NCBI RefSeq assembly: GCF_001887355.1
Contig: NZ_MPIN01000022.1
Coordinates: 1-64,000, forward strand
Source of the DNA: Cystobacter ferrugineus
GTDB taxonomy: Bacteria; Myxococcota; Myxococcia; Myxococcales; Myxococcaceae
Reading direction: 5' to 3'
DNA: 64,000 nt
Shown one piece after another: positions 1 through 64,000 of the stretch (positions within the stretch are counted from its first letter, which is position 1; each line of letters opens with the position of its first letter). The translations under genes and the position numbers were made by a program. The notes under the pieces were generated by a model. That model did no database searches. It worked only from the letters and a program-made list of their open reading frames with translations, and was not told the DNA's origin.

Positions 1-1
1 C

Positions 2-202
2 TGGTATATGGAGCTGGGTTGGGACACTTCGCGGATGGGGTTGCCCCTGCGTCCCTGGTACCGCACCAAATGCACCGTCAGCTTCGCTGACATTCTGCGC
101 CTGGCCCAGCGCACGCTCGCCTCCGTGGATTGGGTGGACCCGCGTCTTCTTCTCGCCCGATTGCCCCAGCTCCCTTCTCGGCCTCAGCCGAGAGCCGCAT
201 GA
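2..202 (+). pseudogene. C-terminal tail of an unidentified protein, possibly a transposase
   Basis: An open frame enters from the left edge and stops at 200-202, so only about 66 C-terminal residues are visible. It is rich in W, R and L, with a segment WYRTKCTVSFADILRLAQR that reminds me of the tail of DDE transposases. That is a weak resemblance and no catalytic residue lies in the window. The stop codon lies inside the loop of a 12-bp hairpin. The surrounding decayed genes would suit a mobile-element scar, but the identity stays open. Confidence 0.3.
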
Positions 203-219
203 CCTATGGCTCTCGGCTG
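185..219. terminator. 12-bp hairpin overlapping the stop of the first gene
   Basis: Positions 185-196 and 208-219 are a perfect 12-bp inverted repeat (core GCCGAGAGCC / GGCTCTCGGC) with an 11-nt loop holding the stop codon. It is followed by CCCAAAAATGG, not a T-run. It could be an intrinsic terminator or an insertion-sequence end. Confidence 0.55.
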
Positions 220-308
220 CCCAAAAATGGCGAAAGTCGAGTCAGACCCGTGGTCCGTCCATGGAGTGACCACGGGAGCGCGCCGCCAGAGCGGTTGAAA
301 TAGCAGGA

Positions 309-587
309 ATGGAGACCAACATGTCTGTCATCAAACACGAAATCAGTTCATCGGACGCGCAGGCCCTGCGGGCGATGCGCGCCATGTTCGCCGGGGCGCC
401 GAAGCTCAAGTTCGAGCCCGCGAGTCGCGCCGCGTTCGACGAGCTCATCGCCCGCACGCCCCCACCCGAGACGATCAGCTTCGAGCAGGGAGAGGTAGGC
501 GGCGTACCAGGCTGGTGGTGCCGTCCCAAGCATGCGGACGACACGGCTGTCGTTCTGTACCCCGGAAGGGTGTCAGACGATTTGTAG
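309..587 (+). pseudogene. Truncated alpha/beta hydrolase (N-terminal part only)
   Basis: The 92-residue product starts MSVIKHEIS (Met at residue 5, or the upstream Met) and follows the N-terminal pattern of epsilon-lactone-hydrolase/acetyl-esterase-like enzymes: a short helical cap, then GGVPGWWCRPKHADDTAVVLY. In that family the strand VVLY leads straight into the oxyanion-hole HGGG motif. Here the frame turns into PGRVSDDL and stops, so the oxyanion hole, nucleophile and rest of the fold are missing. I found no continuation in another frame downstream. It is probably a deletion scar and not functional. Confidence 0.6.
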
Positions 588-854
588 GAGCCGAGGTATC
601 GGAACGAGTCCTTCGACACCTTCCCGAGGGCGCCGCGGCGCCGGGCGAGATGCTCCGCGGCCTCCATCGGAAAGCGGCCTCCGACCACGTGCGCGGGGGA
701 CACCCAGTTGAGGTTCAATGTCATGGGCTCCGACGTCATGCGCACGCTCCATCAAAAGGAGCGTCGCTCATCTCACCCGACTTGACCTACGGAGTCAAGT
801 GCACGTACTCACCACAGAGGTATCCATGTCTCAGATACGCCTCCACTACGCAGT
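588..854. other. Gap with unidentified coding remnant
   Basis: There is no intact gene here. The minus strand of about 570-740 reads as a plausible protein fragment (contains VSPAHVVGGRFPMEAAEHLA and GKVSKDSFRYLGSYKSSDTL) that ends abruptly against the truncated hydrolase, as if two unrelated gene ends had been joined. I do not recognise the family. Confidence 0.3.
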
Positions 855-1898
855 TCACATCTGATGGAAAAGCTTGATGGTTTCCTGCGCGTAGCCGCCA
901 AACGTTGAGGCCATACCGCAGGAGGATTCGAAATCGTACATGAGGCTGGGGTCCACCCCGGTCTTCTTCCTCGCGAGTTTTTCCGCGTATTGAACCCACT
1001 CATTCAGATAGTCGAAGGCGGCCTCGTCCGGCGTGGTCGACGTAGTCACGGGAGGCATCCTACGGATGGTCTCCAACGTCCACGGAGGCGCCACCTCCTG
1101 ATGACCCATGTAGAATTTGACTCGATTCGAAGCGCCCAACGTCTTCCAATTCCGGAACAGGAATCTCAACTCCGAGGTACAGATGGGTACCTTTCCCACT
1201 CCGGTGGTGTTGTTGACGATGCTCGTCTTGTGGAGGAGGACGTCGATATTGATGTCGTCGAGCGCGTAGTGCACGACGGTGTCCCCCTGTCCGAACTTTC
1301 CCTGCGTCATGAAATAGGTCAGACCAAACTTGCACGAACGCCGGATGATGAAATCCTTCGCGGCCATCGAGAGAACACTGTCTTTGGGATTGCCACTCAA
1401 GTCGATGTCGTCACGGCTCTTCTTGAGAGAGCTCTGTAGCCGGGTGGCCTGGGTTGGAAGCGTCCGGTAGCCATACTTCGCATCCGACCTGAACGCGGTC
1501 TCGTACTCCGCGACCTCTTGCCTCGACGAACGCCCATTGATTCGCTGGACGTCGTCGACCTTCTGGATGTTTACATTGGGGTCGAAATTGGAGTTGAACG
1601 CAACCGTCCCAGAATTCGCCTTGTACGCATACGTCTTTGACGGCCTGGCGCTCCCCGAGCCTCCTCCTCTCGCCCCTCGACCTCGACCCCGGCCTCGACT
1701 TGGGACAGAGCGGACGGAACTAGGCGCGATGCTGACGATATCATCGAAAATGGTGTTGTAGATGTTTATCTTCTGGAAGCAGTCATTGGGCATGACCTGG
1801 GTCGTGGCATGCTGGTAATACTCTTTGATGTGTTGACCGATGCCATAAATGACATCCCGATCCGCGACAAATCCATCTTGAAAGTCAGTATTTGGCAT
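855..1898 (-). CDS. Orphan protein of unknown function with RG-rich linker, lower GC
   Basis: This encodes 347 residues from an ATG with a strong ribosome site (GGGAGG, 5-6 nt upstream). The frame stays open upstream to 2012, but that extension lacks a comparable site. After an N-terminal part of about 65 residues comes an Arg/Gly run (SRGRGRGRGARGGGSGSARP), then a C-terminal region with HYALDDINIDVL, VPICTSELRFLFRNW and VKFYMGHQEVAPPW that reads like a folded domain. No signal peptide or membrane segment is seen. Base composition is clearly lower in GC than the neighbours, and the gene sits among broken genes, which suggests recent transfer. The layout (short N part, flexible linker, C-terminal domain) would suit a secreted effector or toxin, but that is inference and no family is recognised. 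Confidence 0.6.
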   Translation of the reverse strand: MPNTDFQDGFVADRDVIYGIGQHIKEYYQHATTQVMPNDCFQKINIYNTIFDDIVSIAPSSVRSVPSRGRGRGRGARGGGSGSARPSKTYAYKANSGTVAFNSNFDPNVNIQKVDDVQRINGRSSRQEVAEYETAFRSDAKYGYRTLPTQATRLQSSLKKSRDDIDLSGNPKDSVLSMAAKDFIIRRSCKFGLTYFMTQGKFGQGDTVVHYALDDINIDVLLHKTSIVNNTTGVGKVPICTSELRFLFRNWKTLGASNRVKFYMGHQEVAPPWTLETIRRMPPVTTSTTPDEAAFDYLNEWVQYAEKLARKKTGVDPSLMYDFESSCGMASTFGGYAQETIKLFHQM

Positions 1899-2100
1899 CC
1901 AGCCCTCCCAATGCGCTCTTCGCACAATACCCCAAGCACATGCCAAAGTCAATTCGCAACCACTTTTACCTGCTGATGACCCATGAGACAAAGCGGGCCA
2001 GAGCAAAGCCACAATCAGGCAGAGTCCATGTATGGTTTATCCTCCCGGTATGACGCCGCGGTAGGGGACGGGGTTGGACCACGGATGAGGACATACCTGC

Positions 2101-2425
2101 CATGGGAATCACGTTGATGAACACCGTCCGGTCCATGCGCCTCCTGTGGATGCTGCTCGTCAGTGGCCTCGCGTCGGCGCAGGCGCCGGCCCCGAGGGCC
2201 TTCGCCGCGACGTACCAGGGCGGAAGCGATGCCGCGTGTGACTCGACCCTGGCCGTCCGGGGATGAGAGCCCGACGCACCCGGCCCACACCCCGTCTTCC
2301 TCTACCTGGCCGGAACGTGGGTGCCGTATGACAACGCCTCGGCCATGGCCGTGGTGAGCCGCATGGCCGAGCGCGGCTACGTGGCGGCGGCCGTGCAGTA
2401 CCCCAACTGGGCGTATAGGCGGGAT
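2101..2425 (+). pseudogene. Secreted alpha/beta hydrolase remnant with in-frame stop
   Basis: From ATG 2102 the frame encodes a signal peptide (MRLLWMLLVSGLASAQA) and a mature start, then hits TGA at 2264-2266. In the same frame the reading continues as EPDAPGPHPVFLYLAGTWVPY and ERGYVAAAVQYPNWAY, which is the first strand, oxyanion region and second strand of a secreted alpha/beta hydrolase. Homology-like sequence ends near 2425 in a G-rich tract, before the nucleophile elbow. The gene therefore has both a nonsense change and a 3' truncation. Confidence 0.6.
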
Positions 2426-2801
2426 GGGGGCCCTGTGGAGGGGGGAGGGGTGGAGCGGAGGGGGAGAGGAAAGCCGCGGAGGGGTGGGGTCAGGGCAGTG
2501 GGTCGGGCCAGTGGAGACGCGGTGCAGCCCCATTGGGCACACGCCGGCCCAGGTGGCGCCCCCAGGGGGAGGCAGCAGGGGCGTGGGCGTCTGGGGCACC
2601 GTGACTGCTCGAGGCTCAACACCACGCGTGCTGGGGTGGCTCCTGCGCTGCAGCCAGCCGAGCAGGCCGCGTGGGCAGTGACAGGTGCTCCAGAATGGCG
2701 CGCACTCCGTTGGGTGCCGTCAGGACGCCAACACCCGGCGCCTGCCTCCAGCCTGCCAGGAATGCGCGGGGCCGCGGGGCGGCCAGCAGCGTCCCAGCAC
2801 A
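2426..2801. other. G-rich non-coding stretch with a dispersed-repeat copy
   Basis: No convincing gene. The first part is strongly purine-skewed (GGGGG and GGAG runs). Positions 2504-2540 resemble 4305-4340 (see repeat entries). The rest to 2801 is GC-rich with no codon pattern I trust. Confidence 0.4.
2504..2540. repeat. Dispersed repeat, copy 1
   Basis: About 25 of 32 bases match 4305-4340 by eye, around GAGACGCGGTGCA here versus GAGAGGCGGTGCA there. Read on the minus strand, both give a similar peptide (GLHRVSTG / GLHRLSTG). Each copy sits next to a broken gene. Confidence 0.4.
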
Positions 2802-4121
2802 TCAATCCGCTCGCGGCTCGGGCTGCTCCTGGGGGCCGGCCGGTGCGAAAGGGACATTCCGCTTCCTGGGCAGGCAGCAGCCGTTCTGCAGACAGGCCAG
2901 CAGATCGACCAGTCTGCTCCTTTGGAAGACACCGCCGATGAGCTGGAGCGTCTCCACCGACAGCTTGCTCTTGCTGGCCAACTCCTGGAGCACGTCGAGA
3001 GACGGCTCGCCCCTGGCATCCAGAAGGCGTGCCTCTTCCGGGCTGGAGCCGGACGCTCCCGCGTGACGTGTCTGCCGGTAGATCGACCGCAGATCGATGG
3101 CCCCGCGAATGCCCACCTCCCGTGCATGGAGGATCTCCTCCCGCAGGTAGGAGATGAGGAGGGCCTGATCCATCCAGTCGATGATGCGCGACAGGGGATA
3201 CAAGGTGCGCAGCGCCAGCCACCCGGGCTCCACCCGGGCCATGTGCTGGATGTCGAAGATGCCCAACTCCTCGAGCCGCTCGGCGATCTGCTCCGTGATG
3301 CCATCCACATAGCAGAGCGACAGGGGCTCGGTGCCGGGCGCATCCGGGGAGAGGGCCTGCCGGAGCCGCTGGTTGAGTGCCTTCATGCCCACGGAGGGAA
3401 ACAGCCCGAGGGCGAAATACAGGAAGGAGGCCGACACGCCCTTGGTCGGTTGGAAGAAGCCAATGAAGCCCAGCGCATAGCCCAGCACCATGAGGATGAG
3501 CGCCCGGAGGGCGGCTGACATGACGAACTCGGCGGAAAGGGCCGCCGTTCTGATGCGGAAGATGGTGAGCCCCAGGGTGTAGACGTAGATGCCGCAGCCG
3601 GCCAGCTCCAGCCCCCGCAGTCCGTCCGGATTCATGCTATCGAGTCCCCTGCTGACCAACAGCAGGGCCAGGCTGAAGAAGGGCACGGCCAGAAGCAACG
3701 CTCCGAGGATGAACTGCCGGAGGTAGCCCTGCTGCTCGAGCACCTCGTTGCTCAGCTCCCGGTTGAAGATGGGAGGCAGGATGCCGTTGGCCTGCTTCTC
3801 CGCATATACGGACAAGAAGGTTTGGTAGCTCCTCACCTCCTCGCGCCGCACACAGAATACGCGTTGAGCACCCAGCAGCCGATAGCCCAGGAGGAGGAAG
3901 CTCGGCATCAGCGACCCCACGAGCGCCAGAACCACCAAGTGGCACCCTTTCACCTCCATCACCCCCAACAGCCGCCCCAGCCCACACACGATGACCGCAC
4001 TCAACAGCAGCAGCAGCAACACTCTCCAGCGATCGCCCTTCGTGCGCGGCGCGCCTGTTGAAGGGTTCGTCCCATCCACGACAGATGCTTCCTGGCTTCC
4101 TGATTCATGATGATGACGCAC
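2802..4121 (-). CDS. Polytopic membrane protein with helical C-terminal domain
   Basis: The 439-residue product starts at a GTG with GGAGG 10 nt upstream; the longer open frame to 4463 has no such site. The N-terminal half holds about six hydrophobic segments in pairs (for example VLLLLLLSAVIVCGLG, LVVLALVGSLMPSFLLLG, ILGALLLAVPFFSLALLLV). The C-terminal half is soluble, with a segment LCYVDGITEQIAERLEELGI that looks helix-hairpin-helix-like, and ends in a Pro-rich tail. There is no catalytic motif. The family is unknown to me; a membrane-anchored sensor or adaptor is possible. Upstream lies the dispersed repeat and a kinase-tail remnant, so its original context may be lost. Confidence 0.7.
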   Translation of the reverse strand: MRHHHESGSQEASVVDGTNPSTGAPRTKGDRWRVLLLLLLSAVIVCGLGRLLGVMEVKGCHLVVLALVGSLMPSFLLLGYRLLGAQRVFCVRREEVRSYQTFLSVYAEKQANGILPPIFNRELSNEVLEQQGYLRQFILGALLLAVPFFSLALLLVSRGLDSMNPDGLRGLELAGCGIYVYTLGLTIFRIRTAALSAEFVMSAALRALILMVLGYALGFIGFFQPTKGVSASFLYFALGLFPSVGMKALNQRLRQALSPDAPGTEPLSLCYVDGITEQIAERLEELGIFDIQHMARVEPGWLALRTLYPLSRIIDWMDQALLISYLREEILHAREVGIRGAIDLRSIYRQTRHAGASGSSPEEARLLDARGEPSLDVLQELASKSKLSVETLQLIGGVFQRSRLVDLLACLQNGCCLPRKRNVPFAPAGPQEQPEPRAD

Positions 4122-4304
4122 GCACAATCCCCCTCCGTCAGGAGGTGGCGTCATGCCGCTTGTGACGCGTCTCCGAAGGCCTTTCTCCGGGCCATCCCGG
4201 GAGCGCGTGACCCAGGAGCCGGTCGCTCGGCGCCAGTTGAAGGGGCTGACTGGTACAGAGGGGCCGAGGAGGGCCGCTGACGGGTGCCGCCATGGCTGTG
4301 CACC

Positions 4305-4340
4305 AGGCCGGTAGAGAGGCGGTGCAATCCCCTTGAGCCC
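4305..4340. repeat. Dispersed repeat, copy 2
   Basis: Partner of 2504-2540 (core GAGAGGCGGTGCA). It lies directly before the surviving 3' end of a kinase gene. Confidence 0.4.
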
Positions 4341-4359
4341 CCCTGCCCCAGAGTCACTT

Positions 4360-4611
4360 GGGCGGCGGCGCCGGCTCGTGGACACCGCGGACGCGGGGCA
4401 ATCCGTACTCGCCCGTCCGCTGCCGCGCGAGCCCTTCAAGGGGCAGAAGCGCCCTCCCTGCACTCGCTACGCCGAGGTCGAGTTGGTCGGTGCCTGCTGG
4501 TTGCCTCACGAGTTGAAGGCCCCGTGCCCGGACGTGCTCTACGAGCACCAGGGCAAGTGCTACTCGCCCGCCTTCAGCGCGAAGCAGCCGCCCTCGTCGC
4601 TCGGGCAGTGA
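4360..4611 (+). pseudogene. 3' remnant of a Ser/Thr protein kinase gene
   Basis: The last ~65 codons (about 4415-4611) read RPLPREPFKGQKRPPC, then VELVGACWLPHELKAPCPD, LYEHQGKCYSPAF and a stop. This Cys-containing tail (GACW, APCP, GKCY) is what I recall at the extreme C-terminus of many myxobacterial membrane-bound Ser/Thr kinases. No kinase domain, juxtamembrane helix or promoter precedes it: the sequence upstream is the dispersed repeat. It is most likely what is left of a deleted kinase gene. Confidence 0.55.
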
Positions 4612-4757
4612 GGAGCGCGGGGCCCCTGGCGCCCGGCAACCGGGTTCGCTCGTCCCTGCTCGCCCATCCGAGCAAATCGTCTGACACCTTCTCAGCCCCT
4701 TCTCAGCCGGCCTTCTCAGCCTTCTCAGGGGCTTCTGCGAGTCTGGTCTCGCGGCAC
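4612..4757. other. Short gap with direct repeats
   Basis: No gene. Around 4690-4735 the motif CTTCTCAGCC occurs several times in tandem-like fashion (CCTTCTCAGCCCCTTCTCAG and variants), just after the 3' end of the monooxygenase gene on the other strand. Confidence 0.4.
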
Positions 4758-5984
4758 TCATGACTGCCTCACCAACCCCTCGTAGTCCTTGAGTTCGAAC
4801 GGCAGCGTCAGTGCACCGAAGTCGGGGAGGCCATCCGCGGCGCCGTTCTCTCCTTCGTCCGTCGGTTCGCCGACCGCCGGCGCTTGCAGACTGGCGTTCT
4901 GCTCGTGTTGCTTGACCGCCATGTCCTGATTGCGAATCACGTAGTCGCGCAGAGCGCTTTCATACGAGGTGATGCCACTCGCCAGGTCATCCTTGTGCCT
5001 GGCGAGTTCACCGGCGAGAACGTACGCGCCCACCATTGCGACCGACGTGCCCTGTCCCGATGCCAGTGCGACGCTGTATCCCGCGTCGCCGACGAGCACG
5101 ATGCGTCCGCGTGACCAACCCTCCATGCGGATTTGGCTGATTGAATCGAAGTGGAAGTCGGGCGCCGTCATCATGTGCTCGACAATCTGTGGTAGCACCC
5201 ACCCGCCGCCCGAGAGGCGCTCGGCCATGAGGCGCTTCTGAGCCACGATGTCACGGTAGTCGTACTCGATAGGCTCGGCGGCCGTGAAGCCGACATACGC
5301 CCGCGCGTTGGCATCCTTGCGTAAGGCCATGACCATCGCGCCGACACCGGTTCCCTCGTCCTGGTACATGACCTCCCAGCGCTCGAGACCGAGGAAGTTC
5401 GGCATGCCGAAGACCGCGATGTACGAATTGCCAAGACGGCGGAGGAACCGCGGCTCGGGGCCGAACGCGAGCTTCCGCACCCGAGAGTGCAGGCCGTCTG
5501 CGCCTACGATGAGCTCGAAGCGGCGAGAAGCTGCGCGCTCGAACGTAACGTCGACCCCCGACGTGTTCTGAGTGAGCGACGCGACCGAATCGTCGAAGAG
5601 GTACTCCACCCGGTTGCCCACTACCTCGTGCAGCACGCGGCAAAGGTCGTCGCGCATGATTTCAACATCAGGGCTCTCGAAACGCCCGCCCGTGAGGGTG
5701 CGCTCCTCGCTCCGGTGTGTCTCCTTGCCGTTGGCGTCGACCATCGAGAACCCCGTCAGCCTGGTGCTGTGCTCGCGGAGCCTGGCGAGGATGCCCATAC
5801 GTTCCGCGACCGTGAGCGCCGGCCCACGCACGTCGAGCGCCTGCCCACCCGGACGCAGGTGTGGCGCACGTTCGACGACGGTGACGTCGAAGCCGTAGCG
5901 CGCAAGCCAGTAGGCGATGGTGAGACCGGAGATGCTGGCGCCGGAGACCAGCACGCGGGGGAACCTTGGAGTCGTAGAGGACAT
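4758..5984 (-). CDS. FAD-dependent monooxygenase (class A, TetX/PHBH-like)
   Basis: The 408-residue product is predicted to insert one oxygen atom from O2 into an aromatic or polyketide-like substrate using FAD and NAD(P)H in the cytosol. The N-terminal Rossmann fold is visible (VLVSGASISGLTIAYWLA, residues ~10-30, followed by VVERAP). The FAD motif GDAGYSVALASGQGTSVA is at about residue 295, and a DG motif (VGADGLHSRVRK) lies in the middle. Length is normal for the class. I chose the ATG at 5984 because it starts the flavin fold; the open frame extends to 6146 across the promoter of the divergent LysR gene. Divergent LysR/monooxygenase pairs usually mean substrate-induced control. The substrate cannot be told from sequence. 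Confidence 0.85.
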   Translation of the reverse strand: MSSTTPRFPRVLVSGASISGLTIAYWLARYGFDVTVVERAPHLRPGGQALDVRGPALTVAERMGILARLREHSTRLTGFSMVDANGKETHRSEERTLTGGRFESPDVEIMRDDLCRVLHEVVGNRVEYLFDDSVASLTQNTSGVDVTFERAASRRFELIVGADGLHSRVRKLAFGPEPRFLRRLGNSYIAVFGMPNFLGLERWEVMYQDEGTGVGAMVMALRKDANARAYVGFTAAEPIEYDYRDIVAQKRLMAERLSGGGWVLPQIVEHMMTAPDFHFDSISQIRMEGWSRGRIVLVGDAGYSVALASGQGTSVAMVGAYVLAGELARHKDDLASGITSYESALRDYVIRNQDMAVKQHEQNASLQAPAVGEPTDEGENGAADGLPDFGALTLPFELKDYEGLVRQS

Positions 5985-6024
5985 GGAACCTTGGGTACAC
6001 TTCCGGAATCGAACCGTCCAAGAC

Positions 6025-6039
6025 ATTGATTGAACGAAT
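6025..6039. promoter_or_regulatory. Candidate LysR T-N11-A box
   Basis: The 84-bp divergent gap contains ATTGATTGAACGAAT, an imperfect dyad with T-N11-A spacing, in an AT-richer patch. LysR-type regulators commonly bind such boxes between their own gene and the target. Confidence 0.4.
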
Positions 6040-6068
6040 ATGATACCTCTTGAGCAACGATAGAACTC

Positions 6069-7028
6069 ATGGAACTCCGACATCTGCGCTACTTCGTCAC
6101 CATCGCCGAGGAGCAAAGCTTCCGTCGCGCGGCCGGGCGACTCCACGTCTCACAGTCGCCGCTGAGCCGGCAAATGAAGGACCTCGAGGACGAGATGGGC
6201 GTTGAACTCTTCGCGCCCGAGGGGCGAGGAATCAAGCTCACGGCTGCTGGGAAGATTTTCGCGGAGAGAGCCAGAAGCATCCTTGGGAGCGTCGACACGG
6301 CCATTGAGGAAGCCAAGGGAATCGCCGAAGGCAGACTTGGCACCGTGGTCATCGGCTTTGAAACGGGGACGACCTTCGTGGGTGCATTGTTGTCCCTCGT
6401 CGCGGCGCTTCGCCGACGAACGCCCCGTGTCGGCCTGCAACTCGTCCCCATGAGCAGCCTCGAGCAGTGGACGGCGCTGAGGCAGGGGACGATTACCTTC
6501 GGCTATGGTGCATACGCGCCCAGTGACGACTCCTTGGGTCACCTGGAGATGAGCCGTGACCGGCTCGGGGTGCTTCTCTCCTCTGAGCATCGGCTCGCAC
6601 GACTCGAGAAGATCCGGCTTCGAGACCTTGAGAACGAGCGCGTGCTACTCCAGCCACGTCATCTCTATCCGCGGCTCCACGCGGACATCATCATGGCGGC
6701 GCGCGCACAGGGCGCGACGCTGCACGTGACGGCGGAGGTGCTCGACCTGGAGGCGCTCCTGGCACTGGTCGTTATCGGCGACGCGATTACCTTCCTGACG
6801 GAGAAGTTCTGGGAGCCAGCATCGCAAGCCTCATTGATGTGGCGGCCCGTAGAGGACCTCCACATCAACCTGAGTGAGTTCGTCACATGGCGCGTGGAGG
6901 ACGCCGACACGCCCGTGGTGCGAGCGCTGCTCGAGAGTGCACGCGAAGTGAGTCCGTTCCTGCGAGGCACTGCGGACCGCACGCGCTCCTCCACGGCCGC
7001 CCAGCGAAAACGTCACAGCAAGCGCTGA
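6069..7028 (+). CDS. LysR-family transcriptional regulator
   Basis: The 319-residue product starts with the canonical LysR opening (MELRHLRYFVTIAEEQSF) and helix-turn-helix (RAAGRLHVSQSPLSRQMKDL, residues ~20-40), followed by LFAPEGRGIKLTAAG and a periplasmic-binding-protein-like effector domain to about residue 300. A basic Ser/Arg-rich tail ends the protein. It is divergent from the FAD-monooxygenase and probably controls it and itself. The effector is unknown. Confidence 0.93.
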   Translation: MELRHLRYFVTIAEEQSFRRAAGRLHVSQSPLSRQMKDLEDEMGVELFAPEGRGIKLTAAGKIFAERARSILGSVDTAIEEAKGIAEGRLGTVVIGFETGTTFVGALLSLVAALRRRTPRVGLQLVPMSSLEQWTALRQGTITFGYGAYAPSDDSLGHLEMSRDRLGVLLSSEHRLARLEKIRLRDLENERVLLQPRHLYPRLHADIIMAARAQGATLHVTAEVLDLEALLALVVIGDAITFLTEKFWEPASQASLMWRPVEDLHINLSEFVTWRVEDADTPVVRALLESAREVSPFLRGTADRTRSSTAAQRKRHSKR

Positions 7029-7110
7029 GCGTCTCAATTGCCTGGGCTGCTCTCCCTGGAGGAGCGCGGCAGGGGCCCTGGGTTTCTTGAAGAGTGATGG
7101 GGGGAGGGGT

Positions 7111-8412
7111 CTAGGCCGCGGCGGAAATGCTCTTGACGTCCACGTTCCCCTCGAAGGCCAGCTTCTCGAGGGCGCGCGCGGCGACCTGCCCGCTCTTGAG
7201 CTGCTGAATCTCCGAGGAGACCTTCCGGGCGCGGGCCCGCAGCGACTCGTCGGCCAGGAGCGCCTGCAACTCGGAGCGGATCCGCTCGGGGGTCGCCTTC
7301 TCCAGGGGCAGGTAGCGCCCGAGCCCCGCGCGCTCGACCAGCGACGCGTTGAGGGTCTGGTCTCCAACGAGGGGGATGACCAGCATGGGCAGACCCGTGT
7401 ACAGGGCGCGACCCACCGCGCCCCAACCCCCGTGGGTGATCAACGCCCGGGCCTTGGGGAACACCTCGTCGTGGGGAACGTAGCGCTCGATGCGGATGTG
7501 GGAGCCGAGCCCGGAGGGAACATCCGAGGCCCCCGCGGCCGTGGCGAGCACGGGGACGTTCATGGGCGAGACCGCCTCCAACACGCGCCGGAACAAGCCA
7601 TTGTCCGCATGGGTCGTCGTCGTGCTGACGATCACGGTCCCGGGCTCGATGCGCGGCGCTTCCTTGCGGCTCGTGGAACTGTTGGCGGTCGTCGGCCCGA
7701 CGAAGAGCTGGTTGTCGCGCAGCGGAATGTCCCCGGCGAGTCCCCGGTGGCCCATGATGATGTGGAGCTTGGGCGAGGCCGCGGCCTGGACGAGGTGCGC
7801 CGAGCGGCCACGATAGGGGGACAGACCGAGCTGGGCCCTCGCCTCGTTCAACGGCATCAGCTGGCCCATCAGCAGGTGCGTCAGCGCGGGGAACCGGAAG
7901 AAGGGCTTCATGGACGGCATCGTGCTGAAGATCAGCGGCAGCTCATCCGCCGTGAGGACCGTACCCATGTTCCCAGCGCTCGCCCAGGGAATGCCGGCGC
8001 GCTCGGCGGCCCAGGCCGCGCCCAGCTCGAAGAAGTCGTGGACCACGCAGTCCACCTTCTCGCGCTTCAAGACAGGCTCCAGCTCTCGCGCGAGCTGGAC
8101 GTTGTTCGCCTGGCCGATGCTCCGGAACATCGTGATGCCGAAGGGGACCGACGGCATCCAGGGCGGCAGACTCGTGAGCTGGGCGAGATCGCCAATGTCC
8201 TGGACGTCGAGCATCCGCTCATGAGGCAGGTGCTCCGCGCCGACGGCCTTCACATCGGCCGCCAGGCTCGCCTTCGCCTTGAACAGCACCCGGTTGCCCC
8301 GCGCGGTGAGCTGCTGCGCGAGGTCCAGGACGCGAAGCAGATGCCCCGGCGCCCCCGAGCTCGCCAGCAGGAAGGTCGCGGGTTTCCGGGAAACATCATT
8401 CGTGGATGCCAT
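7111..8412 (-). CDS. MGT/YjiC-family glycosyltransferase
   Basis: This 433-residue GT-B enzyme probably transfers a sugar from a UDP-sugar to a small lipophilic acceptor (macrolide/flavonoid-type MGT family). The N-terminal acceptor domain begins FLLASSGAPGHLLRVLDLA, with GxPGH near residue 20. The C-terminal donor motif is clear: RYVPHDEVFPKARALITHGG followed by WGAVGRALYTGLPMLVIPL and GDQ. No signal peptide is present. ATG 8412 is the first Met before this fold; a longer frame to 8454 lacks support. It converges on the LysR gene. Its upstream region holds two near-identical palindromes, so it is likely regulated by a repressor not encoded next to it. Self-protection or detoxification by glycosylation is possible, not shown. 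Confidence 0.85.
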   Translation of the reverse strand: MASTNDVSRKPATFLLASSGAPGHLLRVLDLAQQLTARGNRVLFKAKASLAADVKAVGAEHLPHERMLDVQDIGDLAQLTSLPPWMPSVPFGITMFRSIGQANNVQLARELEPVLKREKVDCVVHDFFELGAAWAAERAGIPWASAGNMGTVLTADELPLIFSTMPSMKPFFRFPALTHLLMGQLMPLNEARAQLGLSPYRGRSAHLVQAAASPKLHIIMGHRGLAGDIPLRDNQLFVGPTTANSSTSRKEAPRIEPGTVIVSTTTTHADNGLFRRVLEAVSPMNVPVLATAAGASDVPSGLGSHIRIERYVPHDEVFPKARALITHGGWGAVGRALYTGLPMLVIPLVGDQTLNASLVERAGLGRYLPLEKATPERIRSELQALLADESLRARARKVSSEIQQLKSGQVAARALEKLAFEGNVDVKSISAAA

Positions 8413-8465
8413 GGTCGTTCTCCCCCAAGAAGTCGCAAACGGTCCCCTCCGCACACGCGATGGAA

Positions 8466-8484
8466 CGCAACTCCAAGTTGCGAT
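8466..8484. promoter_or_regulatory. Palindromic operator candidate, site 1
   Basis: CGCAACTCCAAGTTGCG is a perfect 7-3-7 dyad (8466-8482), followed by AT. It lies 54 bp upstream of the glycosyltransferase start. Confidence 0.6.
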
Positions 8485-8510
8485 GATGAATAGAATTGGA
8501 TTTCACTCAC

Positions 8511-8529
8511 CGCAATTCGAAGTTGCGAT
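8511..8529. promoter_or_regulatory. Palindromic operator candidate, site 2
   Basis: CGCAATTCGAAGTTGCGAT matches site 1 at 17 of 19 bases, in the same orientation, 45 bp away. A possible minus-strand promoter (TTGCGG at 8510-8515 and TATTCA at 8487-8492, 17-bp spacer) lies between and over the sites, as expected for repression. Confidence 0.6.
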
Positions 8530-8611
8530 ATCTGGCGATATTCGGCTTATGAGAGAATTGGAAGAAGGGCGCATCCCACCCCGAGCGGGAGGGAGCGGTG
8601 GTCTCGGCCCC

Positions 8612-9080
8612 ATGCACACCAAGGCCGCACCCGCCATTGCCCTGCTCCAGGGCCGGCGCACCCTGCCCGTCCTCGAGGCCTCCTTCGAGTTGCACCAACT
8701 CAAGCACCTCTATCGCCAGGGCGGGCCGCGCGCGGGCATCTCCCGGACGCTCTGAGAGAGCGTGGCGGAGCACTCCTTCTTCGTCGCGCTGCTGTGTCTG
8801 TTCCCATGGCGGTGTGAGCCGCGAGGAGAAGCCGCGGCGCGAGCGGGAAGCCGTCTCGCGCGTCTTCTCCGAGCTCCCGCGCCGCGCCGAGTACCTCGCC
8901 TTCTGGGAGGAGTACGAGGCGGGCACCTCCTTCGAGGCCCGGATCGCCCGTCAGGTGGACCGTCTGGAGATGGGCCTCCAGGCGACCGTCCACGAGCATC
9001 AGGACGCGGGCGACCTGTCCCAGTTCTTCGCCTCGGTGCAGCCGCGCGCGCGACGTCGGTTCGACGTCGCCAGCGCTCTT
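8612..9080 (+). pseudogene. HD-domain phosphohydrolase remnant (YfbR-like)
   Basis: The first part (ATG 8612) reads LPVLEASFELHQLKHLYRQG then AGISRTL and TGA at 8753-8755. In the same frame the sequence continues ESVAEHSFFVALLCLF, which is the family's helix with the first metal-binding His, so the stop replaces a sense codon. After about 8805 the frame shifts and the C-terminal helix appears: REREAVSRVFSELPRRAEYL, LAFWEEYEAGTSFEARIARQ and VDRLEMGLQATVHEHQDAGD. The middle with the HD dyad is missing. Nonsense, frameshift and deletion together mean the gene is dead. Confidence 0.7.
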
Positions 9081-9141
9081 GCCCTTCCAGAACTCGCCCC
9101 TGCGCTGCGCTGCCGGGCTCCCCCCCAGCGCCGCGGGCGGG

Positions 9142-10224
9142 CTACTTCGCGATCTTCCGGATCTTGCCCTCGCCAGCCCAGTAGACCCCCGTGCTGTCCA
9201 CGGCGAGGTTATAAGACTCGCCGGTGGACGCCAGGACCTGGGCGCCGGTGCCGTCCTTGCACATCGCCCGGAGGGCTGTTCCATCGAGCCAGTAGATCCT
9301 CTCGCTATCGACGACGACCCTCGTCCCCGTGGCAGCGAGCTTGACGGCGGTGCCGCCGCTCTTGGGAATTCTGTAGACCCCGCTCGCGGCGTAGTAGACG
9401 TTGGCGTCGTCGAAGTCGAGATACCAGCTCGTACGAGTGAGCTTGATCGGCGCCGAGGCGCCAGACTTGGACGCCTTCATGGTGGAAAGCAGGGAGCCGA
9501 GCTCGCGATAGTACAGGCTATCGCCGTCCGCGAACAATGACGTCCGCAGCCCGCCCTGAACAGGATCATGAGGGACGACCAGGGAAGCGGTCCCGCCCGA
9601 GAGCGGCTGGGCGTAGATGTCGTATTTATTGTTGCCGATCCAGTAGATACGGGTCGAGTCCACCGCCACCCCCGACGGGTAGCCGCCGGTGACCGGCAGC
9701 GCGGTGATGGTGCCGTCAGGGTTCACCCTGTTCAAGTTGCTCCCGAGGCCGCGACCACTGCCGGAGAAGTAGGCGTATGGGCCGCTTCCCACGAGCTCGG
9801 TCACGTAGGTGAGCCTATTGATGAGGGTGGTCTTCGCGCCGCCGGCCTTGGGGACCCTGCCTACCTCGTCGTTGCTGACCTCGGAGCCATAGCCGCCGCC
9901 GTAGTACACGTACTGGTCCGTCAGCGCGATCTCGATTGCGCCGTTGGTGTTGATGGTCGCGAGATCGATGGGGGTGCAGCTCCCATTGCACAGCGGCGCG
10001 CACGCGAGGGTGGTGTCACCCCCTGAGCCTTCGCGGAGCTCGAGCGCGCTCTCTGCCTGGCCTTCCTCCAGACTCGCGCCCGCGACGCCCGCCTCGCCGG
10101 GCGAGCCGCCGCAGCCGGCCAGAGCGGCGGAGAGGAGGAGGGCCGAAGCGGCGTGAAACGAGGGCTTCGTGCGGGTGAGGGCTTCAGCTTGGGAGGGTTG
10201 ACGAGCTGCCGTATCTTTTCTCAT
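9142..10224 (-). CDS. Secreted lipoprotein with beta-propeller-like repeats
   Basis: The 360-residue product has an N-terminal export signal and lipobox (LLLSAALAGC, Cys ~38). Repeated blades of about 40-45 residues follow, with the pattern aromatic YY/IYW then SGGTxxxL (YYGGGYGSEVSN, RIYWIGNNKYDIYAQPLSGG, NVYYAASGVYRIPKSGG, RIYWLDGTALRAMCKDG, GVYWAGEGKIRKIAK). This resembles the DUF5050/NHL-like propellers that myxobacteria carry in large numbers. It probably sits on the cell envelope and binds a ligand or partner; no enzyme motif is seen. A ribosome site (AGGG) precedes the ATG. It lies downstream of the GH5 gene but behind a strong terminator, so it probably has its own promoter. Confidence 0.75.
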   Translation of the reverse strand: MRKDTAARQPSQAEALTRTKPSFHAASALLLSAALAGCGGSPGEAGVAGASLEEGQAESALELREGSGGDTTLACAPLCNGSCTPIDLATINTNGAIEIALTDQYVYYGGGYGSEVSNDEVGRVPKAGGAKTTLINRLTYVTELVGSGPYAYFSGSGRGLGSNLNRVNPDGTITALPVTGGYPSGVAVDSTRIYWIGNNKYDIYAQPLSGGTASLVVPHDPVQGGLRTSLFADGDSLYYRELGSLLSTMKASKSGASAPIKLTRTSWYLDFDDANVYYAASGVYRIPKSGGTAVKLAATGTRVVVDSERIYWLDGTALRAMCKDGTGAQVLASTGESYNLAVDSTGVYWAGEGKIRKIAK

Positions 10225-10290
10225 GTGGATACCCTGTCAGGATGGAACGCACAAACCATGCGTTCTTTCGTCGTGCGTTCGTTATCGGTG

Positions 10291-10328
10291 CGGGCGGGAG
10301 GCCCCGGGAACTTCAGGCCTCCCGCCCG
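10291..10328 (-). terminator. Strong hairpin terminator after the GH5 gene
   Basis: GGGCGGGAGGCC (10292-10303) and GGCCTCCCGCCC (10316-10327) are a perfect 12-bp inverted repeat with one further C-G pair outside and a 12-nt loop. It begins 8 nt after the stop of the GH5 gene. Confidence 0.75.
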
Positions 10329-10335
10329 TCGCGGA

Positions 10336-11457
10336 TTACTGCAACAGCTTCTGCTTGATGAATGCGCCGGAGGGCGTGAGGGCCGAGTCAGGCCAGTTGC
10401 CGGTGGTGCTCGCGCCGGGGACGAGCGCGGAGGCGGTCTCGGGCTTGTCGTGCAGCGACCAGTTGGCCCAGCTCAGCTTGCGGCTGTTCATGAAGTCGAT
10501 CCACCGCCCGGTCTCGTCGAGTTTGAGATTGCCATTGCCGGACGCGTCGCAGGTGCCGAACTCCGTCACGAACAGGGCGATGCCCTTGGACAGTGCCGCA
10601 TCCGCCCTGTCGCGCAGCCATTGCCCGTGCGTGCCCGCGTAGAAGTGCAGCGTATAGGCCACGTTGGGGTACTGGGTGATGGGGTTGCTGGCGGCCGCGT
10701 CCACTCCCTGCGACCAGGTCGGCGTGCCCACCACCACGAGGTTGGGAGCGCCGACGCCGCGGATGGCGCCAATGATTTCCACGGCGTAGGCGCGCACCTC
10801 GTTCCAGGACTCGTAGTCCGGCTCGTTGAAGATCTCGAAGATGACATTGGGGGTGTTCTTGTAGAGCTGCGCCATCTCGGTGAAGAACGCCTTGGCCTGC
10901 GCGGTGTGCTGCGTGGCGTTGTGATCATGCCAGTCGATGATCACGTAGATGCCCTTGGCGATGGCCGCGTCGACGACGGTCTTCACCCGGGCCTTCTCCG
11001 CCGCGGGGTTGGTGAGATAGCCGCCTTCCTCCACGCCCATGGCGGCGCGCACCACGGTGACCTTCCAGTTGTCCGCGAGCGAGTTGACGACGGAGGCGTT
11101 GTAGAACGCGCCGCCCCACTGGCTCCAGAAGAGGCTCATCCCCTTGAGCTGGACGGCCACGCCATTCTGGTTCTGGATTTGATTGCCCACCACCTGGAGC
11201 TTGCCATTCGTGGCCACGGGTGAGGCCACGGGCGCCGGAGTCGGGTTGGTGGGATTGGTTGGCGTGGCCGGGTCGGTCGGAGTGGCGGGAGAGGTGGGGG
11301 TGGTGGGGCCAGGCTCTACCACCACTGGAGGCTGTTCCCCGGGAGGGGGCGGCTCCTGGATCCCGCACCCGCCGAGGAGCGACAGGTGGAGGACCGCCAT
11401 ACACAGACCCCGCCAGCCGCTCAGACTCCTATCGCCTGAAACCGGATTCCTCTTCAT
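10336..11457 (-). CDS. Secreted GH5-family endoglucanase-like glycoside hydrolase
   Basis: The 373-residue product starts at an ATG with GAGAGG 5 nt upstream. A lipoprotein-type signal (MAVLHLSLLGGCG) is followed by a Pro/Thr-rich linker with TPTSPATPTDPATPTNPTN repeats, then a GH5 (cellulase A-like) TIM barrel. Visible landmarks are VQLKGMSLFWSQWGG, VRAAMGVEEGGYL, YVIIDWHDHNA, the acid/base Glu in VIFEIFNEPDYESW, and the nucleophile Glu in ALFVTEFGTCDASG. It likely cleaves beta-1,4-glucans or related plant or microbial polysaccharides outside the cell, tethered to the outer membrane by its lipid. Confidence 0.88.
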   Translation of the reverse strand: MKRNPVSGDRSLSGWRGLCMAVLHLSLLGGCGIQEPPPPGEQPPVVVEPGPTTPTSPATPTDPATPTNPTNPTPAPVASPVATNGKLQVVGNQIQNQNGVAVQLKGMSLFWSQWGGAFYNASVVNSLADNWKVTVVRAAMGVEEGGYLTNPAAEKARVKTVVDAAIAKGIYVIIDWHDHNATQHTAQAKAFFTEMAQLYKNTPNVIFEIFNEPDYESWNEVRAYAVEIIGAIRGVGAPNLVVVGTPTWSQGVDAAASNPITQYPNVAYTLHFYAGTHGQWLRDRADAALSKGIALFVTEFGTCDASGNGNLKLDETGRWIDFMNSRKLSWANWSLHDKPETASALVPGASTTGNWPDSALTPSGAFIKQKLLQ

Positions 11458-11487
11458 GCGCGCCTCTCGAGATGTATGCAATGTCGT

Positions 11488-11516
11488 CGCGGGTGTCTTT
11501 CAGACAGACACCCGCG
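11488..11516. promoter_or_regulatory. 11-bp inverted repeat upstream of the GH5 gene
   Basis: CGCGGGTGTCT (11488-11498) and AGACACCCGCG (11506-11516) form a perfect 11-bp stem with a 7-nt loop, 31 bp before the GH5 start. No T-run follows on either strand. It could be an operator, a leader hairpin, or a factor-dependent end for the upstream gene. Confidence 0.5.
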
Positions 11517-11606
11517 CGGCTTGGCTCATCGTCAAGCGCGCGCAGGATATCTCATTGTTTCTCCGTGGGGTGGGTTTTTCTGGATTTGTTCGTTTTCACG
11601 AATTCA

Positions 11607-11622
11607 TTGGAAGTGATTCCAA
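11607..11622. promoter_or_regulatory. Small dyad TTGGAA-N4-TTCCAA
   Basis: A perfect 6-4-6 dyad lies in the AT-richer spacer between the end of the large TPR gene and the GH5 gene. Function is unknown. Confidence 0.3.
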
Positions 11623-11654
11623 CGGAGGGCGAATATGCCGCAGGTGCCGTCCGG

Positions 11655-14600
11655 CTATTGTTTCACGAGCACCAGGTCGCGCGACTGGATGAGGTCCACT
11701 TCCCCCGCGAAGTGCGCGAAGTCCTCGTACTGTTTCACCGCGATGCGGCCTCGTTCCAGGCGCAGTGTCTCGTCGATGGTGAGCGTGTTGCCCTCCTGCT
11801 TCTCCGTGCGCAGCAGCCGGCCGAAGGGGCTCTCCGTCTTCAATTGCGCCTGGGGATCCGCCAGCCGGTAGCCCGAGGGCATCTTCAGGCTCACCCGCGT
11901 GGTGCTCGCCTCGGTGTCGTCGATGAGCAGGGGCACGGTGCGCGTGCTGAGCTGCACATACTGCCGTCCCAGCGTCGCGGGCATGGTGATGGGCGGCAGC
12001 ACCAGCGTCCCACCGCTCGCGCGCGCGAAGCCCGCGGCCTTGAAGCCGTAGCGCACCGTGAACGGGGCGCCCACCTGCTCCTCGCGATCGAACTTCAGCT
12101 CGGTCAGCTCCGCCCCGTTGAAGTAGCGGCCCACCGCGCCCTGGAGCGCCTGCCGCCGGCGGTCGCCGGAGATGGCCTCGAAGGCCTCCGCGAGCTGGGC
12201 CGCTTCGTAGCCCGTATAGACTTCCTCGCCACGGCCCACGAGCTGGCCGTTTCCATCCAGTTCCAGATCCAGCTTCACCTGCTTGCCCGGCTGCGGCTCG
12301 AGCGGCGGCGTCTTCACCTTCTCCAGGGCCCGGCCCGGCTCGGGCAGCAGGTACGCGTCGCGCTCGCCCAGCGCCGTCTCGGGCAGCTCGCCGAAGGGCG
12401 CGTAGCGCGTGGTGGTGTCCAGCCACACCGGCCCCGTGCCCGGCACCTCCGCGCGCAGCGCGATGTAGGGCAGCAGCGATTCCTCGGGGAAGAGGTACTC
12501 CGCCGGGTCCACCGAGAAGGTGCGCACCGCCGCCAGGCGCGTGGGAATCCCCAGCGCCTCCAGCCCCGTCTTGAGCGCCCACATGCGGCTGCCCCGGTCC
12601 TGCGCCACCGTGGACGCCGCCGACTGCGTCAGCCCCGCGTCCCGGCCACTGAAGCGCTTCATCACCGCCGCGTACAGCGCCTGGGCCGCCGCGAGCCCAC
12701 GCTTGTCCCCGGCCGCCTCGCGCGCGAACGCCTCCAGCTCCCAGTTGAGCGCGCCCCGCTCCAGGAAGCTGTCCGCGTACACCGCCACCAGCTTGTCATT
12801 GCCCGTGGTGCCCGCGCCCACCACCACGAAGGGCAGGTATTCCTTGCTCGAGGGGGCATCCGGCTCGGGGATGAGGGGCGGCACCCCGCGCACCTCGTGG
12901 GTGAAGATCTCCTCGTCGCCCTTCACCGTGGGCGGCGGCACCCGGATGTTGTGCGCGTCCGCCTTCATGCCCGTGCCCTTGGGCGCCACCACCGTGTACG
13001 TGGCGCGGTGGTCCGGCATGCTCGCCACGCTGAAGTAGAAGTCCGACGCCTTGAAGCCCGGCTGCGCCGGCCCGCGCGAGGGCTCCGCCACCAGGTACTC
13101 GACCTCCACGTAGTCGCCCACCTGCACGCCCGGCAGGCTGACCGTGTCCTTGCCCTCGATGCTCTCCGGCTCCAGCACGGTGCCATCGGCCTTGAGGGTG
13201 CGCACCGCGAGCGTCTGCGCGCCCACGGGCAGGTTCACTTCCGCGATCTCCTGCACGCCGCCCTGCTCCAGCGCCTTCTGGATGGTGTGGATGCGGGTGA
13301 CCTGGGAGCCATCGGGGAAGATCTGGGTGGCCGCCGCGTCCAGCACGTAGGCGGCGGAGCTGTCCTCGGGGCCATGGTTCTGCTCGTAGTCGCGGATGGC
13401 CTCGCGCCCGTTGATGGCGTGCGCCTGCAACACCTCCTGTCCCGTCTTCGCGCGCGTGACGGCGCGGCGCAGCGACAGGTTGTCCCCATCCAGCAGGAGC
13501 GACTGCTCGCGCAGGGCGAGCGCCCCGGCGGCGTCTCCGGCCAGCTCGCGCACGTCCGCCCACTTCTCGAGCACCCGGGGATTGCGCGGCCACAGCAGGC
13601 TCAGCTCCTTGAGCGTGGCGGTGGCGTCGTCGAACCGGCGCAGGGCCACCTGCGCGGCCGCCAGCGACATGGCGGTGGTTCCATCCCCGGGATTGCGCGT
13701 GAGCTGCTCCTGGTAGAGGGTGACGGTGCGCTCCAGGTCGCCCCGCATCCGCGCGTGCTCGGCCGCCCGCGCGAGCGAGCCCGGGCAGCCCTCCAGCGAG
13801 GAGATCAGCTCGTCCATGCGCGCCACCGCGTCGCGGCGCCTGGCCAGGTTGTAGCGCAGCCCCTGGGCCTCGCACAGGCCCGGCTGCACCTGGAGCGCCG
13901 CCGCCAGGTTCTCCTCCGCCGTGCTGTCCAGCTCCAGCGCCACCGCCGCGCGCGCCTCCATCATCAGCACGGGCCAGCCCGTGGGGTTGGCCGCCTTGCG
14001 CGCGGCCTTGAGCGTCTCCAGCGCCGTGGTGGGCTGGTTGTCGCCCAGGGACAGCTCGGCGCGCACCATCAGCGCCACCACGTCGCTCGTGTCCTTGGCC
14101 AGCACCGCCTCCAGGTCCCTCGTCGCGCGGCCGCGCGCCACCTTGCTGGGAATGGTCCGGTCCTGCACGGCCAGCTCCGCGCGCAGCGACAGCACGGCCG
14201 GGGTCTGCGAGAGCTTCGCCATGCGCGTCATCAGCCGCCAGGAGCCGTCCGGATCCCTCGACATGCCGTCACGCACCGCGATGAAGTCCGCGAGCAGGGT
14301 GCCCGCCTCGGCCGTGAGCGCGGCGGACAGGTCCTCGGCGCGCGGGTAGACGAGCTCCGCGCGTGCCTCCTTGGGGCCACTGCCCCACGGGGCGGGCGCG
14401 GGTCCGGTGGCGGCGCTGTAGCGCAGGGCGGCGGGGCGCCCGTCGGCGCGTGACAGCGTGAGGGACACGGAGGCCTGGCGCTGGTCGCGCAGCAGCTTGA
14501 TGAGGACGCGGTGCCTTCCCGCGCCGAGCTGCACGGGGCGCGCGGCCACGGTGGACGCGGCGCGCGCGAAGGCCCGGCGCTCGAGCACGGGCTGGCCATC

Positions 14601-15431
14601 CACCATCAGCTTGTACGAGGAGGCGGACGCGGCGCGCGCCATGTAGACGCCCGCCTCGGGCACCTCCACGTCCGCCGCCATCAGGTAGACATCTCCCGAG
14701 CCCGTCTCACCCGCCACGTCCAGGCGGCTGTCGGGCGCGCGGAGGATGCGCGGCGCGAGCGGGCCGAAGGGGCCGGTGAAGGGGCCCGCGAGCGAGCCAT
14801 CCTTCTCCGGCGCGAGCGGCTCGTCGAAGGTGAGCAGGTGCCAGGCGGAGAAGGGCCCGAGCAGCGTGGCCGTGTCCGCGGCGCCGAGATCCTGGAGCAC
14901 CTGGGTCTGGGCGGCCCGGTCCGGCCGCAGGGACGTCACCGCGAGCTGGGCCGCGCGCAGCAGTTGGGCGGCTTCCCCCGCGGCGCCGGCGTCGAGCGCG
15001 GCGAGCAGGCCGGTGAGGATGACCTCATCCAGCGCGGGCGACACGCCCACCGACTCCAGCACGTAGCGCGCCGAGGGCACCGCCAGCGGATGACGGGGCG
15101 CCCGGGTGACCACCGCCAGCGCGGCGTCGAGCGCCCGGCGGGGCTGGGCGGCGCGGCGCGCGAGCAGGTGCTGGCCGTAGAGGGCGTAGGGCTCGGCCGG
15201 ATCCTTGGTGATGGCCTCGTCGAAGCGGCCCTGGGCGGTCGCGACGTCCCCCTGCACCAGCCAGGAGTGGAAGCCCGCGAAGGCGAGGGTGCGCGCCGCG
15301 GAGGCCCCATTGCGCGCCGCCGTGGCGGCCCGTTCGAGCACCTCGGAGGAGGCGGGGGAGTGAGCGGCACAACCGGCCACGAGGCCGGTGACGAGCAGGA
15401 GCGCGAGGTGGGTGCGGATGGGCGTGCGCAT
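11655..15431 (-). CDS. Large lipoprotein with TPR repeats, DUF3857 and degenerate transglutaminase domain
   Basis: The 1258-residue product has a lipobox signal (LALLLVTGLVAGC, Cys ~21). The N-terminal ~200 residues and residues ~350-620 are helical TPR-type repeats (AQGRFDEAITKDPAEPYALY, RNPGDGTTAMSLAAAQVALR). From about 640 comes a DUF3857 domain (HTIQKALEQGGVQEIAEVNL, GDYVEVEYLVAEPSRG), then a transglutaminase-like segment (VAQDRGSRMWALKTGLEALG, LPYIALRAEVPGTGPVWLDT) and a C-terminal beta-rich part. The usual GDCxDK catalytic Cys of transglutaminase-like proteins is not visible, so I expect a binding rather than enzymatic role in the envelope. The gene follows the Ser/Thr kinase by 71 bp in the same direction and is probably co-transcribed. 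Confidence 0.78.
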   Translation of the reverse strand: MRTPIRTHLALLLVTGLVAGCAAHSPASSEVLERAATAARNGASAARTLAFAGFHSWLVQGDVATAQGRFDEAITKDPAEPYALYGQHLLARRAAQPRRALDAALAVVTRAPRHPLAVPSARYVLESVGVSPALDEVILTGLLAALDAGAAGEAAQLLRAAQLAVTSLRPDRAAQTQVLQDLGAADTATLLGPFSAWHLLTFDEPLAPEKDGSLAGPFTGPFGPLAPRILRAPDSRLDVAGETGSGDVYLMAADVEVPEAGVYMARAASASSYKLMVDGQPVLERRAFARAASTVAARPVQLGAGRHRVLIKLLRDQRQASVSLTLSRADGRPAALRYSAATGPAPAPWGSGPKEARAELVYPRAEDLSAALTAEAGTLLADFIAVRDGMSRDPDGSWRLMTRMAKLSQTPAVLSLRAELAVQDRTIPSKVARGRATRDLEAVLAKDTSDVVALMVRAELSLGDNQPTTALETLKAARKAANPTGWPVLMMEARAAVALELDSTAEENLAAALQVQPGLCEAQGLRYNLARRRDAVARMDELISSLEGCPGSLARAAEHARMRGDLERTVTLYQEQLTRNPGDGTTAMSLAAAQVALRRFDDATATLKELSLLWPRNPRVLEKWADVRELAGDAAGALALREQSLLLDGDNLSLRRAVTRAKTGQEVLQAHAINGREAIRDYEQNHGPEDSSAAYVLDAAATQIFPDGSQVTRIHTIQKALEQGGVQEIAEVNLPVGAQTLAVRTLKADGTVLEPESIEGKDTVSLPGVQVGDYVEVEYLVAEPSRGPAQPGFKASDFYFSVASMPDHRATYTVVAPKGTGMKADAHNIRVPPPTVKGDEEIFTHEVRGVPPLIPEPDAPSSKEYLPFVVVGAGTTGNDKLVAVYADSFLERGALNWELEAFAREAAGDKRGLAAAQALYAAVMKRFSGRDAGLTQSAASTVAQDRGSRMWALKTGLEALGIPTRLAAVRTFSVDPAEYLFPEESLLPYIALRAEVPGTGPVWLDTTTRYAPFGELPETALGERDAYLLPEPGRALEKVKTPPLEPQPGKQVKLDLELDGNGQLVGRGEEVYTGYEAAQLAEAFEAISGDRRRQALQGAVGRYFNGAELTELKFDREEQVGAPFTVRYGFKAAGFARASGGTLVLPPITMPATLGRQYVQLSTRTVPLLIDDTEASTTRVSLKMPSGYRLADPQAQLKTESPFGRLLRTEKQEGNTLTIDETLRLERGRIAVKQYEDFAHFAGEVDLIQSRDLVLVKQ

Positions 15432-15502
15432 AGGGGACCCAGGGATAGTTCAAAGCCCGGGTCCGGGCCACATCCGCATGCAGCGGATGGCCGCGCACCT
15501 GC

Positions 15503-17302
15503 CTATTTCGAGCGCTTGCCCCGCGAGGGAGTGGACTTGGAGGTGGTGCGCTTGGCCGGGGCGGGGGCGGACCGGGTGGGCTGCGGCGGGGTGAGCTGGG
15601 CGGTGGTGGACTGCTTGGGCGCGGGCCACACCTGATAGGTGAAGTTCTCCGCCTGACACCTGCCCTCGATGCAGCCGAGCGCGGGCACGGGCTCGTCCCC
15701 GAAGCGCCTGCCCTGCCATTCCGCCCCCAGGTGCAGGGGCTCGGCGATGGGGCGCTGATCCTCCTTGGTTCCCACCGAGGCGACGAGCACGCCCTCTTCG
15801 TCCACCTCCAGGGAAAGCTGCACGGGCCCGTCGGGCGAGTCCTCGCCGAGCATGATTCCGCGCTTCTCTCCGAGGCTCCACTCCAGCCGCAGCGGAGCCC
15901 CCGCGCCGCTGTACACCAGGGCCACGTAGCGGCCCGTGCTGCCGAGCAGCAGCAGGGCGACTTCTGGATCCGGTGTCTCGCCCTGCTTGAAGGCGCGCAG
16001 GCGGTTGGCGAAGGTGGGATCGGAGTCGCGGGCATCCACGCGCGCGGAGAAGCGGGCGCGGCTGCCCCGCATGCTGCGCACGTCCACGCGCATGAGTCCC
16101 ACGCGGGACTGGCCCGCCACCGAGGGGAAGACGATGGTGCGATCCTGCAGCTCCAGGGGACGGCCCGACACGAGCACCGAGGGCTTGTCGGGGCCTTCCC
16201 CGAGCGTCACCCGGCGCGTCTCGCCCTCCACCGTCATCAACCGTCCGGCGAGGGACGACGCGGCGGGAAGTCCGAGGTCCGCGGTGAGCGCGGCGCCCGG
16301 GGTCCGCTCCACGCGCTTCTCCCCGCTGCGCATCCACGCCACGCCGAGGATGCCCACGGATGCGATCACCATCACCGTGGCGACCGCCTGCAGGCAGGTG
16401 CGCACCACGCGCGCCGCCACCCGCTTCGCGCGCTGCATCCGGCTGAGCTTCGCCGGCGCGATGGTGGTGTAGTGGGGGATGAGCGGTTCCAGGTCCCGGA
16501 TGAGCGCGGTGACGCTCGGGTAGCGCTCCTCGGGCTGCTGCTTGAGGCACCGGTCGATGATGCCGTCCAGCTTGGGATCCACCCCCGGCTTACGCCGCGA
16601 GGGCGGATCATAGTGGCCCGCGGGCAGCTCTCCCACGAGCAGCTCGTAGAAGATGAGGCCGAGCGCGAAGATGTCCGCGCGGCCATCCGCGTTCTTCGCG
16701 TCCACGCGCTGCTCGGGCGCCATATAGGACAGCGTCCCCATGGCCACGTGCGTGCTGGTGAGGGCGAAGCGCGTGCTGCTGTCCTCGAGGAACGAGGCGA
16801 GCCCGAAGTCCGTCACCTTGGGCAGATCGCCCGCCTGCATGTCGAAGAGGATGTTCTCCGGCTTGAGGTCGCGGTGGATGACGCCCCGGTTGTGCGCGTA
16901 CTCGATGGCCCGGCAGATCTGCATCATGATCCGCAGGTGCTCGAGGGGATCCTCCGGCGGCTGGCGCATGCGCTCGCGCAGCGAGGGCCCGTCCACGAAC
17001 TCCATCACCAGGTAGTACGTCGTCGGCGTGCTGCCCTTGTCGACGATGGACACGATGTGGGGGTGGTGCAGGGTGGCGAGCGCCGCGGCCTCCTTCTGGA
17101 AGCGCGCGACGAAGCTCTCGTCCTGGGCGAGCTGCTGGCTGAGCAGCTTGACCGCCACGGTGCGGCCCAGCGAGAGCTGGGTCGCCTTGTGCACCTCGCC
17201 CATGCCTCCGGCGCCAACGAGTTTCTCCAGCCGATAGCCTGGAATGAGATCCGGATCGAACGTCCGGCTGATGGAAGTGGCGGTAGCGTCGAGCGAGGAC
17301 AT
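15503..17302 (-). CDS. Membrane-bound eukaryote-like Ser/Thr protein kinase
   Basis: The 599-residue product has a kinase domain at ~22-285: glycine loop YRLEKLVGAGGMGEVHKA, VAIK-type Lys in TVAVKLLSQQ, catalytic loop VIHRDLKPENILF, KVTDFGLAS, and APEQ in GTLSYMAPEQR. All key residues are present, so it should be active. A single membrane helix follows (VATVMVIASVGILGVAWM, ~315), then an external C-terminal region of about 230 residues with a beta-sandwich feel (VSGRPLELQDRTIVF, LRAFKQGETPDPEVALLLLG) and a Cys pair near CIEGRCQAENF, ending in a basic Pro/Lys tail. It probably senses an envelope cue and pairs with the TPR lipoprotein downstream. Confidence 0.93.
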   Translation of the reverse strand: MSSLDATATSISRTFDPDLIPGYRLEKLVGAGGMGEVHKATQLSLGRTVAVKLLSQQLAQDESFVARFQKEAAALATLHHPHIVSIVDKGSTPTTYYLVMEFVDGPSLRERMRQPPEDPLEHLRIMMQICRAIEYAHNRGVIHRDLKPENILFDMQAGDLPKVTDFGLASFLEDSSTRFALTSTHVAMGTLSYMAPEQRVDAKNADGRADIFALGLIFYELLVGELPAGHYDPPSRRKPGVDPKLDGIIDRCLKQQPEERYPSVTALIRDLEPLIPHYTTIAPAKLSRMQRAKRVAARVVRTCLQAVATVMVIASVGILGVAWMRSGEKRVERTPGAALTADLGLPAASSLAGRLMTVEGETRRVTLGEGPDKPSVLVSGRPLELQDRTIVFPSVAGQSRVGLMRVDVRSMRGSRARFSARVDARDSDPTFANRLRAFKQGETPDPEVALLLLGSTGRYVALVYSGAGAPLRLEWSLGEKRGIMLGEDSPDGPVQLSLEVDEEGVLVASVGTKEDQRPIAEPLHLGAEWQGRRFGDEPVPALGCIEGRCQAENFTYQVWPAPKQSTTAQLTPPQPTRSAPAPAKRTTSKSTPSRGKRSK

Positions 17303-17499
17303 GGCAGGCGGGCGCGTAGGCTATCAGAACCGATCGCGCGCGGACGCCAGAAGCCATGCCCGCCACGCGGGCGAGGGAGCAGGCAGAGGTGGTCGCGTGT
17401 GCGTCGCCTTTTTCCTACACGCATGGTTTTCGGGGAATGACTCGTGCGCCAGGCCGATCGTGCGGTGGGTGTTAGGCTGAACTCCGAGGAATTCGCGCC

Positions 17500-18255
17500 A
17501 TGAACATCACACTGTCACCCCAGGACTACGCCACCGCCTTCCACCTGCTCGCCAGGACGGCCAGACATCACGAGAACATCGGGCAGTGGGTCGAGCGGAG
17601 CCTTCTTTCCCGGCTGCCGGCGGGTCCGTCACTGCTCGATGTCGGCGCGGGACCGGGCACCGTCGCCCGGCGGCTCGCGCCGCACTTCGCTTCGCTCACC
17701 CTGCTCGAGCCCAATCGGGAGCAGCTCGGCGCGTTCGAGCACCCGGGCGCGCGGCTCATCCACGAGACGCTGGAGAGCTTTCAATCACCCGAGAAGTACG
17801 ATCTCGTCCTCTGCTCGCACGTGCTGTACCACGTGCCCGTACCCGGGTGGGGTGGGTTCGTCGACCGGCTGCTCTCGTTCGTGCGCCCCGGGGGCTACTG
17901 TCTGATCGTCCTCGGCTCGGCCCGCGGGCAGAACTACGAGCTGCATCGCGACTTCACCCAGACGGTGATCACCAGCGAGCAGCTCAAGGCCGTGCTGAAG
18001 GAGAAGCGGCTGCCATATGAGGTGGCCGAGGCCCAGAACAGCTTCTCCGCGGCCACCTTCGAGGAGATGTACACGCTCTGCCGCTTCTTCGTGTTCGAGG
18101 ACTGTTACACCGCGCAGCAGCTCGCCGCCCTGAGCGAGGACGAGGTGCGTGCGCTCGATGCCAGGATTCGCGCGCACACCGAGCGCTGCCGGGAGCCGGA
18201 CGGGGTGTACCGCCTGACGCAGGACGAGGAGCTCATCCTCGTCTCCAAGCCGTAG
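17500..18255 (+). CDS. Class I SAM-dependent methyltransferase
   Basis: The 251-residue product has motif I SLLDVGAGPGTVARRLAP (residues ~45-62), the acidic strand end LTLLEPNREQL, motif II-like KYDLVLCSHVLYHVPVPGWG and FVRPGGYCLIVLGSARG. It is a soluble single-domain enzyme that transfers methyl from S-adenosylmethionine; the substrate is not readable. It is divergent from the Ser/Thr kinase and ends 2 bp from the stop of the convergent macroglobulin gene. Confidence 0.85.
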   Translation: MNITLSPQDYATAFHLLARTARHHENIGQWVERSLLSRLPAGPSLLDVGAGPGTVARRLAPHFASLTLLEPNREQLGAFEHPGARLIHETLESFQSPEKYDLVLCSHVLYHVPVPGWGGFVDRLLSFVRPGGYCLIVLGSARGQNYELHRDFTQTVITSEQLKAVLKEKRLPYEVAEAQNSFSAATFEEMYTLCRFFVFEDCYTAQQLAALSEDEVRALDARIRAHTERCREPDGVYRLTQDEELILVSKP

Positions 18256-18257
18256 GT

Positions 18258-20612
18258 TCAGCGGATCGTCCAGGTGGTGGGCACCACGCGGAAGGCCGCG
18301 TTCTCGCTCCCCACGAGCGAGAGGCTGGAGGCGCCCGCCTGCAACGAACCGGCGAGCGTGGGCACCACCCGGAACCGGGCCGTGAAGGGCTCGGCGGCGC
18401 CGCGCGGCGGCAGGGTGAGGCTCACCGCTCCGTCCTCCACGTCGTAGGCCGTCACCCGGCCCTGTTGCACCAGCGCGTCCAGGCTCGGGCGATCCACCTG
18501 CACCCCCGCGGGCAGCTCCTGGCGCAGCGTGAGCTCCAGGCCCGCGGGAGAGGCCGCCTGGAGCGTCACCTCCAGGGGCATCCCCACCTTCGCGTCCGCC
18601 GCGACCTTCATGGCGAGTTCCAGCCCATGGCCCGGCTCGCTCGCGCGCCAGGGCACGCGGGCGGCCAGCGTGAGGGAGAAGCCCAGCCCCGGCACCGCGG
18701 GCTCCGCGCGCACGCTCCAGGTGTGAGGGCCCGCGGAACCGGGCGCCTCGGCCTCCAGCGCGAGCACCTCGCGCAGCGCCTTCGCGTCGAAGACCCCCTC
18801 CGTCACCGGCTTGCCATCCCGCTCGAGCACCACCCGGACCCGCGAGGGCAGCGGCTCCTTGAAGAGGGCCAGCGCGGCCTGGAGCCCGGCGAGGTTGGCG
18901 CGCCCGTCGCCCCAACCGGACTCGGGCCGGTAGTCCGCGAGCAGCGAGGTGCCCAGGTCCGCGAGCGGCGCTTCCTTGTCCTCCACGAGCGCCAGCACCG
19001 CGAGCGCGGTGGCCTCGGCCTCCGAGGGGACCCGTCCATCCGCGCGCACCACGCCCGCGGGCACGGGGAGGTAGGCCGCGCCATCCGGCCGCCGCTGGAG
19101 CGCCTCACGTACCCGTGCGCGCAGCGTGTCCCGGACCGAGCCGGACACCCCTCCGCTGGCCAGCACCGCCGCCGCCGTGTACCCGTCCCGAATCCGTGCC
19201 AGGGAGCGCTCGAAGGCACCCGCCGCGCGCGCCCCGAAGGCCGAGGCCCTCTGGCGGCCCGCGCCCGTGCCCATCCCGGCGCGCACCACCCGGGTGCACT
19301 CCGCCGTGGCCACCAGCAGCCGCTGCAATGTCCACCCATCCTCGCCCTGGCACGTTCCATCCGGACGCTGGGCCCGCGCCACCTGCTCGGACAGACGCTC
19401 TCCCAGCCGTGCCAGCACGGGGTTGCCCGGGTGGGCCAGTGCCGCCTCGGCGAGCAGGGTCGCCGTCGCCACGTCCGGCGCGCGTCCGGCCTTCAGCACC
19501 CGCTGGCTCGCGAGCATCGACATCTGCTCGAGCATTCGTGGCTCCACCGTTCCGCCCAGGCCCTGGAGCAGCGCCGGGGCACGCCCGGTGAGCAGCAGCG
19601 CGTAGGCATCCTCGGCCTCGCCCGTGCGGCCGGGGGCCGCCGCCAGCTCCGAGCGCAGCACGCCCAGCGCTCCGGGGAAGACGAGCAGCCGCACCCGTTC
19701 GCTGCCCTCCACCGGAGACGCAACCCCCGCCAGCTCCAGCGTGCGCGGCGCGGCCAGGGTGCCTCCGCGGGTCTCGCGCACCAGTTGGCCCGTGGGCCAC
19801 ACGTCGAAGCCGCGCTCCACCGAGTCCGCTCCCTCGAGGGCGGCTCGCACCGTCACCGGCCCCGGCTTCGCCGCGCGCAGCGTCACGTACTCCACCACGC
19901 TGCCCGCCGCCGGCACCGTCACCGTGCGCGTGCCGCCCTCCACCGCCGCCCCCTGGGCCTCCACCTTCAGCGCGCGCGTCACCGCGGTGCCCGTGGTGTT
20001 CACCACCTGCACCGGCATGCGCACCACGTCTCCGGCCCGCAGGAAGGCGGGCAGCACCGGATCCACGTAGGTGGGCAGCGAGCTCGCGAAGGTGCTCACC
20101 GCTCCGGCTTGTGCTCCCGAGCGCGAATGCGCCAGCGCCAGCACCCGCCAGCGCGTGAGCCTGTCCGGCACCTTCACGGGCACCGAGGCCTCGCCCGACG
20201 CGTCCGTCACCACCAGGGGCTCGAAGAGGAACGTCTCGGGGAACCAGGCCCGTCCCGAGGGGGCCGCCGCTTCCTGCTGCTCGAGCGCGGGAGCGGGGGG
20301 CGGCGGAGGAGGAGGGGACGCCATCACCCCCAGGGCTCCCACGCTCATTCCCTTCTTCATCTTCCCGAACGCGCCCCGCTTGGGCGCTCCTCCGCCTCCG
20401 GGCCCGGCCTCGTCTGCGATGGCAGCCCTGGGTCGCTCATGGAAGTCGCCGGAGGGATCGGCCTGCGGTGGGGCTGGCCTCATGACCATCTCCGCCGTCT
20501 GCATTTCCGGCTCCGGTGAGGGGCGCGGCATGACCGAGAGGCCCACGGCCAACAGGGTCAGCACCGCGCCCAGGACGAGGCCCGCCCCTCCCACGAGGAT
20601 GTAGCGCTTCAT
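18258..20612 (-). CDS. Alpha-2-macroglobulin-like protein, C-terminal half
   Basis: The 784-residue product starts at ATG 20612, which overlaps the TGA of the upstream gene (ATGA), so translation is probably coupled. An N-terminal anchor (YILVGGAGLVLGAVLTLLAV) is followed by a Pro/Ala-rich linker. Then come the bait-following A2M domain (GRAWFPETFLFEPLVVTDAS, VPVKVPDRLTRWRVLALAHS), a helical complement-like domain (residues ~330-560) and a receptor-binding-like beta domain (LELTLRQELPAGVQVDRPSL). The CxEQ thioester motif of covalent trapping macroglobulins is absent: the nearest segment reads GGTVEPRMLEQMS. With the gene upstream it makes a split, thioester-free macroglobulin that may act as a periplasmic protease trap or a surface protein. 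Confidence 0.8.
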   Translation of the reverse strand: MKRYILVGGAGLVLGAVLTLLAVGLSVMPRPSPEPEMQTAEMVMRPAPPQADPSGDFHERPRAAIADEAGPGGGGAPKRGAFGKMKKGMSVGALGVMASPPPPPPPAPALEQQEAAAPSGRAWFPETFLFEPLVVTDASGEASVPVKVPDRLTRWRVLALAHSRSGAQAGAVSTFASSLPTYVDPVLPAFLRAGDVVRMPVQVVNTTGTAVTRALKVEAQGAAVEGGTRTVTVPAAGSVVEYVTLRAAKPGPVTVRAALEGADSVERGFDVWPTGQLVRETRGGTLAAPRTLELAGVASPVEGSERVRLLVFPGALGVLRSELAAAPGRTGEAEDAYALLLTGRAPALLQGLGGTVEPRMLEQMSMLASQRVLKAGRAPDVATATLLAEAALAHPGNPVLARLGERLSEQVARAQRPDGTCQGEDGWTLQRLLVATAECTRVVRAGMGTGAGRQRASAFGARAAGAFERSLARIRDGYTAAAVLASGGVSGSVRDTLRARVREALQRRPDGAAYLPVPAGVVRADGRVPSEAEATALAVLALVEDKEAPLADLGTSLLADYRPESGWGDGRANLAGLQAALALFKEPLPSRVRVVLERDGKPVTEGVFDAKALREVLALEAEAPGSAGPHTWSVRAEPAVPGLGFSLTLAARVPWRASEPGHGLELAMKVAADAKVGMPLEVTLQAASPAGLELTLRQELPAGVQVDRPSLDALVQQGRVTAYDVEDGAVSLTLPPRGAAEPFTARFRVVPTLAGSLQAGASSLSLVGSENAAFRVVPTTWTIR

Positions 20613-23600
20613 GGCGACTCCCGGGCGACCCACGCGCCCCAATTCTCGATGTCCTGAGGCAACCGCGTCCCGTCGACCACCACCGCGCGCGGATCCGTGA
20701 GGGCGAGCAGCTCCGGGGGCAGTTGCGACAACCGCAACCGGCGGCCGAAGGCGTCCGTGACCTTCTCTCCCCGCTGCTCACAGGCCGCGAGCGCCTGCTC
20801 CCACTGCCGCGCGAGTCCCTCGGGCGACAGCGTCTCGCCCTCGGGCGCGGACTCCTCCCAGGCGCGCACCCGCACCGTGAGCTCCGAGAGCACCCGGTAG
20901 AAGGGCTCGGTCAACTCCACGTCGGGCTCGAAGGGGCTGTGTGCCGAGAACGTCAGGGGCTTCTCCCCCTCGGCGCGCGCGGGCACGCCCTTCACGCGCA
21001 GCAGCGTGGCGGCGGCGGCGTTGGCGCCCCGGATGCGCCCCATGACGAGCGCCGTGCTGTCCAACACCCCGAAGGCGGGCGAGGGGACCGAGGGCCCCGG
21101 TCGCATCCCATCGAACGCGTCCGCGTCTGGCAGGGTCGCGAGCTGCGACAGGCTCTCGTCCACGCCGAAGAAGCCCACGGCCGCCGGGCCCTTGCGGCCG
21201 TCCACCCACGTGTTCACCTGGAGGTGGGCCAGCTCGCCGGGGGCGTAGGTCGCCTTGTCCGGAGCCACCTCCAGCGTGAGCCGCGCCTGGGGCGCCACGT
21301 AGACCCGCGCCACGGCTCCGTTCCAGTTCGCCTCGGCCCAGCCCTCGAAGCTCGTGGGCAGGGAGAAGCGCGCCACCGGCACCGTCCCCGTCCGCTCCAC
21401 CTTCGCCTTGAGCGTCCTGTCTCCCGCCTGGAGCTCGAGCTCCTCGGGCAGTCCCCCCGCGAAGTCCGGGCCGCGCAGCAGCTCGATGCGCACTTCCCCT
21501 CCGGCCTGGGCCAGCACGGGCCAGGCGCGCAGGCGCGTGGGGGGCAACCGCGCGGGTGATGCGATCCACTTCGTCGAGCCGAGCTCCCCCGTCGCGTCCT
21601 TCGCGCTCACCTCCAGCTCGTAGCCCAGCAGGGTCCTCTCCTGGGGGGCGGCGCCCTCGGAGTGTCGGGAGGCGGGCTCGGCGGTGAAGCGCACGATGCC
21701 CATGGCGTGGCCGGGCTCCTCGCTCAGCCGCATCCCCGTGAAGCGCGACTGGATGCAGGCGAGGTGGGTGGTGGGCAGCGAGTCCTCCTGGGTGCGCGGG
21801 GACGTCCAGCCCACTTCCACCTCGCGCTTGCCCGGACGTGTGCGCCAGGTGAGCGCCGCCGGCAGCGGCGCGGAGAGCGACAAGTCCGCGGGCAGGCACT
21901 CGCGCGCATCGAGCGCCGCGCGGTGCAGCGCCTCCTCGAGTCCCTCGCTGGCCTCGGAGAGTTCGAGCACCTCGAAGCCGAGCGAGGGCAGTCCTGGATC
22001 CCTCAGGCTCAGGGCGAGCCCCAGCATGCGCTCGCGGCCGGGAGGCAGGGAGCGCGCGCGCAGGATCGCGGCGGCGCAGGAGGCCAGCGGCGAGTCCTCC
22101 GCGGTGACGTCCACCACCGCGCCTCCCGCCGTCACGTGCAGGCCGAGCTCCACCTCGGAGGAGTCCGCGTCGGGCGACACGAAGCGGGCACAGGGGCGCA
22201 GGGGCTCCAACCACCTCTCCACGGCGAGCTGATCCTCCAGGGAGGAGTCGCCCTCGTCGGCGAGCAGATCCCTCAACCCGTCGAGCCGCACCGGAGGGGG
22301 CCGGGGAGCGGGGCGCACCGGCACGGCGGGCAGCACGACGCTGATGGGCGGGCCCGGGTCGAGCTGGAAGGCGGCCACGCCGTCCTCGTCCGTCACCGCG
22401 CGCATTCCCTCGTCGCTCGGATCCCACGCGCGGCGAACGGTGAGCTCGGCGCCGGGCAACAGCCGGCCGTCGGCGGTGGTGGCCCGCAGGTAGACGCGGT
22501 TGCTGTAGCCGTCCACCAGGCCGTCCGACAGCTCCGTCACCGCCGACACGGAGAGGGCGTCCTCGGAGAGCAGCACCGAGGTGGAGCCTTGCACCTGGTC
22601 TCCCGCCGGATCCGTGGCGGACAGGGTCGCGGAGAGGGTGGCCTGGCCGCGCAGGTCGAAGGGCACGCGCGGCAGTTGGAGACGGAAGCGACCCGTGGCG
22701 TCCGTGCGCGCCTCGCGGGGCAGCCCGTCGCGGGCGTTCGTGTCGAGCCACGCGGTGGGTGGGGGCCAACGGCCCGAGGCGCGCCAGTCCACCTTCACGG
22801 TCGCGCCGGCCACGGGGGCTCCCGAGGTGTAGAGGACACGGCCCTCGACGAGGGGCGCCTCGCCCGCGCGCCAGAAGGGCTTCGTGCCCTGGGCCTCCAC
22901 CTGGAAGCGGGGGAGGGTGAAGGGATGCACCTGGAAGGACGCCTCGCCGGAGGCGTCTCCGCTCGCCCAAGCCACCTTCCAGGAGCCGGTGGCCGCGCCG
23001 CGGTCGAGCGGGAACTCTCCGGACACCACGCCCCAGGGGCCCGCCGGCACGCGCTGCTCGAGGAGGATCTCTCCCGAGGGATCCCTCACGAACCAGGAGC
23101 CCGGGCGCCCATCGAGGGGAGCCAGGTCCCGGGCGCGCAGCACCACGGCACGAAAGCGCACCACGTGGCCGGGCTCATAGAGGGGCCGGTCGGTGAGCAC
23201 CTGGACGCGAGCGGGGGCGTAGAGGGGAAGGGGGGCGTCCACGCTGTCCGTGCCCAGCGGCGAGTCGACGCGGGCACGCAGCCGGTAATCCCCGTCCGGC
23301 AGGGCGGGCAGCTTCACCCGGGCGCTCTGGCCGAAGCCGGGCTTCTGCCGCTCCCAGGGGCTCTCGACGGGAAGCGGAGTCTCCTTGCCCTCGGCATCCA
23401 CGAGGAAGAGGGCCGGCTCCATGCGGCGCACCTCCGATTGCAGCTTGCTGCCGTCCCGGGTGACGCCATGGGCCAGCGCCCAGAGGGTGACGCTTCCCGT
23501 GGACTCGCGGGCGAGTCCCTGGATGGACAGGGTCACGGTCTGCCGCAAGCGTCCGTCCGGACACCGCGGCGTCTTCACTCCCTGGAAGATCCAGGTGGAC

Positions 23601-23692
23601 ACGCAATCGTCCACGGCCACCCACCAGATGCCGAGCAGGATGACGAGCGTGGCGATGCCGAGCGTGACCCGGCGATTGGAACGGATGTTCAT
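20609..23692 (-). CDS. Alpha-2-macroglobulin-like protein, N-terminal half (MG1/MG2 domains)
   Basis: The 1027-residue product has an uncleaved-type N-terminal anchor (VTLGIATLVILLGIWWVAVD, residues ~9-28). Strings of beta-sandwich macroglobulin domains follow: the MG2 signature is clear in VQVLTDRPLYEPGHVVRFRA with the following VVLRARDLAPLDG, and more MG/CnaB-like strands occur (FQVEAQGTKPFWRAGEAPLV, LTLEVAPDKATYAPGELAHL). A region around 470-610 looks inserted. Bacterial macroglobulins are normally one long chain; here the chain is divided just before the A2M domain, and the second half follows with a 4-nt overlap. A hairpin and the 107-codon gene lie upstream. Confidence 0.8.
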   Translation of the reverse strand: MNIRSNRRVTLGIATLVILLGIWWVAVDDCVSTWIFQGVKTPRCPDGRLRQTVTLSIQGLARESTGSVTLWALAHGVTRDGSKLQSEVRRMEPALFLVDAEGKETPLPVESPWERQKPGFGQSARVKLPALPDGDYRLRARVDSPLGTDSVDAPLPLYAPARVQVLTDRPLYEPGHVVRFRAVVLRARDLAPLDGRPGSWFVRDPSGEILLEQRVPAGPWGVVSGEFPLDRGAATGSWKVAWASGDASGEASFQVHPFTLPRFQVEAQGTKPFWRAGEAPLVEGRVLYTSGAPVAGATVKVDWRASGRWPPPTAWLDTNARDGLPREARTDATGRFRLQLPRVPFDLRGQATLSATLSATDPAGDQVQGSTSVLLSEDALSVSAVTELSDGLVDGYSNRVYLRATTADGRLLPGAELTVRRAWDPSDEGMRAVTDEDGVAAFQLDPGPPISVVLPAVPVRPAPRPPPVRLDGLRDLLADEGDSSLEDQLAVERWLEPLRPCARFVSPDADSSEVELGLHVTAGGAVVDVTAEDSPLASCAAAILRARSLPPGRERMLGLALSLRDPGLPSLGFEVLELSEASEGLEEALHRAALDARECLPADLSLSAPLPAALTWRTRPGKREVEVGWTSPRTQEDSLPTTHLACIQSRFTGMRLSEEPGHAMGIVRFTAEPASRHSEGAAPQERTLLGYELEVSAKDATGELGSTKWIASPARLPPTRLRAWPVLAQAGGEVRIELLRGPDFAGGLPEELELQAGDRTLKAKVERTGTVPVARFSLPTSFEGWAEANWNGAVARVYVAPQARLTLEVAPDKATYAPGELAHLQVNTWVDGRKGPAAVGFFGVDESLSQLATLPDADAFDGMRPGPSVPSPAFGVLDSTALVMGRIRGANAAAATLLRVKGVPARAEGEKPLTFSAHSPFEPDVELTEPFYRVLSELTVRVRAWEESAPEGETLSPEGLARQWEQALAACEQRGEKVTDAFGRRLRLSQLPPELLALTDPRAVVVDGTRLPQDIENWGAWVARESP

Positions 23693-23700
23693 TGGCCCTC

Positions 23701-23722
23701 CCGTGGCCAGTCTATGCCACGG
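23701..23722. promoter_or_regulatory. Hairpin in the leader of the macroglobulin operon
   Basis: CCGTGGC (23701-23707) and GCCACGG (23716-23722) are a 7-bp inverted repeat with an 8-nt loop, 8 bp before the start codon and touching the GGGAGGG ribosome site. It could be a terminator of the preceding gene or a translational control. Confidence 0.4.
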
Positions 23723-23746
23723 AGCGGGGCGGTGTACCTGGGGGCC

Positions 23747-24070
23747 TCAACGCTGGCTGGCGGACAGGAACGCCACCTGCCTCTCCTGCATGAACGCCAG
23801 GCACTCCATGATGATGGCCGGAGGCGGGAACACGGGGGCCTTGGTGAAGTTCACGAACGCGGTCTTGACGTCCTCGTAGAGGGCCGGGTTGAACGGCGCG
23901 CCCGGCTGGGTGTTGGCGAGCAGCTCGTGCATCTTGCGCAGGACGGGCTCGGCGGTGCCGGTGGCCACCTTCGCCTCCTTCTCCAGGGTCGCCAGCAAGT
24001 GCTCCCGCCTGGCCGCCAGCTCGGGAGGCTCGGTGGGAAGCGCGGAGGAGTTCGAAGTCTGCTGCGACAT
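23747..24070 (-). CDS. Small conserved-looking helical protein, function unknown
   Basis: The 107-residue product starts at ATG 24070 (MSQQTSNSS). It is soluble and mostly helical, with EHLLATLEKEAKVATGTAEP and ALYEDVKTAFVNFTKAPVFP, ending AFMQERQVAFLSASQR. There is no signal peptide, metal site or known motif. Codon use fits the genome, so it looks real. It sits 54 bp upstream of the macroglobulin pair on the same strand. A longer frame to 24901 runs antisense to the next gene and is not credible. Confidence 0.6.
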   Translation of the reverse strand: MSQQTSNSSALPTEPPELAARREHLLATLEKEAKVATGTAEPVLRKMHELLANTQPGAPFNPALYEDVKTAFVNFTKAPVFPPPAIIMECLAFMQERQVAFLSASQR

Positions 24071-24211
24071 GGGCGGCCTCGTTGGGTGAAGGGGGTTTGA
24101 CGGCAAGCCGGCGGCATGTTGGGAGAAAAAGAAGCTCCAAGCAATCCAAGTGGTACGCGCGGGCCGCTTGTGGCTGTGTGGATGGAGTGCGTTTCGCGAG
24201 GAGTCTCCTGG

Positions 24212-25012
24212 ATGTCGTCTCCGTGGATGCCGTGGCGGTTGGGGAAGGTGGGCGTGATGGGTCTGTGCGTGGGGCTGCTGGCCTGTCGTGGAAGTGAACG
24301 GGCCTCGCCTGGCGTGTCGCTCGCGCGGGAGGTCGGTGAGCCCTCGGCCCTGGCCGTGTCCACGCGCACGGGCGTGCATGGCATGGTTGTCTTTGGAGAC
24401 CAGGGCCTCTACCTCTACCACCTGCCCATGTGGCATGGCCTTCACGCCTGGCAGATCGTCATCGAGGCCAGCCTGGATGAAGACGGGCGCCGCCTCTATG
24501 ACTCGGAGCGGGCCGCGGGCAGCCCCCTGGTGACGTTCGAGCCGGAGCCCTTCGCCCTGGCCTCGCTCAAGCCGGGCTTCAAGCTGGAGGGCAAGCTCTA
24601 CCACGGTCACTTCGAGCAGGGCGGAACGCCGCTGCCTTCCGCGGACAGCGCGGCGAAGGTGTCGTTCACGGTCCAGCGTCTGATCATGGTCAAGGCGCTG
24701 CGACCCAGCGATCCGGCACCCTTCTCCGCGAGCTACCGGGTGTTCGGCCGGGAGGGAGAGTGGTTCGGCGTCCACGTCGCCAGCCGCGCTCCGGACTTCG
24801 ATCAGATCCTCCGCCTGGAGTCGCGCTCCCCGGCCCTCGGCGCCGCGCGAGGGAGCGCGGGCGTGCCCGTGACCGCCAGCCTCCCGAATGACGCGAGCCA
24901 TCGGCCTGTCGTGGGCACCGCCTGGACGGGGCTCCTCGAGGACGGCACCGAGGTGCCCTTCACGGTCCAGCGCGAGGAGTACTTCAGCACCACCGACCTC
25001 GGGGGACAGTGA
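24212..25012 (+). CDS. Putative lipoprotein, function unknown
   Basis: The 266-residue product starts at ATG 24212 with GAGGAG 9 nt upstream. The N-terminus is hydrophobic and ends in a lipobox (MGLCVGLLACRGS). The mature part has no domain I recognise; it contains LVTFEPEPFALASLKPGFKL and a Tyr-rich YLYHLPMWHG, and reads as mixed alpha/beta. It is divergent from the small gene at 23747 and separated from the next, convergent gene by a bidirectional terminator. Confidence 0.6.
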   Translation: MSSPWMPWRLGKVGVMGLCVGLLACRGSERASPGVSLAREVGEPSALAVSTRTGVHGMVVFGDQGLYLYHLPMWHGLHAWQIVIEASLDEDGRRLYDSERAAGSPLVTFEPEPFALASLKPGFKLEGKLYHGHFEQGGTPLPSADSAAKVSFTVQRLIMVKALRPSDPAPFSASYRVFGREGEWFGVHVASRAPDFDQILRLESRSPALGAARGSAGVPVTASLPNDASHRPVVGTAWTGLLEDGTEVPFTVQREEYFSTTDLGGQ

Positions 25013-25040
25013 GCCGGCGGGCGCTTTGAGCTGAAAACGA

Positions 25041-25072
25041 CGAGGGCGCCTCCCGGGATGGGGGCGCCCTCG
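25041..25072. terminator. Bidirectional intrinsic terminator
   Basis: CGAGGGCGCC (25041-25050) and GGCGCCCTCG (25063-25072) form a perfect 10-bp stem with a 12-nt loop between convergent genes. GAAAACGA precedes it, which gives a short T-run on the minus strand. Confidence 0.75.
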
Positions 25073-25096
25073 GACGATGCGGCTGGCGGAGACGAA

Positions 25097-25366
25097 CTAC
25101 TTGGTCTCGGCGGCCGTGCTCTTCTTGTCGGCCTTCTTGGTGGTCTTCTTGGTGGGCTTCGTCTCGGCCTTGGCTCCCTCGGGCTGGGCCTCGGCCTTCA
25201 CGCCCTCGGGCTGGGCCTCGGCCTTCACGCCCTCGGGCTGGGCCTCGGCCTTCACCGCCGTGGGAGCCGGAGCGGCGGCGGGAGCCGGAGCGGCGGCCTT
25301 GGTGGGCTCGGAAGCAAACGCGGACAGCGACGCGGACAGCACAACGGCGGCGAGGACGTTCTTCAT
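25097..25366 (-). CDS. Small exported Ala/Lys/Pro-rich protein with 9-residue repeats
   Basis: The 89-residue product has a signal peptide (MKNVLAAVVLSASLSAFA, cut before SEPTK), an Ala/Pro stretch, three copies of a 9-residue unit (VKAEAQPEG) and a Lys/Thr-rich tail (PTKKTTKKADKK). GGAG precedes the ATG. It has no fold signature: it is probably an unstructured periplasmic or secreted polycation, perhaps binding nucleic acid or cell-wall polymer. That is inference. Confidence 0.65.
   Translation of the reverse strand: MKNVLAAVVLSASLSAFASEPTKAAAPAPAAAPAPTAVKAEAQPEGVKAEAQPEGVKAEAQPEGAKAETKPTKKTTKKADKKSTAAETK
25176..25256. repeat. Three tandem 27-bp units
   Basis: CCCTCGGGCTGGGCCTCGGC begins at 25176, 25203 and 25230, giving three near-identical in-frame 27-bp units inside the small exported protein gene. 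Copy number could vary between strains. Confidence 0.7.
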
Positions 25367-25647
25367 GGTCGGGCTCCGAAGGACGAAGAAGCGTCGCGGG
25401 AGTGCGACGTTTCATCCGCGTCACAGAGCACCCGCCGTGCCACGGCGTCTTCCAGGGGGCCGAGGTGTTGGATTGCGGAGATTCTCCCCATGTCGCCTGC
25501 CCGGCCTGGGGGCACCCTCCCCACAAACCCACCGCGCTCTTTGACGTGACCCTTCATCTTGGGGATGCTGGCCCTGTCAGCCGGCCAAGGTAGAGCCCGG
25601 TCTAGCCCTGAGGCGCATGACGCGCGGCGGAGGACGGGAGCGAAGGC

Positions 25648-26109
25648 ATGCGGTACCTCTTCATCGCGGTGGTCATGTGTGGGTTGGAAGTCGGGTGCGT
25701 GACCCCAAAGGTAACCGCACCTCCTCCAGTGTCGGAGGACATGGAGCAGTGGAAGCGCCGGTATGAGGAAGAGCGCGAGCGGGTGGAAGGGCTGGCCATG
25801 CGGCTCGCCGCGGTGGAGAGCGCGCTGGAGGTGGAGAAGCTGGAGCGCGCCGAGCAGGCGCTGCTCCCGCCGTTGTGGCAGGACGAGTTGGAGCGGGTGC
25901 AGGCGGAGCGGCACACGCTGGTGGAGCACAACGCGCAGTTGGTGACGAAGCAGCGCGAGCTGACGGCCATCCAGGAGGAGCTGGAGGACGTGTGGTACCA
26001 GTCGGCGCTGTCCCGGGCGCGGCGGCGCAGCCAGCCTCAGCCGCTTCCCATGCCGCCCCTGCTCCCGGCTTCACCTCCTCCTCCCGCCGAGGCCACCAGC
26101 ACGCCGTGA
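25648..26109 (+). CDS. Coiled-coil lipoprotein, first gene of a two-component operon
   Basis: The 153-residue product has a signal peptide with a candidate lipobox Cys (MCGLEVGC), then a long charged coiled coil from about residue 35 to 125 (WKRRYEEERERVEGLAMRLA, AERHTLVEHNAQLVTKQREL), and a Pro-rich tail. Its last codons overlap the GTG start of the histidine kinase by 4 nt (GTGA), so the two are probably translated together. I expect it to act in the periplasm next to the kinase sensor, as a regulator or partner. Confidence 0.75.
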   Translation: MRYLFIAVVMCGLEVGCVTPKVTAPPPVSEDMEQWKRRYEEERERVEGLAMRLAAVESALEVEKLERAEQALLPPLWQDELERVQAERHTLVEHNAQLVTKQRELTAIQEELEDVWYQSALSRARRRSQPQPLPMPPLLPASPPPPAEATSTP

Positions 26110-27500
26110 AGTCCTCTCCTTCGATCCGGGTCTACCGCGCGGGCTTCCTGTTCGCGGTGATGTTGCTGTCGGCCGTGTCGGCCTTCTCGCTCTGGACGGA
26201 GGTGCGCACGAGCCACGAGGTGGCCGCGCGCTTCCAGGAGTCGTTGGACCGGGCGGGGCTGATTGGCCGCATCCGCGTGGACGCCATCTCGCTGGAGTCC
26301 GCCATCGAGGCCCACATCCGGGCCTCCAACGATGAGGAGCGCCAGGCGGCCAACGAGGTGATGGAGGACATCCTCGCGGACGTGCGCGACGCCACGCTCG
26401 CGTACACGCGCGGCCTGCCCTCGGGAGAACGGCTCGTCGTGTGGGATCGCTTCAACATGGCGTGCACGCGCCTGGCCGAGCAGGTGCGGGCCGCGGCGGT
26501 GCTCTCCAATCGCCAGGAGGCGGAGCGCGCCCGGCACCATCTGGTGGAGCAGGTGCGTCCCCTGGCCGAGGAGATCGACGGCCTGGCGGGCCATCTCAAC
26601 CGGGAGAACGCGGAGGAGGGCCGCCAGCTACTCGACCATCTGGCGAATCTGCGCACGCGCAACCTGGCCATCGGCGGCGCGGTGACGCTGCTGGCGATGC
26701 TGGTGTCCCTGTTGGTGGTCTGGCGCATCACCTCGGTCATCAAGCGGCAGGGGAAGACGATCCAGGCGCAGGTGGAGGAGTTGGACCGGCGCAACCAGGA
26801 GCTGGATGCCTTCACGCGGCGCGTGGCGCATGACCTGATGGGCCCGCTGTCGCCGCTCAAGGGATACCTGACGCTCTTGCGCCGCTCGGGCGCGGTGAAG
26901 GAGCCCCAGGCGCTGGAGCTGGTGTCGCTGTGCGAGTCGAGCGCGGTGCGGATGGGCGAGCTCATCGAGGCGCTGCTGCGCTTCTGCCGCGCGGGGACCC
27001 GGGGCGAGCCCGTGGTGGGCGAGCTGGACACGGCGGTGAGCACGCTGCTGTTGGAGGTGAGCCAGACGGCGGCGGCGCAGGGCGTGGCCCTGGAGCGCGA
27101 GTTGAGCTCGGGCGTGAAGGTGATGTGCCCCTCGCAGCTCTTGCAGATCATCGCGCAGAACCTGCTATCCAATGCGGTGAAGTACACGGCGGGCCGGCCC
27201 GATGCGCGGGTGAGCGTGCGGGTGGCGCGTGAGGGAGGCGCGGCGGTGTTCGAGGTCGTCGACAATGGCATGGGCATGAGCGAGGACACGCGGGGCAAGC
27301 TCTTCCAGCCCTTCTTCCGCGCGCCGGAGACGCGGGGCATTCCCGGGCATGGGTTGGGCCTGGCGACCACCCGGCGCCTGGTGGAGGCGCACGAGGGCAC
27401 GTTGCAGTTGCGCTCGACGCCCGGCGCGGGCACCCGGGTGACGGTGCGTTTTCCCCTCGCGGCCGAGGCGGCGCCCGTCGCCCAGCGGGGAGCGGCCTAG
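26106..27500 (+). CDS. Membrane sensor histidine kinase
   Basis: The 464-residue product starts with a GTG overlapping the lipoprotein stop. The first membrane helix is AGFLFAVMLLSAVSAFSLW. A periplasmic helical bundle of about 150 residues (a four-helix type like chemoreceptor sensors) leads to the second helix (NLAIGGAVTLLAMLVSLLVV), then a coiled coil, HisKA with the phospho-acceptor His at residue 242 (RRVAHDLMGPLSPLKGYLTL), and HATPase with the N box (IIAQNLLSNAVKYTAG), G1 (VVDNGMGMSED) and G2 (GHGLGLATTRRLVEAHEG). All catalytic boxes are present. The response regulator starts at the next base after its stop. Confidence 0.93.
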   Translation: MKSSPSIRVYRAGFLFAVMLLSAVSAFSLWTEVRTSHEVAARFQESLDRAGLIGRIRVDAISLESAIEAHIRASNDEERQAANEVMEDILADVRDATLAYTRGLPSGERLVVWDRFNMACTRLAEQVRAAAVLSNRQEAERARHHLVEQVRPLAEEIDGLAGHLNRENAEEGRQLLDHLANLRTRNLAIGGAVTLLAMLVSLLVVWRITSVIKRQGKTIQAQVEELDRRNQELDAFTRRVAHDLMGPLSPLKGYLTLLRRSGAVKEPQALELVSLCESSAVRMGELIEALLRFCRAGTRGEPVVGELDTAVSTLLLEVSQTAAAQGVALERELSSGVKVMCPSQLLQIIAQNLLSNAVKYTAGRPDARVSVRVAREGGAAVFEVVDNGMGMSEDTRGKLFQPFFRAPETRGIPGHGLGLATTRRLVEAHEGTLQLRSTPGAGTRVTVRFPLAAEAAPVAQRGAA

Positions 27501-28838
27501 ATGAATCCCGCGCGCATCCTCGTGGTCGATGATGATCCCCACGCGAGGGATCTGCTCAAGCGCCTGCTCGGCATGCTCGGTGAGGTGACGCAGGCGTCGG
27601 ATCCGAAGATGGCCGCGGCGCGCATGGCGGAGGAGGGTCCGTTCGACCTGGTGTTCACCGACATGGCGATGCCCAACGCGGGCGACGGACTGCTCGTGTT
27701 GCACGAGGTGCGCGCGCACCTGCCGGACACACCCGTCATCGTGGTGACGGCATTTGGCAACATCGAGGGCGCGCTGGACAGCATCCAGCAGGGCGCCTTC
27801 GACTACCTGTCCAAGCCCTTCGACGTGGACGCCATCATGCGCGTGGCGCGGCGGGCGTTGGAGCAGAAGCGGCTGGTGGAGGAGAACCGCTCGCTGCGCA
27901 AGCAGGTGGATCGCGGCGCCATGGTGGGCCGCAGTCCGGGGCTGCTCGAGGTGTACAAGCAGGTGGCCCGGGCGGCGGCCACGTCGGTGCCGGTGCTCAT
28001 CACCGGCGAGACGGGCACGGGCAAGGAGATGGTGGCGCGGGCGCTGCACCGGCGCTCGCCGCGCTCGACCGGGTCCTTCATTCCGGTGGACTGTGGCGCC
28101 ATCTCCGAGTCCCTCATGGAGAGCGAGCTGTTCGGCCATGCCCGCGGCTCGTTCACCGGCGCCACGGGGGCGCGGCGAGGCCTCTTCGAGGAGGCGCACG
28201 GCGGCACGCTCTTCCTGGACGAGATTGGCGACGTGGGCCCCAAGGTGCAGGCGCAGCTCCTGCGCGCGCTGCAGGAGGGGGAGATCCGCCGCGTGGGCGA
28301 GAGCGCGCCCGTGAAGGTGGACGTGCGGGTGGTGGCGGCGACGAACAAGGACTTGAAGGCGCGGGTGGCCGAGGGGCTGTTCCGAGAGGATCTGCTCTAC
28401 CGCCTGGACGTGGTGCACCTGCACCTGCCGCCCCTGCGCGAGCGGCGCGAGGACATCGCGGCGCTGGTGGAGCACTTCGCGGCGCTGCACGCGCGGGGCG
28501 GGGTGGCGCCGGTGGTGGCGGGCGAGGCGATGGCCCGGCTGACGGCGTATGACTGGCCGGGCAACGTGCGGCAGTTGGAGAACGTGGTGGCGCGGGCGCT
28601 CGCGCTCAACGTGACGGGCGTGCTGGGGCCCCAGGACTTTCCCGAGCCCATCGGCGACGCGCCCAAGAAGCTCATCGGACTCGCCGGAGACATGCCGAGC
28701 CTGGCCGAGCTGTCCCGGCGCTACGCGGCCCATGTGCTCCAGCATGTGGGCGGCAACAAGAGCGAGGCGGCGCGCCTGCTGGGCGTGGACCGCAAGACGC
28801 TCTACAAGCTGCTGGAGGCCCAGGAGCCCGAGGAGTAG
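27501..28838 (+). CDS. NtrC-family sigma-54-dependent response regulator
   Basis: The 445-residue product has a receiver domain with acidic pocket ILVVDDDPHAR and phospho-acceptor Asp54 (LVFTDMAMPN), the Lys in YLSKPF, an AAA+ domain with Walker A (LITGETGTGKEMVA) and Walker B (GGTLFLDEIGDV), and a Fis-type helix-turn-helix (NKSEAARLLGVDRKTLYKLL). The sigma-54 contact loop reads GSFTGA (residues 216-221) where GAFTGA is usual. It activates sigma-54 promoters when phosphorylated by the kinase immediately upstream; targets cannot be read here. Confidence 0.95.
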   Translation: MNPARILVVDDDPHARDLLKRLLGMLGEVTQASDPKMAAARMAEEGPFDLVFTDMAMPNAGDGLLVLHEVRAHLPDTPVIVVTAFGNIEGALDSIQQGAFDYLSKPFDVDAIMRVARRALEQKRLVEENRSLRKQVDRGAMVGRSPGLLEVYKQVARAAATSVPVLITGETGTGKEMVARALHRRSPRSTGSFIPVDCGAISESLMESELFGHARGSFTGATGARRGLFEEAHGGTLFLDEIGDVGPKVQAQLLRALQEGEIRRVGESAPVKVDVRVVAATNKDLKARVAEGLFREDLLYRLDVVHLHLPPLRERREDIAALVEHFAALHARGGVAPVVAGEAMARLTAYDWPGNVRQLENVVARALALNVTGVLGPQDFPEPIGDAPKKLIGLAGDMPSLAELSRRYAAHVLQHVGGNKSEAARLLGVDRKTLYKLLEAQEPEE

Positions 28839-28864
28839 GGCCCGGGCCCGCGCTTTCCGCTGCT

Positions 28865-29278
28865 TCAGCCCACCACGGAGACCGTCACCCGGCGCTGGTG
28901 GGCCGAGGTGCGGTGCTCCCAGACGTAGAGGCCCTGCCACGTGCCCAGGCTGGCCTCGCCGTCCTTGATGGGCACGCTGATGGAGTTCTGCGTCAGCACC
29001 GTGCGCACGTGCGCGGGCATGTCATCCGGGCCCTCCGCGTCGTGGACGAAGAGCGGATCCCCATCCTTCACCAGCCGCGAGAAGAAGGACTCCAGGTCCT
29101 TCCTCACGTCGGGATCCGCGTTCTCGCACAGCAGCAGCGAGGCGCTCGTGTGGTGCAGGAAGATGGTGCACAGGCCCTGGCGCGCGCCGCTCGCCGCCAC
29201 CGCCCGCTGCACCTCGTCCGTGATGTCGTAGAAGCCCCGGCCTCGCGTGGCCACCGTCAATTCCCTGGCGTGGTACAT
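28865..29278 (-). CDS. YjbQ/UPF0047 family protein
   Basis: The 137-residue product is full length for the family. It shows the conserved LCTIFLHHTSASLLLCENAD core with its paired His, DVRKDLESFF and the C-terminal GTWQGLYVWEHR. Family members have been linked to thiamine-phosphate synthase side activity; the physiological role remains unclear. It is the last gene of a three-gene run after the cyclophilin and the carboxylesterase (31-bp gap). Confidence 0.92.
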   Translation of the reverse strand: MYHARELTVATRGRGFYDITDEVQRAVAASGARQGLCTIFLHHTSASLLLCENADPDVRKDLESFFSRLVKDGDPLFVHDAEGPDDMPAHVRTVLTQNSISVPIKDGEASLGTWQGLYVWEHRTSAHQRRVTVSVVG

Positions 29279-29309
29279 GGCTCGCTCCTCTTCCGGGGCT
29301 CTTTCCCTC

Positions 29310-30044
29310 TCAGCGCTTCAACAGCCGGACGTGGAGGTACTCCGCCAGCTTCGCCAGCTCGTCCGGAGCAATGGTGTGCGGCCCGTCGAAGGGCACGAAG
29401 TCCACGAGCAGGCCCGCGTTCTTCAACAACTCCCGCAGCGTCTCGGCCTGATGGAACGGCAGGATGTCGTCGTAGCGCCCGTGCCCCTGCAACACCGGCA
29501 GGCCCTTGCGCCGCTCGGCCCGCTGCTTCCACTCGTCCTGGCAGATGAGCGCCCCCGACAGGATGCACAACCCCGCCGGCGCCTCCTCCAGCCGCAGCGC
29601 CAGGTCCGTCGTCACCATGGCTCCCTGGCTGAAGCCGCCCAGGACGATCCGCCCATAGGGCAGCTTCGTCGCCGCCGACAGCGCGGACAGCATGCCCATC
29701 AGTCCCCGCCGCGCCTGCGCGAGCCCCTCGGGCACGGACACCGCGAACTTCTTCCAGTCCCGCTCCTTCCCCATCAACACCTCCGGGGGCAGGTGGAACC
29801 ACGCCCGGGCGGACGGCATCCCCATGGCCGCGAGCGACAGGGGCGCCGCGGGGAAGACGAAGCGGACCTTGGAGCCCAGCTCGGGCTGGAGCTCCACCAG
29901 CTCGCGCGCCAGCGGCACGAGGTCCGTCGCGGGGGCTCCGTAGCCGTGGCACAGCACCACCGCCAGCTCCGGACTCGTTCCCTCCGGCACCGCGTCGAAC
30001 ACCTGGCAGTCCAACTCGCCCAGCTTCGTGCTCACTCGTCGCAT
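29310..30044 (-). CDS. Phospholipase/carboxylesterase-family alpha/beta hydrolase
   Basis: The 244-residue product is a cytosolic serine hydrolase of the acyl-protein-thioesterase/carboxylesterase family. The oxyanion region is VVLCHGYGAP, the nucleophile is Ser139 in IVLGGFSQGAMV, the acid is probably the Asp in GHGRYDDILPF, and the His is in FVPFDGPHTIAPDEL. It likely cleaves ester or thioester bonds of small acyl substrates. It is 15 bp downstream of the cyclophilin gene. Confidence 0.88.
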   Translation of the reverse strand: MRRVSTKLGELDCQVFDAVPEGTSPELAVVLCHGYGAPATDLVPLARELVELQPELGSKVRFVFPAAPLSLAAMGMPSARAWFHLPPEVLMGKERDWKKFAVSVPEGLAQARRGLMGMLSALSAATKLPYGRIVLGGFSQGAMVTTDLALRLEEAPAGLCILSGALICQDEWKQRAERRKGLPVLQGHGRYDDILPFHQAETLRELLKNAGLLVDFVPFDGPHTIAPDELAKLAEYLHVRLLKR

Positions 30045-30059
30045 GGTGTGTCGTCTCCC

Positions 30060-30857
<798 letters not shown>

Positions 30858-31063
30858 GGGGCGGGCATCCTACAGAGCGAAGCCGCGCTCGCAACCGGAA
30901 CGCTCCGGGAAGGCGCCGGGGCGTGGCGGCGCAAGCGTTCAGTCCCCCACGCTCCTCGGGCGCGGATGGGTCGGAGGGGAACCATACGATTCCGGCTATC
31001 GTCAGACCTCCTGGGTCCCCCGCGTACTCGGGCCCGGGAGCGCTGCTCGTCCAGGAGGAAGCC

Positions 31064-34000
31064 ATGGCCGCCGTCATCAGGGATGTCGTCGTGTTGCTGC
31101 CCGGTCTGCTCGGCAGTGTACTCAAGCGGGACGACAAGGAGATCTGGGGCCTGTCCGGTAGCGCCATCTTCCGAGCCCTCTTCAGCGGCGCGGCCAGCGT
31201 GAAGTCCCTCGCCCTGAAGTCCGACAGCGGGGGCGAGCTCGCGGATGACGGGGTGGAGGCCACCGCGGTGCTCCCCGACACGCACCTCATCCCCGGCTTC
31301 TGGAAGGTGGATGGCTACACCCGCGTGGCCGAGACGCTCGTGAGCCGGCTCGGCCTCATCCCGGGCGCCAACTTCTTCGAGTTCCCCTACGACTGGCGGC
31401 GCGACATCCGCCTCGCCGCGAAGCGGCTCGCCCGCGAGTCCGCGCGCTGGCTGCACACCTGGCGCAAGAGCAATGGCGGCTCGCCCGACGCGCGGCTCAT
31501 CCTCGTGGGCCACTCCATGGGTGGCCTCGTCTCGCGCTACTTCCTCGAGTGCCTCGGCGGGTGGAAGGACACGCGCGCGCTCATCACCTTCGGCACGCCC
31601 CACCGCGGCTCCCTCATGGCCCTGCAGGCGCTCGCGCTGGGCTTCCGCAAGGATCTGGGGCCGGTGAACCTGGTGGACCTGTCGGACATGGTGCGCTCGC
31701 TGCCCTCGGCGCACCAGCTCCTGCCCATGTACCCGTGCGTGCGGCTGGCGGACGGGCGGCTCGTGCGTCCGGGCGAGGCCCAGGGCCTGGGTCAGCTCGA
31801 TCCCGTGCGCGCCGCCCAGGGTCTCGCCTTCCATCGGGAGATCGAAAGCGCCCTGGCGACGAACGCGAGGAGCTCCGAGTACCTCGAGCGGGGCTATCAC
31901 CTCTACCCCGTGGTGGGCACCTTCCAGCCCACGTTGCAGGGGGCTCGGGTCAGCGCGTCTGGGGCCGTGGAGATGCTGACGAGCGAGCCGGATGGCACGG
32001 ACCACGCCGGTGATGGCACGGTGCCGCGCGTGTCCGCGCTGCCGCTGGAGGAGCGCGGCCAGCTACGCGCCATGTACAGCCCCACCTCCCACGCCTCGCT
32101 GCAGAACGCCTTCGAGGTGCTGGCGCACGTGGAGGGCCTCGTCACCGGCCAGCACCTCGCGCTCGACAAGTACCGCGACTCACTCTTCGGGCCCGCGCCG
32201 AGCATGCTCTCGCTGAGCATGGAGGACGCGTTCGCGCACGACGAGCCGGTGGTCATCCGCGTGCGTCCCTCCACCGAGACCGTGTCGCTGCGGGCGTACG
32301 TGTCCAACGTGAAGACGGCGGAGTCCTTCTCGACGCCGCTCGTCCGGGGGCCGGATGGGGTGCATGAGGGGACGTTGGCTCCGCTGCCGCCCGGGCTCTA
32401 CCGCGTGAGCGTCAAGGGCGGCCCCGAGGTCATGCCGGTGAGCGATGTCTTCGCCGTCTTCCACCGCGCCGGGGCGCTGCCCGAGGACGAGGAGGAGACG
32501 CTGGAGTTCGTGGTGGGCCAGGGGACCGGCTCGACGTCGGAGTGGCGCTCGGAGTCGCTCTCCATCCCGGTGACGGAGGAGGACCTCGCCGCGAAGCTCT
32601 CGGCGCGGGACGAGGGGCGCACCATCACCCGCTACCCCTCGGTGGAGCCGCTCATCCCCGCGCGTGCGGGACAGGCGCTGCCCGTGACGGTGGACCTGGC
32701 GCTCGTCGAGGTGGGTGCGGAGACGGAGTCCGCGGGGGTGTCGCTCTCCGGGCTCGCCGAGGACTGGAAGGAACTGCCCATCAAGGTGCGCCTGCTGTGC
32801 GCGGAGATGACGTTCCGGCCGGGGGCGGACACGGGGGTGGTGCTGGTGCGGCGCAATGACAGCTCCATCGCCGCCACCCTCACCGGCACCGTCAACGCGG
32901 GGGCCTCGGGCGAGCTCTCCCTGGTGGCCACCTTCGAGTACGAGGGGCGCTTCTGCGGCGCGGCCCGCCGGCGCATCCCCGTCGAGTCCTCCGGCACGGG
33001 CAGCCCGGGTCCGGGTCCGTCGCGTACCCCCTCGGCGTCCTCGTCCGGCGGGGGCGTGCTGGTCTCAGGGCGGGAAGCGGAGGAGGAGCGAGGGGTCTTC
33101 TCCCTGGACGCGGGGGCCCAGAAGCCCCACCTGACGGTGCAGATCCACCGGTTGGATCCCTCCAACCCCCAGCGGCTGTATTGGATGCTCCACGTGGGCG
33201 TGCCGTGTGAGGGATTGCCGGCCCGGCTCTCCGGAGACATCAACCTGGGCTCGGATCCGGCGGCGTTCTTCCAGAGCGTGGCGTCCACGGCGCGCGAGCT
33301 GCGCTCGGGCGAGCACTACGCCTGGTTCCTCGGGCTGGGCAAGCTGCTCTACCAGCGCACGCCCATCGCCTTCCGCGAGACGTTCAAGGCGCTGCGCCAG
33401 CAGTATGGGCCGGGCTTTCCCATCCAGTTCATCACCGATGATCCGCACGTGCCCTGGGAACTGATGGCGCCGGTGGACGTGCCGGGCGCGGAGCTGTTGT
33501 GCATGGAGCACCCGGTGGCGCGCTGGCTGCTCGACTACCAGACGTCGATGTCGGCGCGGCTGACGCAGGGGGACATCCTCACGGTGGCGCCGGACTACCA
33601 GTTCCACCCGCACCTGGCGCCCCTGCCGCAGGCGCAGGAGGAGTCGCGGCAGTTGTCCAAGCGCTTTCGCGCGGTGCGGGTGGCCGGAAGGCGCCAGCCC
33701 ATCCTGAGCCTGCTGACGGGGGGCTATCCGCGCGCGGTGGGCCTGCTGCACTTCGCCGGACACGGCAAGTACAGCGCGAACAACGAGGTGTCGCCCTCGC
33801 GGGTGTTCCTCGAGGATGGCACCCTGCAGACGCTCGAGGTGCGCAACTCGCTCACGATGCTGGGGCAGAAGTCGCGGCCGCTCGTCATCTTCAACGCCTG
33901 CGAGGTGGGGGCCGCCTCGGAGCTGCTGGGAGGCATTGGGGGCTGGGCGGAGACGTTCGTGAGCGAGCGCTTCGCGGGCTTCATCGCGCCCCTGTGGCCG

Positions 34001-34195
34001 GTGCAGGACGCTCACGCGCGCAGCGCGGTGGAGCACCTGGTGGCGGACCTGATGGAGCAGCGCATCAGCGTGGGCGAGTCGCTTCGGCGTCTGCGCGAGC
34101 GCGAGGCGAAGACGTCACCCACGTTTCTGTCCTACGTGTACGTGGGGGATGTGATGGCGCGCTTCTCCGCGCCGCACGCGCCTCCCAAGGCGTGA
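31064..34195 (+). CDS. LCAT-like lipase fused to a C-terminal CHAT caspase-like domain
   Basis: The 1043-residue product starts at ATG 31064, just after AGGAGGAAGCC. Residues 1-370 are a lecithin-cholesterol-acyltransferase-like lipase: VVVLLPGLLGSVL at the start, nucleophile Ser151 in LILVGHSMGGLVSRYF, and candidate Asp and His in DGTVPRVSAL and TSHASLQNAF. A middle part of beta-sandwich-like segments (~380-640) carries a low-complexity linker. The C-terminal third is a CHAT domain: FITDDPHVPWELMAP, His900 in LLHFAGHGKYS, Cys946 in VIFNACEVGAASELLGG, then FAGFIAPLWPVQD. The caspase-type His-Cys pair is intact. No signal peptide or membrane helix is seen, so it is probably cytosolic. CHAT proteases in bacteria are often effectors of conflict systems; an added lipase would be a second destructive activity. 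It converges on a NTPase/TPR operon. Confidence 0.85.
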   Translation: MAAVIRDVVVLLPGLLGSVLKRDDKEIWGLSGSAIFRALFSGAASVKSLALKSDSGGELADDGVEATAVLPDTHLIPGFWKVDGYTRVAETLVSRLGLIPGANFFEFPYDWRRDIRLAAKRLARESARWLHTWRKSNGGSPDARLILVGHSMGGLVSRYFLECLGGWKDTRALITFGTPHRGSLMALQALALGFRKDLGPVNLVDLSDMVRSLPSAHQLLPMYPCVRLADGRLVRPGEAQGLGQLDPVRAAQGLAFHREIESALATNARSSEYLERGYHLYPVVGTFQPTLQGARVSASGAVEMLTSEPDGTDHAGDGTVPRVSALPLEERGQLRAMYSPTSHASLQNAFEVLAHVEGLVTGQHLALDKYRDSLFGPAPSMLSLSMEDAFAHDEPVVIRVRPSTETVSLRAYVSNVKTAESFSTPLVRGPDGVHEGTLAPLPPGLYRVSVKGGPEVMPVSDVFAVFHRAGALPEDEEETLEFVVGQGTGSTSEWRSESLSIPVTEEDLAAKLSARDEGRTITRYPSVEPLIPARAGQALPVTVDLALVEVGAETESAGVSLSGLAEDWKELPIKVRLLCAEMTFRPGADTGVVLVRRNDSSIAATLTGTVNAGASGELSLVATFEYEGRFCGAARRRIPVESSGTGSPGPGPSRTPSASSSGGGVLVSGREAEEERGVFSLDAGAQKPHLTVQIHRLDPSNPQRLYWMLHVGVPCEGLPARLSGDINLGSDPAAFFQSVASTARELRSGEHYAWFLGLGKLLYQRTPIAFRETFKALRQQYGPGFPIQFITDDPHVPWELMAPVDVPGAELLCMEHPVARWLLDYQTSMSARLTQGDILTVAPDYQFHPHLAPLPQAQEESRQLSKRFRAVRVAGRRQPILSLLTGGYPRAVGLLHFAGHGKYSANNEVSPSRVFLEDGTLQTLEVRNSLTMLGQKSRPLVIFNACEVGAASELLGGIGGWAETFVSERFAGFIAPLWPVQDAHARSAVEHLVADLMEQRISVGESLRRLREREAKTSPTFLSYVYVGDVMARFSAPHAPPKA

Positions 34196-34225
34196 GGCGC
34201 GGGCGCCCTGAGTCCCGGTAGGGGC

Positions 34226-36724
34226 TCAGGGCTGCCGTGCGTTGTCTGACACCTGCGCGATGGCTTTGAGCCTATCGATGAATCTTGGCGGCGTGGATCG
34301 TGCCAATCCTGGTGCCTGATCGAGTAGTTTCAATGCTGCTCTTGCGGTCTCGTTGGCTTGAGGATTGTTCAACTCCTGCTGGAGGGTGGCCAGGGCGCTG
34401 AGCTTTTGAAAAATGTTGGCGTCTGCATCTCGTGGAATATTCATGATGATTTCTGACACGCGCATGACAACGGGCTCCATCTCAGCGGTGCGGCTTTGTC
34501 TCCAGAGGACAAGCGCGAGACTCAAAAGTATCGAACTGAGTGCGATTACCCGAGAAGTACTGCTCTGTTCAACGAGTACGATGGCGCGGCGCAGTACGTT
34601 CTCCGCTTCATGATAACGACCTTGCAAGATGAATGTGTTTGCGAGTTGTTCAAGTAGTTTCTCTTGCAGCTCGTTGAAGAGTGGCGCGGCAAGGGGCAGG
34701 CTGTTTCGAATGAGGAGCGCCTGATTTAGTATTTTCTCTGCTTCGTCGTATTTGCCCTTGTCAATTAGAATAGAGGCGAAGATGTTCATGAGCCTGGCAT
34801 GGAAAATGTCCAGCGTCTGTTGCTCTGGCTGGGAAGAAATTACTGCTTGTCGTAGGAGTTCTTCCGCTTCGCCTAGCCTACCCTGTCGGCCTAGAATCTC
34901 GGACAAATCATACAGAGCCTCTATGTACGCCAGATGGCTGGTTCCTAGCGTGCTGCCTATGATGGACAGCGCTTCCTTCACAGCAGACTCGGCTTCCGCG
35001 GTCCTACCACTGTCCATGAGGACACAAGCGAGTTCCTTGAGGAATTCGCCAAGGTAGATCCGGTCCTCGACAGAGCCCGTGGGATGGTCCTTCAATGCTT
35101 GATGAATAGCAACTTCTGCCTCGGCATGCTTCTCCTGCTTGCGTAGAGCGCTAGCCAGTCTGTGAAGCAGCCGCCTTCGTGATGAGTCGATCTGAGGATA
35201 GGTCTGCGGGAAGCGAGAGAGTTCGTGTCGAAGTAGTTGTTCCGCTTCGTTGTACTTTCCCTGCTGGAAGACCACTGCGGCCAATTCGAGTACGAGGGCG
35301 GAACGTTTAGCTTCCTCTGTATCCAGAAGCCGTGCGTCACGAAGTTCCTCCTGGAGGAGCAGTTCTGCCTCCTCTGGATGTCCCTTCATCAAGCGCACAT
35401 GTGCGAGCATGTTTCGTGCGCCAATCCATCCCTTCGCGAGAGCTTGCCGTGACCAGTGTTCAGCTGCATCCAGGTCGGATAGCTGTTCGGCCAAGGTTGC
35501 CAGCGCGCTCCATTTTTCGGGTTGATCAAATTTCCGCAGGAGCATCAATTCGACGGCGCATGATGACTCTTCGGTCAAAATGGAAGGTAAAGCGTTTGCT
35601 GGAATGAAACTCGAGAAGGTGCCGAACCATGCCGTCCAAATGGAGAGGTCTGTAGATACTGGCTGCTGTTGCTCAGTTATTGTCTTGCCCAGGGCGAGGA
35701 ACTCCTGGAGGCAGAGTTCGCGGAGCCGTGCCAGTGTAAATGCACGCGGGACAAAGGGGGCCGCTTCTCCTCGAAGGATGCTGGCAGTGTTTGTCTCTCT
35801 GGGAGACAGGCGCTCCACTTTGGAATTCGAAGAGGCTGAGTTCCTGACAGGGCCCTCGGTGTAATACGGCCCCTGCGACTGAATCACTGCGAGGGCTTCG
35901 GGTTCGCAGTCGTGGAGTGCCGCGACACGACCGGGGAAACTCACCCCTGCGCTTTCGAGCCGCTCGCGTGCTTCTCGAATATTCATCATCCGCCCATGGA
36001 CAGGCCACCAACCCGGTGAGGGCGCGGCGGGCTCTACCAGGATGGCGCGTGTCCGGTGGCCTGCCTCCGCATGGGCCCAACGGACCCGGCGCAGCCGAAA
36101 ATGGCTGTCCACATTCGTCCAAGCGATCCACGCGTGCCGGTGCTCACGAATTTCATCCGCCATCTTCGAGTAGGGCAGGGCCGCACTGACTTCGTGCAGC
36201 TTCCCGTGGGGGCGCGCGGTGGCGAAGGCCGCCCGGAGATCGCCCCCCGTCCAGATGATGCCTGGCGCCCGGGCCGCGAGGACCGTGCGAATCCCCGCGA
36301 CCGCGAACCGGGGCGGCCGGTTCGGGCACTCCACCCGATGGGAGATCCAATCGAAGAAATCCACGGCCCGTTGCGCGAGCGCGATGGTCGTCTCCGTGTC
36401 GCAGAAGAGCACCACCTTCAGCTCTCGCTGAGCGAACAGCGGACGATTGATGTTGAGCCAGTCCGCGTCCTCCACGCGGGGGACGAGCACCACCGTGGAG
36501 CCGTGCGGAACCTCGAGCATCCGCCGCACGTCGGTATGTACATCCAGCTCCGGATGCTCTGGCACCAGCGCCTCGACAAGCTCGCCGAGCGCCTCCTGGC
36601 GGGCATGATCGACCAGGAGCAGCAGTCCCGAGCGCGACAGCCTGAGCGCGAACTTCAGGGCGTCGAGCCAGCGTTCCTCAGCCGCACGAGGTGCATCATC
36701 AGGAGGGGATGGGGGTAGTACCAT
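34226..36724 (-). CDS. TPR-repeat protein with N-terminal domain of NTPase-associated type
   Basis: The 832-residue product overlaps the upstream NTPase gene by 70 bp. Residues 1-270 are a mixed domain with LLLLVDHARQ, STVVLVPRVEDADWLNINRP and LKVVLFCDTETTIALAQRAV, but no Walker motifs; the pattern N-R-x-L...VVLFC...F-x-W recalls degenerate NTPase-associated domains of STAND-type sensors. Residues ~400-800 are TPR repeats of about 40 residues (QGKYNEAEQLLRHELSRFPQ, QGRLGEAEELLRQAVISSQP, KGKYDEAEKILNQALLIRNS). The TPR-encoding half (34.2-35.9 kb) is far poorer in GC than the first half. TPRs would be the ligand-sensing or partner-binding part. The gene ends 30 bp from the lipase-CHAT stop. Confidence 0.78.
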   Translation of the reverse strand: MVLPPSPPDDAPRAAEERWLDALKFALRLSRSGLLLLVDHARQEALGELVEALVPEHPELDVHTDVRRMLEVPHGSTVVLVPRVEDADWLNINRPLFAQRELKVVLFCDTETTIALAQRAVDFFDWISHRVECPNRPPRFAVAGIRTVLAARAPGIIWTGGDLRAAFATARPHGKLHEVSAALPYSKMADEIREHRHAWIAWTNVDSHFRLRRVRWAHAEAGHRTRAILVEPAAPSPGWWPVHGRMMNIREARERLESAGVSFPGRVAALHDCEPEALAVIQSQGPYYTEGPVRNSASSNSKVERLSPRETNTASILRGEAAPFVPRAFTLARLRELCLQEFLALGKTITEQQQPVSTDLSIWTAWFGTFSSFIPANALPSILTEESSCAVELMLLRKFDQPEKWSALATLAEQLSDLDAAEHWSRQALAKGWIGARNMLAHVRLMKGHPEEAELLLQEELRDARLLDTEEAKRSALVLELAAVVFQQGKYNEAEQLLRHELSRFPQTYPQIDSSRRRLLHRLASALRKQEKHAEAEVAIHQALKDHPTGSVEDRIYLGEFLKELACVLMDSGRTAEAESAVKEALSIIGSTLGTSHLAYIEALYDLSEILGRQGRLGEAEELLRQAVISSQPEQQTLDIFHARLMNIFASILIDKGKYDEAEKILNQALLIRNSLPLAAPLFNELQEKLLEQLANTFILQGRYHEAENVLRRAIVLVEQSSTSRVIALSSILLSLALVLWRQSRTAEMEPVVMRVSEIIMNIPRDADANIFQKLSALATLQQELNNPQANETARAALKLLDQAPGLARSTPPRFIDRLKAIAQVSDNARQP

Positions 36725-38013
36725 TCGGATTCGTTCGGGTAGGGCAGCAGGGTCTGGTAGCTGAGCAGATCCTGGGCAAGCGGGTTGGCTGGCAGTTGGT
36801 GTGCTGGGTCGTTCGCGATTTCCTCCAGCAACTCGATATGCCCCTTGTTCAGTCCGGTCTCTCGCAGCCGCCGTTGATGGTCCAGGATCTTACGGACGAG
36901 TTCTTCGGTAGCGCTCGGCGCATCCGTCAGCCACGCTTCCTTGGCCAGTTCCCGGATGAACCGCACGAAGTCTCGAGCCCGGCCGCCCGAGCGGTAGGCG
37001 AGCTGCTCGAGCAGCGGACGGGAGATGAGGGAGGCTCCGTCGATGTCGCTGGTGCGCCGCTCGAACAGGTCGCAGAAGAAGTGGACCCCCTCGCCGTGCC
37101 GGGTCGGATCCTCATGCAGCAGGACGGGTTCATTGACCAGGGCGAGCGGCTCGAAGCCCCGGACAGCCGCGGTCGAGGGGTGGTGCCGGAGCGCGAAGGG
37201 AGCACAGACGACCACAGGGCAGGCGAGCTGCGCGATGAGCTGGGAGTCGACGAACAACTCCCGGGCGCGCTGGATATCGCGGATCCGATCCAGACCATCG
37301 ATGACGAAGAGCACCCGGCGGTGGTCATGCTGGATCTGGCCGACGAGCACGTTCACGCAGGCCAGCAGCGTCTGCACGTGGGTGTCCTGATCGGGAAGTG
37401 TCTGCTTGCTGAGGCCCAGTGGCGCCATCCACTTGGTGATGGCTCCGACCATGCCCCCGGTGACCGTGAACCCCGTGGCGAGTCCCATGCCGGTCGTTCC
37501 CTCGACCAGGGCGGGAACGGTCGTCGCCATGACGCTCAGGGTCGCCTTCGCGAGCGCTGCAATGTCCAACTGGGCGGGTGGCGTGTCCGTCGCTCGGGCG
37601 AGGGCGTTCCACGCGGTCTTGAGATCCTCGATGTAGGCCTCGGGAAACTGGTACCCGAGCCGTTGCTGCGCGGTGGCGATCAGGGCCACCCCCGCGAGGA
37701 AGCAGACTTCCCAGGAGCTGATGCGATCGAGCGCGGCGGGATCTCGTACGGCCTCGGTGAACTGGCGCGCCAGATCGAGAAAGACCACCAGCTCTCGATC
37801 CTTGCGCGCTTCCGCCATGCGGAGCAGTTCCGTCGTCTTCCCCGTCCCCACCGTTCCTGTGAGCAAGATGCGGGGGTCCCCGAACGGCATGTCCAGGAAC
37901 TGGATGATCCGCCCAGCGGGGCTGTGGGGCCGCTCGGCCCGCCAGCGGCTGTCGGCGGGGCGCTCCGGATCGAACCGCTGGTATAGCTCCTGCCACACGT
38001 CACGACGCGACAT
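36655..38013 (-). CDS. P-loop NTPase (AAA/STAND-like)
   Basis: The 452-residue product has Walker A at residues 53-60 (ILLTGTVGTGKTTELLRMAE) and Walker B at about 233-241 (RRVLFVIDGLDRIRD), followed by sensor-like helices (SGGRARDFVRFIRELAKEAW). A hydrophobic stretch (TTVPALVEGTTGMGLATGFT and onward, ~164-200) could contact membrane or be a buried insert. It heads the two-gene operon with the TPR protein. Together they look like an ATP-driven switch and its sensor. Regulation is not visible: about 100 bp separate it from the P450 gene downstream of its promoter side. Confidence 0.8.
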   Translation of the reverse strand: MSRRDVWQELYQRFDPERPADSRWRAERPHSPAGRIIQFLDMPFGDPRILLTGTVGTGKTTELLRMAEARKDRELVVFLDLARQFTEAVRDPAALDRISSWEVCFLAGVALIATAQQRLGYQFPEAYIEDLKTAWNALARATDTPPAQLDIAALAKATLSVMATTVPALVEGTTGMGLATGFTVTGGMVGAITKWMAPLGLSKQTLPDQDTHVQTLLACVNVLVGQIQHDHRRVLFVIDGLDRIRDIQRARELFVDSQLIAQLACPVVVCAPFALRHHPSTAAVRGFEPLALVNEPVLLHEDPTRHGEGVHFFCDLFERRTSDIDGASLISRPLLEQLAYRSGGRARDFVRFIRELAKEAWLTDAPSATEELVRKILDHQRRLRETGLNKGHIELLEEIANDPAHQLPANPLAQDLLSYQTLLPYPNESEWYYPHPLLMMHLVRLRNAGSTP

Positions 38014-38117
38014 GTGGGCAACCTACCACCCGTTGCTTACCGGTGGGAGTTCGTAGCGGCTCGCTCCCTCGCTCCCCGCGTCCTGCCGGGTGGGCGGACG
38101 CGGTGGGGCGCTGGGGG

Positions 38118-39545
38118 CTAGAAGATGACGGGCACCCGGTCGAAGCCGCGCAGGCCGGAGCCGGTGTTCCACCGCAGCGACTCGAAGGGCACCGCCAGGC
38201 GCATGCGCGGGTAGCGCCGGAACAAGGTCTCGAAGGCGATCTGCCCCTCCAGGCGGGCCAGGGGCGCGCCCAGGCAGATGTGGATGCCCTTGCCGAAGGC
38301 CAGGTTGCGGTGCGCGTTCGGCCGCGTGATGTCGAACACGTCCGGGTTGGGGAAGTGCTGGGGGTCGCGGTTGGCCGACGCGAGCCCCACCGACAGCTTC
38401 TCTCCCTGGGCCAGGTGCGTGCCCGCCAGCTCCATGTCCTCCTTGATGATGCGCGGCGTGGACATGTAGTCGACCGGGCCCCAGTAGCGCAGCGTCTCCT
38501 CGACCGCGCCCTTGGACAGGTTCGTGGGGTCCGCCAGGAAGCGCTCGAGCTGATCCGGATGGGTGAGCAGCGCCACCACGCCGCTGCCAATCAGGTTCAC
38601 CGTCGTCACGTGCCCGGCGAAGAAGAGGATGAACACCATGGACACCATCTCCTGGTGGTTGAGCTTGTCCCCTTCGTCCTGGGCGTGGACCATCTGGCTG
38701 ATCATGTCCTCGGCGGGCTCGCGCCGCTTGCGCTCGAACACGCCATCCAGATACCGGGCGAACTCCCGCAGGCTGCCCCGCCGCAGCTCGTCCATCGCGG
38801 CGTCACGCCGATCCGCGCCGAGCAGGCTCTCCGCCCAGCCATGCACCTTCGGCCGATCCTCCTCGGGGATGCCGAGCATGTCGCTGATGACGGTGATGGG
38901 CATCGGGTAGGCGAAGGCGTGGAGCAGATCCACCCGGCGCTCTCCCTCCCGCTCTCCTCGCTCGGTGGCCGCGCGCTCCACCTGGTCGAGCAGGGTGTCG
39001 GTGATGCGCTGGATGCGCGGCCGGAGCATCTCCATGGCGCGCGCGGTGAAGTTGGGTTGGACGAGCTTGCGCAGCCGCGTGTGGTCGGGGGGATCCAACA
39101 TCAGCAGGCTGTAGGCCAGGGGGCGGATCTCCTCGGGCATGTATTGCAGGTTCGCGCGCTGTTCCGGCGTGAGGGATGTGCGGAAGTCGGACGAGAGGCG
39201 GTCATCGAGCAGGGCCTCCACCGCCTCGTCGTAGCGGGTCACGAAGAGGCGCTCCTTGGCCGGGAAGCCGCCGGACTCCGGCCGCTTCGTGCCTCCCGGA
39301 AGCACCGCGTCCGCGAAGCCGTGGCCGAACGAGGTGCGCACGACGGGGGCCTGGGCCCGCAGGTCCGCGTAGGTGGCGTACGCGCGGGCGAGGAACTCCG
39401 GGTCCTCCTTGTCGAGGAACGCGGGGCAGCGCGGCGCTTCCGCCAGGGCCTTCTCGCGCAGGGCCTTCATGGGGCAGGTGGCCTGGGGCGCGGGCCCACT
39501 TGTCTCCGCCTGCGTCGTCTGTTCGTTCACGGGATTCGTCGCCAT
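38118..39545 (-). CDS. Cytochrome P450
   Basis: The 475-residue product starts at ATG 39545 with GGAGG 7 nt upstream. It is a soluble bacterial P450: I-helix ILFFAGHVTTVNL, ExxR in EETLRYWGPV, and heme loop LAFGKGIHICLGAPLARLEG with the thiolate Cys. The N-terminus is about 40 residues longer than in many CYP107-type enzymes and has two Cys (ATCPMKALREKALAEAPRCP). It needs ferredoxin partners, none of which are nearby. It lies 19 bp downstream of a MarR regulator in the same operon, so substrate-induced expression is likely. Oxidation of a small lipophilic substrate is inferred. Confidence 0.93.
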   Translation of the reverse strand: MATNPVNEQTTQAETSGPAPQATCPMKALREKALAEAPRCPAFLDKEDPEFLARAYATYADLRAQAPVVRTSFGHGFADAVLPGGTKRPESGGFPAKERLFVTRYDEAVEALLDDRLSSDFRTSLTPEQRANLQYMPEEIRPLAYSLLMLDPPDHTRLRKLVQPNFTARAMEMLRPRIQRITDTLLDQVERAATERGEREGERRVDLLHAFAYPMPITVISDMLGIPEEDRPKVHGWAESLLGADRRDAAMDELRRGSLREFARYLDGVFERKRREPAEDMISQMVHAQDEGDKLNHQEMVSMVFILFFAGHVTTVNLIGSGVVALLTHPDQLERFLADPTNLSKGAVEETLRYWGPVDYMSTPRIIKEDMELAGTHLAQGEKLSVGLASANRDPQHFPNPDVFDITRPNAHRNLAFGKGIHICLGAPLARLEGQIAFETLFRRYPRMRLAVPFESLRWNTGSGLRGFDRVPVIF

Positions 39546-39564
39546 GGTGTCCTCCACGTTGGTG

Positions 39565-40119
39565 TTACTTCCGTCCTGCCTTCGGCTTCTTCACCGCCTC
39601 CTCCTCGTCGAGGAGGGCGGGCGGCGTGCGCTCTTCCAGGGAGAGCAGGGCCCGCTCCACCAGTTGCATCGAGCGGCCCAATTCCTCGAGCTGCTCCGGG
39701 GAGGCGCTCGCGAACTGGGCGGTCAGCTCGGAGGCCAGCGCCTGTTGGACCTCCTGGCTCACCGCGAGTCCGGTCTCCGTCAGCACCAGCCGGAAGCGCC
39801 GCCGGTCCGCGGGCTCGGCCTCGCGCCGCACATAGCCCTGACGCTCCAGTCGGTCGATCAACCCCGTGACCACCGCGGGCGTGACACGCAGCCGGCGCGC
39901 CAGTTGTCCCGGTGAGGACGCGCCCTCTCGGAGCGCGTAGAGCACGCCCAACTGGCGCAGGCTCAAGTCGCGGCCCAGGTGGTTGGCCTGCATGCTCGCC
40001 ACCGCCCACCGGTACAGCCGGGGGATGAGCTGGAGGGCCTGGAGCGCGTACGCGTTGGCGGGATGGGGGGGCAGGGTCTGTCGCATGGGTTGGGCGTTTC
40101 GTGCCGGGTTCGCCTGCAT
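39565..40119 (-). CDS. MarR-family transcriptional regulator
   Basis: The product is 184 residues if the ATG at 40119 is used, 173 from ATG 40086. The winged helix is clear: DLSLRQLGVLYALREGASSP, GQLARRLRVTPAVVTGLIDR, LERQGYVRREAEPADRRRFR. C-terminal dimer helices end in a Lys-rich tail. A promoter-like pair (TTGCCT at 40149-40154, TAAAAT at 40125-40130) sits so close to 40119 that the mRNA might be leaderless. A dyad overlaps that spacer, so it probably represses its own operon with the P450. Confidence 0.9.
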   Translation of the reverse strand: MQANPARNAQPMRQTLPPHPANAYALQALQLIPRLYRWAVASMQANHLGRDLSLRQLGVLYALREGASSPGQLARRLRVTPAVVTGLIDRLERQGYVRREAEPADRRRFRLVLTETGLAVSQEVQQALASELTAQFASASPEQLEELGRSMQLVERALLSLEERTPPALLDEEEAVKKPKAGRK

Positions 40120-40128
40120 CCGATATTT

Positions 40129-40144
40129 TACCTGGCAAAAGGTA
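40129..40144. promoter_or_regulatory. Candidate MarR operator in the operon promoter
   Basis: TACCTGGCAAAAGGTA is a 5-6-5 dyad lying between the candidate -35 and -10 elements of the MarR gene, typical of an autorepressor site. Confidence 0.5.
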
Positions 40145-40326
40145 TGACAGGCAAACCGCTTCCGGCCAGGGAATGTTCGTGCCTGGCAGGTCGGGAAGGG
40201 GGCGGACCGTGTGGTTGAAGAAGCACCGTGAAGGTGCGGGCCGAGGGGAGGCTGTCGAGGAGAGGGCTCCGGGTGGAGCCGCTCTCCGGGTAGCGTGGTG
40301 TCCCTTCCCTGGAACGGACAACGGGT

Positions 40327-43017
40327 ATGCGTGGGCTCACACGTGTGGCGGTGGTTTTGATGGGAGTGCTTCTCCTGCTCTGGCTCGGACTCCGGGGGAG
40401 CGGGGACCTCACGGCGGGGGACGTCTCTTCCCCGGGGGGCGAGCCGAGGAGCCGGGCGGGCCTGGAGTTGCAGCCGGAGCGGCCCGAGGACGTGGGCGCT
40501 CGCGGTGGCGCGGATGCGGGCAGTACACCGCCGCTGGCCGAGGCTCCCACGGAGGAAGAGGGCGTGCTGGAGGTGGAGGTGCTCGCGGGCGAGCGTCCCG
40601 TGCCCGGTGCCAACGTCCGGCTGTACTGGCGCGGTGCGAGAGATCCGATCCTCGACGAGGTGGCGTGGCGGCTGGCGAGTACCGGCACCACGGATGCGCA
40701 GGGCCGGGCGCGGCTCGCCTCACGGCCCGGGGGCTACCTGGTGGCCGTCCATGCCGAGGGACATGCTCCGCTGCGGCGGCAGGTGCAGCGCCCCTATGGG
40801 GAGGAGCGCACGCGCGTGCGCCTCGTGTTGGAGCGTGGCCATTCCCTCACGGGCCGCACGGTGGTGGCGGGGACGAACGAGCCGCTGCCCCTGGTGGAGC
40901 TCGTCCTCACGGCGCATGCGGACCCGCCGGACATCCGCATCCGCCCCGATGCTCCTCCCGAGGAGCGGGTGTACGCCACGAGCAACGAGCGGGGAGACTT
41001 CCGTGTCGAGGGGCTCTCCTCGGGGGTGTACCTGCTGGAAGCGCGGGCACCGGGGCATGCGCGCCAGGTGCTGCGGAGGGTAGAGATTCCCGCGCCGGCG
41101 CCGCTGACGGTGGCGTTGCAGGCGGCGGGCGTCATCGAGGGCTTCGTCGTGGATGCCCAGGAGCGGCCCGTGGCGAATGCCGAGGTGGAGGTGCGCGGGC
41201 CCACGCCCCAGAGCGTCACCACGGGTGAGGGCGGTGGCTTCTCCGTCGAGGTGGGCTCCGGCTCCCATCTTCTTTCCGCGCGGCACGGTGCCGAGGCGGG
41301 CGCGGTGGACAAGTCCCTCTTCGTCCGCGCGGGGCAGACGGTGCGGGACGTGCGGATCCGGCTCGGGCCGGGCGCGGTGCTGGAGGGCCGGGTCGTCGCG
41401 CGGGCCACGGGAACTGCCGTGGCGGGTGCCAGCGTGAGCGTCATCCCCAGTAGCCACTTCGTGAGCGTCGGCCCCGTGGGGAGCACCGGAGACGCGGGAC
41501 GCACGGTGACGGACCCCACGGGGCACTTCGCCCTGAAGGGCCTGACCGCCGGCGGCTACAATCTGGTGGTGGATGCGCCCGGCTATTCCCGGCTCACGCG
41601 CCGGGGGGTGATGGTGGCCGCGGGCGAGCGCTTCCCGCTCGAGCTCCAACTCGAGGGCACGGGCACGGTGGAAGGCCATGTGCGGGACTCCGCGGGAGCG
41701 CCGTTGCAGGGTGTGCGGGTAGGGGGCGGACTTCGTTGGGCGGGAGGTTGGGGGAGCGCCGCCGCCGAGGCCCTCACCGACGCGCAGGGGTATTACCGCC
41801 TCGGGGGGCTGAGCCTTGGCCGCATGAACCTCACCGCCAACTGGGAGGGCGCGGCACTGGGGGCGACCCAGATCGTGGACGTGAAGGAGGAGGAGACGGC
41901 CCGGGTGGATTTCACCCTCGAGCGGACGGGCATCCTGGAGGGCGTGGTGCGCACGGAGCGGGGCTCGCCTCCTTCCGAGCCGGTGACGGTGAGTGTCCAT
42001 CCGTCCGCTCCCTCTTCCTCCATGGTGGGCCAGAGCGCCCGGGGCTCGCTGGACTCCACCGGACGCTTCCGGATGGCGCTGCCGCCGGGCTCCTACCGCG
42101 TGATGCTCTTGTCCGACTCACGTCGGCTGGGCGGCAACCCCCCGGTCCAAAGCGTGGAGATCGAGGCGGGGCGGACCGTCCAGCTCGAGCTGGGCTGGCG
42201 GGAAGAGTCGAGTGAGGCCCTCCGCATCAAGGGCCTCGTCCTCGAGCCGGATGGTGCTCCTTCTCCCTTCGCCAGGGTCATGATCTCCGCCGAGGTGTTC
42301 CTGAACGGCGGGGGCATGTCGACCTTCACGGACGAGGAGGGACGCTTCGTCTTCTCCCACGAGCCGCGAGGACAGCCCAAGGCCGGGCTGTTGAAGGTGA
42401 CCGCGAGGAATGGAGGACGCTCGGGAGAGACGCGGCAGGCGATCAAGGAGGGCGAGCAGGAGGTGGTGGTGACGCTGCGGCCAGGGGCCTCGGTGCGCGG
42501 CCGGGTCGTGCGTGCGGATGGCCAACCGGTCCGAGGCTTCACCGTGGGCCTTCAGCTCCCACCCCAGGTGTTCTTCCCAGGCTCGCTCACCCATGAGTTC
42601 CCCGGAGAGCGCTTCGAGTTGTCGGACGTGCCCACGGAGCCCGTGACGCTGGTGGTGCGGACGGTGGACGGAGCGACTGGGAAGGCGCTCCTCACTCCGG
42701 TGGTGGGGACGACGGCGGAGGTGGAGGTTTCCGTCGCGCCGGGGATCAGCGTGCGGGGCCGGGTGGTGGATGCCGCCACGAATGCTCCGCTGGCCGGTGC
42801 GTTCGTCCGCCTCAAGGAACAGGAGGAGTACTTCTTCAAGACCGCCGTGGATGGACGCTTCTCGTTGAAAGACTTGTCCCCGGGAGAGGGCACCCTGGAG
42901 ATCCGCGCGCCCCTGGACGGTGTCGGCGAGCGCCAGGTGAAGCTGGTGCGAGGCCAGACGCTCGACGTGGGGGATGTGCCGGTCCGCCAGACTCCGGGCA
43001 ACGGCGCACCCCGGTAG
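40327..43017 (+). CDS. Secreted or anchored protein of CnaB/carboxypeptidase-regulatory-like repeats
   Basis: The 896-residue product has an N-terminal anchor (VAVVLMGVLLLLWLGL) and then about nine beta-sandwich repeats of roughly 80 residues with the pattern IEGFVVDAQERPVANAEVEV ... TGEGGGFSVEV and GHVRDSAGAPLQGVRVGGGL ... DAQGYYRLGGL. These are carboxypeptidase-regulatory-like (CnaB-like) domains. No catalytic domain is attached. It probably forms a long rod on the cell surface or in the periplasm for adhesion or polymer binding. It is divergent from the MarR gene. Confidence 0.85.
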   Translation: MRGLTRVAVVLMGVLLLLWLGLRGSGDLTAGDVSSPGGEPRSRAGLELQPERPEDVGARGGADAGSTPPLAEAPTEEEGVLEVEVLAGERPVPGANVRLYWRGARDPILDEVAWRLASTGTTDAQGRARLASRPGGYLVAVHAEGHAPLRRQVQRPYGEERTRVRLVLERGHSLTGRTVVAGTNEPLPLVELVLTAHADPPDIRIRPDAPPEERVYATSNERGDFRVEGLSSGVYLLEARAPGHARQVLRRVEIPAPAPLTVALQAAGVIEGFVVDAQERPVANAEVEVRGPTPQSVTTGEGGGFSVEVGSGSHLLSARHGAEAGAVDKSLFVRAGQTVRDVRIRLGPGAVLEGRVVARATGTAVAGASVSVIPSSHFVSVGPVGSTGDAGRTVTDPTGHFALKGLTAGGYNLVVDAPGYSRLTRRGVMVAAGERFPLELQLEGTGTVEGHVRDSAGAPLQGVRVGGGLRWAGGWGSAAAEALTDAQGYYRLGGLSLGRMNLTANWEGAALGATQIVDVKEEETARVDFTLERTGILEGVVRTERGSPPSEPVTVSVHPSAPSSSMVGQSARGSLDSTGRFRMALPPGSYRVMLLSDSRRLGGNPPVQSVEIEAGRTVQLELGWREESSEALRIKGLVLEPDGAPSPFARVMISAEVFLNGGGMSTFTDEEGRFVFSHEPRGQPKAGLLKVTARNGGRSGETRQAIKEGEQEVVVTLRPGASVRGRVVRADGQPVRGFTVGLQLPPQVFFPGSLTHEFPGERFELSDVPTEPVTLVVRTVDGATGKALLTPVVGTTAEVEVSVAPGISVRGRVVDAATNAPLAGAFVRLKEQEEYFFKTAVDGRFSLKDLSPGEGTLEIRAPLDGVGERQVKLVRGQTLDVGDVPVRQTPGNGAPR

Positions 43018-43023
43018 GCAAGA

Positions 43024-43052
43024 CGCCGCCGGAGGAGTGCCCCCCGGCGGCG
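43024..43052. terminator. Bidirectional terminator between convergent genes
   Basis: CGCCGCCGG (43024-43032) and CCGGCGGCG (43044-43052) are a perfect 9-bp stem with an 11-nt loop, placed between the CnaB-type gene and the di-heme gene. Confidence 0.7.
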
Positions 43053-43067
43053 GAGACGGCGGGGGCG

Positions 43068-45362
43068 TCAGATGCTCTGCAGGAACTTGATCAAGGCGTC
43101 GCGGTCCGCCGCGGACATCCTGACGAAGGACTGCTTGGAGGCCTCGGCCTCACCGCCGTGCCAGAGGATGGCCTCGGACAGGGTGCGTGCGCGGCCATCG
43201 TGCAGGTAGGCCTCGCCGCCGCTCACGCCCGCCGTCAGGCCGATGCCCCACAGCGGAGCGGTGCGCCACTCCGAGCCCGACGCGTTGTTCTCCGGCAGGC
43301 TGTCGGCCAGGCCCGGCCCCATGTCGTGCAGCAGCAGGTCGGTGTAGGGGCGGATCGTCTGGCCGCGCAGCTCGGCGTTCGGGTGGTAGGCGCTCGTGGT
43401 GAGCGTCGCCTTGTGGCAGCTCGCGCATCCCGCGTTCTGGAAGAGCGTCTCGCCGCGCTGGGCCTGGGTGTCGTTCAGGTTGCGGCGGGCCGGCACACCC
43501 AGCAGGGCGATGTAGCGGACGATCTTGTCGAGGTCCTGATCGCTCAGCTCGGTGCTCGTGCCCGAGCAGCCCTGCTGCGACGCGCCGCAGTCCAGCGACT
43601 TGTAGATGGACGTGGTGACGCCCATGTCGCCATTGAAGGCATCGGCCACCTGGTGGCGCACGCGCGCCAGGCCCGCCTTCCAGCCGAAGCGGCCCATGCG
43701 CAGTTCGCCCGTCTGCGGATCCCTCACGTTGCTCATGCGTCCGGAGATGCCGTCGCCATTGCTGTCATTGGGGTCGGACAGGGCGGCGATGGCGGTCTCG
43801 GGCACGGCCTCCAGCAGGCCCATGCCGACGAGCTGCGGCGTGGCGCGCGCCGAGAAGTGCGTGGGGATGACGTTGGTGAAGCCGTAGGTCGGCTTGCGAA
43901 GCTGGTAGGCCGTCCCATCGGCGAACTGGCCGCTGGTGGTGGTCCAGCCGGAGATGCGCACGTCGGCCTCGGGCGTGCCGCTGGTGCTGCGCGGCTGGAG
44001 CTTGGCGCCGATCTGCGGATCCGCGGTGACGGTGCTTCCGCTGACACGCCCCACCTTGACCACCATGTTGCTCAGCGTGGTGTTGGTGGCGGGCGGCAGA
44101 CCGCGGCCGTTGTTCTTGTGGCAGGCGACACAGGACTCCGCCACGTAGCCGATGCCCAGCTTGCCCACCTGCTGGGTGAACACGGGATTGCCCGACTCGG
44201 AGTGGGTGCCATCCTTGAAGTTCGTGTGGTGGATGCGGCGGCCCTCGACGAACGGCTGCGCGTTCACGGGCGCCAGGTTCGTCGCCATCTGCATGAAGCG
44301 CTTGGAGGGCTCGTTCGAGTAGGGGTAGTTGAGCGTGGTCCGGCCGCCGCTCCAGGCGGTCTCCGGCAGCGGGAAGGAGTCCAGGGTGGAGCCCACGCCC
44401 TCGAACGGGACGATGCCGCCGGTGCCGACGATGTAGAGCATGGTGCTGGAGTAGTAGTTGAAGCGTCCTTCCACCGGCTGCCGCAGGAAGACGCCCACTT
44501 CGATCTCCATGCGATCGCCCACCTTGATCGCCCGGTTCTCCTTGGCGTTGTAACCCACGCTGGCGGTGTAGTGATAGTCGTCCGTCGTGCGGGTGAAGGT
44601 GCCGTTGTGGAAGTACTCCGCCGAGGTGTTGATGCCTCGGAAGAAGGCGCGGAAGTTCGTGCCGTCATGGGGGGCGGTGGTCGTCATGTTGACCTTGACC
44701 TGGGTGCCTCCCTTGGCGACCTCGTCGATGATGTCGAGGTAGAACGTGCGGCCGGTGAAATACAGGCCGAGGAAGTGATCATATGCCTGGAATTGGGACT
44801 CACGGGCATGACGGTCGCGCACGCGGTCGCCCACGTGGGTGATGATGGCCGTGGACGTGTTCTCCACGAGGACGGGCTCCAGGGCCGTGCCGCTGTTGAA
44901 CAGGGGCACCACGTTGGTGGTTCCGCCGCCGTCGAAGGTCCCCGAGTCCGGCGTTCCCGCGTCCTGGGAGCCGCCCGCGTCGGGCGTTCCCGAGTCCGGC
45001 GTTCCCGCGTCGGGAGTGCCCGCGTCCGGCGTCGTGCCGCCATGGACATACCGGGCCGCCGCCGTGTCATAGGCGCAGTTGCACGCGGTGTCCCAATACG
45101 TGAAGTTGTAATCGACGGTGGCGCCGCTGGTCAGATTGGTGATCGCGTATTCATTGCGCCCGTTGACGACCGCCATGCGGACGTTGAGCTGGCCGCCGTT
45201 GTTGACGCGGTAATGGATGTCCGCCCAGGACGTGGTGTTGATGTACGCGATGGCGGAGGAGCCCGAGCCCTGCACTCCAGAGGCGGGGGCCGCGAGACTT
45301 TCACCCGCCCATAGGCCGGTGGCCATCATCGCGACGGCGAGTCCAGTGATTTTGTATTTCAT
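43068..45362 (-). CDS. Secreted di-heme cytochrome c oxidoreductase (DUF1111/peroxidase-like)
   Basis: The 764-residue product has a signal peptide (KYKITGLAVAMMATGLWAGE). After an N-terminal domain of about 70 residues comes a linker of TPDAG/TPDSG repeats. A beta-rich middle part of about 150 residues follows (FYLDIIDEVAKGGTQVKVNM). The C-terminal part is the di-heme oxidoreductase module, with heme-binding CVACH (ESCVACHKNNGRGLPP) and CASCH (GCASCHKATLTTSAYHPN), plus the conserved PYTDLLLHDMGPGLADSL and YLHDGRARTLSEAILWHGGE. It should shuttle electrons or reduce peroxides in the periplasm or outside; the extra N-terminal modules suggest carbohydrate or surface binding. The AGGAGG site is 13 nt before the ATG. 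Confidence 0.88.
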   Translation of the reverse strand: MKYKITGLAVAMMATGLWAGESLAAPASGVQGSGSSAIAYINTTSWADIHYRVNNGGQLNVRMAVVNGRNEYAITNLTSGATVDYNFTYWDTACNCAYDTAAARYVHGGTTPDAGTPDAGTPDSGTPDAGGSQDAGTPDSGTFDGGGTTNVVPLFNSGTALEPVLVENTSTAIITHVGDRVRDRHARESQFQAYDHFLGLYFTGRTFYLDIIDEVAKGGTQVKVNMTTTAPHDGTNFRAFFRGINTSAEYFHNGTFTRTTDDYHYTASVGYNAKENRAIKVGDRMEIEVGVFLRQPVEGRFNYYSSTMLYIVGTGGIVPFEGVGSTLDSFPLPETAWSGGRTTLNYPYSNEPSKRFMQMATNLAPVNAQPFVEGRRIHHTNFKDGTHSESGNPVFTQQVGKLGIGYVAESCVACHKNNGRGLPPATNTTLSNMVVKVGRVSGSTVTADPQIGAKLQPRSTSGTPEADVRISGWTTTSGQFADGTAYQLRKPTYGFTNVIPTHFSARATPQLVGMGLLEAVPETAIAALSDPNDSNGDGISGRMSNVRDPQTGELRMGRFGWKAGLARVRHQVADAFNGDMGVTTSIYKSLDCGASQQGCSGTSTELSDQDLDKIVRYIALLGVPARRNLNDTQAQRGETLFQNAGCASCHKATLTTSAYHPNAELRGQTIRPYTDLLLHDMGPGLADSLPENNASGSEWRTAPLWGIGLTAGVSGGEAYLHDGRARTLSEAILWHGGEAEASKQSFVRMSAADRDALIKFLQSI
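44935..45035. repeat. Tandem 18-bp-type repeats encoding TPDAG/TPDSG
   Basis: Repeated units such as GAGTCCGGCGTTCCCGCGTC encode a flexible Asp/Pro linker in the di-heme protein. Confidence 0.6.
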
Positions 45363-45454
45363 GGTGGTGCTTCGTCCTCCTCAGCCAGGGTGCGTCGAAA
45401 CCAAACGGATTCCTGCGAAAGCAGAGGAAGAAGAAAAATGATTTTCAGGGTTAA

Positions 45455-45497
45455 GTCCAGCTATTGAGATGTTTTTATGAGAATCCAATAGCTGGAC
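45455..45497. promoter_or_regulatory. Perfect 12-bp inverted repeat in an AT-rich gap
   Basis: GTCCAGCTATTG (45455-45466) and CAATAGCTGGAC (45486-45497) flank a 19-nt AT-rich loop, about 95 bp upstream of the di-heme gene and 160 bp beyond the end of the acyl-CoA synthetase gene. The long loop and lack of a following T-run argue against a simple terminator; an operator is more likely. The rest of the gap 45363-45657 shows no gene. Confidence 0.55.
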
Positions 45498-45657
45498 GCG
45501 GTGCGTAACACTGGGACACCGGGGCTATCGGCTGTTTTGCAACCGACAAGTCGGTTCACCAGGGCCCGGGTTGCTGAATCGTGTCCGCGAAGGCACCGCG
45601 GGGGTGCCCATCCAGGTGGGCAGCAACCCCGCTCCGACGTGGACGGGGGAGGAACCC

Positions 45658-48384
45658 TCAGTCCAACCGCTTCACGGCCTTGACCATATCATCACCGAGC
45701 TCGCCCTCGCGAATGTGGAAGCCCAGCTTGCGGCAGACGTGCTGCATGGCGCCATTGCGCGACAGGATGTCCGCCACGATGTAGCGCAGGCCCCAGTCGC
45801 GGCCCACCGTCACCAGCCGCTGGAGCATCTCCGAGCCCAGGCCCTGGCGCTGCACCACGTCGCTGATGAGCAGGGCGAACTCCGCGGCCTCCGTTCCGGG
45901 CAGGCGCGTGAGCCGGCCCACCCCGAGCACCGTGCCGTCCGTCCGGGTGGCCAGCAGCGCCATCTCCCGCCCGTAGTCGATGAAGCAGATGCGCGCCAGC
46001 CGCTCGTGCGCCACGCGCTGGTCCAGCTTCATCATCCCCGCGTAGCGCAGGAACACCGACTGCTCGGAGAGCGTGTGGTGGAACTCCACCATCTTCGGCT
46101 CGTCCTCGGGCCGGATGGGGCGGATGTGAAGCTCCTCGCCGTCGCGCGCCCGCCACCGGTCCACGTAGCGCTGGGGGTAGGGGAGGATGGCCAGCCGGGG
46201 GAGCTGGGCCTCCGTCACCTCGGGCTCGTGCAGCACCACGCGCGCATCCAGCGCGATCATCCGCTCCTCCGAGGCGAGCAGCGGGTTGATGTCCACCTCC
46301 TTGATGAGGCGTTGCTCCACCACCAGGTGGCTGAAGCGCACCAGCAGCTTCTGCAGTGCCGCCAGGTCCACCGGCTTGCGTCCACGCACGCCGCGCAGGG
46401 CCTCGTGGATGCGCGTCTGCTCCATCATCCGCCGCGCCAACGTGGTGTTGAGCGGGGGCAGGCCCAGCGCCCGGTCCCGGAACACCTCCACCAGCGTGCC
46501 TCCGGTGCCAAACAGCAACACCGGCCCGAATTGCGCGTCCAGACTGCTGCCCAGGATGAGCTCGTAGCCGTCCAGCTTCACCATGGGCTGCACCGTCACG
46601 CCCTGGAAGGCGTCCGGCTGTCCCAGCTCCTCGAGCTTCTGACGGATGCCGTCGAAGGCCTCGCGCACCGCCTCCTCCGTGCGCAGATCCAGCCGCACCC
46701 CGCCCACGTCCGTCTTGTGGGTGACGTGCTGGGAGTTGAGCTTGACCACCACGGGAAAGCCCAGCGCCCGGGCCTCGCGCACCGCCTCGTCCGCGCTCGA
46801 GGCCAGCCGGGTCTCCACCGTGGGAATCCCGTAGGCCGCCAGCAACCGCTTGGACTCGTACTCCGTGAGCATCGTGCGGCCCGCGCGGCGCGCCTCGCGG
46901 ATGAGCGCCTCGGCCTCCTCGCGCCGCTCGGGCTCTTCCGTGAGCACGGGGGTCTCGTACAAGCCCGCCAGGTTGTACGAGTAGCGCCACATGTAATTGA
47001 AGATGCGCGCGGCCGTGTCCGGGTAGCCGAACGTGGGAATCCCCGCGTCGTTGAGGATGCGCTCGCCCGCGCTCACCTCCGAGCCGCCCATCCAGCTCGC
47101 GATGATGGGTTTGCCCATGCGCGCGTAGGGCTTGAGCAGCTCCGCCGTCTGCGTGGGCTTCGTCATGTCCTGGGGCGTGAGGATGACGAGCAGGCCATCG
47201 CTGTTCTCGTCCGCGCCCGTCACCTTGAGCGCCCGCGCGTAGCGCTCGGGGTCGGCGTCGCCGAGGATGTCCACCGGGTTGCCGTGGCTCCAGGCGGGGG
47301 GCAGGAAGGTGTCGAGCTGCTGGCGCGTGGTGTCCGACAGCCGCGCCAGCTCTCCGCCTCCCATCACCAGCGCGTCCGTGGCCAGCACGCCGGGGCCTCC
47401 CGCGTTGGTGAGCACCGTGAGGCGCCGTCCGTCGGGGCGCGGCTGCCGGGCGAGCACCTCGGCCATGTAGAAGAGGTCCGCGATGGAGTCCACGCGCAGC
47501 ACGCCCGCGCGGCGGAAGGCGGCGCTGAGCACCTCGTCGCTGCCCACCAGCGAGCCCGTGTGCGAGGCCGCCGCCGCGGCCGCCTGGGCGGTGCGCCCCG
47601 CCTTGATGACGATGATGGGCTTGTGCAGCGCCACCGCGCGCGCCGCCGACAGGAACGAGCGCGCGTCGCCCACGGACTCCATGTAGATGAGGATGCTGCG
47701 CGTGCGCGGGTCATCCCCGAGGTAATCGATGATGTCGCCCCAGCCCACGTCCATCATCGCGCCCAGGGACACGATGGCGCTGAAGCCCACGGCCTCGCGC
47801 TGGCTCCAGTCGAGGATGGCCGTGAGCAGCGCGCCACTCTGGCTGATGAAGGCCACGTTGCCCGGCCGGGCCACGCTCCCGGCGAAGGTGGCGTTGAGCC
47901 CGTTGGGCGGCCGCATCACGCCCAGGCAGTTGGGGCCGAGCACCCGGATGCGCGCCCGCCGGGCGATCTCCAGCACCTCCTGCTCCAGCCGCGCGCCCTC
48001 GCCGCCCACCTCCTTGAAGCCCGCGGAGATGATGAGGGCGTTTCGCACCCCCACCTCGGCGCACTCGCGCATCACGTCGGGCACCGTGGCCGCCGGGGTC
48101 GCGATGACGGCCAGCTCCACCGGCTCTGGCAGCGCGCGCAGCGAGGGCCAGGCGGTGATGCCCAGCACGTTCTTGCGCTTGGGATTGATGGGATAGACGG
48201 TGCCCCCGAAGGGGCTGCTGATGAGGTTCCACAACAGCGTGCGTCCCACGCTTCCCGGCTTCTCGCTCGCCCCAATCACCGCCACGCTGCGCGGCGCGAA
48301 GAGGGCGTCGAGCGGATGGCGGTCTCGCTGGTGCAGCAGGTCGTACGACGGGTCGCTGGGGGGCGGACGGTTCGTCGGATCCAT
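45658..48384 (-). CDS. ADP-forming acyl-CoA synthetase fused to a GNAT acetyltransferase (Pat-like)
   Basis: The 908-residue product begins with a CoA-binding domain ([33 protein letters not shown]), then ligase-CoA domains ([20 protein letters not shown] with the phospho-His-region context, [20 protein letters not shown]), an ATP-grasp domain ([39 protein letters not shown]), and a C-terminal GNAT domain ([40 protein letters not shown] with the acetyl-CoA loop). Proteins with this architecture acetylate lysines, classically acetyl-CoA synthetase, and may be allosteric rather than active synthetases. Order NDP-forming ligase then GNAT matches the protein acetyltransferase Pat. It is convergently followed by no gene for 295 bp. 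Confidence 0.93.
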
Positions 48385-48535
48385 GGCTCGTTTTTGGGCT
48401 GCTCCTCCGGGTGATTCAATAATGGACGAAGCGCCCCGTCATGGGGCGTTGTCTGGGTGTCAGTTGTCACGTGCCCGCGAGCACCCAGACCCCAGGGGGG
48501 CTGGCGTTTCCAGAGGGAGGAGTAGCTTTTCGCGC

Positions 48536-49246
48536 ATGCGCTTCTCTTACTGGTCCATGGCGTTGTCCTTCTTCCTGCCGCTTTCCGTCCTGGCGAATGA
48601 GGATCCCCTGGCGGAGCTGCTCCCACGCCTGGCGGCGGCCGAACAGGCGCGCGAGCAACGCAGACAGGGCCGGACCACCCTGGCCACCACCGTGTGGGAA
48701 GAGCTCGACGACGAGGGCAAGACGAAGTCCCGCCTGGAGTCCCTGGAGCGCAGCGAGTGGCGCGAGGGCAAGCGCACCGCCACGGTGGTGCGTGCCACGC
48801 AGGATGGACAGGACGTCACCGGGAAGGTGCGGGAGCAGCGCGCGAAAGAGGAGAAGGACCGGGCCGAGAGCAAGGAGAAGCAATTCCAGCTCGACTACCT
48901 TCCCTTCTCCCCACGGGAGCAGGGCCGCTATCGCTTCGAGGTGAAGGGCCCGGACGCCCGGCGGCCGCACCTGCTGCGCATCGCCTTCGCGCCCAGGGAC
49001 GGCAAGAGTCCGGATGGGCTCGTGGGTGAGGCCCTGGTGGATGGGAGCCGGGGCGAGCTGCTGCGCATCAGCACCCGTCCCACGCAACTGCCGAAGCTCG
49101 CGGAGAAGGTGGACATCACCCTGGAGTTCGATGCGCCTGGCACTCAGGGCCGGGAGCTGTCGCGGATCCTCGCCACCGGCGAGGGCGGTGTGCTCTTCAT
49201 CAAGCGGCGCGTCCGTTCCACCACGACGTTCTCCTACGCGCCCTGA
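48536..49246 (+). CDS. Exported protein of unknown function
   Basis: The 236-residue product starts at ATG 48536, giving a signal peptide (YWSMALSFFLPLSVLA, cleavage before NEDP). A charged helical region (LAAAEQAREQRRQGRTTLAT, REQRAKEEKDRAESKEKQFQ) leads to a beta-rich C-terminal part (FEVKGPDARRPHLLRIAFAP, RSTTTFSYAP). It resembles outer-membrane-lipoprotein-sorting-type beta folds only vaguely. A longer frame upstream to 48200 is not supported. Confidence 0.65.
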   Translation: MRFSYWSMALSFFLPLSVLANEDPLAELLPRLAAAEQAREQRRQGRTTLATTVWEELDDEGKTKSRLESLERSEWREGKRTATVVRATQDGQDVTGKVREQRAKEEKDRAESKEKQFQLDYLPFSPREQGRYRFEVKGPDARRPHLLRIAFAPRDGKSPDGLVGEALVDGSRGELLRISTRPTQLPKLAEKVDITLEFDAPGTQGRELSRILATGEGGVLFIKRRVRSTTTFSYAP

Positions 49247-49273
49247 TGAACGTGTCCGGGAAGGACGGGAGGA

Positions 49274-49304
49274 CCGTTCCGCCCGGTGAGGGCGAGCGGA
49301 ACGG
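49274..49304. terminator. Bidirectional terminator
   Basis: CCGTTCCGC (49274-49282) and GCGGAACGG (49296-49304) form a 9-bp stem with a 13-nt loop between convergent genes. Confidence 0.65.
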
Positions 49305-49316
49305 GGTGCGCGGGGA

Positions 49317-49859
49317 CTACAGCGTCGGGAGACCGATCACCGTGGTGCAGTTGCCGGTGGTGCCGCAGGTGGTGCCCTTGCTGGTGTACCAGGCGGACTT
49401 GCGGGTGCCGTACTGGCGGTTGTCCGCGTGCACGTGGGGACCGGTGGCGTCGCCGGTGCCGCCCACCAGGCCCAGGGCGCAGCCGTCGCACGTCTTCGAG
49501 CCGGAGCTGGCGTTGGCGTAGATGTGGAGCTGACGGAACTCCCAGCCGCTGCCGCCGGAGACGACGTAGTAGTTGCCCGCGCCGCCGTTGCAGGTCGAGC
49601 CGTAGCACGCCGCGCCGCAGCCGCCGTAGTACTTGTAGTAGAAGCTGCCCGCGAGCATGCCGCGGTGGTTCCACTCACCGCACGTGCCGTTGCTGATGTC
49701 GAGCGCCGTGTGGCTGCCGCTGCTGCAGCTATAATACGTCGTCGAGTTCACGCGCGCGTTGGGCTCGCAGATGGGGCCCTTGGCGCTCGCCGCGATGGCC
49801 ACGCCAGCCCAGCCCGCCAGCAGCGCGCTGGCGGTGTACATCACCTTCTTCATGTTCAT
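49317..49859 (-). CDS. Secreted M23-family metallopeptidase, small and Cys-rich
   Basis: The 180-residue product starts at ATG 49859 with GAGGAGG 6 nt upstream and has a signal peptide (KKVMYTASALLAGWAGVAIA). The M23 zinc site is present: His50-x3-Asp54 (SHTALDIS), His112 (RQLHIYA) and the HxH pair His142/His144 (GPHVHADN). Ten Cys in the mature part could form five disulfides, unusual for M23 enzymes and reminiscent of LasA/beta-lytic proteases. No propeptide or wall-binding domain is attached. It likely cuts peptide cross-bridges in bacterial cell walls, which suits a predatory myxobacterium. Confidence 0.8.
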   Translation of the reverse strand: MNMKKVMYTASALLAGWAGVAIAASAKGPICEPNARVNSTTYYSCSSGSHTALDISNGTCGEWNHRGMLAGSFYYKYYGGCGAACYGSTCNGGAGNYYVVSGGSGWEFRQLHIYANASSGSKTCDGCALGLVGGTGDATGPHVHADNRQYGTRKSAWYTSKGTTCGTTGNCTTVIGLPTL

Positions 49860-49909
49860 ACGTCCTCCTCGGGGGCACTACGCTGCGGGACTACGGGGTG
49901 AGACAGCCG

Positions 49910-50923
49910 CTACCTGCGCAGGCGCTCCTTCTCGCGCAGCAACAGGTGCCACTCCTGCAGCCCGAGCTTGAGCGCGGACTGCCAGGCGTCGATCTCCGGA
50001 TCCATCCCGGGGGCCACGCCCCGCAGGGACTCGAGCGTGGAGCGGGCACCCCCCATGCCCAGCCTCACGAGTCCTTGCAGCGCGGCCTTGCGCACCGCCG
50101 GGTCCTTCTCGTCGCGGTAGAGCGACACGAGCGCGTCGCGCATGGCGGAGGACTCCGCTCCCGGCACGCCGCCGAGCGCCGTGGCCGCCGCCCCGCGCAG
50201 GGCGGGGTCGTCCGAGCGGAGCTGCTGGCGCAACCGCTCCACCGTGTCGTGGCCCACCGCCTCCATGGACACCTCGGACAGCAGCTTCGCGGCCGCCTGG
50301 GGATCCTTCGAGGCCAGCGCCGCGGACACGGCCGCCTCGGACACGGTGCGCTCGTGGCCGAAATACACCTTGGCGCTCTCGTGGATGAGGTTGTCCACCA
50401 CGGCCTGGCGCACCTCGGGGGCGCTGTCGCGGATGAGCTGCTCGTACGTCACCACGCCGCCGTTCTTCGTCATGAGGTCCACGGAGCCCGAGCCCCGCAG
50501 GCCCCGGACCGCCGCGGCCCGGGCCTTGGGGTCCGCGTCGCCCGACGCGCGGGCGAGCAGCGGCTGCACGAGCGTGGCGTCCTCCGTGAACGAGGACTTG
50601 CTGGCGAGCGCCATGCCCAGTGCCTCCAGCGTGTCCGGGTCCCGCTCGTCCTGCACGGCCGCGCGCAGCTCGTCCGCGGGCATGACGCGCGCGGCGGTCT
50701 TGAGCCGCTCCCGGGCGTACTTGCGGTAGGCGGGCGAGCCCGACTTCAGCGCCACGCGCAGCTCGTCGATCATCCCGGTGAACGAGCACGCCGTCTGCCG
50801 CAAGGGCGTGGCGGCATCGGCGGCGGAGGAGGGAGCCGGCAGCAGCCAGGTGGCCGAGGCCAGCAGTGCCGCGCGCCACCAGGACGCGCGCCTCGGGAGG
50901 GCGGTGGAGAGGGGGGAGATCAT
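49910..50923 (-). CDS. Exported HEAT-repeat protein
   Basis: The 337-residue product has a signal peptide (SWWRAALLASATWLLPAPSS) and then helical HEAT-like repeats of about 35 residues, with the pattern DPKARAAAVRGLRGSG, APEVRQAVVDNLIHES, DPALRGAAATALGGVP, DPAVRKAALQGLVRLG. No enzyme motif. HEAT repeats form scaffolds for protein binding. The start ATG overlaps the TGA of the upstream gene (ATGA), so the two are coupled and may act as a complex in the periplasm. Confidence 0.8.
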   Translation of the reverse strand: MISPLSTALPRRASWWRAALLASATWLLPAPSSAADAATPLRQTACSFTGMIDELRVALKSGSPAYRKYARERLKTAARVMPADELRAAVQDERDPDTLEALGMALASKSSFTEDATLVQPLLARASGDADPKARAAAVRGLRGSGSVDLMTKNGGVVTYEQLIRDSAPEVRQAVVDNLIHESAKVYFGHERTVSEAAVSAALASKDPQAAAKLLSEVSMEAVGHDTVERLRQQLRSDDPALRGAAATALGGVPGAESSAMRDALVSLYRDEKDPAVRKAALQGLVRLGMGGARSTLESLRGVAPGMDPEIDAWQSALKLGLQEWHLLLREKERLRR

Positions 50924-52101
50924 TGGTGGGGTGCCCCTTCCTCGATGGTGCAGCGGTGGCGCTCCTGTACGCCGAGCCAGATCCGGGCGAAGTCCACGGT
51001 GCCCTCGGCGTAGAGCCTCTGGAAGTCCTGGTAGTCCTGCGCGAAGCGTGGGTCCTGCGCGGCCATCTGCCGCAGCAGGGGCAGGGCCTCGGGTCCGCCG
51101 GCGCGCACGGCGAAGCGGAAGAGCGCCCAGCGCACGCACTCGTCCTTCTCCAGCGGGAAGGCGGTGCGGTAGGCCTCCAGGGCCTTCTGGGGCTCCCCGG
51201 TGACGGCGAGCCGGAAGGCGGCCATCTCGCGCACGTCCCGCTCGGGATCCTTGCGCATGATGCTCGCGAGCCGATCCATCGTCTCGTCGCCGATGAGGGG
51301 ATCCGAGTAGGAGGGCATCTCCAGGGCCAGCAGGCGCACGGCCAGGTCCTCGGACTTCTCGCCCACGTCGAGCAGCTCGTTCCAATAGGGGGCGAAGGTG
51401 CCGGTGCGCTCGTAGTCCTCCTTCATCACCCGGCCGATGGTGCGCGCGGCCACCCAGCCCGCCGAGTCCGTGGCTGGCTCCATCGCGAGCGCCTTGAGGC
51501 GCTGGATGTTCGTGGGAGACAGGCGCTTCTGCGTCTCCAGTGCGTCCACGGCGGCGGCGCGGGTGCCGAGCTGCGCGCCCGGATCCTCGCCCATCTTCAG
51601 CAGGCGCTCGACCACCTGGGACTGGTGGACGGCGGGCGCGCGCTTCATCGCCTCCAGGTAGACGCCCAGCTCCGGCGGTGCGGACTTCTCCGCCCACTCG
51701 AGCACCTGGAGCGCCTTGCCCGCGTCGTCCCCGATGAGCTCCGTGAGCCGTTCCTGGAGGTAGAGCAGCAGATCGCTGTCCCCCGCTGCCGCCGCGGCGC
51801 TCAAGGCCTGGCGGAAGGTGTCCAGCGAGCCGTTCTTGTCGAACTCCGCCACGCCCTCCCAGCACCCGGGCATGGGCAGCATCTCCTCCTTCGGCTTGGG
51901 CTCCCGGGGGACAGCGGGGCCCGCGGCGCCGGGGGGAGCGGCGGCGGTGGGCGCGCCGCTCGCGGAGGAGGACGGGGAGGGCGGAGCATCCGCGGAGGCA
52001 CTCCGGGAGGAGTCCGGAGTGCGCGAGATCAGCGCCGCGCCGAGGGCAATGAGTAGCAGGACACCGAGGATTCCGATGGCCTTGGAATTGGGACGTTGCA
52101 T
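50920..52101 (-). CDS. Membrane-anchored HEAT-repeat protein
   Basis: The 393-residue product has an N-terminal helix (AIGILGVLLLIALGAALI), an Ala/Ser/Pro-rich linker, and alpha-helical repeats of the HEAT/armadillo type (DLAVRLLALEMPSYSDPLIG, DPERDVREMAAFRLAVTGEP). It is the first gene of a pair with the exported HEAT protein. A leader dyad lies just before the start. Confidence 0.75.
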   Translation of the reverse strand: MQRPNSKAIGILGVLLLIALGAALISRTPDSSRSASADAPPSPSSSASGAPTAAAPPGAAGPAVPREPKPKEEMLPMPGCWEGVAEFDKNGSLDTFRQALSAAAAAGDSDLLLYLQERLTELIGDDAGKALQVLEWAEKSAPPELGVYLEAMKRAPAVHQSQVVERLLKMGEDPGAQLGTRAAAVDALETQKRLSPTNIQRLKALAMEPATDSAGWVAARTIGRVMKEDYERTGTFAPYWNELLDVGEKSEDLAVRLLALEMPSYSDPLIGDETMDRLASIMRKDPERDVREMAAFRLAVTGEPQKALEAYRTAFPLEKDECVRWALFRFAVRAGGPEALPLLRQMAAQDPRFAQDYQDFQRLYAEGTVDFARIWLGVQERHRCTIEEGAPHQ

Positions 52102-52107
52102 GGGCTG

Positions 52108-52124
52108 AACAGGCTTTACCTGTT
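52108..52124. promoter_or_regulatory. Leader dyad of the HEAT-repeat pair
   Basis: AACAGG-CTTTA-CCTGTT is a perfect 6-5-6 inverted repeat ending 7 bp before the start codon. The gap to 52254 is AT-richer and probably holds both divergent promoters. Confidence 0.35.
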
Positions 52125-52254
52125 AGCACAAACATTTATCAGATTCCAAGATTTCTAGAGAAATGAGCCTACTGCTCTAATCGTGAAATACCCGTGGACT
52201 GGCGGTGTATGACGCATCGGAGGCACGCGGTGGGTTGGAGTAGCGTGGCGCCTC

Positions 52255-53043
52255 ATGCCCATCGCCGAACTCAACCACCAAGGCATCTACTTCGAGGACT
52301 CTGGCGGCCCGGGTCCAGCGCTCATCCTGGGACATGGCTTCCTCATGGACGGCCGCATGTTCGACGCGCAGGCCGAGGCGCTCGCCCCCGAGTTCCGGGT
52401 CATCCGCTGGGACGCCCGGGGCTTCGGGCGCACGCGGTGGGACGGCCAGCCCTTCAGCCTCTATGACTCCGCCGCGGACTGCATCGCGCTGCTCGACCAC
52501 CTCGGCATCCAACGGGCGGTCGTCGGCGGCCTGTCCCAGGGCGGCTACTGCGCCCTGCGTGTCGCGCTGCGCTACCCCGAGCGCGTGCATGGCCTCGTGC
52601 TGATGAGCACCAGCGGCCGGATGGATGCAGAGGAGAGCCGTGCCGGCTACCGGCAGGTGCGTGACCTGTGGGGGACGCCCGGCGCCACGGAGAACATCCT
52701 CCAGCTCTACTCGGGGCTCATCATCGGTGACTCGCGCTTCCACGGCCCCTGGCTCGACCGGTGGCGCCAGACGCCCAAGGCCGCCTTCGTCGCCGCGACG
52801 AACAACCTCCTGGAGCGGGATGACATCGAGCCCCGGCTCGGGGAGATCCGCTGTCCGGCCATCGTCTTCCATGGCCTCGCCGACGCGGCGATCCCCCCTT
52901 CCGCGGCCCAGGCGCTCGTCGAGGCGCTCGGAGGCCGCACGCGCTACGTCCCCATTCCGGGGGCCGCGCATGCGCCCACCCTGACGCATCCGGAGCTCCT
53001 CAATCTCCCGCTCGTGGAGTTCATGCGGGAACTCAGCGGGTGA
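52255..53043 (+). CDS. Alpha/beta hydrolase
   Basis: The 262-residue product is a soluble hydrolase of the 3-oxoadipate-enol-lactonase/haloperoxidase-like type. Landmarks are [15 protein letters not shown] (oxyanion region), [19 protein letters not shown], nucleophile Ser94 in [13 protein letters not shown], Asp in [10 protein letters not shown], and His in [16 protein letters not shown]. The last 11 bp overlap the convergent signal peptidase gene. Confidence 0.88.
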
Positions 53044-53710
53044 GGCGCGGGTCGAGGCTGGTGCCTTCCTCCGGGAGCAGCGGCAGCCACCATCGCTCCC
53101 CGGCGGAGAGCCCCTCGCGCTGGCTGTAGACGACGGCCACCGCCCGGCCCAGCAGGTTCTCGCGGGGAACGAAGCCCCAGTACCGGCTGTCGGCCGAGTT
53201 GCCCCGGTGGTCTCCGAGGACGAGGTAGTTCCGCGCGGGCACCTCCACCTCGCTCAGGGGGGGACCCTGGTCCGTCTCGGGGTGGAGCGCGTGGAGGGCG
53301 CCCGGGAGGAACTCGAGGCGCGCGCCGTCCGGGGTGAGCTGTTGGGGGATGCGCTCGCCATTGAGGAGGAGCGATTCGCCGTCGAAGGCGATCCGGTCAC
53401 CCGGCAGGCCCACCAGCCGCTTGACCATGACGCGCCCATCCACGGGCGAGTCGAAGAGGATGACGTCGCCGCGCTGAGGCTCGCTCTCGGTGAGCCAGAG
53501 GTGGGTGAGCGGAACGCGCAGGCCATAGGCGCGCTTGTCCACGACGATGTGATCCTTCACCTGGAGCGTGGGCTCCATGGAGCCGGAAGGCACGTGGTAG
53601 TGGTCGGCGAGGCTGGCCCGGCCGATGAGCAGCAGGAGCAGGGGAGAGACATCGACGAGGAGCCTGGTCCATCGGCCGCGGGCTCGGGGTGCTGGGGCGG
53701 GGCGTTGCAT
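53033..53710 (-). CDS. lepB: Signal peptidase I
   Basis: The 225-residue product removes signal peptides from exported proteins at the inner membrane. One N-terminal membrane helix ([19 protein letters not shown]) precedes the catalytic Ser44 ([11 protein letters not shown]) and Lys97 ([13 protein letters not shown]). Boxes D and E are present ([29 protein letters not shown]). GGAGG precedes the ATG. It is short for the enzyme but has all boxes; myxobacteria often carry several copies, so it may be one paralogue. Confidence 0.93.
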
Positions 53711-53824
53711 GGGGCCTCCAAGGCGGGTTGGGGCGCCCTACGCGTGAAGGCGCCGCCCATTGCCCAGGCCCTGTTTCCGGGAGGTATGATTCTGGACGAT
53801 TCACCCCCCAACCCGGAGAAGACG

Positions 53825-54409
53825 ATGGCTCAAGGCAAGAAGCTGCTGATGCTGGTGGGCGACTACGTGGAAGACTACGAGGTGATGGTGCCGTTCCAGG
53901 CCTTGCAGGCCGTGGGGCACACCGTGCACGCCGTCTGTCCGGACAAGAAGAAGGGCGACTTCGTGCGCACCGCGGTGCATGACTTCGACGGGGCGCAGAC
54001 GTACAGCGAGAAGCCCGGGCACAACTTCATCCTCAACGCCACCTTCTCCGAGGTCGATGCCACCCAATACGACGGTCTGGTGGTTCCCGGAGGCCGGGCG
54101 CCGGAGTACCTGCGCCTCAACCCGAAGGTGATCCAGGTGGTCCGCCACTTCGGGGAGACGCGCAAGCCCATCGCCGCGATCTGCCATGGATTGCAGATCC
54201 TCGCGGCGGCGGGAGTGCTCGAGGGCAAGCGCTGCACGGCCTACCCGGCCTGCGGCCCCGAGGTGACGCTGGCTCGGGGGACCTTCGTCGAGGTGGCCGC
54301 GGATGACGCGGTGGTGGACGGCAACCTCGTGACTTCGCCGGCCTGGCCCGGCCACCCGCGCTGGATTGCGGGCTTCCTGCAGGTGCTGGGCACCCGCATC
54401 CAGCACTGA
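53825..54409 (+). CDS. DJ-1/PfpI-family protein
   Basis: The 194-residue product starts at ATG 53825 ([19 protein letters not shown]). The nucleophile elbow is [14 protein letters not shown], with Cys followed by His. An upstream Glu (DYVEDYE) fits the DJ-1 active-site acid. Family members are glyoxalases, deglycase-like or chaperones; which applies is not decidable. Divergent from lepB, ends 6 bp from the convergent glycine-rich protein gene. Confidence 0.88.
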
Positions 54410-54415
54410 GTGGTG

Positions 54416-56473
54416 TTAGTGGGTCTGGCTCTGGCGGCGACGCCGGAGCCCGGCCACCAGAGCGCCCAGGCCCAGCGCGATCAGCGAGGCGTCCTGCCCC
54501 GTGGCCGAGCACCCGCCGATGCCATCACCGAGCAGCGAGAGGTCCGCGACGGTGATCTGGAACTCGTGGACTTCGGGGGTCTCATCCAGGTTGCCGGCGC
54601 GATCGACGGCATACACCTGCACCGTGTGAGGGCCATCGGGCAGGTTGGTGAAGGTGTACGTTGGGTCGCAGGGGGTGAAGTCGGCTGCGTCATCCAACTT
54701 GCACAGGTAGTTCACGCCCTCCTCCTGCGCGCCGAACTCGAACGTCACGTCGCGAGCACGCGTGAACCGTCCCGGACTGGTGACGATCCGGGTCTCCGGG
54801 GGCGTGATGTCCACGGTGAAGGTGTCGGGCACGCTGTTGAGGCTCTGCACGGCATCGCTCGCCCCAACCGCGATCACCGTATGGGGGCCTTCGCTCAGGT
54901 CTCGGGGCAGGTCGAAGGTGTAGTTACCGTCCTTATCAGCGGTCGTCCGGCCGATTTCCTGCCCATCCAGGTAGATGGTCACTGAGAGGCTTGCCGGGCT
55001 GTTCACCGGGATGTTTGCCCGGGCCGTGCCCTTGATGGTGGGGCGGACGTTGTTGGTGAAGCTGCCGTTGGCAGGCTCGGTCACCGACGGAGGTGTGGGG
55101 ATGATGAAGCCGTACTTCAGCTCGGAGGCAGTATGGTTGCTTCCCGCCGTCGCGCCATACGTCGCGTCGTTATTAGGCGGAGCATAGGGATCGTTCTGGC
55201 CTCCGGATGGCGACCCTGTGACGAGAAGCCCGCAGGTGCCCCCCGGAGCGGCCTGGAACAGTACGTGTCCGGCACCTCCTCCACCGCCAGGTCCCACACG
55301 AACGCCGTTCGATGTGCCCCCAACGCCGCCAATGGCGGAAACCAAGCCGCAGGCGGCTGCCCCGACAATCCGTACATAAATGGAGCCACCCGCTCCGCCT
55401 CCCCCTCCCGCCTCCGTGACCGTGCCACTCAATCCTCCCGAGGCTGTGATGATGCCGTTGCCCAGCAGTTGGTTGGCTCTCAGGAAGATGACTCCGCCGC
55501 CCGCTCCGCCCGAGCCACCACCGGAGGCAACACCATGCCCGGCTCCTCCACCTCCGCCGAAAGTGAGGCGTTTCAGGAATGCATCGGAGGTCCCATAGGA
55601 GAGTGCCGCGCCTCCCTTTCCTCCCACATCCCGTCCATTGTCAGTCGGATCCGAGCGCCCTCCCTGACCGCCAGCTCCGCCGTTGCCTCCTCCCCCACCC
55701 CCCGCCCTGTAGCAGTTGCCGCCGCCAGCCCCATTGGCCGCTTTGCCGCGCCCGGCCCTATTGAGTTCGTAGCTTCCCGTGCCAACGATCCCTTCACCCT
55801 TTTGGCCGCCTTGGGAAGAATCCGTATCTAGGTCGTTGCAGAGCCTAGCCGAGGCATCACCATTGACGAATTGGCCTCCCCGGAATCCAACATCATTCGC
55901 GTTGATTTCCCCTCGATTGGTCACCGCTCCGGTGGATAGGAACGCGATGACCCCGCCCGTGGTGCCATCCCAAAGAGGAGCTGTGATGCTCCGGCCGGGC
56001 TCGATGGTGACCTGGGCGTACTCCGGCACCCGGATGACTTGGGTCGTATTGGCCGCGTAGTCATGGATGAGTGGTTCCGTCAGTTCCAACTGCGCGGGCG
56101 TAGTGCCCGGAGCCAGACGCGCGAACTCCCACTGCCCCACTGGCTTGTCGCTCAAGTCGATCGGGCCCTCCGTCCCCGGCGCGGGTACGGGCTGAAGGCC
56201 CGTGACCTGATACACGAGCACCAGATCACCCTCAGCGAAACATGCCGCGTCTCCCCGGCAGGTGCCGATCGGGATGGAGGTGGCCTTGCTCGCCAGCGGT
56301 CCGGTTGCCTGGGCATAGCTGTTGATAATGGTTTTTAACGCGGGGACCGCCAGTACCCCGTTGCGCCCCGAGCCCAAACCGACCGTGTCCGCCCCGGCCA
56401 TCGCCGTGGTCGAGCCGAGGCCCAGCGCGCACACGGCGGCAGGGAGCCACTGCTTCATGAATGGATTCCTCAT
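54416..56473 (-). CDS. Glycine-rich cell-surface protein with MYXO-CTERM tail (AgmC-like)
   Basis: The product is 685 residues from ATG 56473 (680 from the next Met, which suits the signal peptide WLPAAVCALGLGSTTAMAGA). Residues ~150-420 are very Gly-rich (GGNCYRAGGGGGGNGGAGGQ, GGSGGAGGGVIFLRANQLLG), then two Ig-like/Big domains (PPSVTEPANGSFTNNVRPTI, TRIVTSPG-type), and a C-terminal sorting tail: GGCSATG, a hydrophobic helix (LIALGLGALVAGL) and RRRRQ. That is a MYXO-CTERM signal, processed with a Cys-anchored surface display. Related proteins have been named AgmC in gliding motility. It lies 21 bp behind the OmpA gene. Confidence 0.82.
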   Translation of the reverse strand: MRNPFMKQWLPAAVCALGLGSTTAMAGADTVGLGSGRNGVLAVPALKTIINSYAQATGPLASKATSIPIGTCRGDAACFAEGDLVLVYQVTGLQPVPAPGTEGPIDLSDKPVGQWEFARLAPGTTPAQLELTEPLIHDYAANTTQVIRVPEYAQVTIEPGRSITAPLWDGTTGGVIAFLSTGAVTNRGEINANDVGFRGGQFVNGDASARLCNDLDTDSSQGGQKGEGIVGTGSYELNRAGRGKAANGAGGGNCYRAGGGGGGNGGAGGQGGRSDPTDNGRDVGGKGGAALSYGTSDAFLKRLTFGGGGGAGHGVASGGGSGGAGGGVIFLRANQLLGNGIITASGGLSGTVTEAGGGGGAGGSIYVRIVGAAACGLVSAIGGVGGTSNGVRVGPGGGGGAGHVLFQAAPGGTCGLLVTGSPSGGQNDPYAPPNNDATYGATAGSNHTASELKYGFIIPTPPSVTEPANGSFTNNVRPTIKGTARANIPVNSPASLSVTIYLDGQEIGRTTADKDGNYTFDLPRDLSEGPHTVIAVGASDAVQSLNSVPDTFTVDITPPETRIVTSPGRFTRARDVTFEFGAQEEGVNYLCKLDDAADFTPCDPTYTFTNLPDGPHTVQVYAVDRAGNLDETPEVHEFQITVADLSLLGDGIGGCSATGQDASLIALGLGALVAGLRRRRQSQTH

Positions 56474-56494
56474 GACTGTTGATTCCCTCGGCTT

Positions 56495-58351
56495 CTACTT
56501 GTGGTCTGTGTTGACGATCGTGAACACCACGCGGCGGTTGGCCGCGCGGCCCCTGGCGTTCGTGTTGGGCGCGATGGGGCGGTCGGGTCCATAACCCTTC
56601 GCCTGCAGCCGCGACGCCTCCACTCCCTTCTCCACCAGATAGGTCTTCACCGACTCCGCGCGCGCCAGCGACAGCTTGCGGTTGAAGTCGGCATTGCCCA
56701 CGGAGTCGGAGTGGCCCTCGATGACGATCTGCTCGATCTCCGGGTGCTGCTGGATGATCTTGGCGATCTGGTTGAGCATCTTGAACGAGCGCGGCTTGAT
56801 GACCGCCTTGTTGGTGGCGAAGTAGACCGACTGCTTGATCTTGAGCTGGTCCTTCTGGATCTCCACGAACTGCTCTTGCTGCTCGGGGCAGCCCTGGTTG
56901 GAGGCCAGACCCTTCTCCGTGGGGCAGTTGTCCAGGTGGTCCGCCACCGTGTCGCCGTCCGTGTCCTTCGCCGGGCAGCCGCGCAGCTCCACCAGACCCA
57001 CCTGCGTCGGGCAGGCGTCACGCTCGTCCACGACGCCGTCGCCGTCCGTGTCCTTCACCGGGCAGCCCTGGCGCGAGGCCGGGCCCGTCTCCCGCGGGCA
57101 CTTGTCCTGCTCGTCCGCGATCCCATCACCGTCCGTGTCCTTCACCGGGCAGCCCTGGCGCTCGGCCGGACCCGCCTCGGTCGGGCACTTGTCCTCGGTG
57201 TCGTTGATTCCGTCCCCGTCCCGGTCCTTCGTGGGGCAGCCCTGGAACTCGGCCGGACCCGGCTCCTTCGGGCACTTGTCCGCGCTGTCGACGATGCCGT
57301 CGTTGTCCGTGTCCCGCACCGGGCAGCCCTGGCGCGCGGCCGGACCCGGCTCGTTCGGGCACTGGTCCTCGCTGTTGGGCACGCCGTCGCCATCGTCGTC
57401 GCGCGCGCCGCCCCGCTCGATCTCCGGCTCCATTCCGCCAAAGGCCACGCCGAGCAGCGCCCGGAAGAAGGGCGTCCCCGTGGTGTCGCCGAAGCCCGGG
57501 CCTCCCAGGGCGTACAGCTCCGCCGCGGAGCCCAGCGGCAGCCGCACGCCGAGCAGCACTTCCAGGGACTTCTGCTGTTGGGTGAGCGGAATCGTGCCCC
57601 GCACGTTGAGCTCTCCGCGCAGCCCCTTGCCCGTGGTGGCGACCACCGCGCCCAGGCGCACCTCGTTGCCCAGCTCGTCCTGGACGGCGCCGTCGTCGAT
57701 GAGCACGGTCGAGGGCCGCAGCAGCACGCCCGCCTCCACGCCCGCGCGCAGACCGCCGAAGCGCCGGCCCAGTGACAGCTTGGGCGAGAGCCGGAAGGCG
57801 TTGTCCCGGGAGAGCGTGTCCACGCTGCCCACCGGCAGCCCCACGCCCAGCTCGAGCGCCAGGTCCAGCGGTGCCTCGCGGCGCTGCGCGAGCAATCCCA
57901 CGCGCACCTGCGCCGAGGGCGTGCCCAGGCCCGTCGTGGCCGGAGCGCCGATGCCCCGGCCGCTCAGGTCATCTCCGCGCTGCCAGGCCACCAGGGGCAC
58001 GTGCGCGCCCAGTTCGAGCCAGCGCAGCGGCGTCCACGCCAGCAACAGGTGCGCCGTGGCCCGATCTCCCACCACCGCGCCCACCGGACTCATGTCCGAG
58101 TACAGCATGAGGGGGTTCTTCTCGTAATGCCCCGCGACCGAGAGGCGGAAGGCTCCTCCGGGCAGCAGTTCACCGGTGCCCATCACCAAGGAACCCCGGC
58201 CGTTGGGGTTGAGTTCCAGGCGCTCCAGTTCGAAGCTCACCAGGCCCCTGGGTTGGGCGGATGCGAGGGCGGCGATCAGCCCGGTGGCGACAGCGGACAG
58301 CCGCTTGTACCCCACCAGTCGCGTGGCGAGGGTCGGCTTCGCGTGACTCAT
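56495..58351 (-). CDS. OmpA-family outer-membrane protein with six TSP3 repeats
   Basis: The 618-residue product starts at ATG 58351 with GGAG 5 nt upstream. A signal peptide (VATGLIAALASAQP) precedes a ~290-residue beta-barrel-like region (VGLLAQRREAPLDLALELGV), six calcium-binding thrombospondin-3-like repeats of about 28 residues (DTDNDGIVDSADKCPKEPGP ... QGCP), and an OmpA peptidoglycan-binding domain (IEQIVIEGHSDSVGNADFNR, RAESVKTYLVEKGVEASRLQ). The layout (barrel, TSP3, OmpA) is common in myxobacterial surface machinery, including TraB-like proteins, but no TraA partner is adjacent. Operon with the glycine-rich protein. Confidence 0.88.
   Translation of the reverse strand: MSHAKPTLATRLVGYKRLSAVATGLIAALASAQPRGLVSFELERLELNPNGRGSLVMGTGELLPGGAFRLSVAGHYEKNPLMLYSDMSPVGAVVGDRATAHLLLAWTPLRWLELGAHVPLVAWQRGDDLSGRGIGAPATTGLGTPSAQVRVGLLAQRREAPLDLALELGVGLPVGSVDTLSRDNAFRLSPKLSLGRRFGGLRAGVEAGVLLRPSTVLIDDGAVQDELGNEVRLGAVVATTGKGLRGELNVRGTIPLTQQQKSLEVLLGVRLPLGSAAELYALGGPGFGDTTGTPFFRALLGVAFGGMEPEIERGGARDDDGDGVPNSEDQCPNEPGPAARQGCPVRDTDNDGIVDSADKCPKEPGPAEFQGCPTKDRDGDGINDTEDKCPTEAGPAERQGCPVKDTDGDGIADEQDKCPRETGPASRQGCPVKDTDGDGVVDERDACPTQVGLVELRGCPAKDTDGDTVADHLDNCPTEKGLASNQGCPEQQEQFVEIQKDQLKIKQSVYFATNKAVIKPRSFKMLNQIAKIIQQHPEIEQIVIEGHSDSVGNADFNRKLSLARAESVKTYLVEKGVEASRLQAKGYGPDRPIAPNTNARGRAANRRVVFTIVNTDHK
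56905..57385. repeat. Six tandem TSP3-coding repeats (~84 bp)
   Basis: Each unit encodes D-x-D-x-D-G, CP and GCP motifs of a TSP3 repeat in the OmpA protein. Base-level similarity between units is high enough for unequal recombination. Confidence 0.7.
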
Positions 58352-58360
58352 GGATTCTCC

Positions 58361-58375
58361 GTATCGGGTCGATAC
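58361..58375. promoter_or_regulatory. Palindrome beside the ompA-like ribosome site
   Basis: GTATCG-GGT-CGATAC is a perfect 6-3-6 palindrome 9 bp upstream of the start codon, abutting GGAG. A protein bound here, or an mRNA hairpin, would block translation or late initiation. Confidence 0.5.
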
Positions 58376-58671
58376 ATTCCTGGCGGGAAGCAGGGAGGCG
58401 CGCTGTCGTGCCGCGGGCTTCAGGGTCGCTCGTGCGGTGAGCGCCGCGCATACGACATGCCAACACCAGCGTGCATCTCTCCTCTGCTCTGCCATCGGCT
58501 CAATCCCCCCTCCTACCGTCAAAAGCGGAGCCGGCGCAAACAAACAGTGCCTGAAATCCCGCAACTCGTCCTTCTCTGTTTACGGGAATTCCAGTGAGGA
58601 GGACATGATCCAACAGTTCTGGATCAAACCGTGTATCGGACGACGGCTTGATGCCCTCCAGGGCAGGGGGT
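58376..58671. other. Intergenic gap
   Basis: About 300 bp between the ompA-like start and the P450 stop, with no credible gene. It contains a hairpin at 58606-58626 (see separate entry); the part near 58376-58500 should hold the OmpA operon promoter, but no clear -35/-10 or -24/-12 pair was seen. Confidence 0.4.
58606..58626 (-). terminator. Hairpin after the second P450 gene
   Basis: TGATCCA (58606-58612) and TGGATCA (58620-58626) make a 7-bp stem with a 7-nt loop, 45 bp beyond the P450 stop. It has no strong T-run. Confidence 0.35.
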
Positions 58672-59880
58672 TCAGCCACGCGGCGGCTGGGTGTGAAAGT
58701 CATCGGCGCGGGGCTCGAAGCGCACCGGCAGACGCAGGGGGCCGCGCGCGATGTATGACTGGGACCAGGACACTTCCTGTCGGGTCAGCGAGACGCCGCG
58801 GATGCGGGCCAGGAGCGCTTCCAATCCCAGGCGGGCTTCCATCCGGGCGAGCTGCGCCCCGAGGCAGAAGTGGATGCCATGCCCGAAGGGCAGGTGGCCC
58901 TGGCCCTCCCGGTCCAGGTCGAACCGGTCCGCCTCCGGGTAGCGCTGCTCGTCCCGCATGGCCGAGCCCAGCAGCACGGCGACGAGGGCGCCTCGGGGCA
59001 CGCGCACTCCGCCCACCTCCGTGTCCTCGGTCACCAGCCGCAGGCTGGACTGGGCGGGGGGCTCGTAGCGCAGCACCTCCTCGATGAGCCGGGGGATCAG
59101 CCGGGGCTCGGCGATCACGCGCTCCGCCTCGCGCGGATGCCGGGTGAGGACGAGCACGGTGTTGGAGAGCAGGTGGGCCGTCGTCTCGAAGCCGGCCGGC
59201 AACAAGCTGAAGAGGAAGCTCATCCGCTCGTCGTCCGTCAGCCCCTCCGCGCCGAGCAGCTCGCTCACCAGATCCTCCCCTGGCGCGGCCCGGCGCGAGG
59301 CGAGGAGGGCCTGGAAGCAGCGCTCCATCTCCTCGAGGCTCTGGCGGATCTCCTCCCTGCGCTCGGGTGTGGGGTGGCTCGCGGGAATGCTGAGCAGATC
59401 ATCCGCCCAGACGCGCATGCGCGGCCACAGTTCCGGCTCCAGGCCGAACAGGAGGCTGAGCACCCGCACCGGAAGCCGCAGGGAGAACGCGGCGACGAAG
59501 TCCACCTCCTGCTGTCGCACCACCGCCTCGGCGAGCTCCTCCGCGATGGCGCGGACCTGGGCCTCCAGCCGCTGGAGGGCCGCGCCGCTGAAGGCCCTGC
59601 TCACCAGACCTCGCAGCCGGGTGTGCTCGGGAGGATCCTTCATCACCAGCGAGGCGGCCACGGGGTTTCGCTCCAACCAGGGGGGCAGGAAGCTCCGGCC
59701 GAGGCCCGCCGACGAGAAGCGCCGGGTGTCCTTGAGCACCGCCACCACGTCGTCATGGCGGCTGACGGCCCACATTCCTCCCGGCTCCACCTGGCACACC
59801 GGCCTTCGCCGGAGCTCCGCGTAGAGAGGGTAGGGATTGGCCCGCACGTCGGGTGCCATCAGGTTCAGGGGAGCGCTCAT
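58672..59880 (-). CDS. Cytochrome P450 (second)
   Basis: The 402-residue product starts at ATG 59880 with AGGA upstream. The N-terminus is the standard short soluble type (LMAPDVRANPYPLYAELRRR). The I-helix reads LLPAGFETTAHLL, ExxR is EEVLRYEPPAQ, and the heme loop is LPFGHGIHFCLGAQLARME. Size is typical for bacterial CYPs. It stands alone, divergent from a histidine kinase gene, with two spaced palindromes between. An open frame extends upstream to 60342 but lacks support. The substrate is unknown. Confidence 0.93.
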   Translation of the reverse strand: MSAPLNLMAPDVRANPYPLYAELRRRPVCQVEPGGMWAVSRHDDVVAVLKDTRRFSSAGLGRSFLPPWLERNPVAASLVMKDPPEHTRLRGLVSRAFSGAALQRLEAQVRAIAEELAEAVVRQQEVDFVAAFSLRLPVRVLSLLFGLEPELWPRMRVWADDLLSIPASHPTPERREEIRQSLEEMERCFQALLASRRAAPGEDLVSELLGAEGLTDDERMSFLFSLLPAGFETTAHLLSNTVLVLTRHPREAERVIAEPRLIPRLIEEVLRYEPPAQSSLRLVTEDTEVGGVRVPRGALVAVLLGSAMRDEQRYPEADRFDLDREGQGHLPFGHGIHFCLGAQLARMEARLGLEALLARIRGVSLTRQEVSWSQSYIARGPLRLPVRFEPRADDFHTQPPRG

Positions 59881-60011
59881 GGGTTGCTTCCTCGGATTGA
59901 GACGGGGTGGGACGGCTCGGGTCCGCGGTAGGGGCAAGGTGCGTGCCACCACTGGACCCCTCGGCCCTCCGAGGAGCGACGGTTCCGCCGCGATGAGGCG
60001 TCTCGCCCGGT

Positions 60012-60026
60012 CGGTCGAATCGACCG
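60012..60026. promoter_or_regulatory. Palindromic site A between P450 and histidine kinase
   Basis: CGGTCGAATCGACCG is a perfect 6-3-6 palindrome. Paired with site B, 22 bp away centre to centre. Confidence 0.6.
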
Positions 60027-60033
60027 AGGAGAG

Positions 60034-60048
60034 CGTTCGAATTGAACG
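60034..60048. promoter_or_regulatory. Palindromic site B between P450 and histidine kinase
   Basis: CGTTCGAATTGAACG matches site A at 12 of 15 bases. The outer difference (G to T on the left, C to A on the right) is compensatory, so the dyad is kept. Confidence 0.6.
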
Positions 60049-60211
60049 AGTGGTTGCGCGCGGGGTGTGCCTCGGAGGGCGATGAAGCCGGTTCATCCCT
60101 TGCCTGGTGTGGAGCAGACGAGCGATGGCTGGCCGGCCTGTCTCTGTCCACTTCTGGACACCTTCATGCGCTATCCTCAGGCGGGGGGTCCGCGGCGAGC
60201 GCGACATCAAC

Positions 60212-62167
60212 ATGGCCAGCACATCCGATTCGAAGCACCTAAGCCCCGGTCCATCCACGTCGTCGGAGCCTGGAGGGAAGCGAGCGGGGTACGTCTGGCT
60301 CACCTCCCTGCTGGATGTCTTCCTCTCGGAAACCCTGCGCAAGGCACCGCCCTCGGAGCTGCATCGCCAGCGGGTGTTGATCGCCGCCTGCCTGTTCGCG
60401 CTCCCGTTCGGGGTGTTCTACCTGCTGCTCGTTCCCTTCACGGCTGCGGAGGTCCCCACGCTCCTGTCGAGCGGGTTCTACGTCGTGACGCTGATGCTGG
60501 CGCGTAGGGCCCGCTCCTTGACGGTGCCGGCGATGTTCCTGTGCCTGTCCATGGTGGTGGGGTACGTGGTGTCCGTCTTCTTGAGCCCCCATCCCGAAGG
60601 GGGGTTCCACGCCGCGAGCATGATGATCCCCGCGTTCGCGGTGTACCTGCTGGGACCCCGGCTGGGCTTCTTCGTCACGGGCTGCCTCGCCGTGTGCCTG
60701 GGCATCATCCATCCGCTGTACCGGGTGCGCTTCACCCCCGGCCTCACGGCCATCCCCCTGGAGGAATTCACGGTCATGTGCGCCTCCGCGGCCGTCTCCC
60801 TCCTGGGCTCGTGGATGCTGAGCACGCTGCACAGCACCTCGCGGGATGCCGCCCACGACGCGCTCGAGCGGGCCCTGGCGACCCTGCGCGAGAGCGAGGG
60901 CAAGCTGAGCAGCCTCATCGAGAGCTCCGATGACCTGGTGTTCTCACTCGACACGCAGCTGCGCGTCATCACCGCCAACTCGGCGATGCGCCGGTTCTAC
61001 CGGCGGATGCAGGGACAGGAACTCGTTCCCGGGCAGCGCTTCTGCTTCCCACGGACTCCAGTGCTCCAGACGCACTGGGACCCGAGGTTCAACCGGGTGC
61101 TCGCGGGGGAGCGCTTGCGCTTCGAGCAGGAGGAGCACTCGGAGGAGCCCCCGGAGGATCCCGTCCACGTCGTCCTGGACGTGTCCATCAGCCCCATCCA
61201 GGGAGAACAAGGCCGCGTGACGGGGCTGACCGTCTCCGCGCGGGACATCACGGCGCGCAAGCTGGCGGAGGCCCGATTGGGCGAGATGCACCGCAGCCTG
61301 GTGGATGTCTCCCGCTACGCGGGCATGGCCGAGATCGCCACCGGCGTGCTGCACAACGTGGGCAACACCCTCAACAGCGTCAACATCTCGGCGGGCATCC
61401 TCAACGAGCAGCTTCGCCACTCGCGCCTGTCCGGCCTGCGCAAGGCCGCTACCCTGCTGGGGGAGCACTCCGGGGAACTGGATGCCTTCCTCTCCACGGA
61501 TTCGCGCGGCCAGCGGCTTCCGGGCTACCTGCTCGCCCTCGCCGAGGAACTGGAGAAGGAACGCGCGGTGCTGCGCCAGGAGGTGGGCGCACTGTCCGAG
61601 GGCATCGAGCACATCAAGTCCATTGTGGTCATGCAGCAGCAGTACGCACGCGCCGGCGGAGTGCTGGAGCGGTTGCCGGTGCCTCAACTCATCGAGGAGG
61701 CCCTGCGCCTGCATGCCGGTCCGTTCGAGCGCCAGGGCATCCACCTCGCGCGGGAGTACGCCGATGTCCCTCCCATCCTCGTGGACCGCCACAACCTGCT
61801 GCAGATCCTCGTCAACCTGCTGAGCAACGCGCGGCACGCGCTGATGGAGAGCAAGACCCCGGACAAGTGCCTGCGCATCCGCATCCGTCTGGACGCCGGA
61901 TGCGGCCAGCTCGTCATCGAGTTCACCGACAATGGCGTGGGCATCGCGCCGGAGCACCTGGCGCGCCTCTTCTCCCAGGGCTTCACGACGAAGAAGCACG
62001 GGCATGGCTTCGGGCTGCACATCAGCGCGCTGGCGGCCACCGAGATGCACGGGCGCCTGTCCTGCTCGAGCCCCGGGCTGGGGCAGGGGGCGACCTTCAC
62101 GCTGGTGCTGCCGGTGGAGGGCCCCCGCGATAGCCGGCGGCCCTCCGCCTCGCTCGAGTTGTCTTGA
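60212..62167 (+). CDS. PAS-containing sensor histidine kinase
   Basis: The 651-residue product starts at ATG 60212 (MASTSDSKHLS). About six membrane segments occupy residues ~45-220 (LIAACLFALPFGVFYLLLVP, MFLCLSMVVGYVVSVFLSPH), then a PAS domain (LIESSDDLVFSLDTQLRVIT, LTVSARDITARKLAEARLGE), a phospho-acceptor region with an unusual H box (GMAEIATGVLHNVGNTLNSV), and HATPase with the N box (LVNLLSNARHALME), G1 (FTDNGVGIAPE) and G2 (KKHGHGFGLHIS). The H-box lacks the usual acidic residue after His and has HN instead. It probably senses a membrane cue. No response regulator is adjacent, so it is an orphan kinase. Confidence 0.9.
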   Translation: MASTSDSKHLSPGPSTSSEPGGKRAGYVWLTSLLDVFLSETLRKAPPSELHRQRVLIAACLFALPFGVFYLLLVPFTAAEVPTLLSSGFYVVTLMLARRARSLTVPAMFLCLSMVVGYVVSVFLSPHPEGGFHAASMMIPAFAVYLLGPRLGFFVTGCLAVCLGIIHPLYRVRFTPGLTAIPLEEFTVMCASAAVSLLGSWMLSTLHSTSRDAAHDALERALATLRESEGKLSSLIESSDDLVFSLDTQLRVITANSAMRRFYRRMQGQELVPGQRFCFPRTPVLQTHWDPRFNRVLAGERLRFEQEEHSEEPPEDPVHVVLDVSISPIQGEQGRVTGLTVSARDITARKLAEARLGEMHRSLVDVSRYAGMAEIATGVLHNVGNTLNSVNISAGILNEQLRHSRLSGLRKAATLLGEHSGELDAFLSTDSRGQRLPGYLLALAEELEKERAVLRQEVGALSEGIEHIKSIVVMQQQYARAGGVLERLPVPQLIEEALRLHAGPFERQGIHLAREYADVPPILVDRHNLLQILVNLLSNARHALMESKTPDKCLRIRIRLDAGCGQLVIEFTDNGVGIAPEHLARLFSQGFTTKKHGHGFGLHISALAATEMHGRLSCSSPGLGQGATFTLVLPVEGPRDSRRPSASLELS

Positions 62168-62180
62168 GCGTCCGGGCCCG

Positions 62181-63695
62181 TCAGTTCGTTCCGGGCGCCC
62201 AGTAGGCCCGTGCCCGGGGAAAGAGGAAGTCAGCCACCTGGCGTCCGAGCTCCAGCCCCGCGACGTTGTCGGCCTGGATGTGGTAGCCGCCCATGATGCG
62301 CGAGATGCCCGCCAGCTCCGCCGTCTCACTGAACGTCGGCAGCGCCAGCGTCACCTGGCAGTCCTCGGGCGTGTCCTGGGAGGGCACGCCCTCGCGCTGC
62401 TGGATGATGTTGCACGCGAAGCCCGGCTCGGTGAGGGCCCCCGCGGTGAGCTGCTCCACCTTGCCGAAGGTGTCGCTGCCCGTGAACAGCTCCAATACCC
62501 GGGCGCACGCGGCGCTCACCGTGCTGTGGCCGGAGACGTAGCCCGGGAAGGGCGGCGTGATGAACGTGTAGGGTGAATACGGGTGCCACTGCTCGGCGGC
62601 AACCCAGTCCACGCCCTGGCCCGGCCCCACCCAACCCAACAGCTCGTCACCCGCGTGGTAGTAGCGCACGAGCGTCCAGGGCCGGGAGGAGTCGTAGAAG
62701 CGCTTGGACTCCCAGGCGGCGATGAAGGCATCCAGCGCCGCGTTGCCCACGGTGAAGAAGAGCTTCACGTCCCGGTCCAGGCCGTAATGGTCGCGGCGCG
62801 ACACGTCCTGCGCGAAGCGCAGCCAGTGGCCGGACTGGGCCGTGGAGCGGGGGCCATCGCGCATGAACTCGACGAGCGCCTTCTGCTCCGGGGTGAGGTT
62901 GGCGTTGTAGTCGATGATCTCCTGCACCTCCTGGGCGAGCTGCGCCGAGCCCACCTTCGGAGGAGGCGGCGGACGGAACTGGGCGCTGGTGGTGAGCGCG
63001 AAGGGCCGCACCTTGTACCAATGGGGGGTGAGAAAGCCGGGCGTCACGGTGCCACCCTGGCCGTCATCGAACGAGATGGGCTGCCAGCGGTCGGGATCGA
63101 TGATGACGTCGGGCGGATTGACGGGCGCGTAGCCGGTGTAGTCGGAGTAGGGGACGCCGCTGGAGCCGGGCTCGTCACCGAGCTGGTTGGCGCCATCGTG
63201 CCGCCGCCAGGCGAGGAGCGCGGCCGCGGCGGTGTTGCCCACTCCCTGGGGCGTGGCGAGGTTGGTCGAGGTGTCGTTGGGGTCGTACCCCATGCCGCTC
63301 ATCTGCTGCGCGAGCCATGCGGCATCCTCCGGGTAGAACTCCAGGAGGGCGCGGTAGGTGGCGTAGGCGATGGCCTTCTGCTTGCGGGCCAGGGTCCGCT
63401 CGGAGGGGGGCCGGCGCAGGCTGCCTCCCAGCCGGGTGCCCACCGCGCGCGCGTCATAGGCCGCCCACGCGTCGTACATGGCCGTCACCGAGATGGCGTG
63501 GGCACGGGAGATGACCGTGGGCCGCGCGCCGCGCCGTTCTACTTCGCGGGCCGTGGCCTCGAGCACGATGTCCAGCCAGCGGTATGCGGCGGAAGGCCCG
63601 TGGCCTCCCTCCGGAGTGGGGGTCTCCGCCCGGGCCGGTGGGGCGAGCAACAGAATTGGGATGAGACAAGCGAGGAGCTGTCGAGGTTGGAGCAT
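62181..63695 (-). CDS. Exported vanadium-haloperoxidase-like phosphatase-superfamily protein
   Basis: The 504-residue product has a signal peptide (LLACLIPILLLAPPARA) and GGAG before the ATG. All three vanadate/phosphate-binding motifs of the PAP2/haloperoxidase superfamily are visible: K-x6-RP (SKRFYDSSRPWT), SGH (PPFPGYVSGHSTVSAA) and SR-x5-H-x3-D (SRIMGGYHIQADN). It therefore could bind vanadate and oxidise halides with peroxide, or act as an acid phosphatase. Size (~480 mature residues) fits the haloperoxidase-like branch. It is exported to the periplasm or outside. It ends 13 bp from the convergent histidine kinase. Confidence 0.87.
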   Translation of the reverse strand: MLQPRQLLACLIPILLLAPPARAETPTPEGGHGPSAAYRWLDIVLEATAREVERRGARPTVISRAHAISVTAMYDAWAAYDARAVGTRLGGSLRRPPSERTLARKQKAIAYATYRALLEFYPEDAAWLAQQMSGMGYDPNDTSTNLATPQGVGNTAAAALLAWRRHDGANQLGDEPGSSGVPYSDYTGYAPVNPPDVIIDPDRWQPISFDDGQGGTVTPGFLTPHWYKVRPFALTTSAQFRPPPPPKVGSAQLAQEVQEIIDYNANLTPEQKALVEFMRDGPRSTAQSGHWLRFAQDVSRRDHYGLDRDVKLFFTVGNAALDAFIAAWESKRFYDSSRPWTLVRYYHAGDELLGWVGPGQGVDWVAAEQWHPYSPYTFITPPFPGYVSGHSTVSAACARVLELFTGSDTFGKVEQLTAGALTEPGFACNIIQQREGVPSQDTPEDCQVTLALPTFSETAELAGISRIMGGYHIQADNVAGLELGRQVADFLFPRARAYWAPGTN

Positions 63696-63752
63696 GCGGA
63701 AGTCTCCTGGGTGAGCCCCACCCTCTACGCCCCCTGTCTGACAGATTCCGCC

Positions 63753-64000
63753 TCAGGGCCAGGAGTTCATGGAGGGCGGTTTGTCTTGTTTGAAAGTACT
63801 CATCCAGGCACGCAGGGCCTCTGGTTCCAGGGGCAGGTCGTCCGGCCAGTGCCGGGTGGTGCCGTCGTGGCCAGTGGAGACGAGCGTCTTCCCGTCCGGG
63901 AAGAAGGCCACCGCCCCCACCGGTCCGGTGTGGCCTCGCAGCGCGCGATTCTCCCCGGTGGCCAGGTCCCACAGCCGCACGGTCTTGTCGAGGCTCGCCG
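63753..64000 (-). CDS. C-terminal end of a WD40-repeat protein (partial)
   Basis: The frame enters from the right edge and stops at 63753, giving about 82 C-terminal residues. They contain the end of one WD40 blade and a complete one (SLDKTVRLWDLATGE, ALRGHTGPVGAVAFFPDGKT, LVSTGHDGTTRHWPDDLPLE) and a short tail. In myxobacteria such blades often follow a Ser/Thr kinase or caspase-like domain, but that part is outside the window. Confidence 0.8.
   Translation of the reverse strand, partial: ASLDKTVRLWDLATGENRALRGHTGPVGAVAFFPDGKTLVSTGHDGTTRHWPDDLPLEPEALRAWMSTFKQDKPPSMNSWP

Follow-up and report, generated by a model that had tools for sequence, protein, structure and literature searches.

A GC-poor, variable C-terminal half behind a conserved N-terminal region in a TPR protein paired with an AAA+ ATPase

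Gene T, an 832-residue open reading frame in the 64,000-nt stretch of DNA analyzed here (the window), is a mosaic in which a conserved N-terminal region is joined to a GC-poor half composed of a linker, TPR units, and a tail. The same mosaic recurs in relatives of T, where its boundaries are abrupt in two locus pairs and the number of repeats changes, and in the window it lies in an insertion shared with the gene for an AAA+ ATPase, P. On balance, we favor the reading in which P and T together make up a mobile recognition receptor, NLR-like but split in two, whose sensor half is turned over by selection for new specificities. The features discussed below are as follows:

30923..34195, plus strand: left flank, an LCAT/PGAP1-like hydrolase fused to a CHAT domain, outside the pair
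34197..34240, no strand: inverted repeat with 20-nt arms, 80% complementary, a candidate terminator hairpin just past the T stop
34202..38071, no strand: insertion of ~3.87 kb holding P and T only; ends approximate; empty site in two congeners
34226..36724, minus strand: gene T; N-terminal region (residues 1-281), linker (282-~435), TPR array, and tail
34226..35881, minus strand: GC-poor variable half of T with linker, 6-8 recognizable TPR units, and tail; 27-32% identity
35882..36724, minus strand: N-terminal region of T, conserved (60-63% identical in 10 relatives)
36655..36724, minus strand: P/T overlap of 70 nt, equal in length in every intact relative of the family
36655..38013, minus strand: gene P, a 452-aa AAA+ ATPase with Walker A (GTVGTGKT), Walker B (DGLDR), and GGRARDF motifs
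38118..39557, minus strand: right flank, a cytochrome P450 gene, outside the pair

The GC step in gene T and its recurrence

The segment 34226-35870 has a GC content of 0.541 compared to a window mean of 0.688, about 4 SD lower (SD of 1645-bp windows, 0.037); it is the minimum at that length in the window, and comparably low segments start only at 34222-34274. A first-pass annotation had described the C-terminal part of T as poorer in GC than the N-terminal part and the neighbors, and this is what we observe: GC at fourfold sites is 0.84 in the N-terminal half and 0.56 in the C-terminal half (p=8.5e-10), and the neighboring genes have GC3 values of ~0.84 (P, upstream) and 0.93 (the CHAT gene, downstream). 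Plotted in 150-bp steps, GC3 is not uniform across T, at 0.68-0.90 over most of codons 1-250 and 0.54-0.68 over the remainder, and codon shuffling of T never yields a change point as strong as the observed one (0/500). P and the N-terminal half of T also lie below the host GC3 level of ~0.93.

The annotation had confined the low GC to the TPR half. The repeats are indeed poor (GC3 0.56), but the description is slightly too narrow: the linker (0.60) and tail (0.61) are equally poor, residues 282 to the end (34226..35881) have a GC3 of 0.58 overall, and the change point falls near codon 235 (~36019), within the end of the N-terminal region and ahead of the first TPR. Relatives carry a repeat array in this region, and low GC might simply follow from TPR sequence or from tandem duplication. 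This explanation, to which we give next to no weight, is refuted by eleven further TPR genes in this genome with GC3 of 0.85-0.99 across their repeats, including arrays whose neighboring 126-bp units are 88% and 94% identical and whose GC3 is still high; neither TPRs nor tandem duplication therefore account for the low GC of T. The effect also persists at fourfold sites and extends to the non-repeat linker and tail. The two homogenized arrays, L105 (G000:C9:112000-116500, 94% identity between adjacent 126-bp units) and L106 (G000:C1:1577000-1581200, 88%), with GC3 of 0.85-0.86, are separate TPR families. Elsewhere in the window, a further GC-poor gene (0.54-0.57, 385 aa) is found at 855-2012 on the minus strand.

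In a comparison set of one genome per species, the P-T pair is found in ten further loci spread over three related genera; the locus L035 is a paralog in the same genome as the window. GC3 steps down from the N-terminal region (0.74-0.87) to the C half (0.54-0.71) in all 11 family members, with P at 0.79-0.87; the step is significant at fourfold sites in ten, and the remaining member is truncated. More distant pairs occur in Polyangium, Paraliomyxa, and MAGs; the step is visible at fourfold sites in Paraliomyxa, and we saw no clear GC step in the Polyangium and MAG relatives. P is kept alongside T in 15 further loci, and every intact family member has a P/T overlap of exactly 70 nt. The paralog (L035:5837-9987; G000:C4:283836-287926) is a longer copy, with a C half ~31% identical to that of the window copy and a GC3 that is lower still, 0.54.

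The window pair is a clean insertion: in two congeners the CHAT-domain gene adjoins the P450 gene without the pair (empty sites at L071 6065|6068 and L072 6969|6968). The pair is also absent from G002 at the site shared by L035 and L036, so that presence and absence are seen at two sites. We found no transposase at the insertion and no convincing terminal repeats or target duplications at its ends. The absence of the insertion from two congeners is compatible with a foreign TPR segment having been joined a single time to a resident N-terminal part, or with low GC that only reflects a recent arrival of the entire insertion. As the sole cause this is refuted by the presence of the step in 11/11 members, at several sites and in three genera, and recent acquisition is further at odds with the far higher GC of P and the N-terminal region within the insertion compared to the C half; we regard it as improbable. 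The hydrolase-CHAT fusion on the left flank (30923-34195, plus strand) is unusual, and each of the four genomes from the genus retains it.

Divergence beyond codon 281

Compared to every relative, the first 281 residues of the window T are 60-63% identical and the rest 27-32%, the pattern of conserved N-terminal parts and variable repeats that the annotation had anticipated for orthologs. Closer relatives of T show 91-92% identity among themselves in the N-terminal region and 62-83% in the C half.

We compared synonymous divergence in three pairs of loci that share flanks. In L035/L036, which occupy one site in one genus, dS is 0.05-0.19 in the flanks, 0.22 in P, and 0.32 in the N-terminal region, then 0.92 in the linker, 1.39 in the repeats, and 0.82 in the tail. 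In L042/L043, it is 0.37 and 0.24 in the two nearest flanking genes (1.01 in a more distant one), 0.35 in P, and 0.46 in the N-terminal region, then 0.98 in the linker, 2.1 in the repeats, and 0.72 in the tail. The dS values in the array are inflated by repeat alignments; the linker, which aligns without gaps, is free of that fault. In both pairs, DNA identity in a sliding window stays at ~0.9 until codon ~281 and then drops to 0.4-0.75; it is regained just past T in L042/L043 and ~600 bp further on in L035/L036, where the DNA downstream of T, present in G002 and L036, has been lost or replaced in L035. There is no such step in L043/L044 (flanks mostly 0.12, P 0.33, N-terminal region 0.24, linker 0.19, repeats 0.23), and because this pair shows no drop, change in the C half is episodic.

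These data bear on whether the C half simply evolves fast in place, being less constrained or faster mutating, with no segment replaced. A tree of P plus the N-terminal region and one of the linker plus the tail largely agree, with branches several times longer in the latter, and dN/dS is higher in the linker (0.27-0.45) than in the N-terminal region (0.11-0.23), both as expected if change occurs in place. Against this, dS also jumps, from 0.32 to 0.92, in the gap-free linker; the boundaries are abrupt; and there is no jump in L043/L044, a pair with flanks almost as similar as in L035/L036. A uniformly raised mutation rate would not spare that pair. Since two pairs show a jump in synonymous divergence at a single place and the third pair shows none, replacement by diverged alleles fits better, and we consider evolution in place as the whole explanation unlikely; fast change in place could still contribute to the divergence of the C half. 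The annotation's proposal of replacement or rapid diversification of the repeats, with the switch part kept, is supported in its evolutionary part, both by the unequal conservation of the two halves of T and by the dS jumps in two locus pairs.

We found no strong conflict between the trees of the two halves of T, and an AU test of the P plus N-terminal tree on the C data gave p=0.043. The broad likeness of the trees counts against wholesale swapping between distant lineages.

Turnover of TPR units and their ligand-facing residues

T belongs among the TPR proteins: its tandem helical repeats of 34-42 residues fit TPR models, with the best evidence from Pfam TPR_12 (E=2.4e-28, 98.6 bits compared to a cut-off of 30.1) and matches to other TPR models as well. 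Recognizable units in the window T span residues 440-750, the first near 440-480, and are preceded by a linker of ~150 residues. Full 42-residue units number ~2 in L036, 6 in L041, 6-7 in L039, L042, and L043, and 9-10 in L035 and L040, so that a single site carries 2 units in L036 and 9-10 in L035. L043 and L039 each have six near-identical units (126-bp arrays); the 6-8 units of the window T are old and diverged, and we see no recent homogenization there. L036 (in G003) has an in-frame TAG in its ATPase gene (9194-10534, minus strand) near codon 188 of the matched frame; together with a T cut to ~2 full units, this possibly marks a decaying copy.

In L043, nonsynonymous change is focused at unit positions 3, 6, 9, 10, 28, 29, and 38, the first four of which are canonical TPR positions 6, 9, 12, and 13. 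Magliery and Regan (PMC1261162) count positions 9, 12, and 13 among the hypervariable positions that face the ligand. With a predefined ligand-face set (TPR positions 2, 5, 6, 9, 12, and 13), pN in L043 is 0.27 on the set and 0.05 elsewhere (p=0.002), and entropy pooled over 46 units is likewise raised on the ligand face (p=0.007); in L039 the enrichment falls short of significance (p=0.16). L043 thus combines near-identical repeats with variability at the ligand face, L039 does so in part, and the window copy does not. Given that pN/pS on the L043 ligand face is ~1.0 and not above 1, these substitutions suggest release from constraint or mild diversification rather than proven positive selection.

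Were the sensor mutated by a diversity-generating retroelement, as known from STAND systems in other multicellular bacteria (PMC10907252), the logic would be similar, with a conserved NTPase and a variable sensor. An RVT_1 search of the whole genome assembly gave no match, which excludes this mechanism as far as the assembly shows, and the variation extends to synonymous sites along 1.5 kb and to the copy number of whole units. We consider it the least probable of the explanations weighed here.

Predicted folds and a proposed split receptor

An AlphaFold2 model of the N-terminal region of T (pLDDT 84) has two Rossmann-like lobes, the first of which (residues 14-136) is predicted to superpose on AAA+ cores (2.7-3.2 A, Z 9-9.7), an AAA-like core lacking a P-loop. 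A Pfam search with this region gave no match, and PDB sequence searches with it and with P returned nothing significant. The model of P (pLDDT 76) is closest in fold to Orc1/Cdc6, the archaeal ATPase PAB2304, TnsC, CED-4, and the plant NLR core of NRC4 (Z 12-16.5); the scores against CED-4 and NRC4 are 12-14.5, and Orc1/Cdc6 and TnsC do equally well or better. We do not class P as a STAND NTPase, since the hhGRExE and GxP signatures are absent: the Walker A pattern was located in 14 family members, none of which has a GRxE ahead of the P-loop, and there is no conserved G-x-P past residue 260 of P. Nor did we find extra domains over its 452 aa. Effector, NTPase, and sensor do not share one chain here; the TPR sensor sits in T, separate from P.

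In our proposed mechanism, P would act as an ATP-driven nucleotide switch, and T would be the sensor subunit, with a TPR solenoid that reads a ligand. T would couple to P through its conserved N-terminal region, which we infer because the length of the overlap is fixed and the conservation of P matches that of the N-terminal region. Selection for new specificities would turn over the C half and alter its specificity by three possible routes: replacement of the segment past codon ~281 by diverged homologous alleles, gain or loss of whole 42-residue units, and substitution of concave-face residues. The conserved DNA of P and the N-terminal region may serve as a recombination anchor, and low GC3 may be the mark of a long-term turnover pool, whether by import or by weaker codon selection. 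We infer that P and T form a complex, that a ligand is recognized, and that the role may lie in immunity or kin recognition. More tentatively, the pair could be a split mobile receptor of social bacteria in which the AAA+ switch and docking frame stay fixed and the sensor half is swapped and re-expanded as alleles, a counterpart of polymorphic self/non-self loci that works without hypermutation by reverse transcriptase.

Several known systems resemble this arrangement. Fungal NLRs combine an NTPase switch with a TPR, WD, or ANK sensor whose repeats have high internal conservation (PMC4986451), and like P-T they show near-identical units, changes in repeat number, and variation on the interaction face. 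In contrast to them, P-T is bacterial, consists of two proteins rather than one, has no N-terminal effector domain, lacks hhGRExE in P, and has a ligand-face pN/pS that in L043 is ~1.0, not above neutrality. Bacterial STAND/Avs and bNACHT defense proteins (summarized in PMC10907252) likewise have an NTPase joined to a C-terminal sensor, in some cases a TPR, but they carry effector, STAND, and sensor on a single chain, whereas in P-T the switch and sensor are split, no effector was found, and there is no PADLOC match. STAND sensors diversified by retroelements (PMC10907252) share a variable sensor on a conserved NTPase in a multicellular bacterium; theirs are CLec domains altered by reverse transcription, whereas those of P-T are TPRs in a genome with no reverse transcriptase. 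Orc1/Cdc6, PAB2304, and TnsC share the fold of P (Z 13-16.5 over 230-305 residues) at only 10-17% identity, and no DNA-replication or transposition partners lie nearby. The TPR protein of the FxSxx-COOH system (NF040586) matches T at 52.6 bits, in the TPR part only, compared to a cut-off of 300 bits.

If our reading is true, it would reveal a route by which bacteria can diversify a recognition protein: TPR alleles are swapped and re-expanded while the switch in front of them stays conserved, with no retroelement. The boundary fixed at codon ~281 makes this directly testable by domain swaps, and in myxobacteria both kin recognition and phage pressure can be assayed.

We rejected a defense island as the setting of the pair: the loci are flanked by ordinary metabolic, kinase, and transport genes, and in L041 the hits to PD-T4-6 trace to a generic Ser/Thr kinase. 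PADLOC models of known anti-phage defense systems matched only at E 0.02-0.03, and no effector domain was found; these results weigh against the proposed receptor. The inverted repeat at 34197..34240 has no T run, making it a tentative terminator. In the Paraliomyxa relative (L023, ~5724-7058), the ATPase has a degenerate Walker A, GTSGSGLS, without the lysine.

Follow-up and report, generated by a model that had tools for sequence, protein, structure and literature searches.

A pair of palindromic sites upstream of a Cystobacter ferrugineus cytochrome P450 gene as the predicted enhancer of a sigma54 promoter served by a XylR/DmpR-type activator in trans

The window that we analyzed is a 64,000-nucleotide stretch of DNA from Cystobacter ferrugineus (contig NZ_MPIN01000022.1). 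A gene for a 402-aa cytochrome P450 lies on its minus strand at 58672-59880 (Pfam p450, E = 2.9e-31), with its ATG at 59880 and a Shine-Dalgarno-like GAGGAAG at 59887-59893 on the same strand, which we read from the sequence 6 nt before the ATG. Across an intergenic gap, a histidine kinase gene runs on the plus strand, starting at 60209 (ATG) or farther upstream at 60107 (GTG). This gap contains two 15-bp palindromic sites to which no strand was assigned, the promoter-proximal site A at 60012-60026 (CGGTCGAATCGACCG) and the promoter-distal site B at 60034-60048 (CGTTCGAATTGAACG). A perfect 11-bp inverted repeat, GCCCTCCGAGG at 59964-59974 and CCTCGGAGGGC at 60070-60080, flanks both sites, with its arms 95 nt apart. 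Elsewhere in the window, the minus strand at 62181-63695 encodes a 504-aa protein in which DUF6851 is combined with VCPO_2nd, the second helical domain of vanadium chloroperoxidase.

Site A is a perfect 15-bp dyad (7/7 arm pairs), site B has 6/7 arm pairs, and the two share 12 of 15 letters at a start-to-start spacing of 22 bp, which bears out a preliminary description of the two sites as closely similar dyads. The mismatches between A and B fall at position 3 (G/T), position 10 (C/T), and position 13 (C/A). Positions 3 and 13 are dyad partners that change jointly from G-C to T-A, and the change at position 10 disrupts the 6/10 pair in site B, so the earlier claim that the arm differences alter both partners holds for the 3/13 pair and fails for the 6/10 pair. 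When we required at least 6/7 arm pairs in both sites, a sum of at least 13/14, an identity of at least 12/15, and a distance of 15 to 45 bp, the window yielded one pair and 30 order-1 random windows yielded none.

The genome-wide motif scan proposed with the preliminary description located the exact pair TCRANNYGA-N13-TCRANNYGA at a single place in the 12.05-Mb genome. Exact N13 pairs were found at further places in the related genomes G010, G017, G043, and G071, among the matches listed. Taken alone, the single-site consensus is not rare at two mismatches; it matches the window genome 70 times in the forward and 83 times in the reverse direction, and the reversed control gives 29 and 27 matches. 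A scan of the window genome (G000) for the core pair at one mismatch gave 10 forward and 12 reverse matches versus 6 and 7 for the control, and we claim no additional target from it. The corresponding scan for TTC-N5-GAA pairs at one mismatch gave 15 forward and 15 reverse matches versus 9 and 9 for the control. The pair in the window is not among these matches, since site A reads GTC/GAC and not TTC/GAA.

The preliminary description had included neither a named regulator nor a sigma54 promoter. We found a putative sigma54 -24/-12 element, TGGCACGCACCTTGC, at 59934-59948 on the minus strand, which has 11/11 letters of what we take to be the -24/-12 consensus. The promoter fits the GG-N10-GC type expected of a XylR/DmpR-type sigma54 unit, and the two palindromic sites expected upstream of such a promoter are present. 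Sigma54 itself is encoded in the window genome. Transcription of the P450 gene is predicted to start near 59922, which places the dyad centers ∼97 bp (A) and ∼119 bp (B) upstream of the start and ∼73 bp and ∼95 bp, respectively, from the -24 GG; the sites occupy 64 to 100 bp upstream of the element without overlapping it. In the accessible parts of the sources, DmpR-type activating sites are placed ∼100 to 200 bp upstream (PMC7264223) and enhancer-binding protein sites 80 to 150 bp upstream (PMC7910581). The distances measured here fall inside these ranges or at their near end, depending on the reference point.

We searched 96 family genomes for the P450 and obtained 12 orthologs, including that of the window genome, with at least 62% identity; the next matches had at most 57%. 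All 12 upstream regions carry two dyads on a TCRNNNYGA core, so the comparison of the same gap in relatives, also suggested earlier, showed both sites to be kept with every P450 ortholog. The spacing is 22 bp in nine orthologs, 21 bp in G043, and 23 bp in G078 and G085. In G039 and G042, other spacings tie with or exceed the 22-bp core score, and the palindromes are clear (13/14). The proximal site is exactly CGGTCGAATCGACCG in 4 of the 12 (G000, G041, G039, and G042) and one letter off in G010 and G043. A -24/-12 element with at least 9/11 letters is also found in every ortholog at the corresponding place, 52 to 68 bp before the ATG, and the distance from the distal site to this element is 100 to 103 bp in the nine genomes listed in register and ∼70 bp in G043. 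Only 1 of 26 P450 paralogs had a sigma54 match of at least 9/11 anywhere in 250 bp. A pair score of at least 10/12 together with a sigma54 score of at least 9/11 was found for 12/12 orthologs versus 0/26 paralogs.

The 15 distinct sites of the orthologs have 73 of 105 arm pairs complementary, whereas column shuffles had a mean of 58.5 and none of 2,000 reached 73. For alternative complementary pair types at the same 15 sites, 27% of the shuffles were as high. These counts indicate that symmetry has been kept and that the argument from compensatory changes is partly right; the selection on symmetry proposed earlier is partly supported, by the excess of complementary arm pairs and not by the number of alternative pair types.

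The preliminary description had placed the two dimers between the P450 and the histidine kinase. We rejected a histidine kinase operator because the kinase is kept at 90% identity in G003 and at 88% in G002 while the sites are gone. In these two genomes of the same genus, only a remnant of the P450 gene is left, and the stretch with A and B is missing. Moreover, among the loci read on that side, the neighbor is a gene other than the kinase in G010, G016, G017, G041, G068, G071, G078, and G085, and the sites accompany the P450 gene there all the same.

In 6 of the 12 orthologous loci (G016, G017, G068, G071, G078, and G085), the divergent neighbor of the P450 gene encodes an activator, and in these linked loci site B lies directly before the activator start codon. 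Pfam analysis of two of the proteins (G016 and G017) showed XylR_N, V4R, Sigma54_activat, and HTH_8 domains, by which the divergent activator is a predicted XylR/DmpR-type enhancer-binding protein. We predict that sites A and B are dimer sites of this V4R-type sigma54 activator. Operators of an unrelated dimeric repressor (e.g., TetR- or MarR-like) for the P450 or kinase gene are very improbable here. Dyads of 15 bp, as is generally known, fit many regulators, but a V4R activator is the divergent neighbor in half of the loci, the sites do not cover the sigma54 element but lie well upstream of it, and like pairs precede V4R activator genes without a P450 partner.

In the other six genomes, namely that of the window and five of genus g8, the activator ortholog is not linked to the P450 gene. 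The window-genome gene (G000:C18:71967-73595) is intact, and its 542-aa product has the GAFTGA motif at residue 307. The sensor of this protein aligns with MopR/PoxR-type structures and MopR-type phenol sensors (E = 6.9e-27), and the alignment keeps Cys, Glu, Cys, and Cys, presumably the MopR zinc ligands, as well as a His and a Trp that we take to be the MopR phenol contacts. In a tree of the 49 V4R activators whose loci were at hand, a subset of all search matches, a single branch, supported at 100/97, separated the 13 P450-linked activators from the rest. The trans activators of g8 have operators of their own that resemble those of the P450 gene, as in G043 (CGGTCGAAACGAACT/CGTTCAAAATGAAAG versus CGGTCGAATCGAACG/CGTTCAAAATGGAAG). 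Upstream of the window-genome activator, there was no good pair, the best score being 10/12. A single long dyad, GGGCTACCTTTCGTTCACGATGAAAGGTAGCCC, precedes this gene (L104:5935-5968, G000:C18) and overlaps its Shine-Dalgarno region; it could fold in RNA. Genus g8 probably includes Archangium violaceum (L125, which matches G042 in its sites and its identity), and g15 is probably Hyalangium (L126, with the same upstream region as L112).

We determined how pairs are spaced before V4R activator genes in general, using 80 bp upstream of each of 39 nonredundant genes from the 49. Core pairs scoring at least 11/12 were spaced 21 bp apart in 18, 22 bp in 5, 23 bp in 3, and 24 bp in 3, versus at most 3 at any other spacing and at most 2 at any spacing in 500 shuffles, although the core TCRNNNYGA was picked after the sequences had been seen and the test is therefore not blind to the motif. 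An arms-only palindrome test on all 49 upstream regions also gave its highest value at 21 bp (8.47, with a top shuffle of 8.16), in a profile that is not sharp. The half-sites differ by branch and are of the CTCTCA type in the paralog branch and of the TTCRA type in the P450-linked branch. The loci L087, L096, and L152 to L159, with others, form a second V4R branch, whose members have pairs of the CTCTCA type at a 21-bp spacing ahead of the start codon.

It is scarcely credible that the dyads are RNA hairpins, such as an attenuator or terminator, or chance symmetry. The sequences can fold, and site B of G016-type loci extends into the Shine-Dalgarno region of the activator gene. Nevertheless, the dyads lie upstream of the predicted P450 transcription start, their spacing is conserved while the letters of the arms vary, and chance symmetry is excluded by the spacing test and the random windows. 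The retention of the pair at 21 to 23 bp in the relatives instead supports the earlier suggestion of a paired operator on which two dimers would sit on one face of the helix, two turns apart.

The activator clade is present in all 12 genomes with the P450 versus 1 of the 84 others, G040, which has the activator without the P450. Because the genomes are related, these counts are not independent, and we attach no probability to them. The G003 locus is more telling than the co-occurrence counts. At the syntenic place in G003 (L160, C8), approximately the first 8 residues of the activator are fused to its last 14 between flanks that are 92 to 93% identical, and this remnant follows a gene read as a flavohemoglobin gene. 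In G002 (L163), the whole activator frame has been cut out at the syntenic place, with flanks of 93% identity. Therefore, both genomes without the P450 and its sites have lost the unlinked activator too.

The window P450 is 81% identical to those of G017 and G068 and 71% identical to those of g8, whereas the window-genome activator is 87 to 91% identical to those of g8 and 66 to 67% identical to those of G017 and G068. Since their closest relatives differ, the P450 and the activator have different histories and were not always inherited together, a conclusion that we draw from percent identities and not from a reconciled tree. An intact operator combined with different histories would fit an exchanged or relocated P450 gene that is served by a resident activator.

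Given a regulator at a distance, the sites might be sigma54 activator sites that another V4R activator uses, namely, the 49% paralog at G000:C3:513712, or that none uses, as a relic or through cross-regulation. We consider this improbable. The absence of an adjacent activator in the window genome and the presence of a second V4R activator there speak for it, but the operators of the C3 paralog itself have another half-site (CTCTCAAAATGATAG/CACTCATTTCGAGAG in L096), and the C3 ortholog is kept in G002 (L087) despite the loss of the P450 and the sites. A relic also agrees poorly with a C18 activator that is full length and retains GAFTGA and with sites A and B that are among the most symmetric of all the ortholog sites.

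We conclude that A and B are very probably the upstream activating pair, or enhancer, of the P450 sigma54 promoter and that they are used by a XylR/DmpR-type activator acting in trans, an assignment made from comparative sequence data. We infer that two dimers of the activator, with its XylR_N-V4R sensor, GAFTGA-containing AAA+ domain, and HTH_8 domain, would occupy A and B on one face of the helix. The effector is probably a small molecule, aromatic or terpenoid-like; it would free the AAA+ domain, and by looping of the DNA, the activator would touch sigma54-RNA polymerase at 59934-59948, ∼75 to 95 bp away. This contact would open the P450 promoter and turn on transcription of the P450 gene. 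In the window genome, the activator would work in trans from G000:C18:71967-73595, and in linked loci, activator bound at site B may also govern or limit the expression of its own gene.

This predicted circuit shares with DmpR, XylR, and MopR (e.g., MphR, which is divergent from mphKLMNOP) the XylR_N-V4R sensor, the GAFTGA-containing AAA+ domain, a Fis-type helix-turn-helix, and paired palindromes upstream of a -24/-12 promoter, as well as, in six orthologous loci, a divergent activator gene. The comparison with these systems also draws on the accessible part of PMC3900584. The circuit differs in its target, which is a single P450 here and a multicomponent hydroxylase in the DmpR/XylR/MopR systems, and, in the window genome, in an activator that is unlinked. 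The spacing of 21 to 23 bp, 22 bp in the window, also differs from the 31 bp (L173) and 41 bp (L170) of two plasmid XylR/DmpR-like loci, which do not by themselves fix the range of the family; such spacing is a usual trait of these loci and does not define them strictly. Both were plain to read; L172 and L174 were not and went uncounted, and L171 was not included. The geometry here is tighter than that of the two plasmid loci, but paired activating sites as such are already known, as the accessible parts of three papers indicate (PMC7264223, PMC3040749, and PMC3063778).

NmpR and Nla28 of Myxococcus xanthus are likewise myxobacterial enhancer-binding proteins; they are NtrC-like and have paired sites upstream of sigma54 promoters. 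To our knowledge, neither has a V4R sensor. As described in the text available to us, the NmpR site is GCGCA-N5-TGCGC, and five of the seven promoters that NmpR binds have their sites 14 to 15 nt apart, the exceptions being pilR (5 nt) and mxan_4246 (24 nt) (PMC11841059). With 15-bp sites, 14 to 15 nt corresponds to ∼29 to 30 bp from center to center, and the pair studied here is tighter. The Nla28 half-site is given as CT(C/G)CG(C/G)AG in the part of PMC7910581 that was accessible. A literature search, with most subscription journals outside its coverage, found no report of a V4R activator acting on a myxobacterial P450 gene.

What had been an anonymous palindrome pair becomes a testable circuit in which a single activator, with a predicted sensor for a small aromatic-type molecule, would act through one enhancer and one promoter on one P450 gene. 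Bacterial P450s attract interest as catalysts, and knowledge of the inducer would give a lead to the natural substrate. Loci with a linked or an unlinked activator, together with the paired losses, offer a natural series on how enhancer and activator stay matched after separation. The accessible part of PMC7264223 describes DmpR with bound phenol as a tetramer made up of two dimers, and a spacing of two helical turns is relevant to the question of whether DmpR-type proteins act as tetramers.

Beyond the 12 orthologs, three Sorangium P450 loci with 48 to 49% identity have two dyads at 21 bp, located 86 to 87 bp before a GG-N10-GC element that scores only 7/11 on the sigma54 consensus. The two dyads are near perfect in these loci (L130, L131, and L133), those of L131 being CGGTCAAGATGACCG and CGGTCATCTTGACCG. 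Sorangium cellulosum So0157-2 has, in this search, one V4R activator, which is unlinked and falls inside the P450-linked clade with a local support of 0.96; the 250 bp upstream of its gene held no pair scoring 10. We give about even chances to a broader reading in which a myxobacterial V4R branch has pairs two turns apart, as a preset tetramer site, and an old inducible P450 circuit, which Sorangium shares, has fallen apart and been rewired. Pairs closer than those of the known DmpR-type loci would hold two dimers side by side. The P450 gene and its paired enhancer may have passed between lineages or been retained in a changed gene neighborhood, with the activator remaining at another chromosomal location, and loss of one part would have been accompanied by loss of the other.

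A paper on methyl jasmonate mentions, in its accessible part, a P450 that goes down (PMC6997564); we draw no link from it to the window P450. By sequence, the closest solved relative of the window P450 is CYP109Q5 of Chondromyces apiculatus (6gmf, E = 1.2e-83). The accessible part of the CYP109Q5 paper mentions 6GMF and names terpenes, steroids, and drugs as substrates (PMC6389848).
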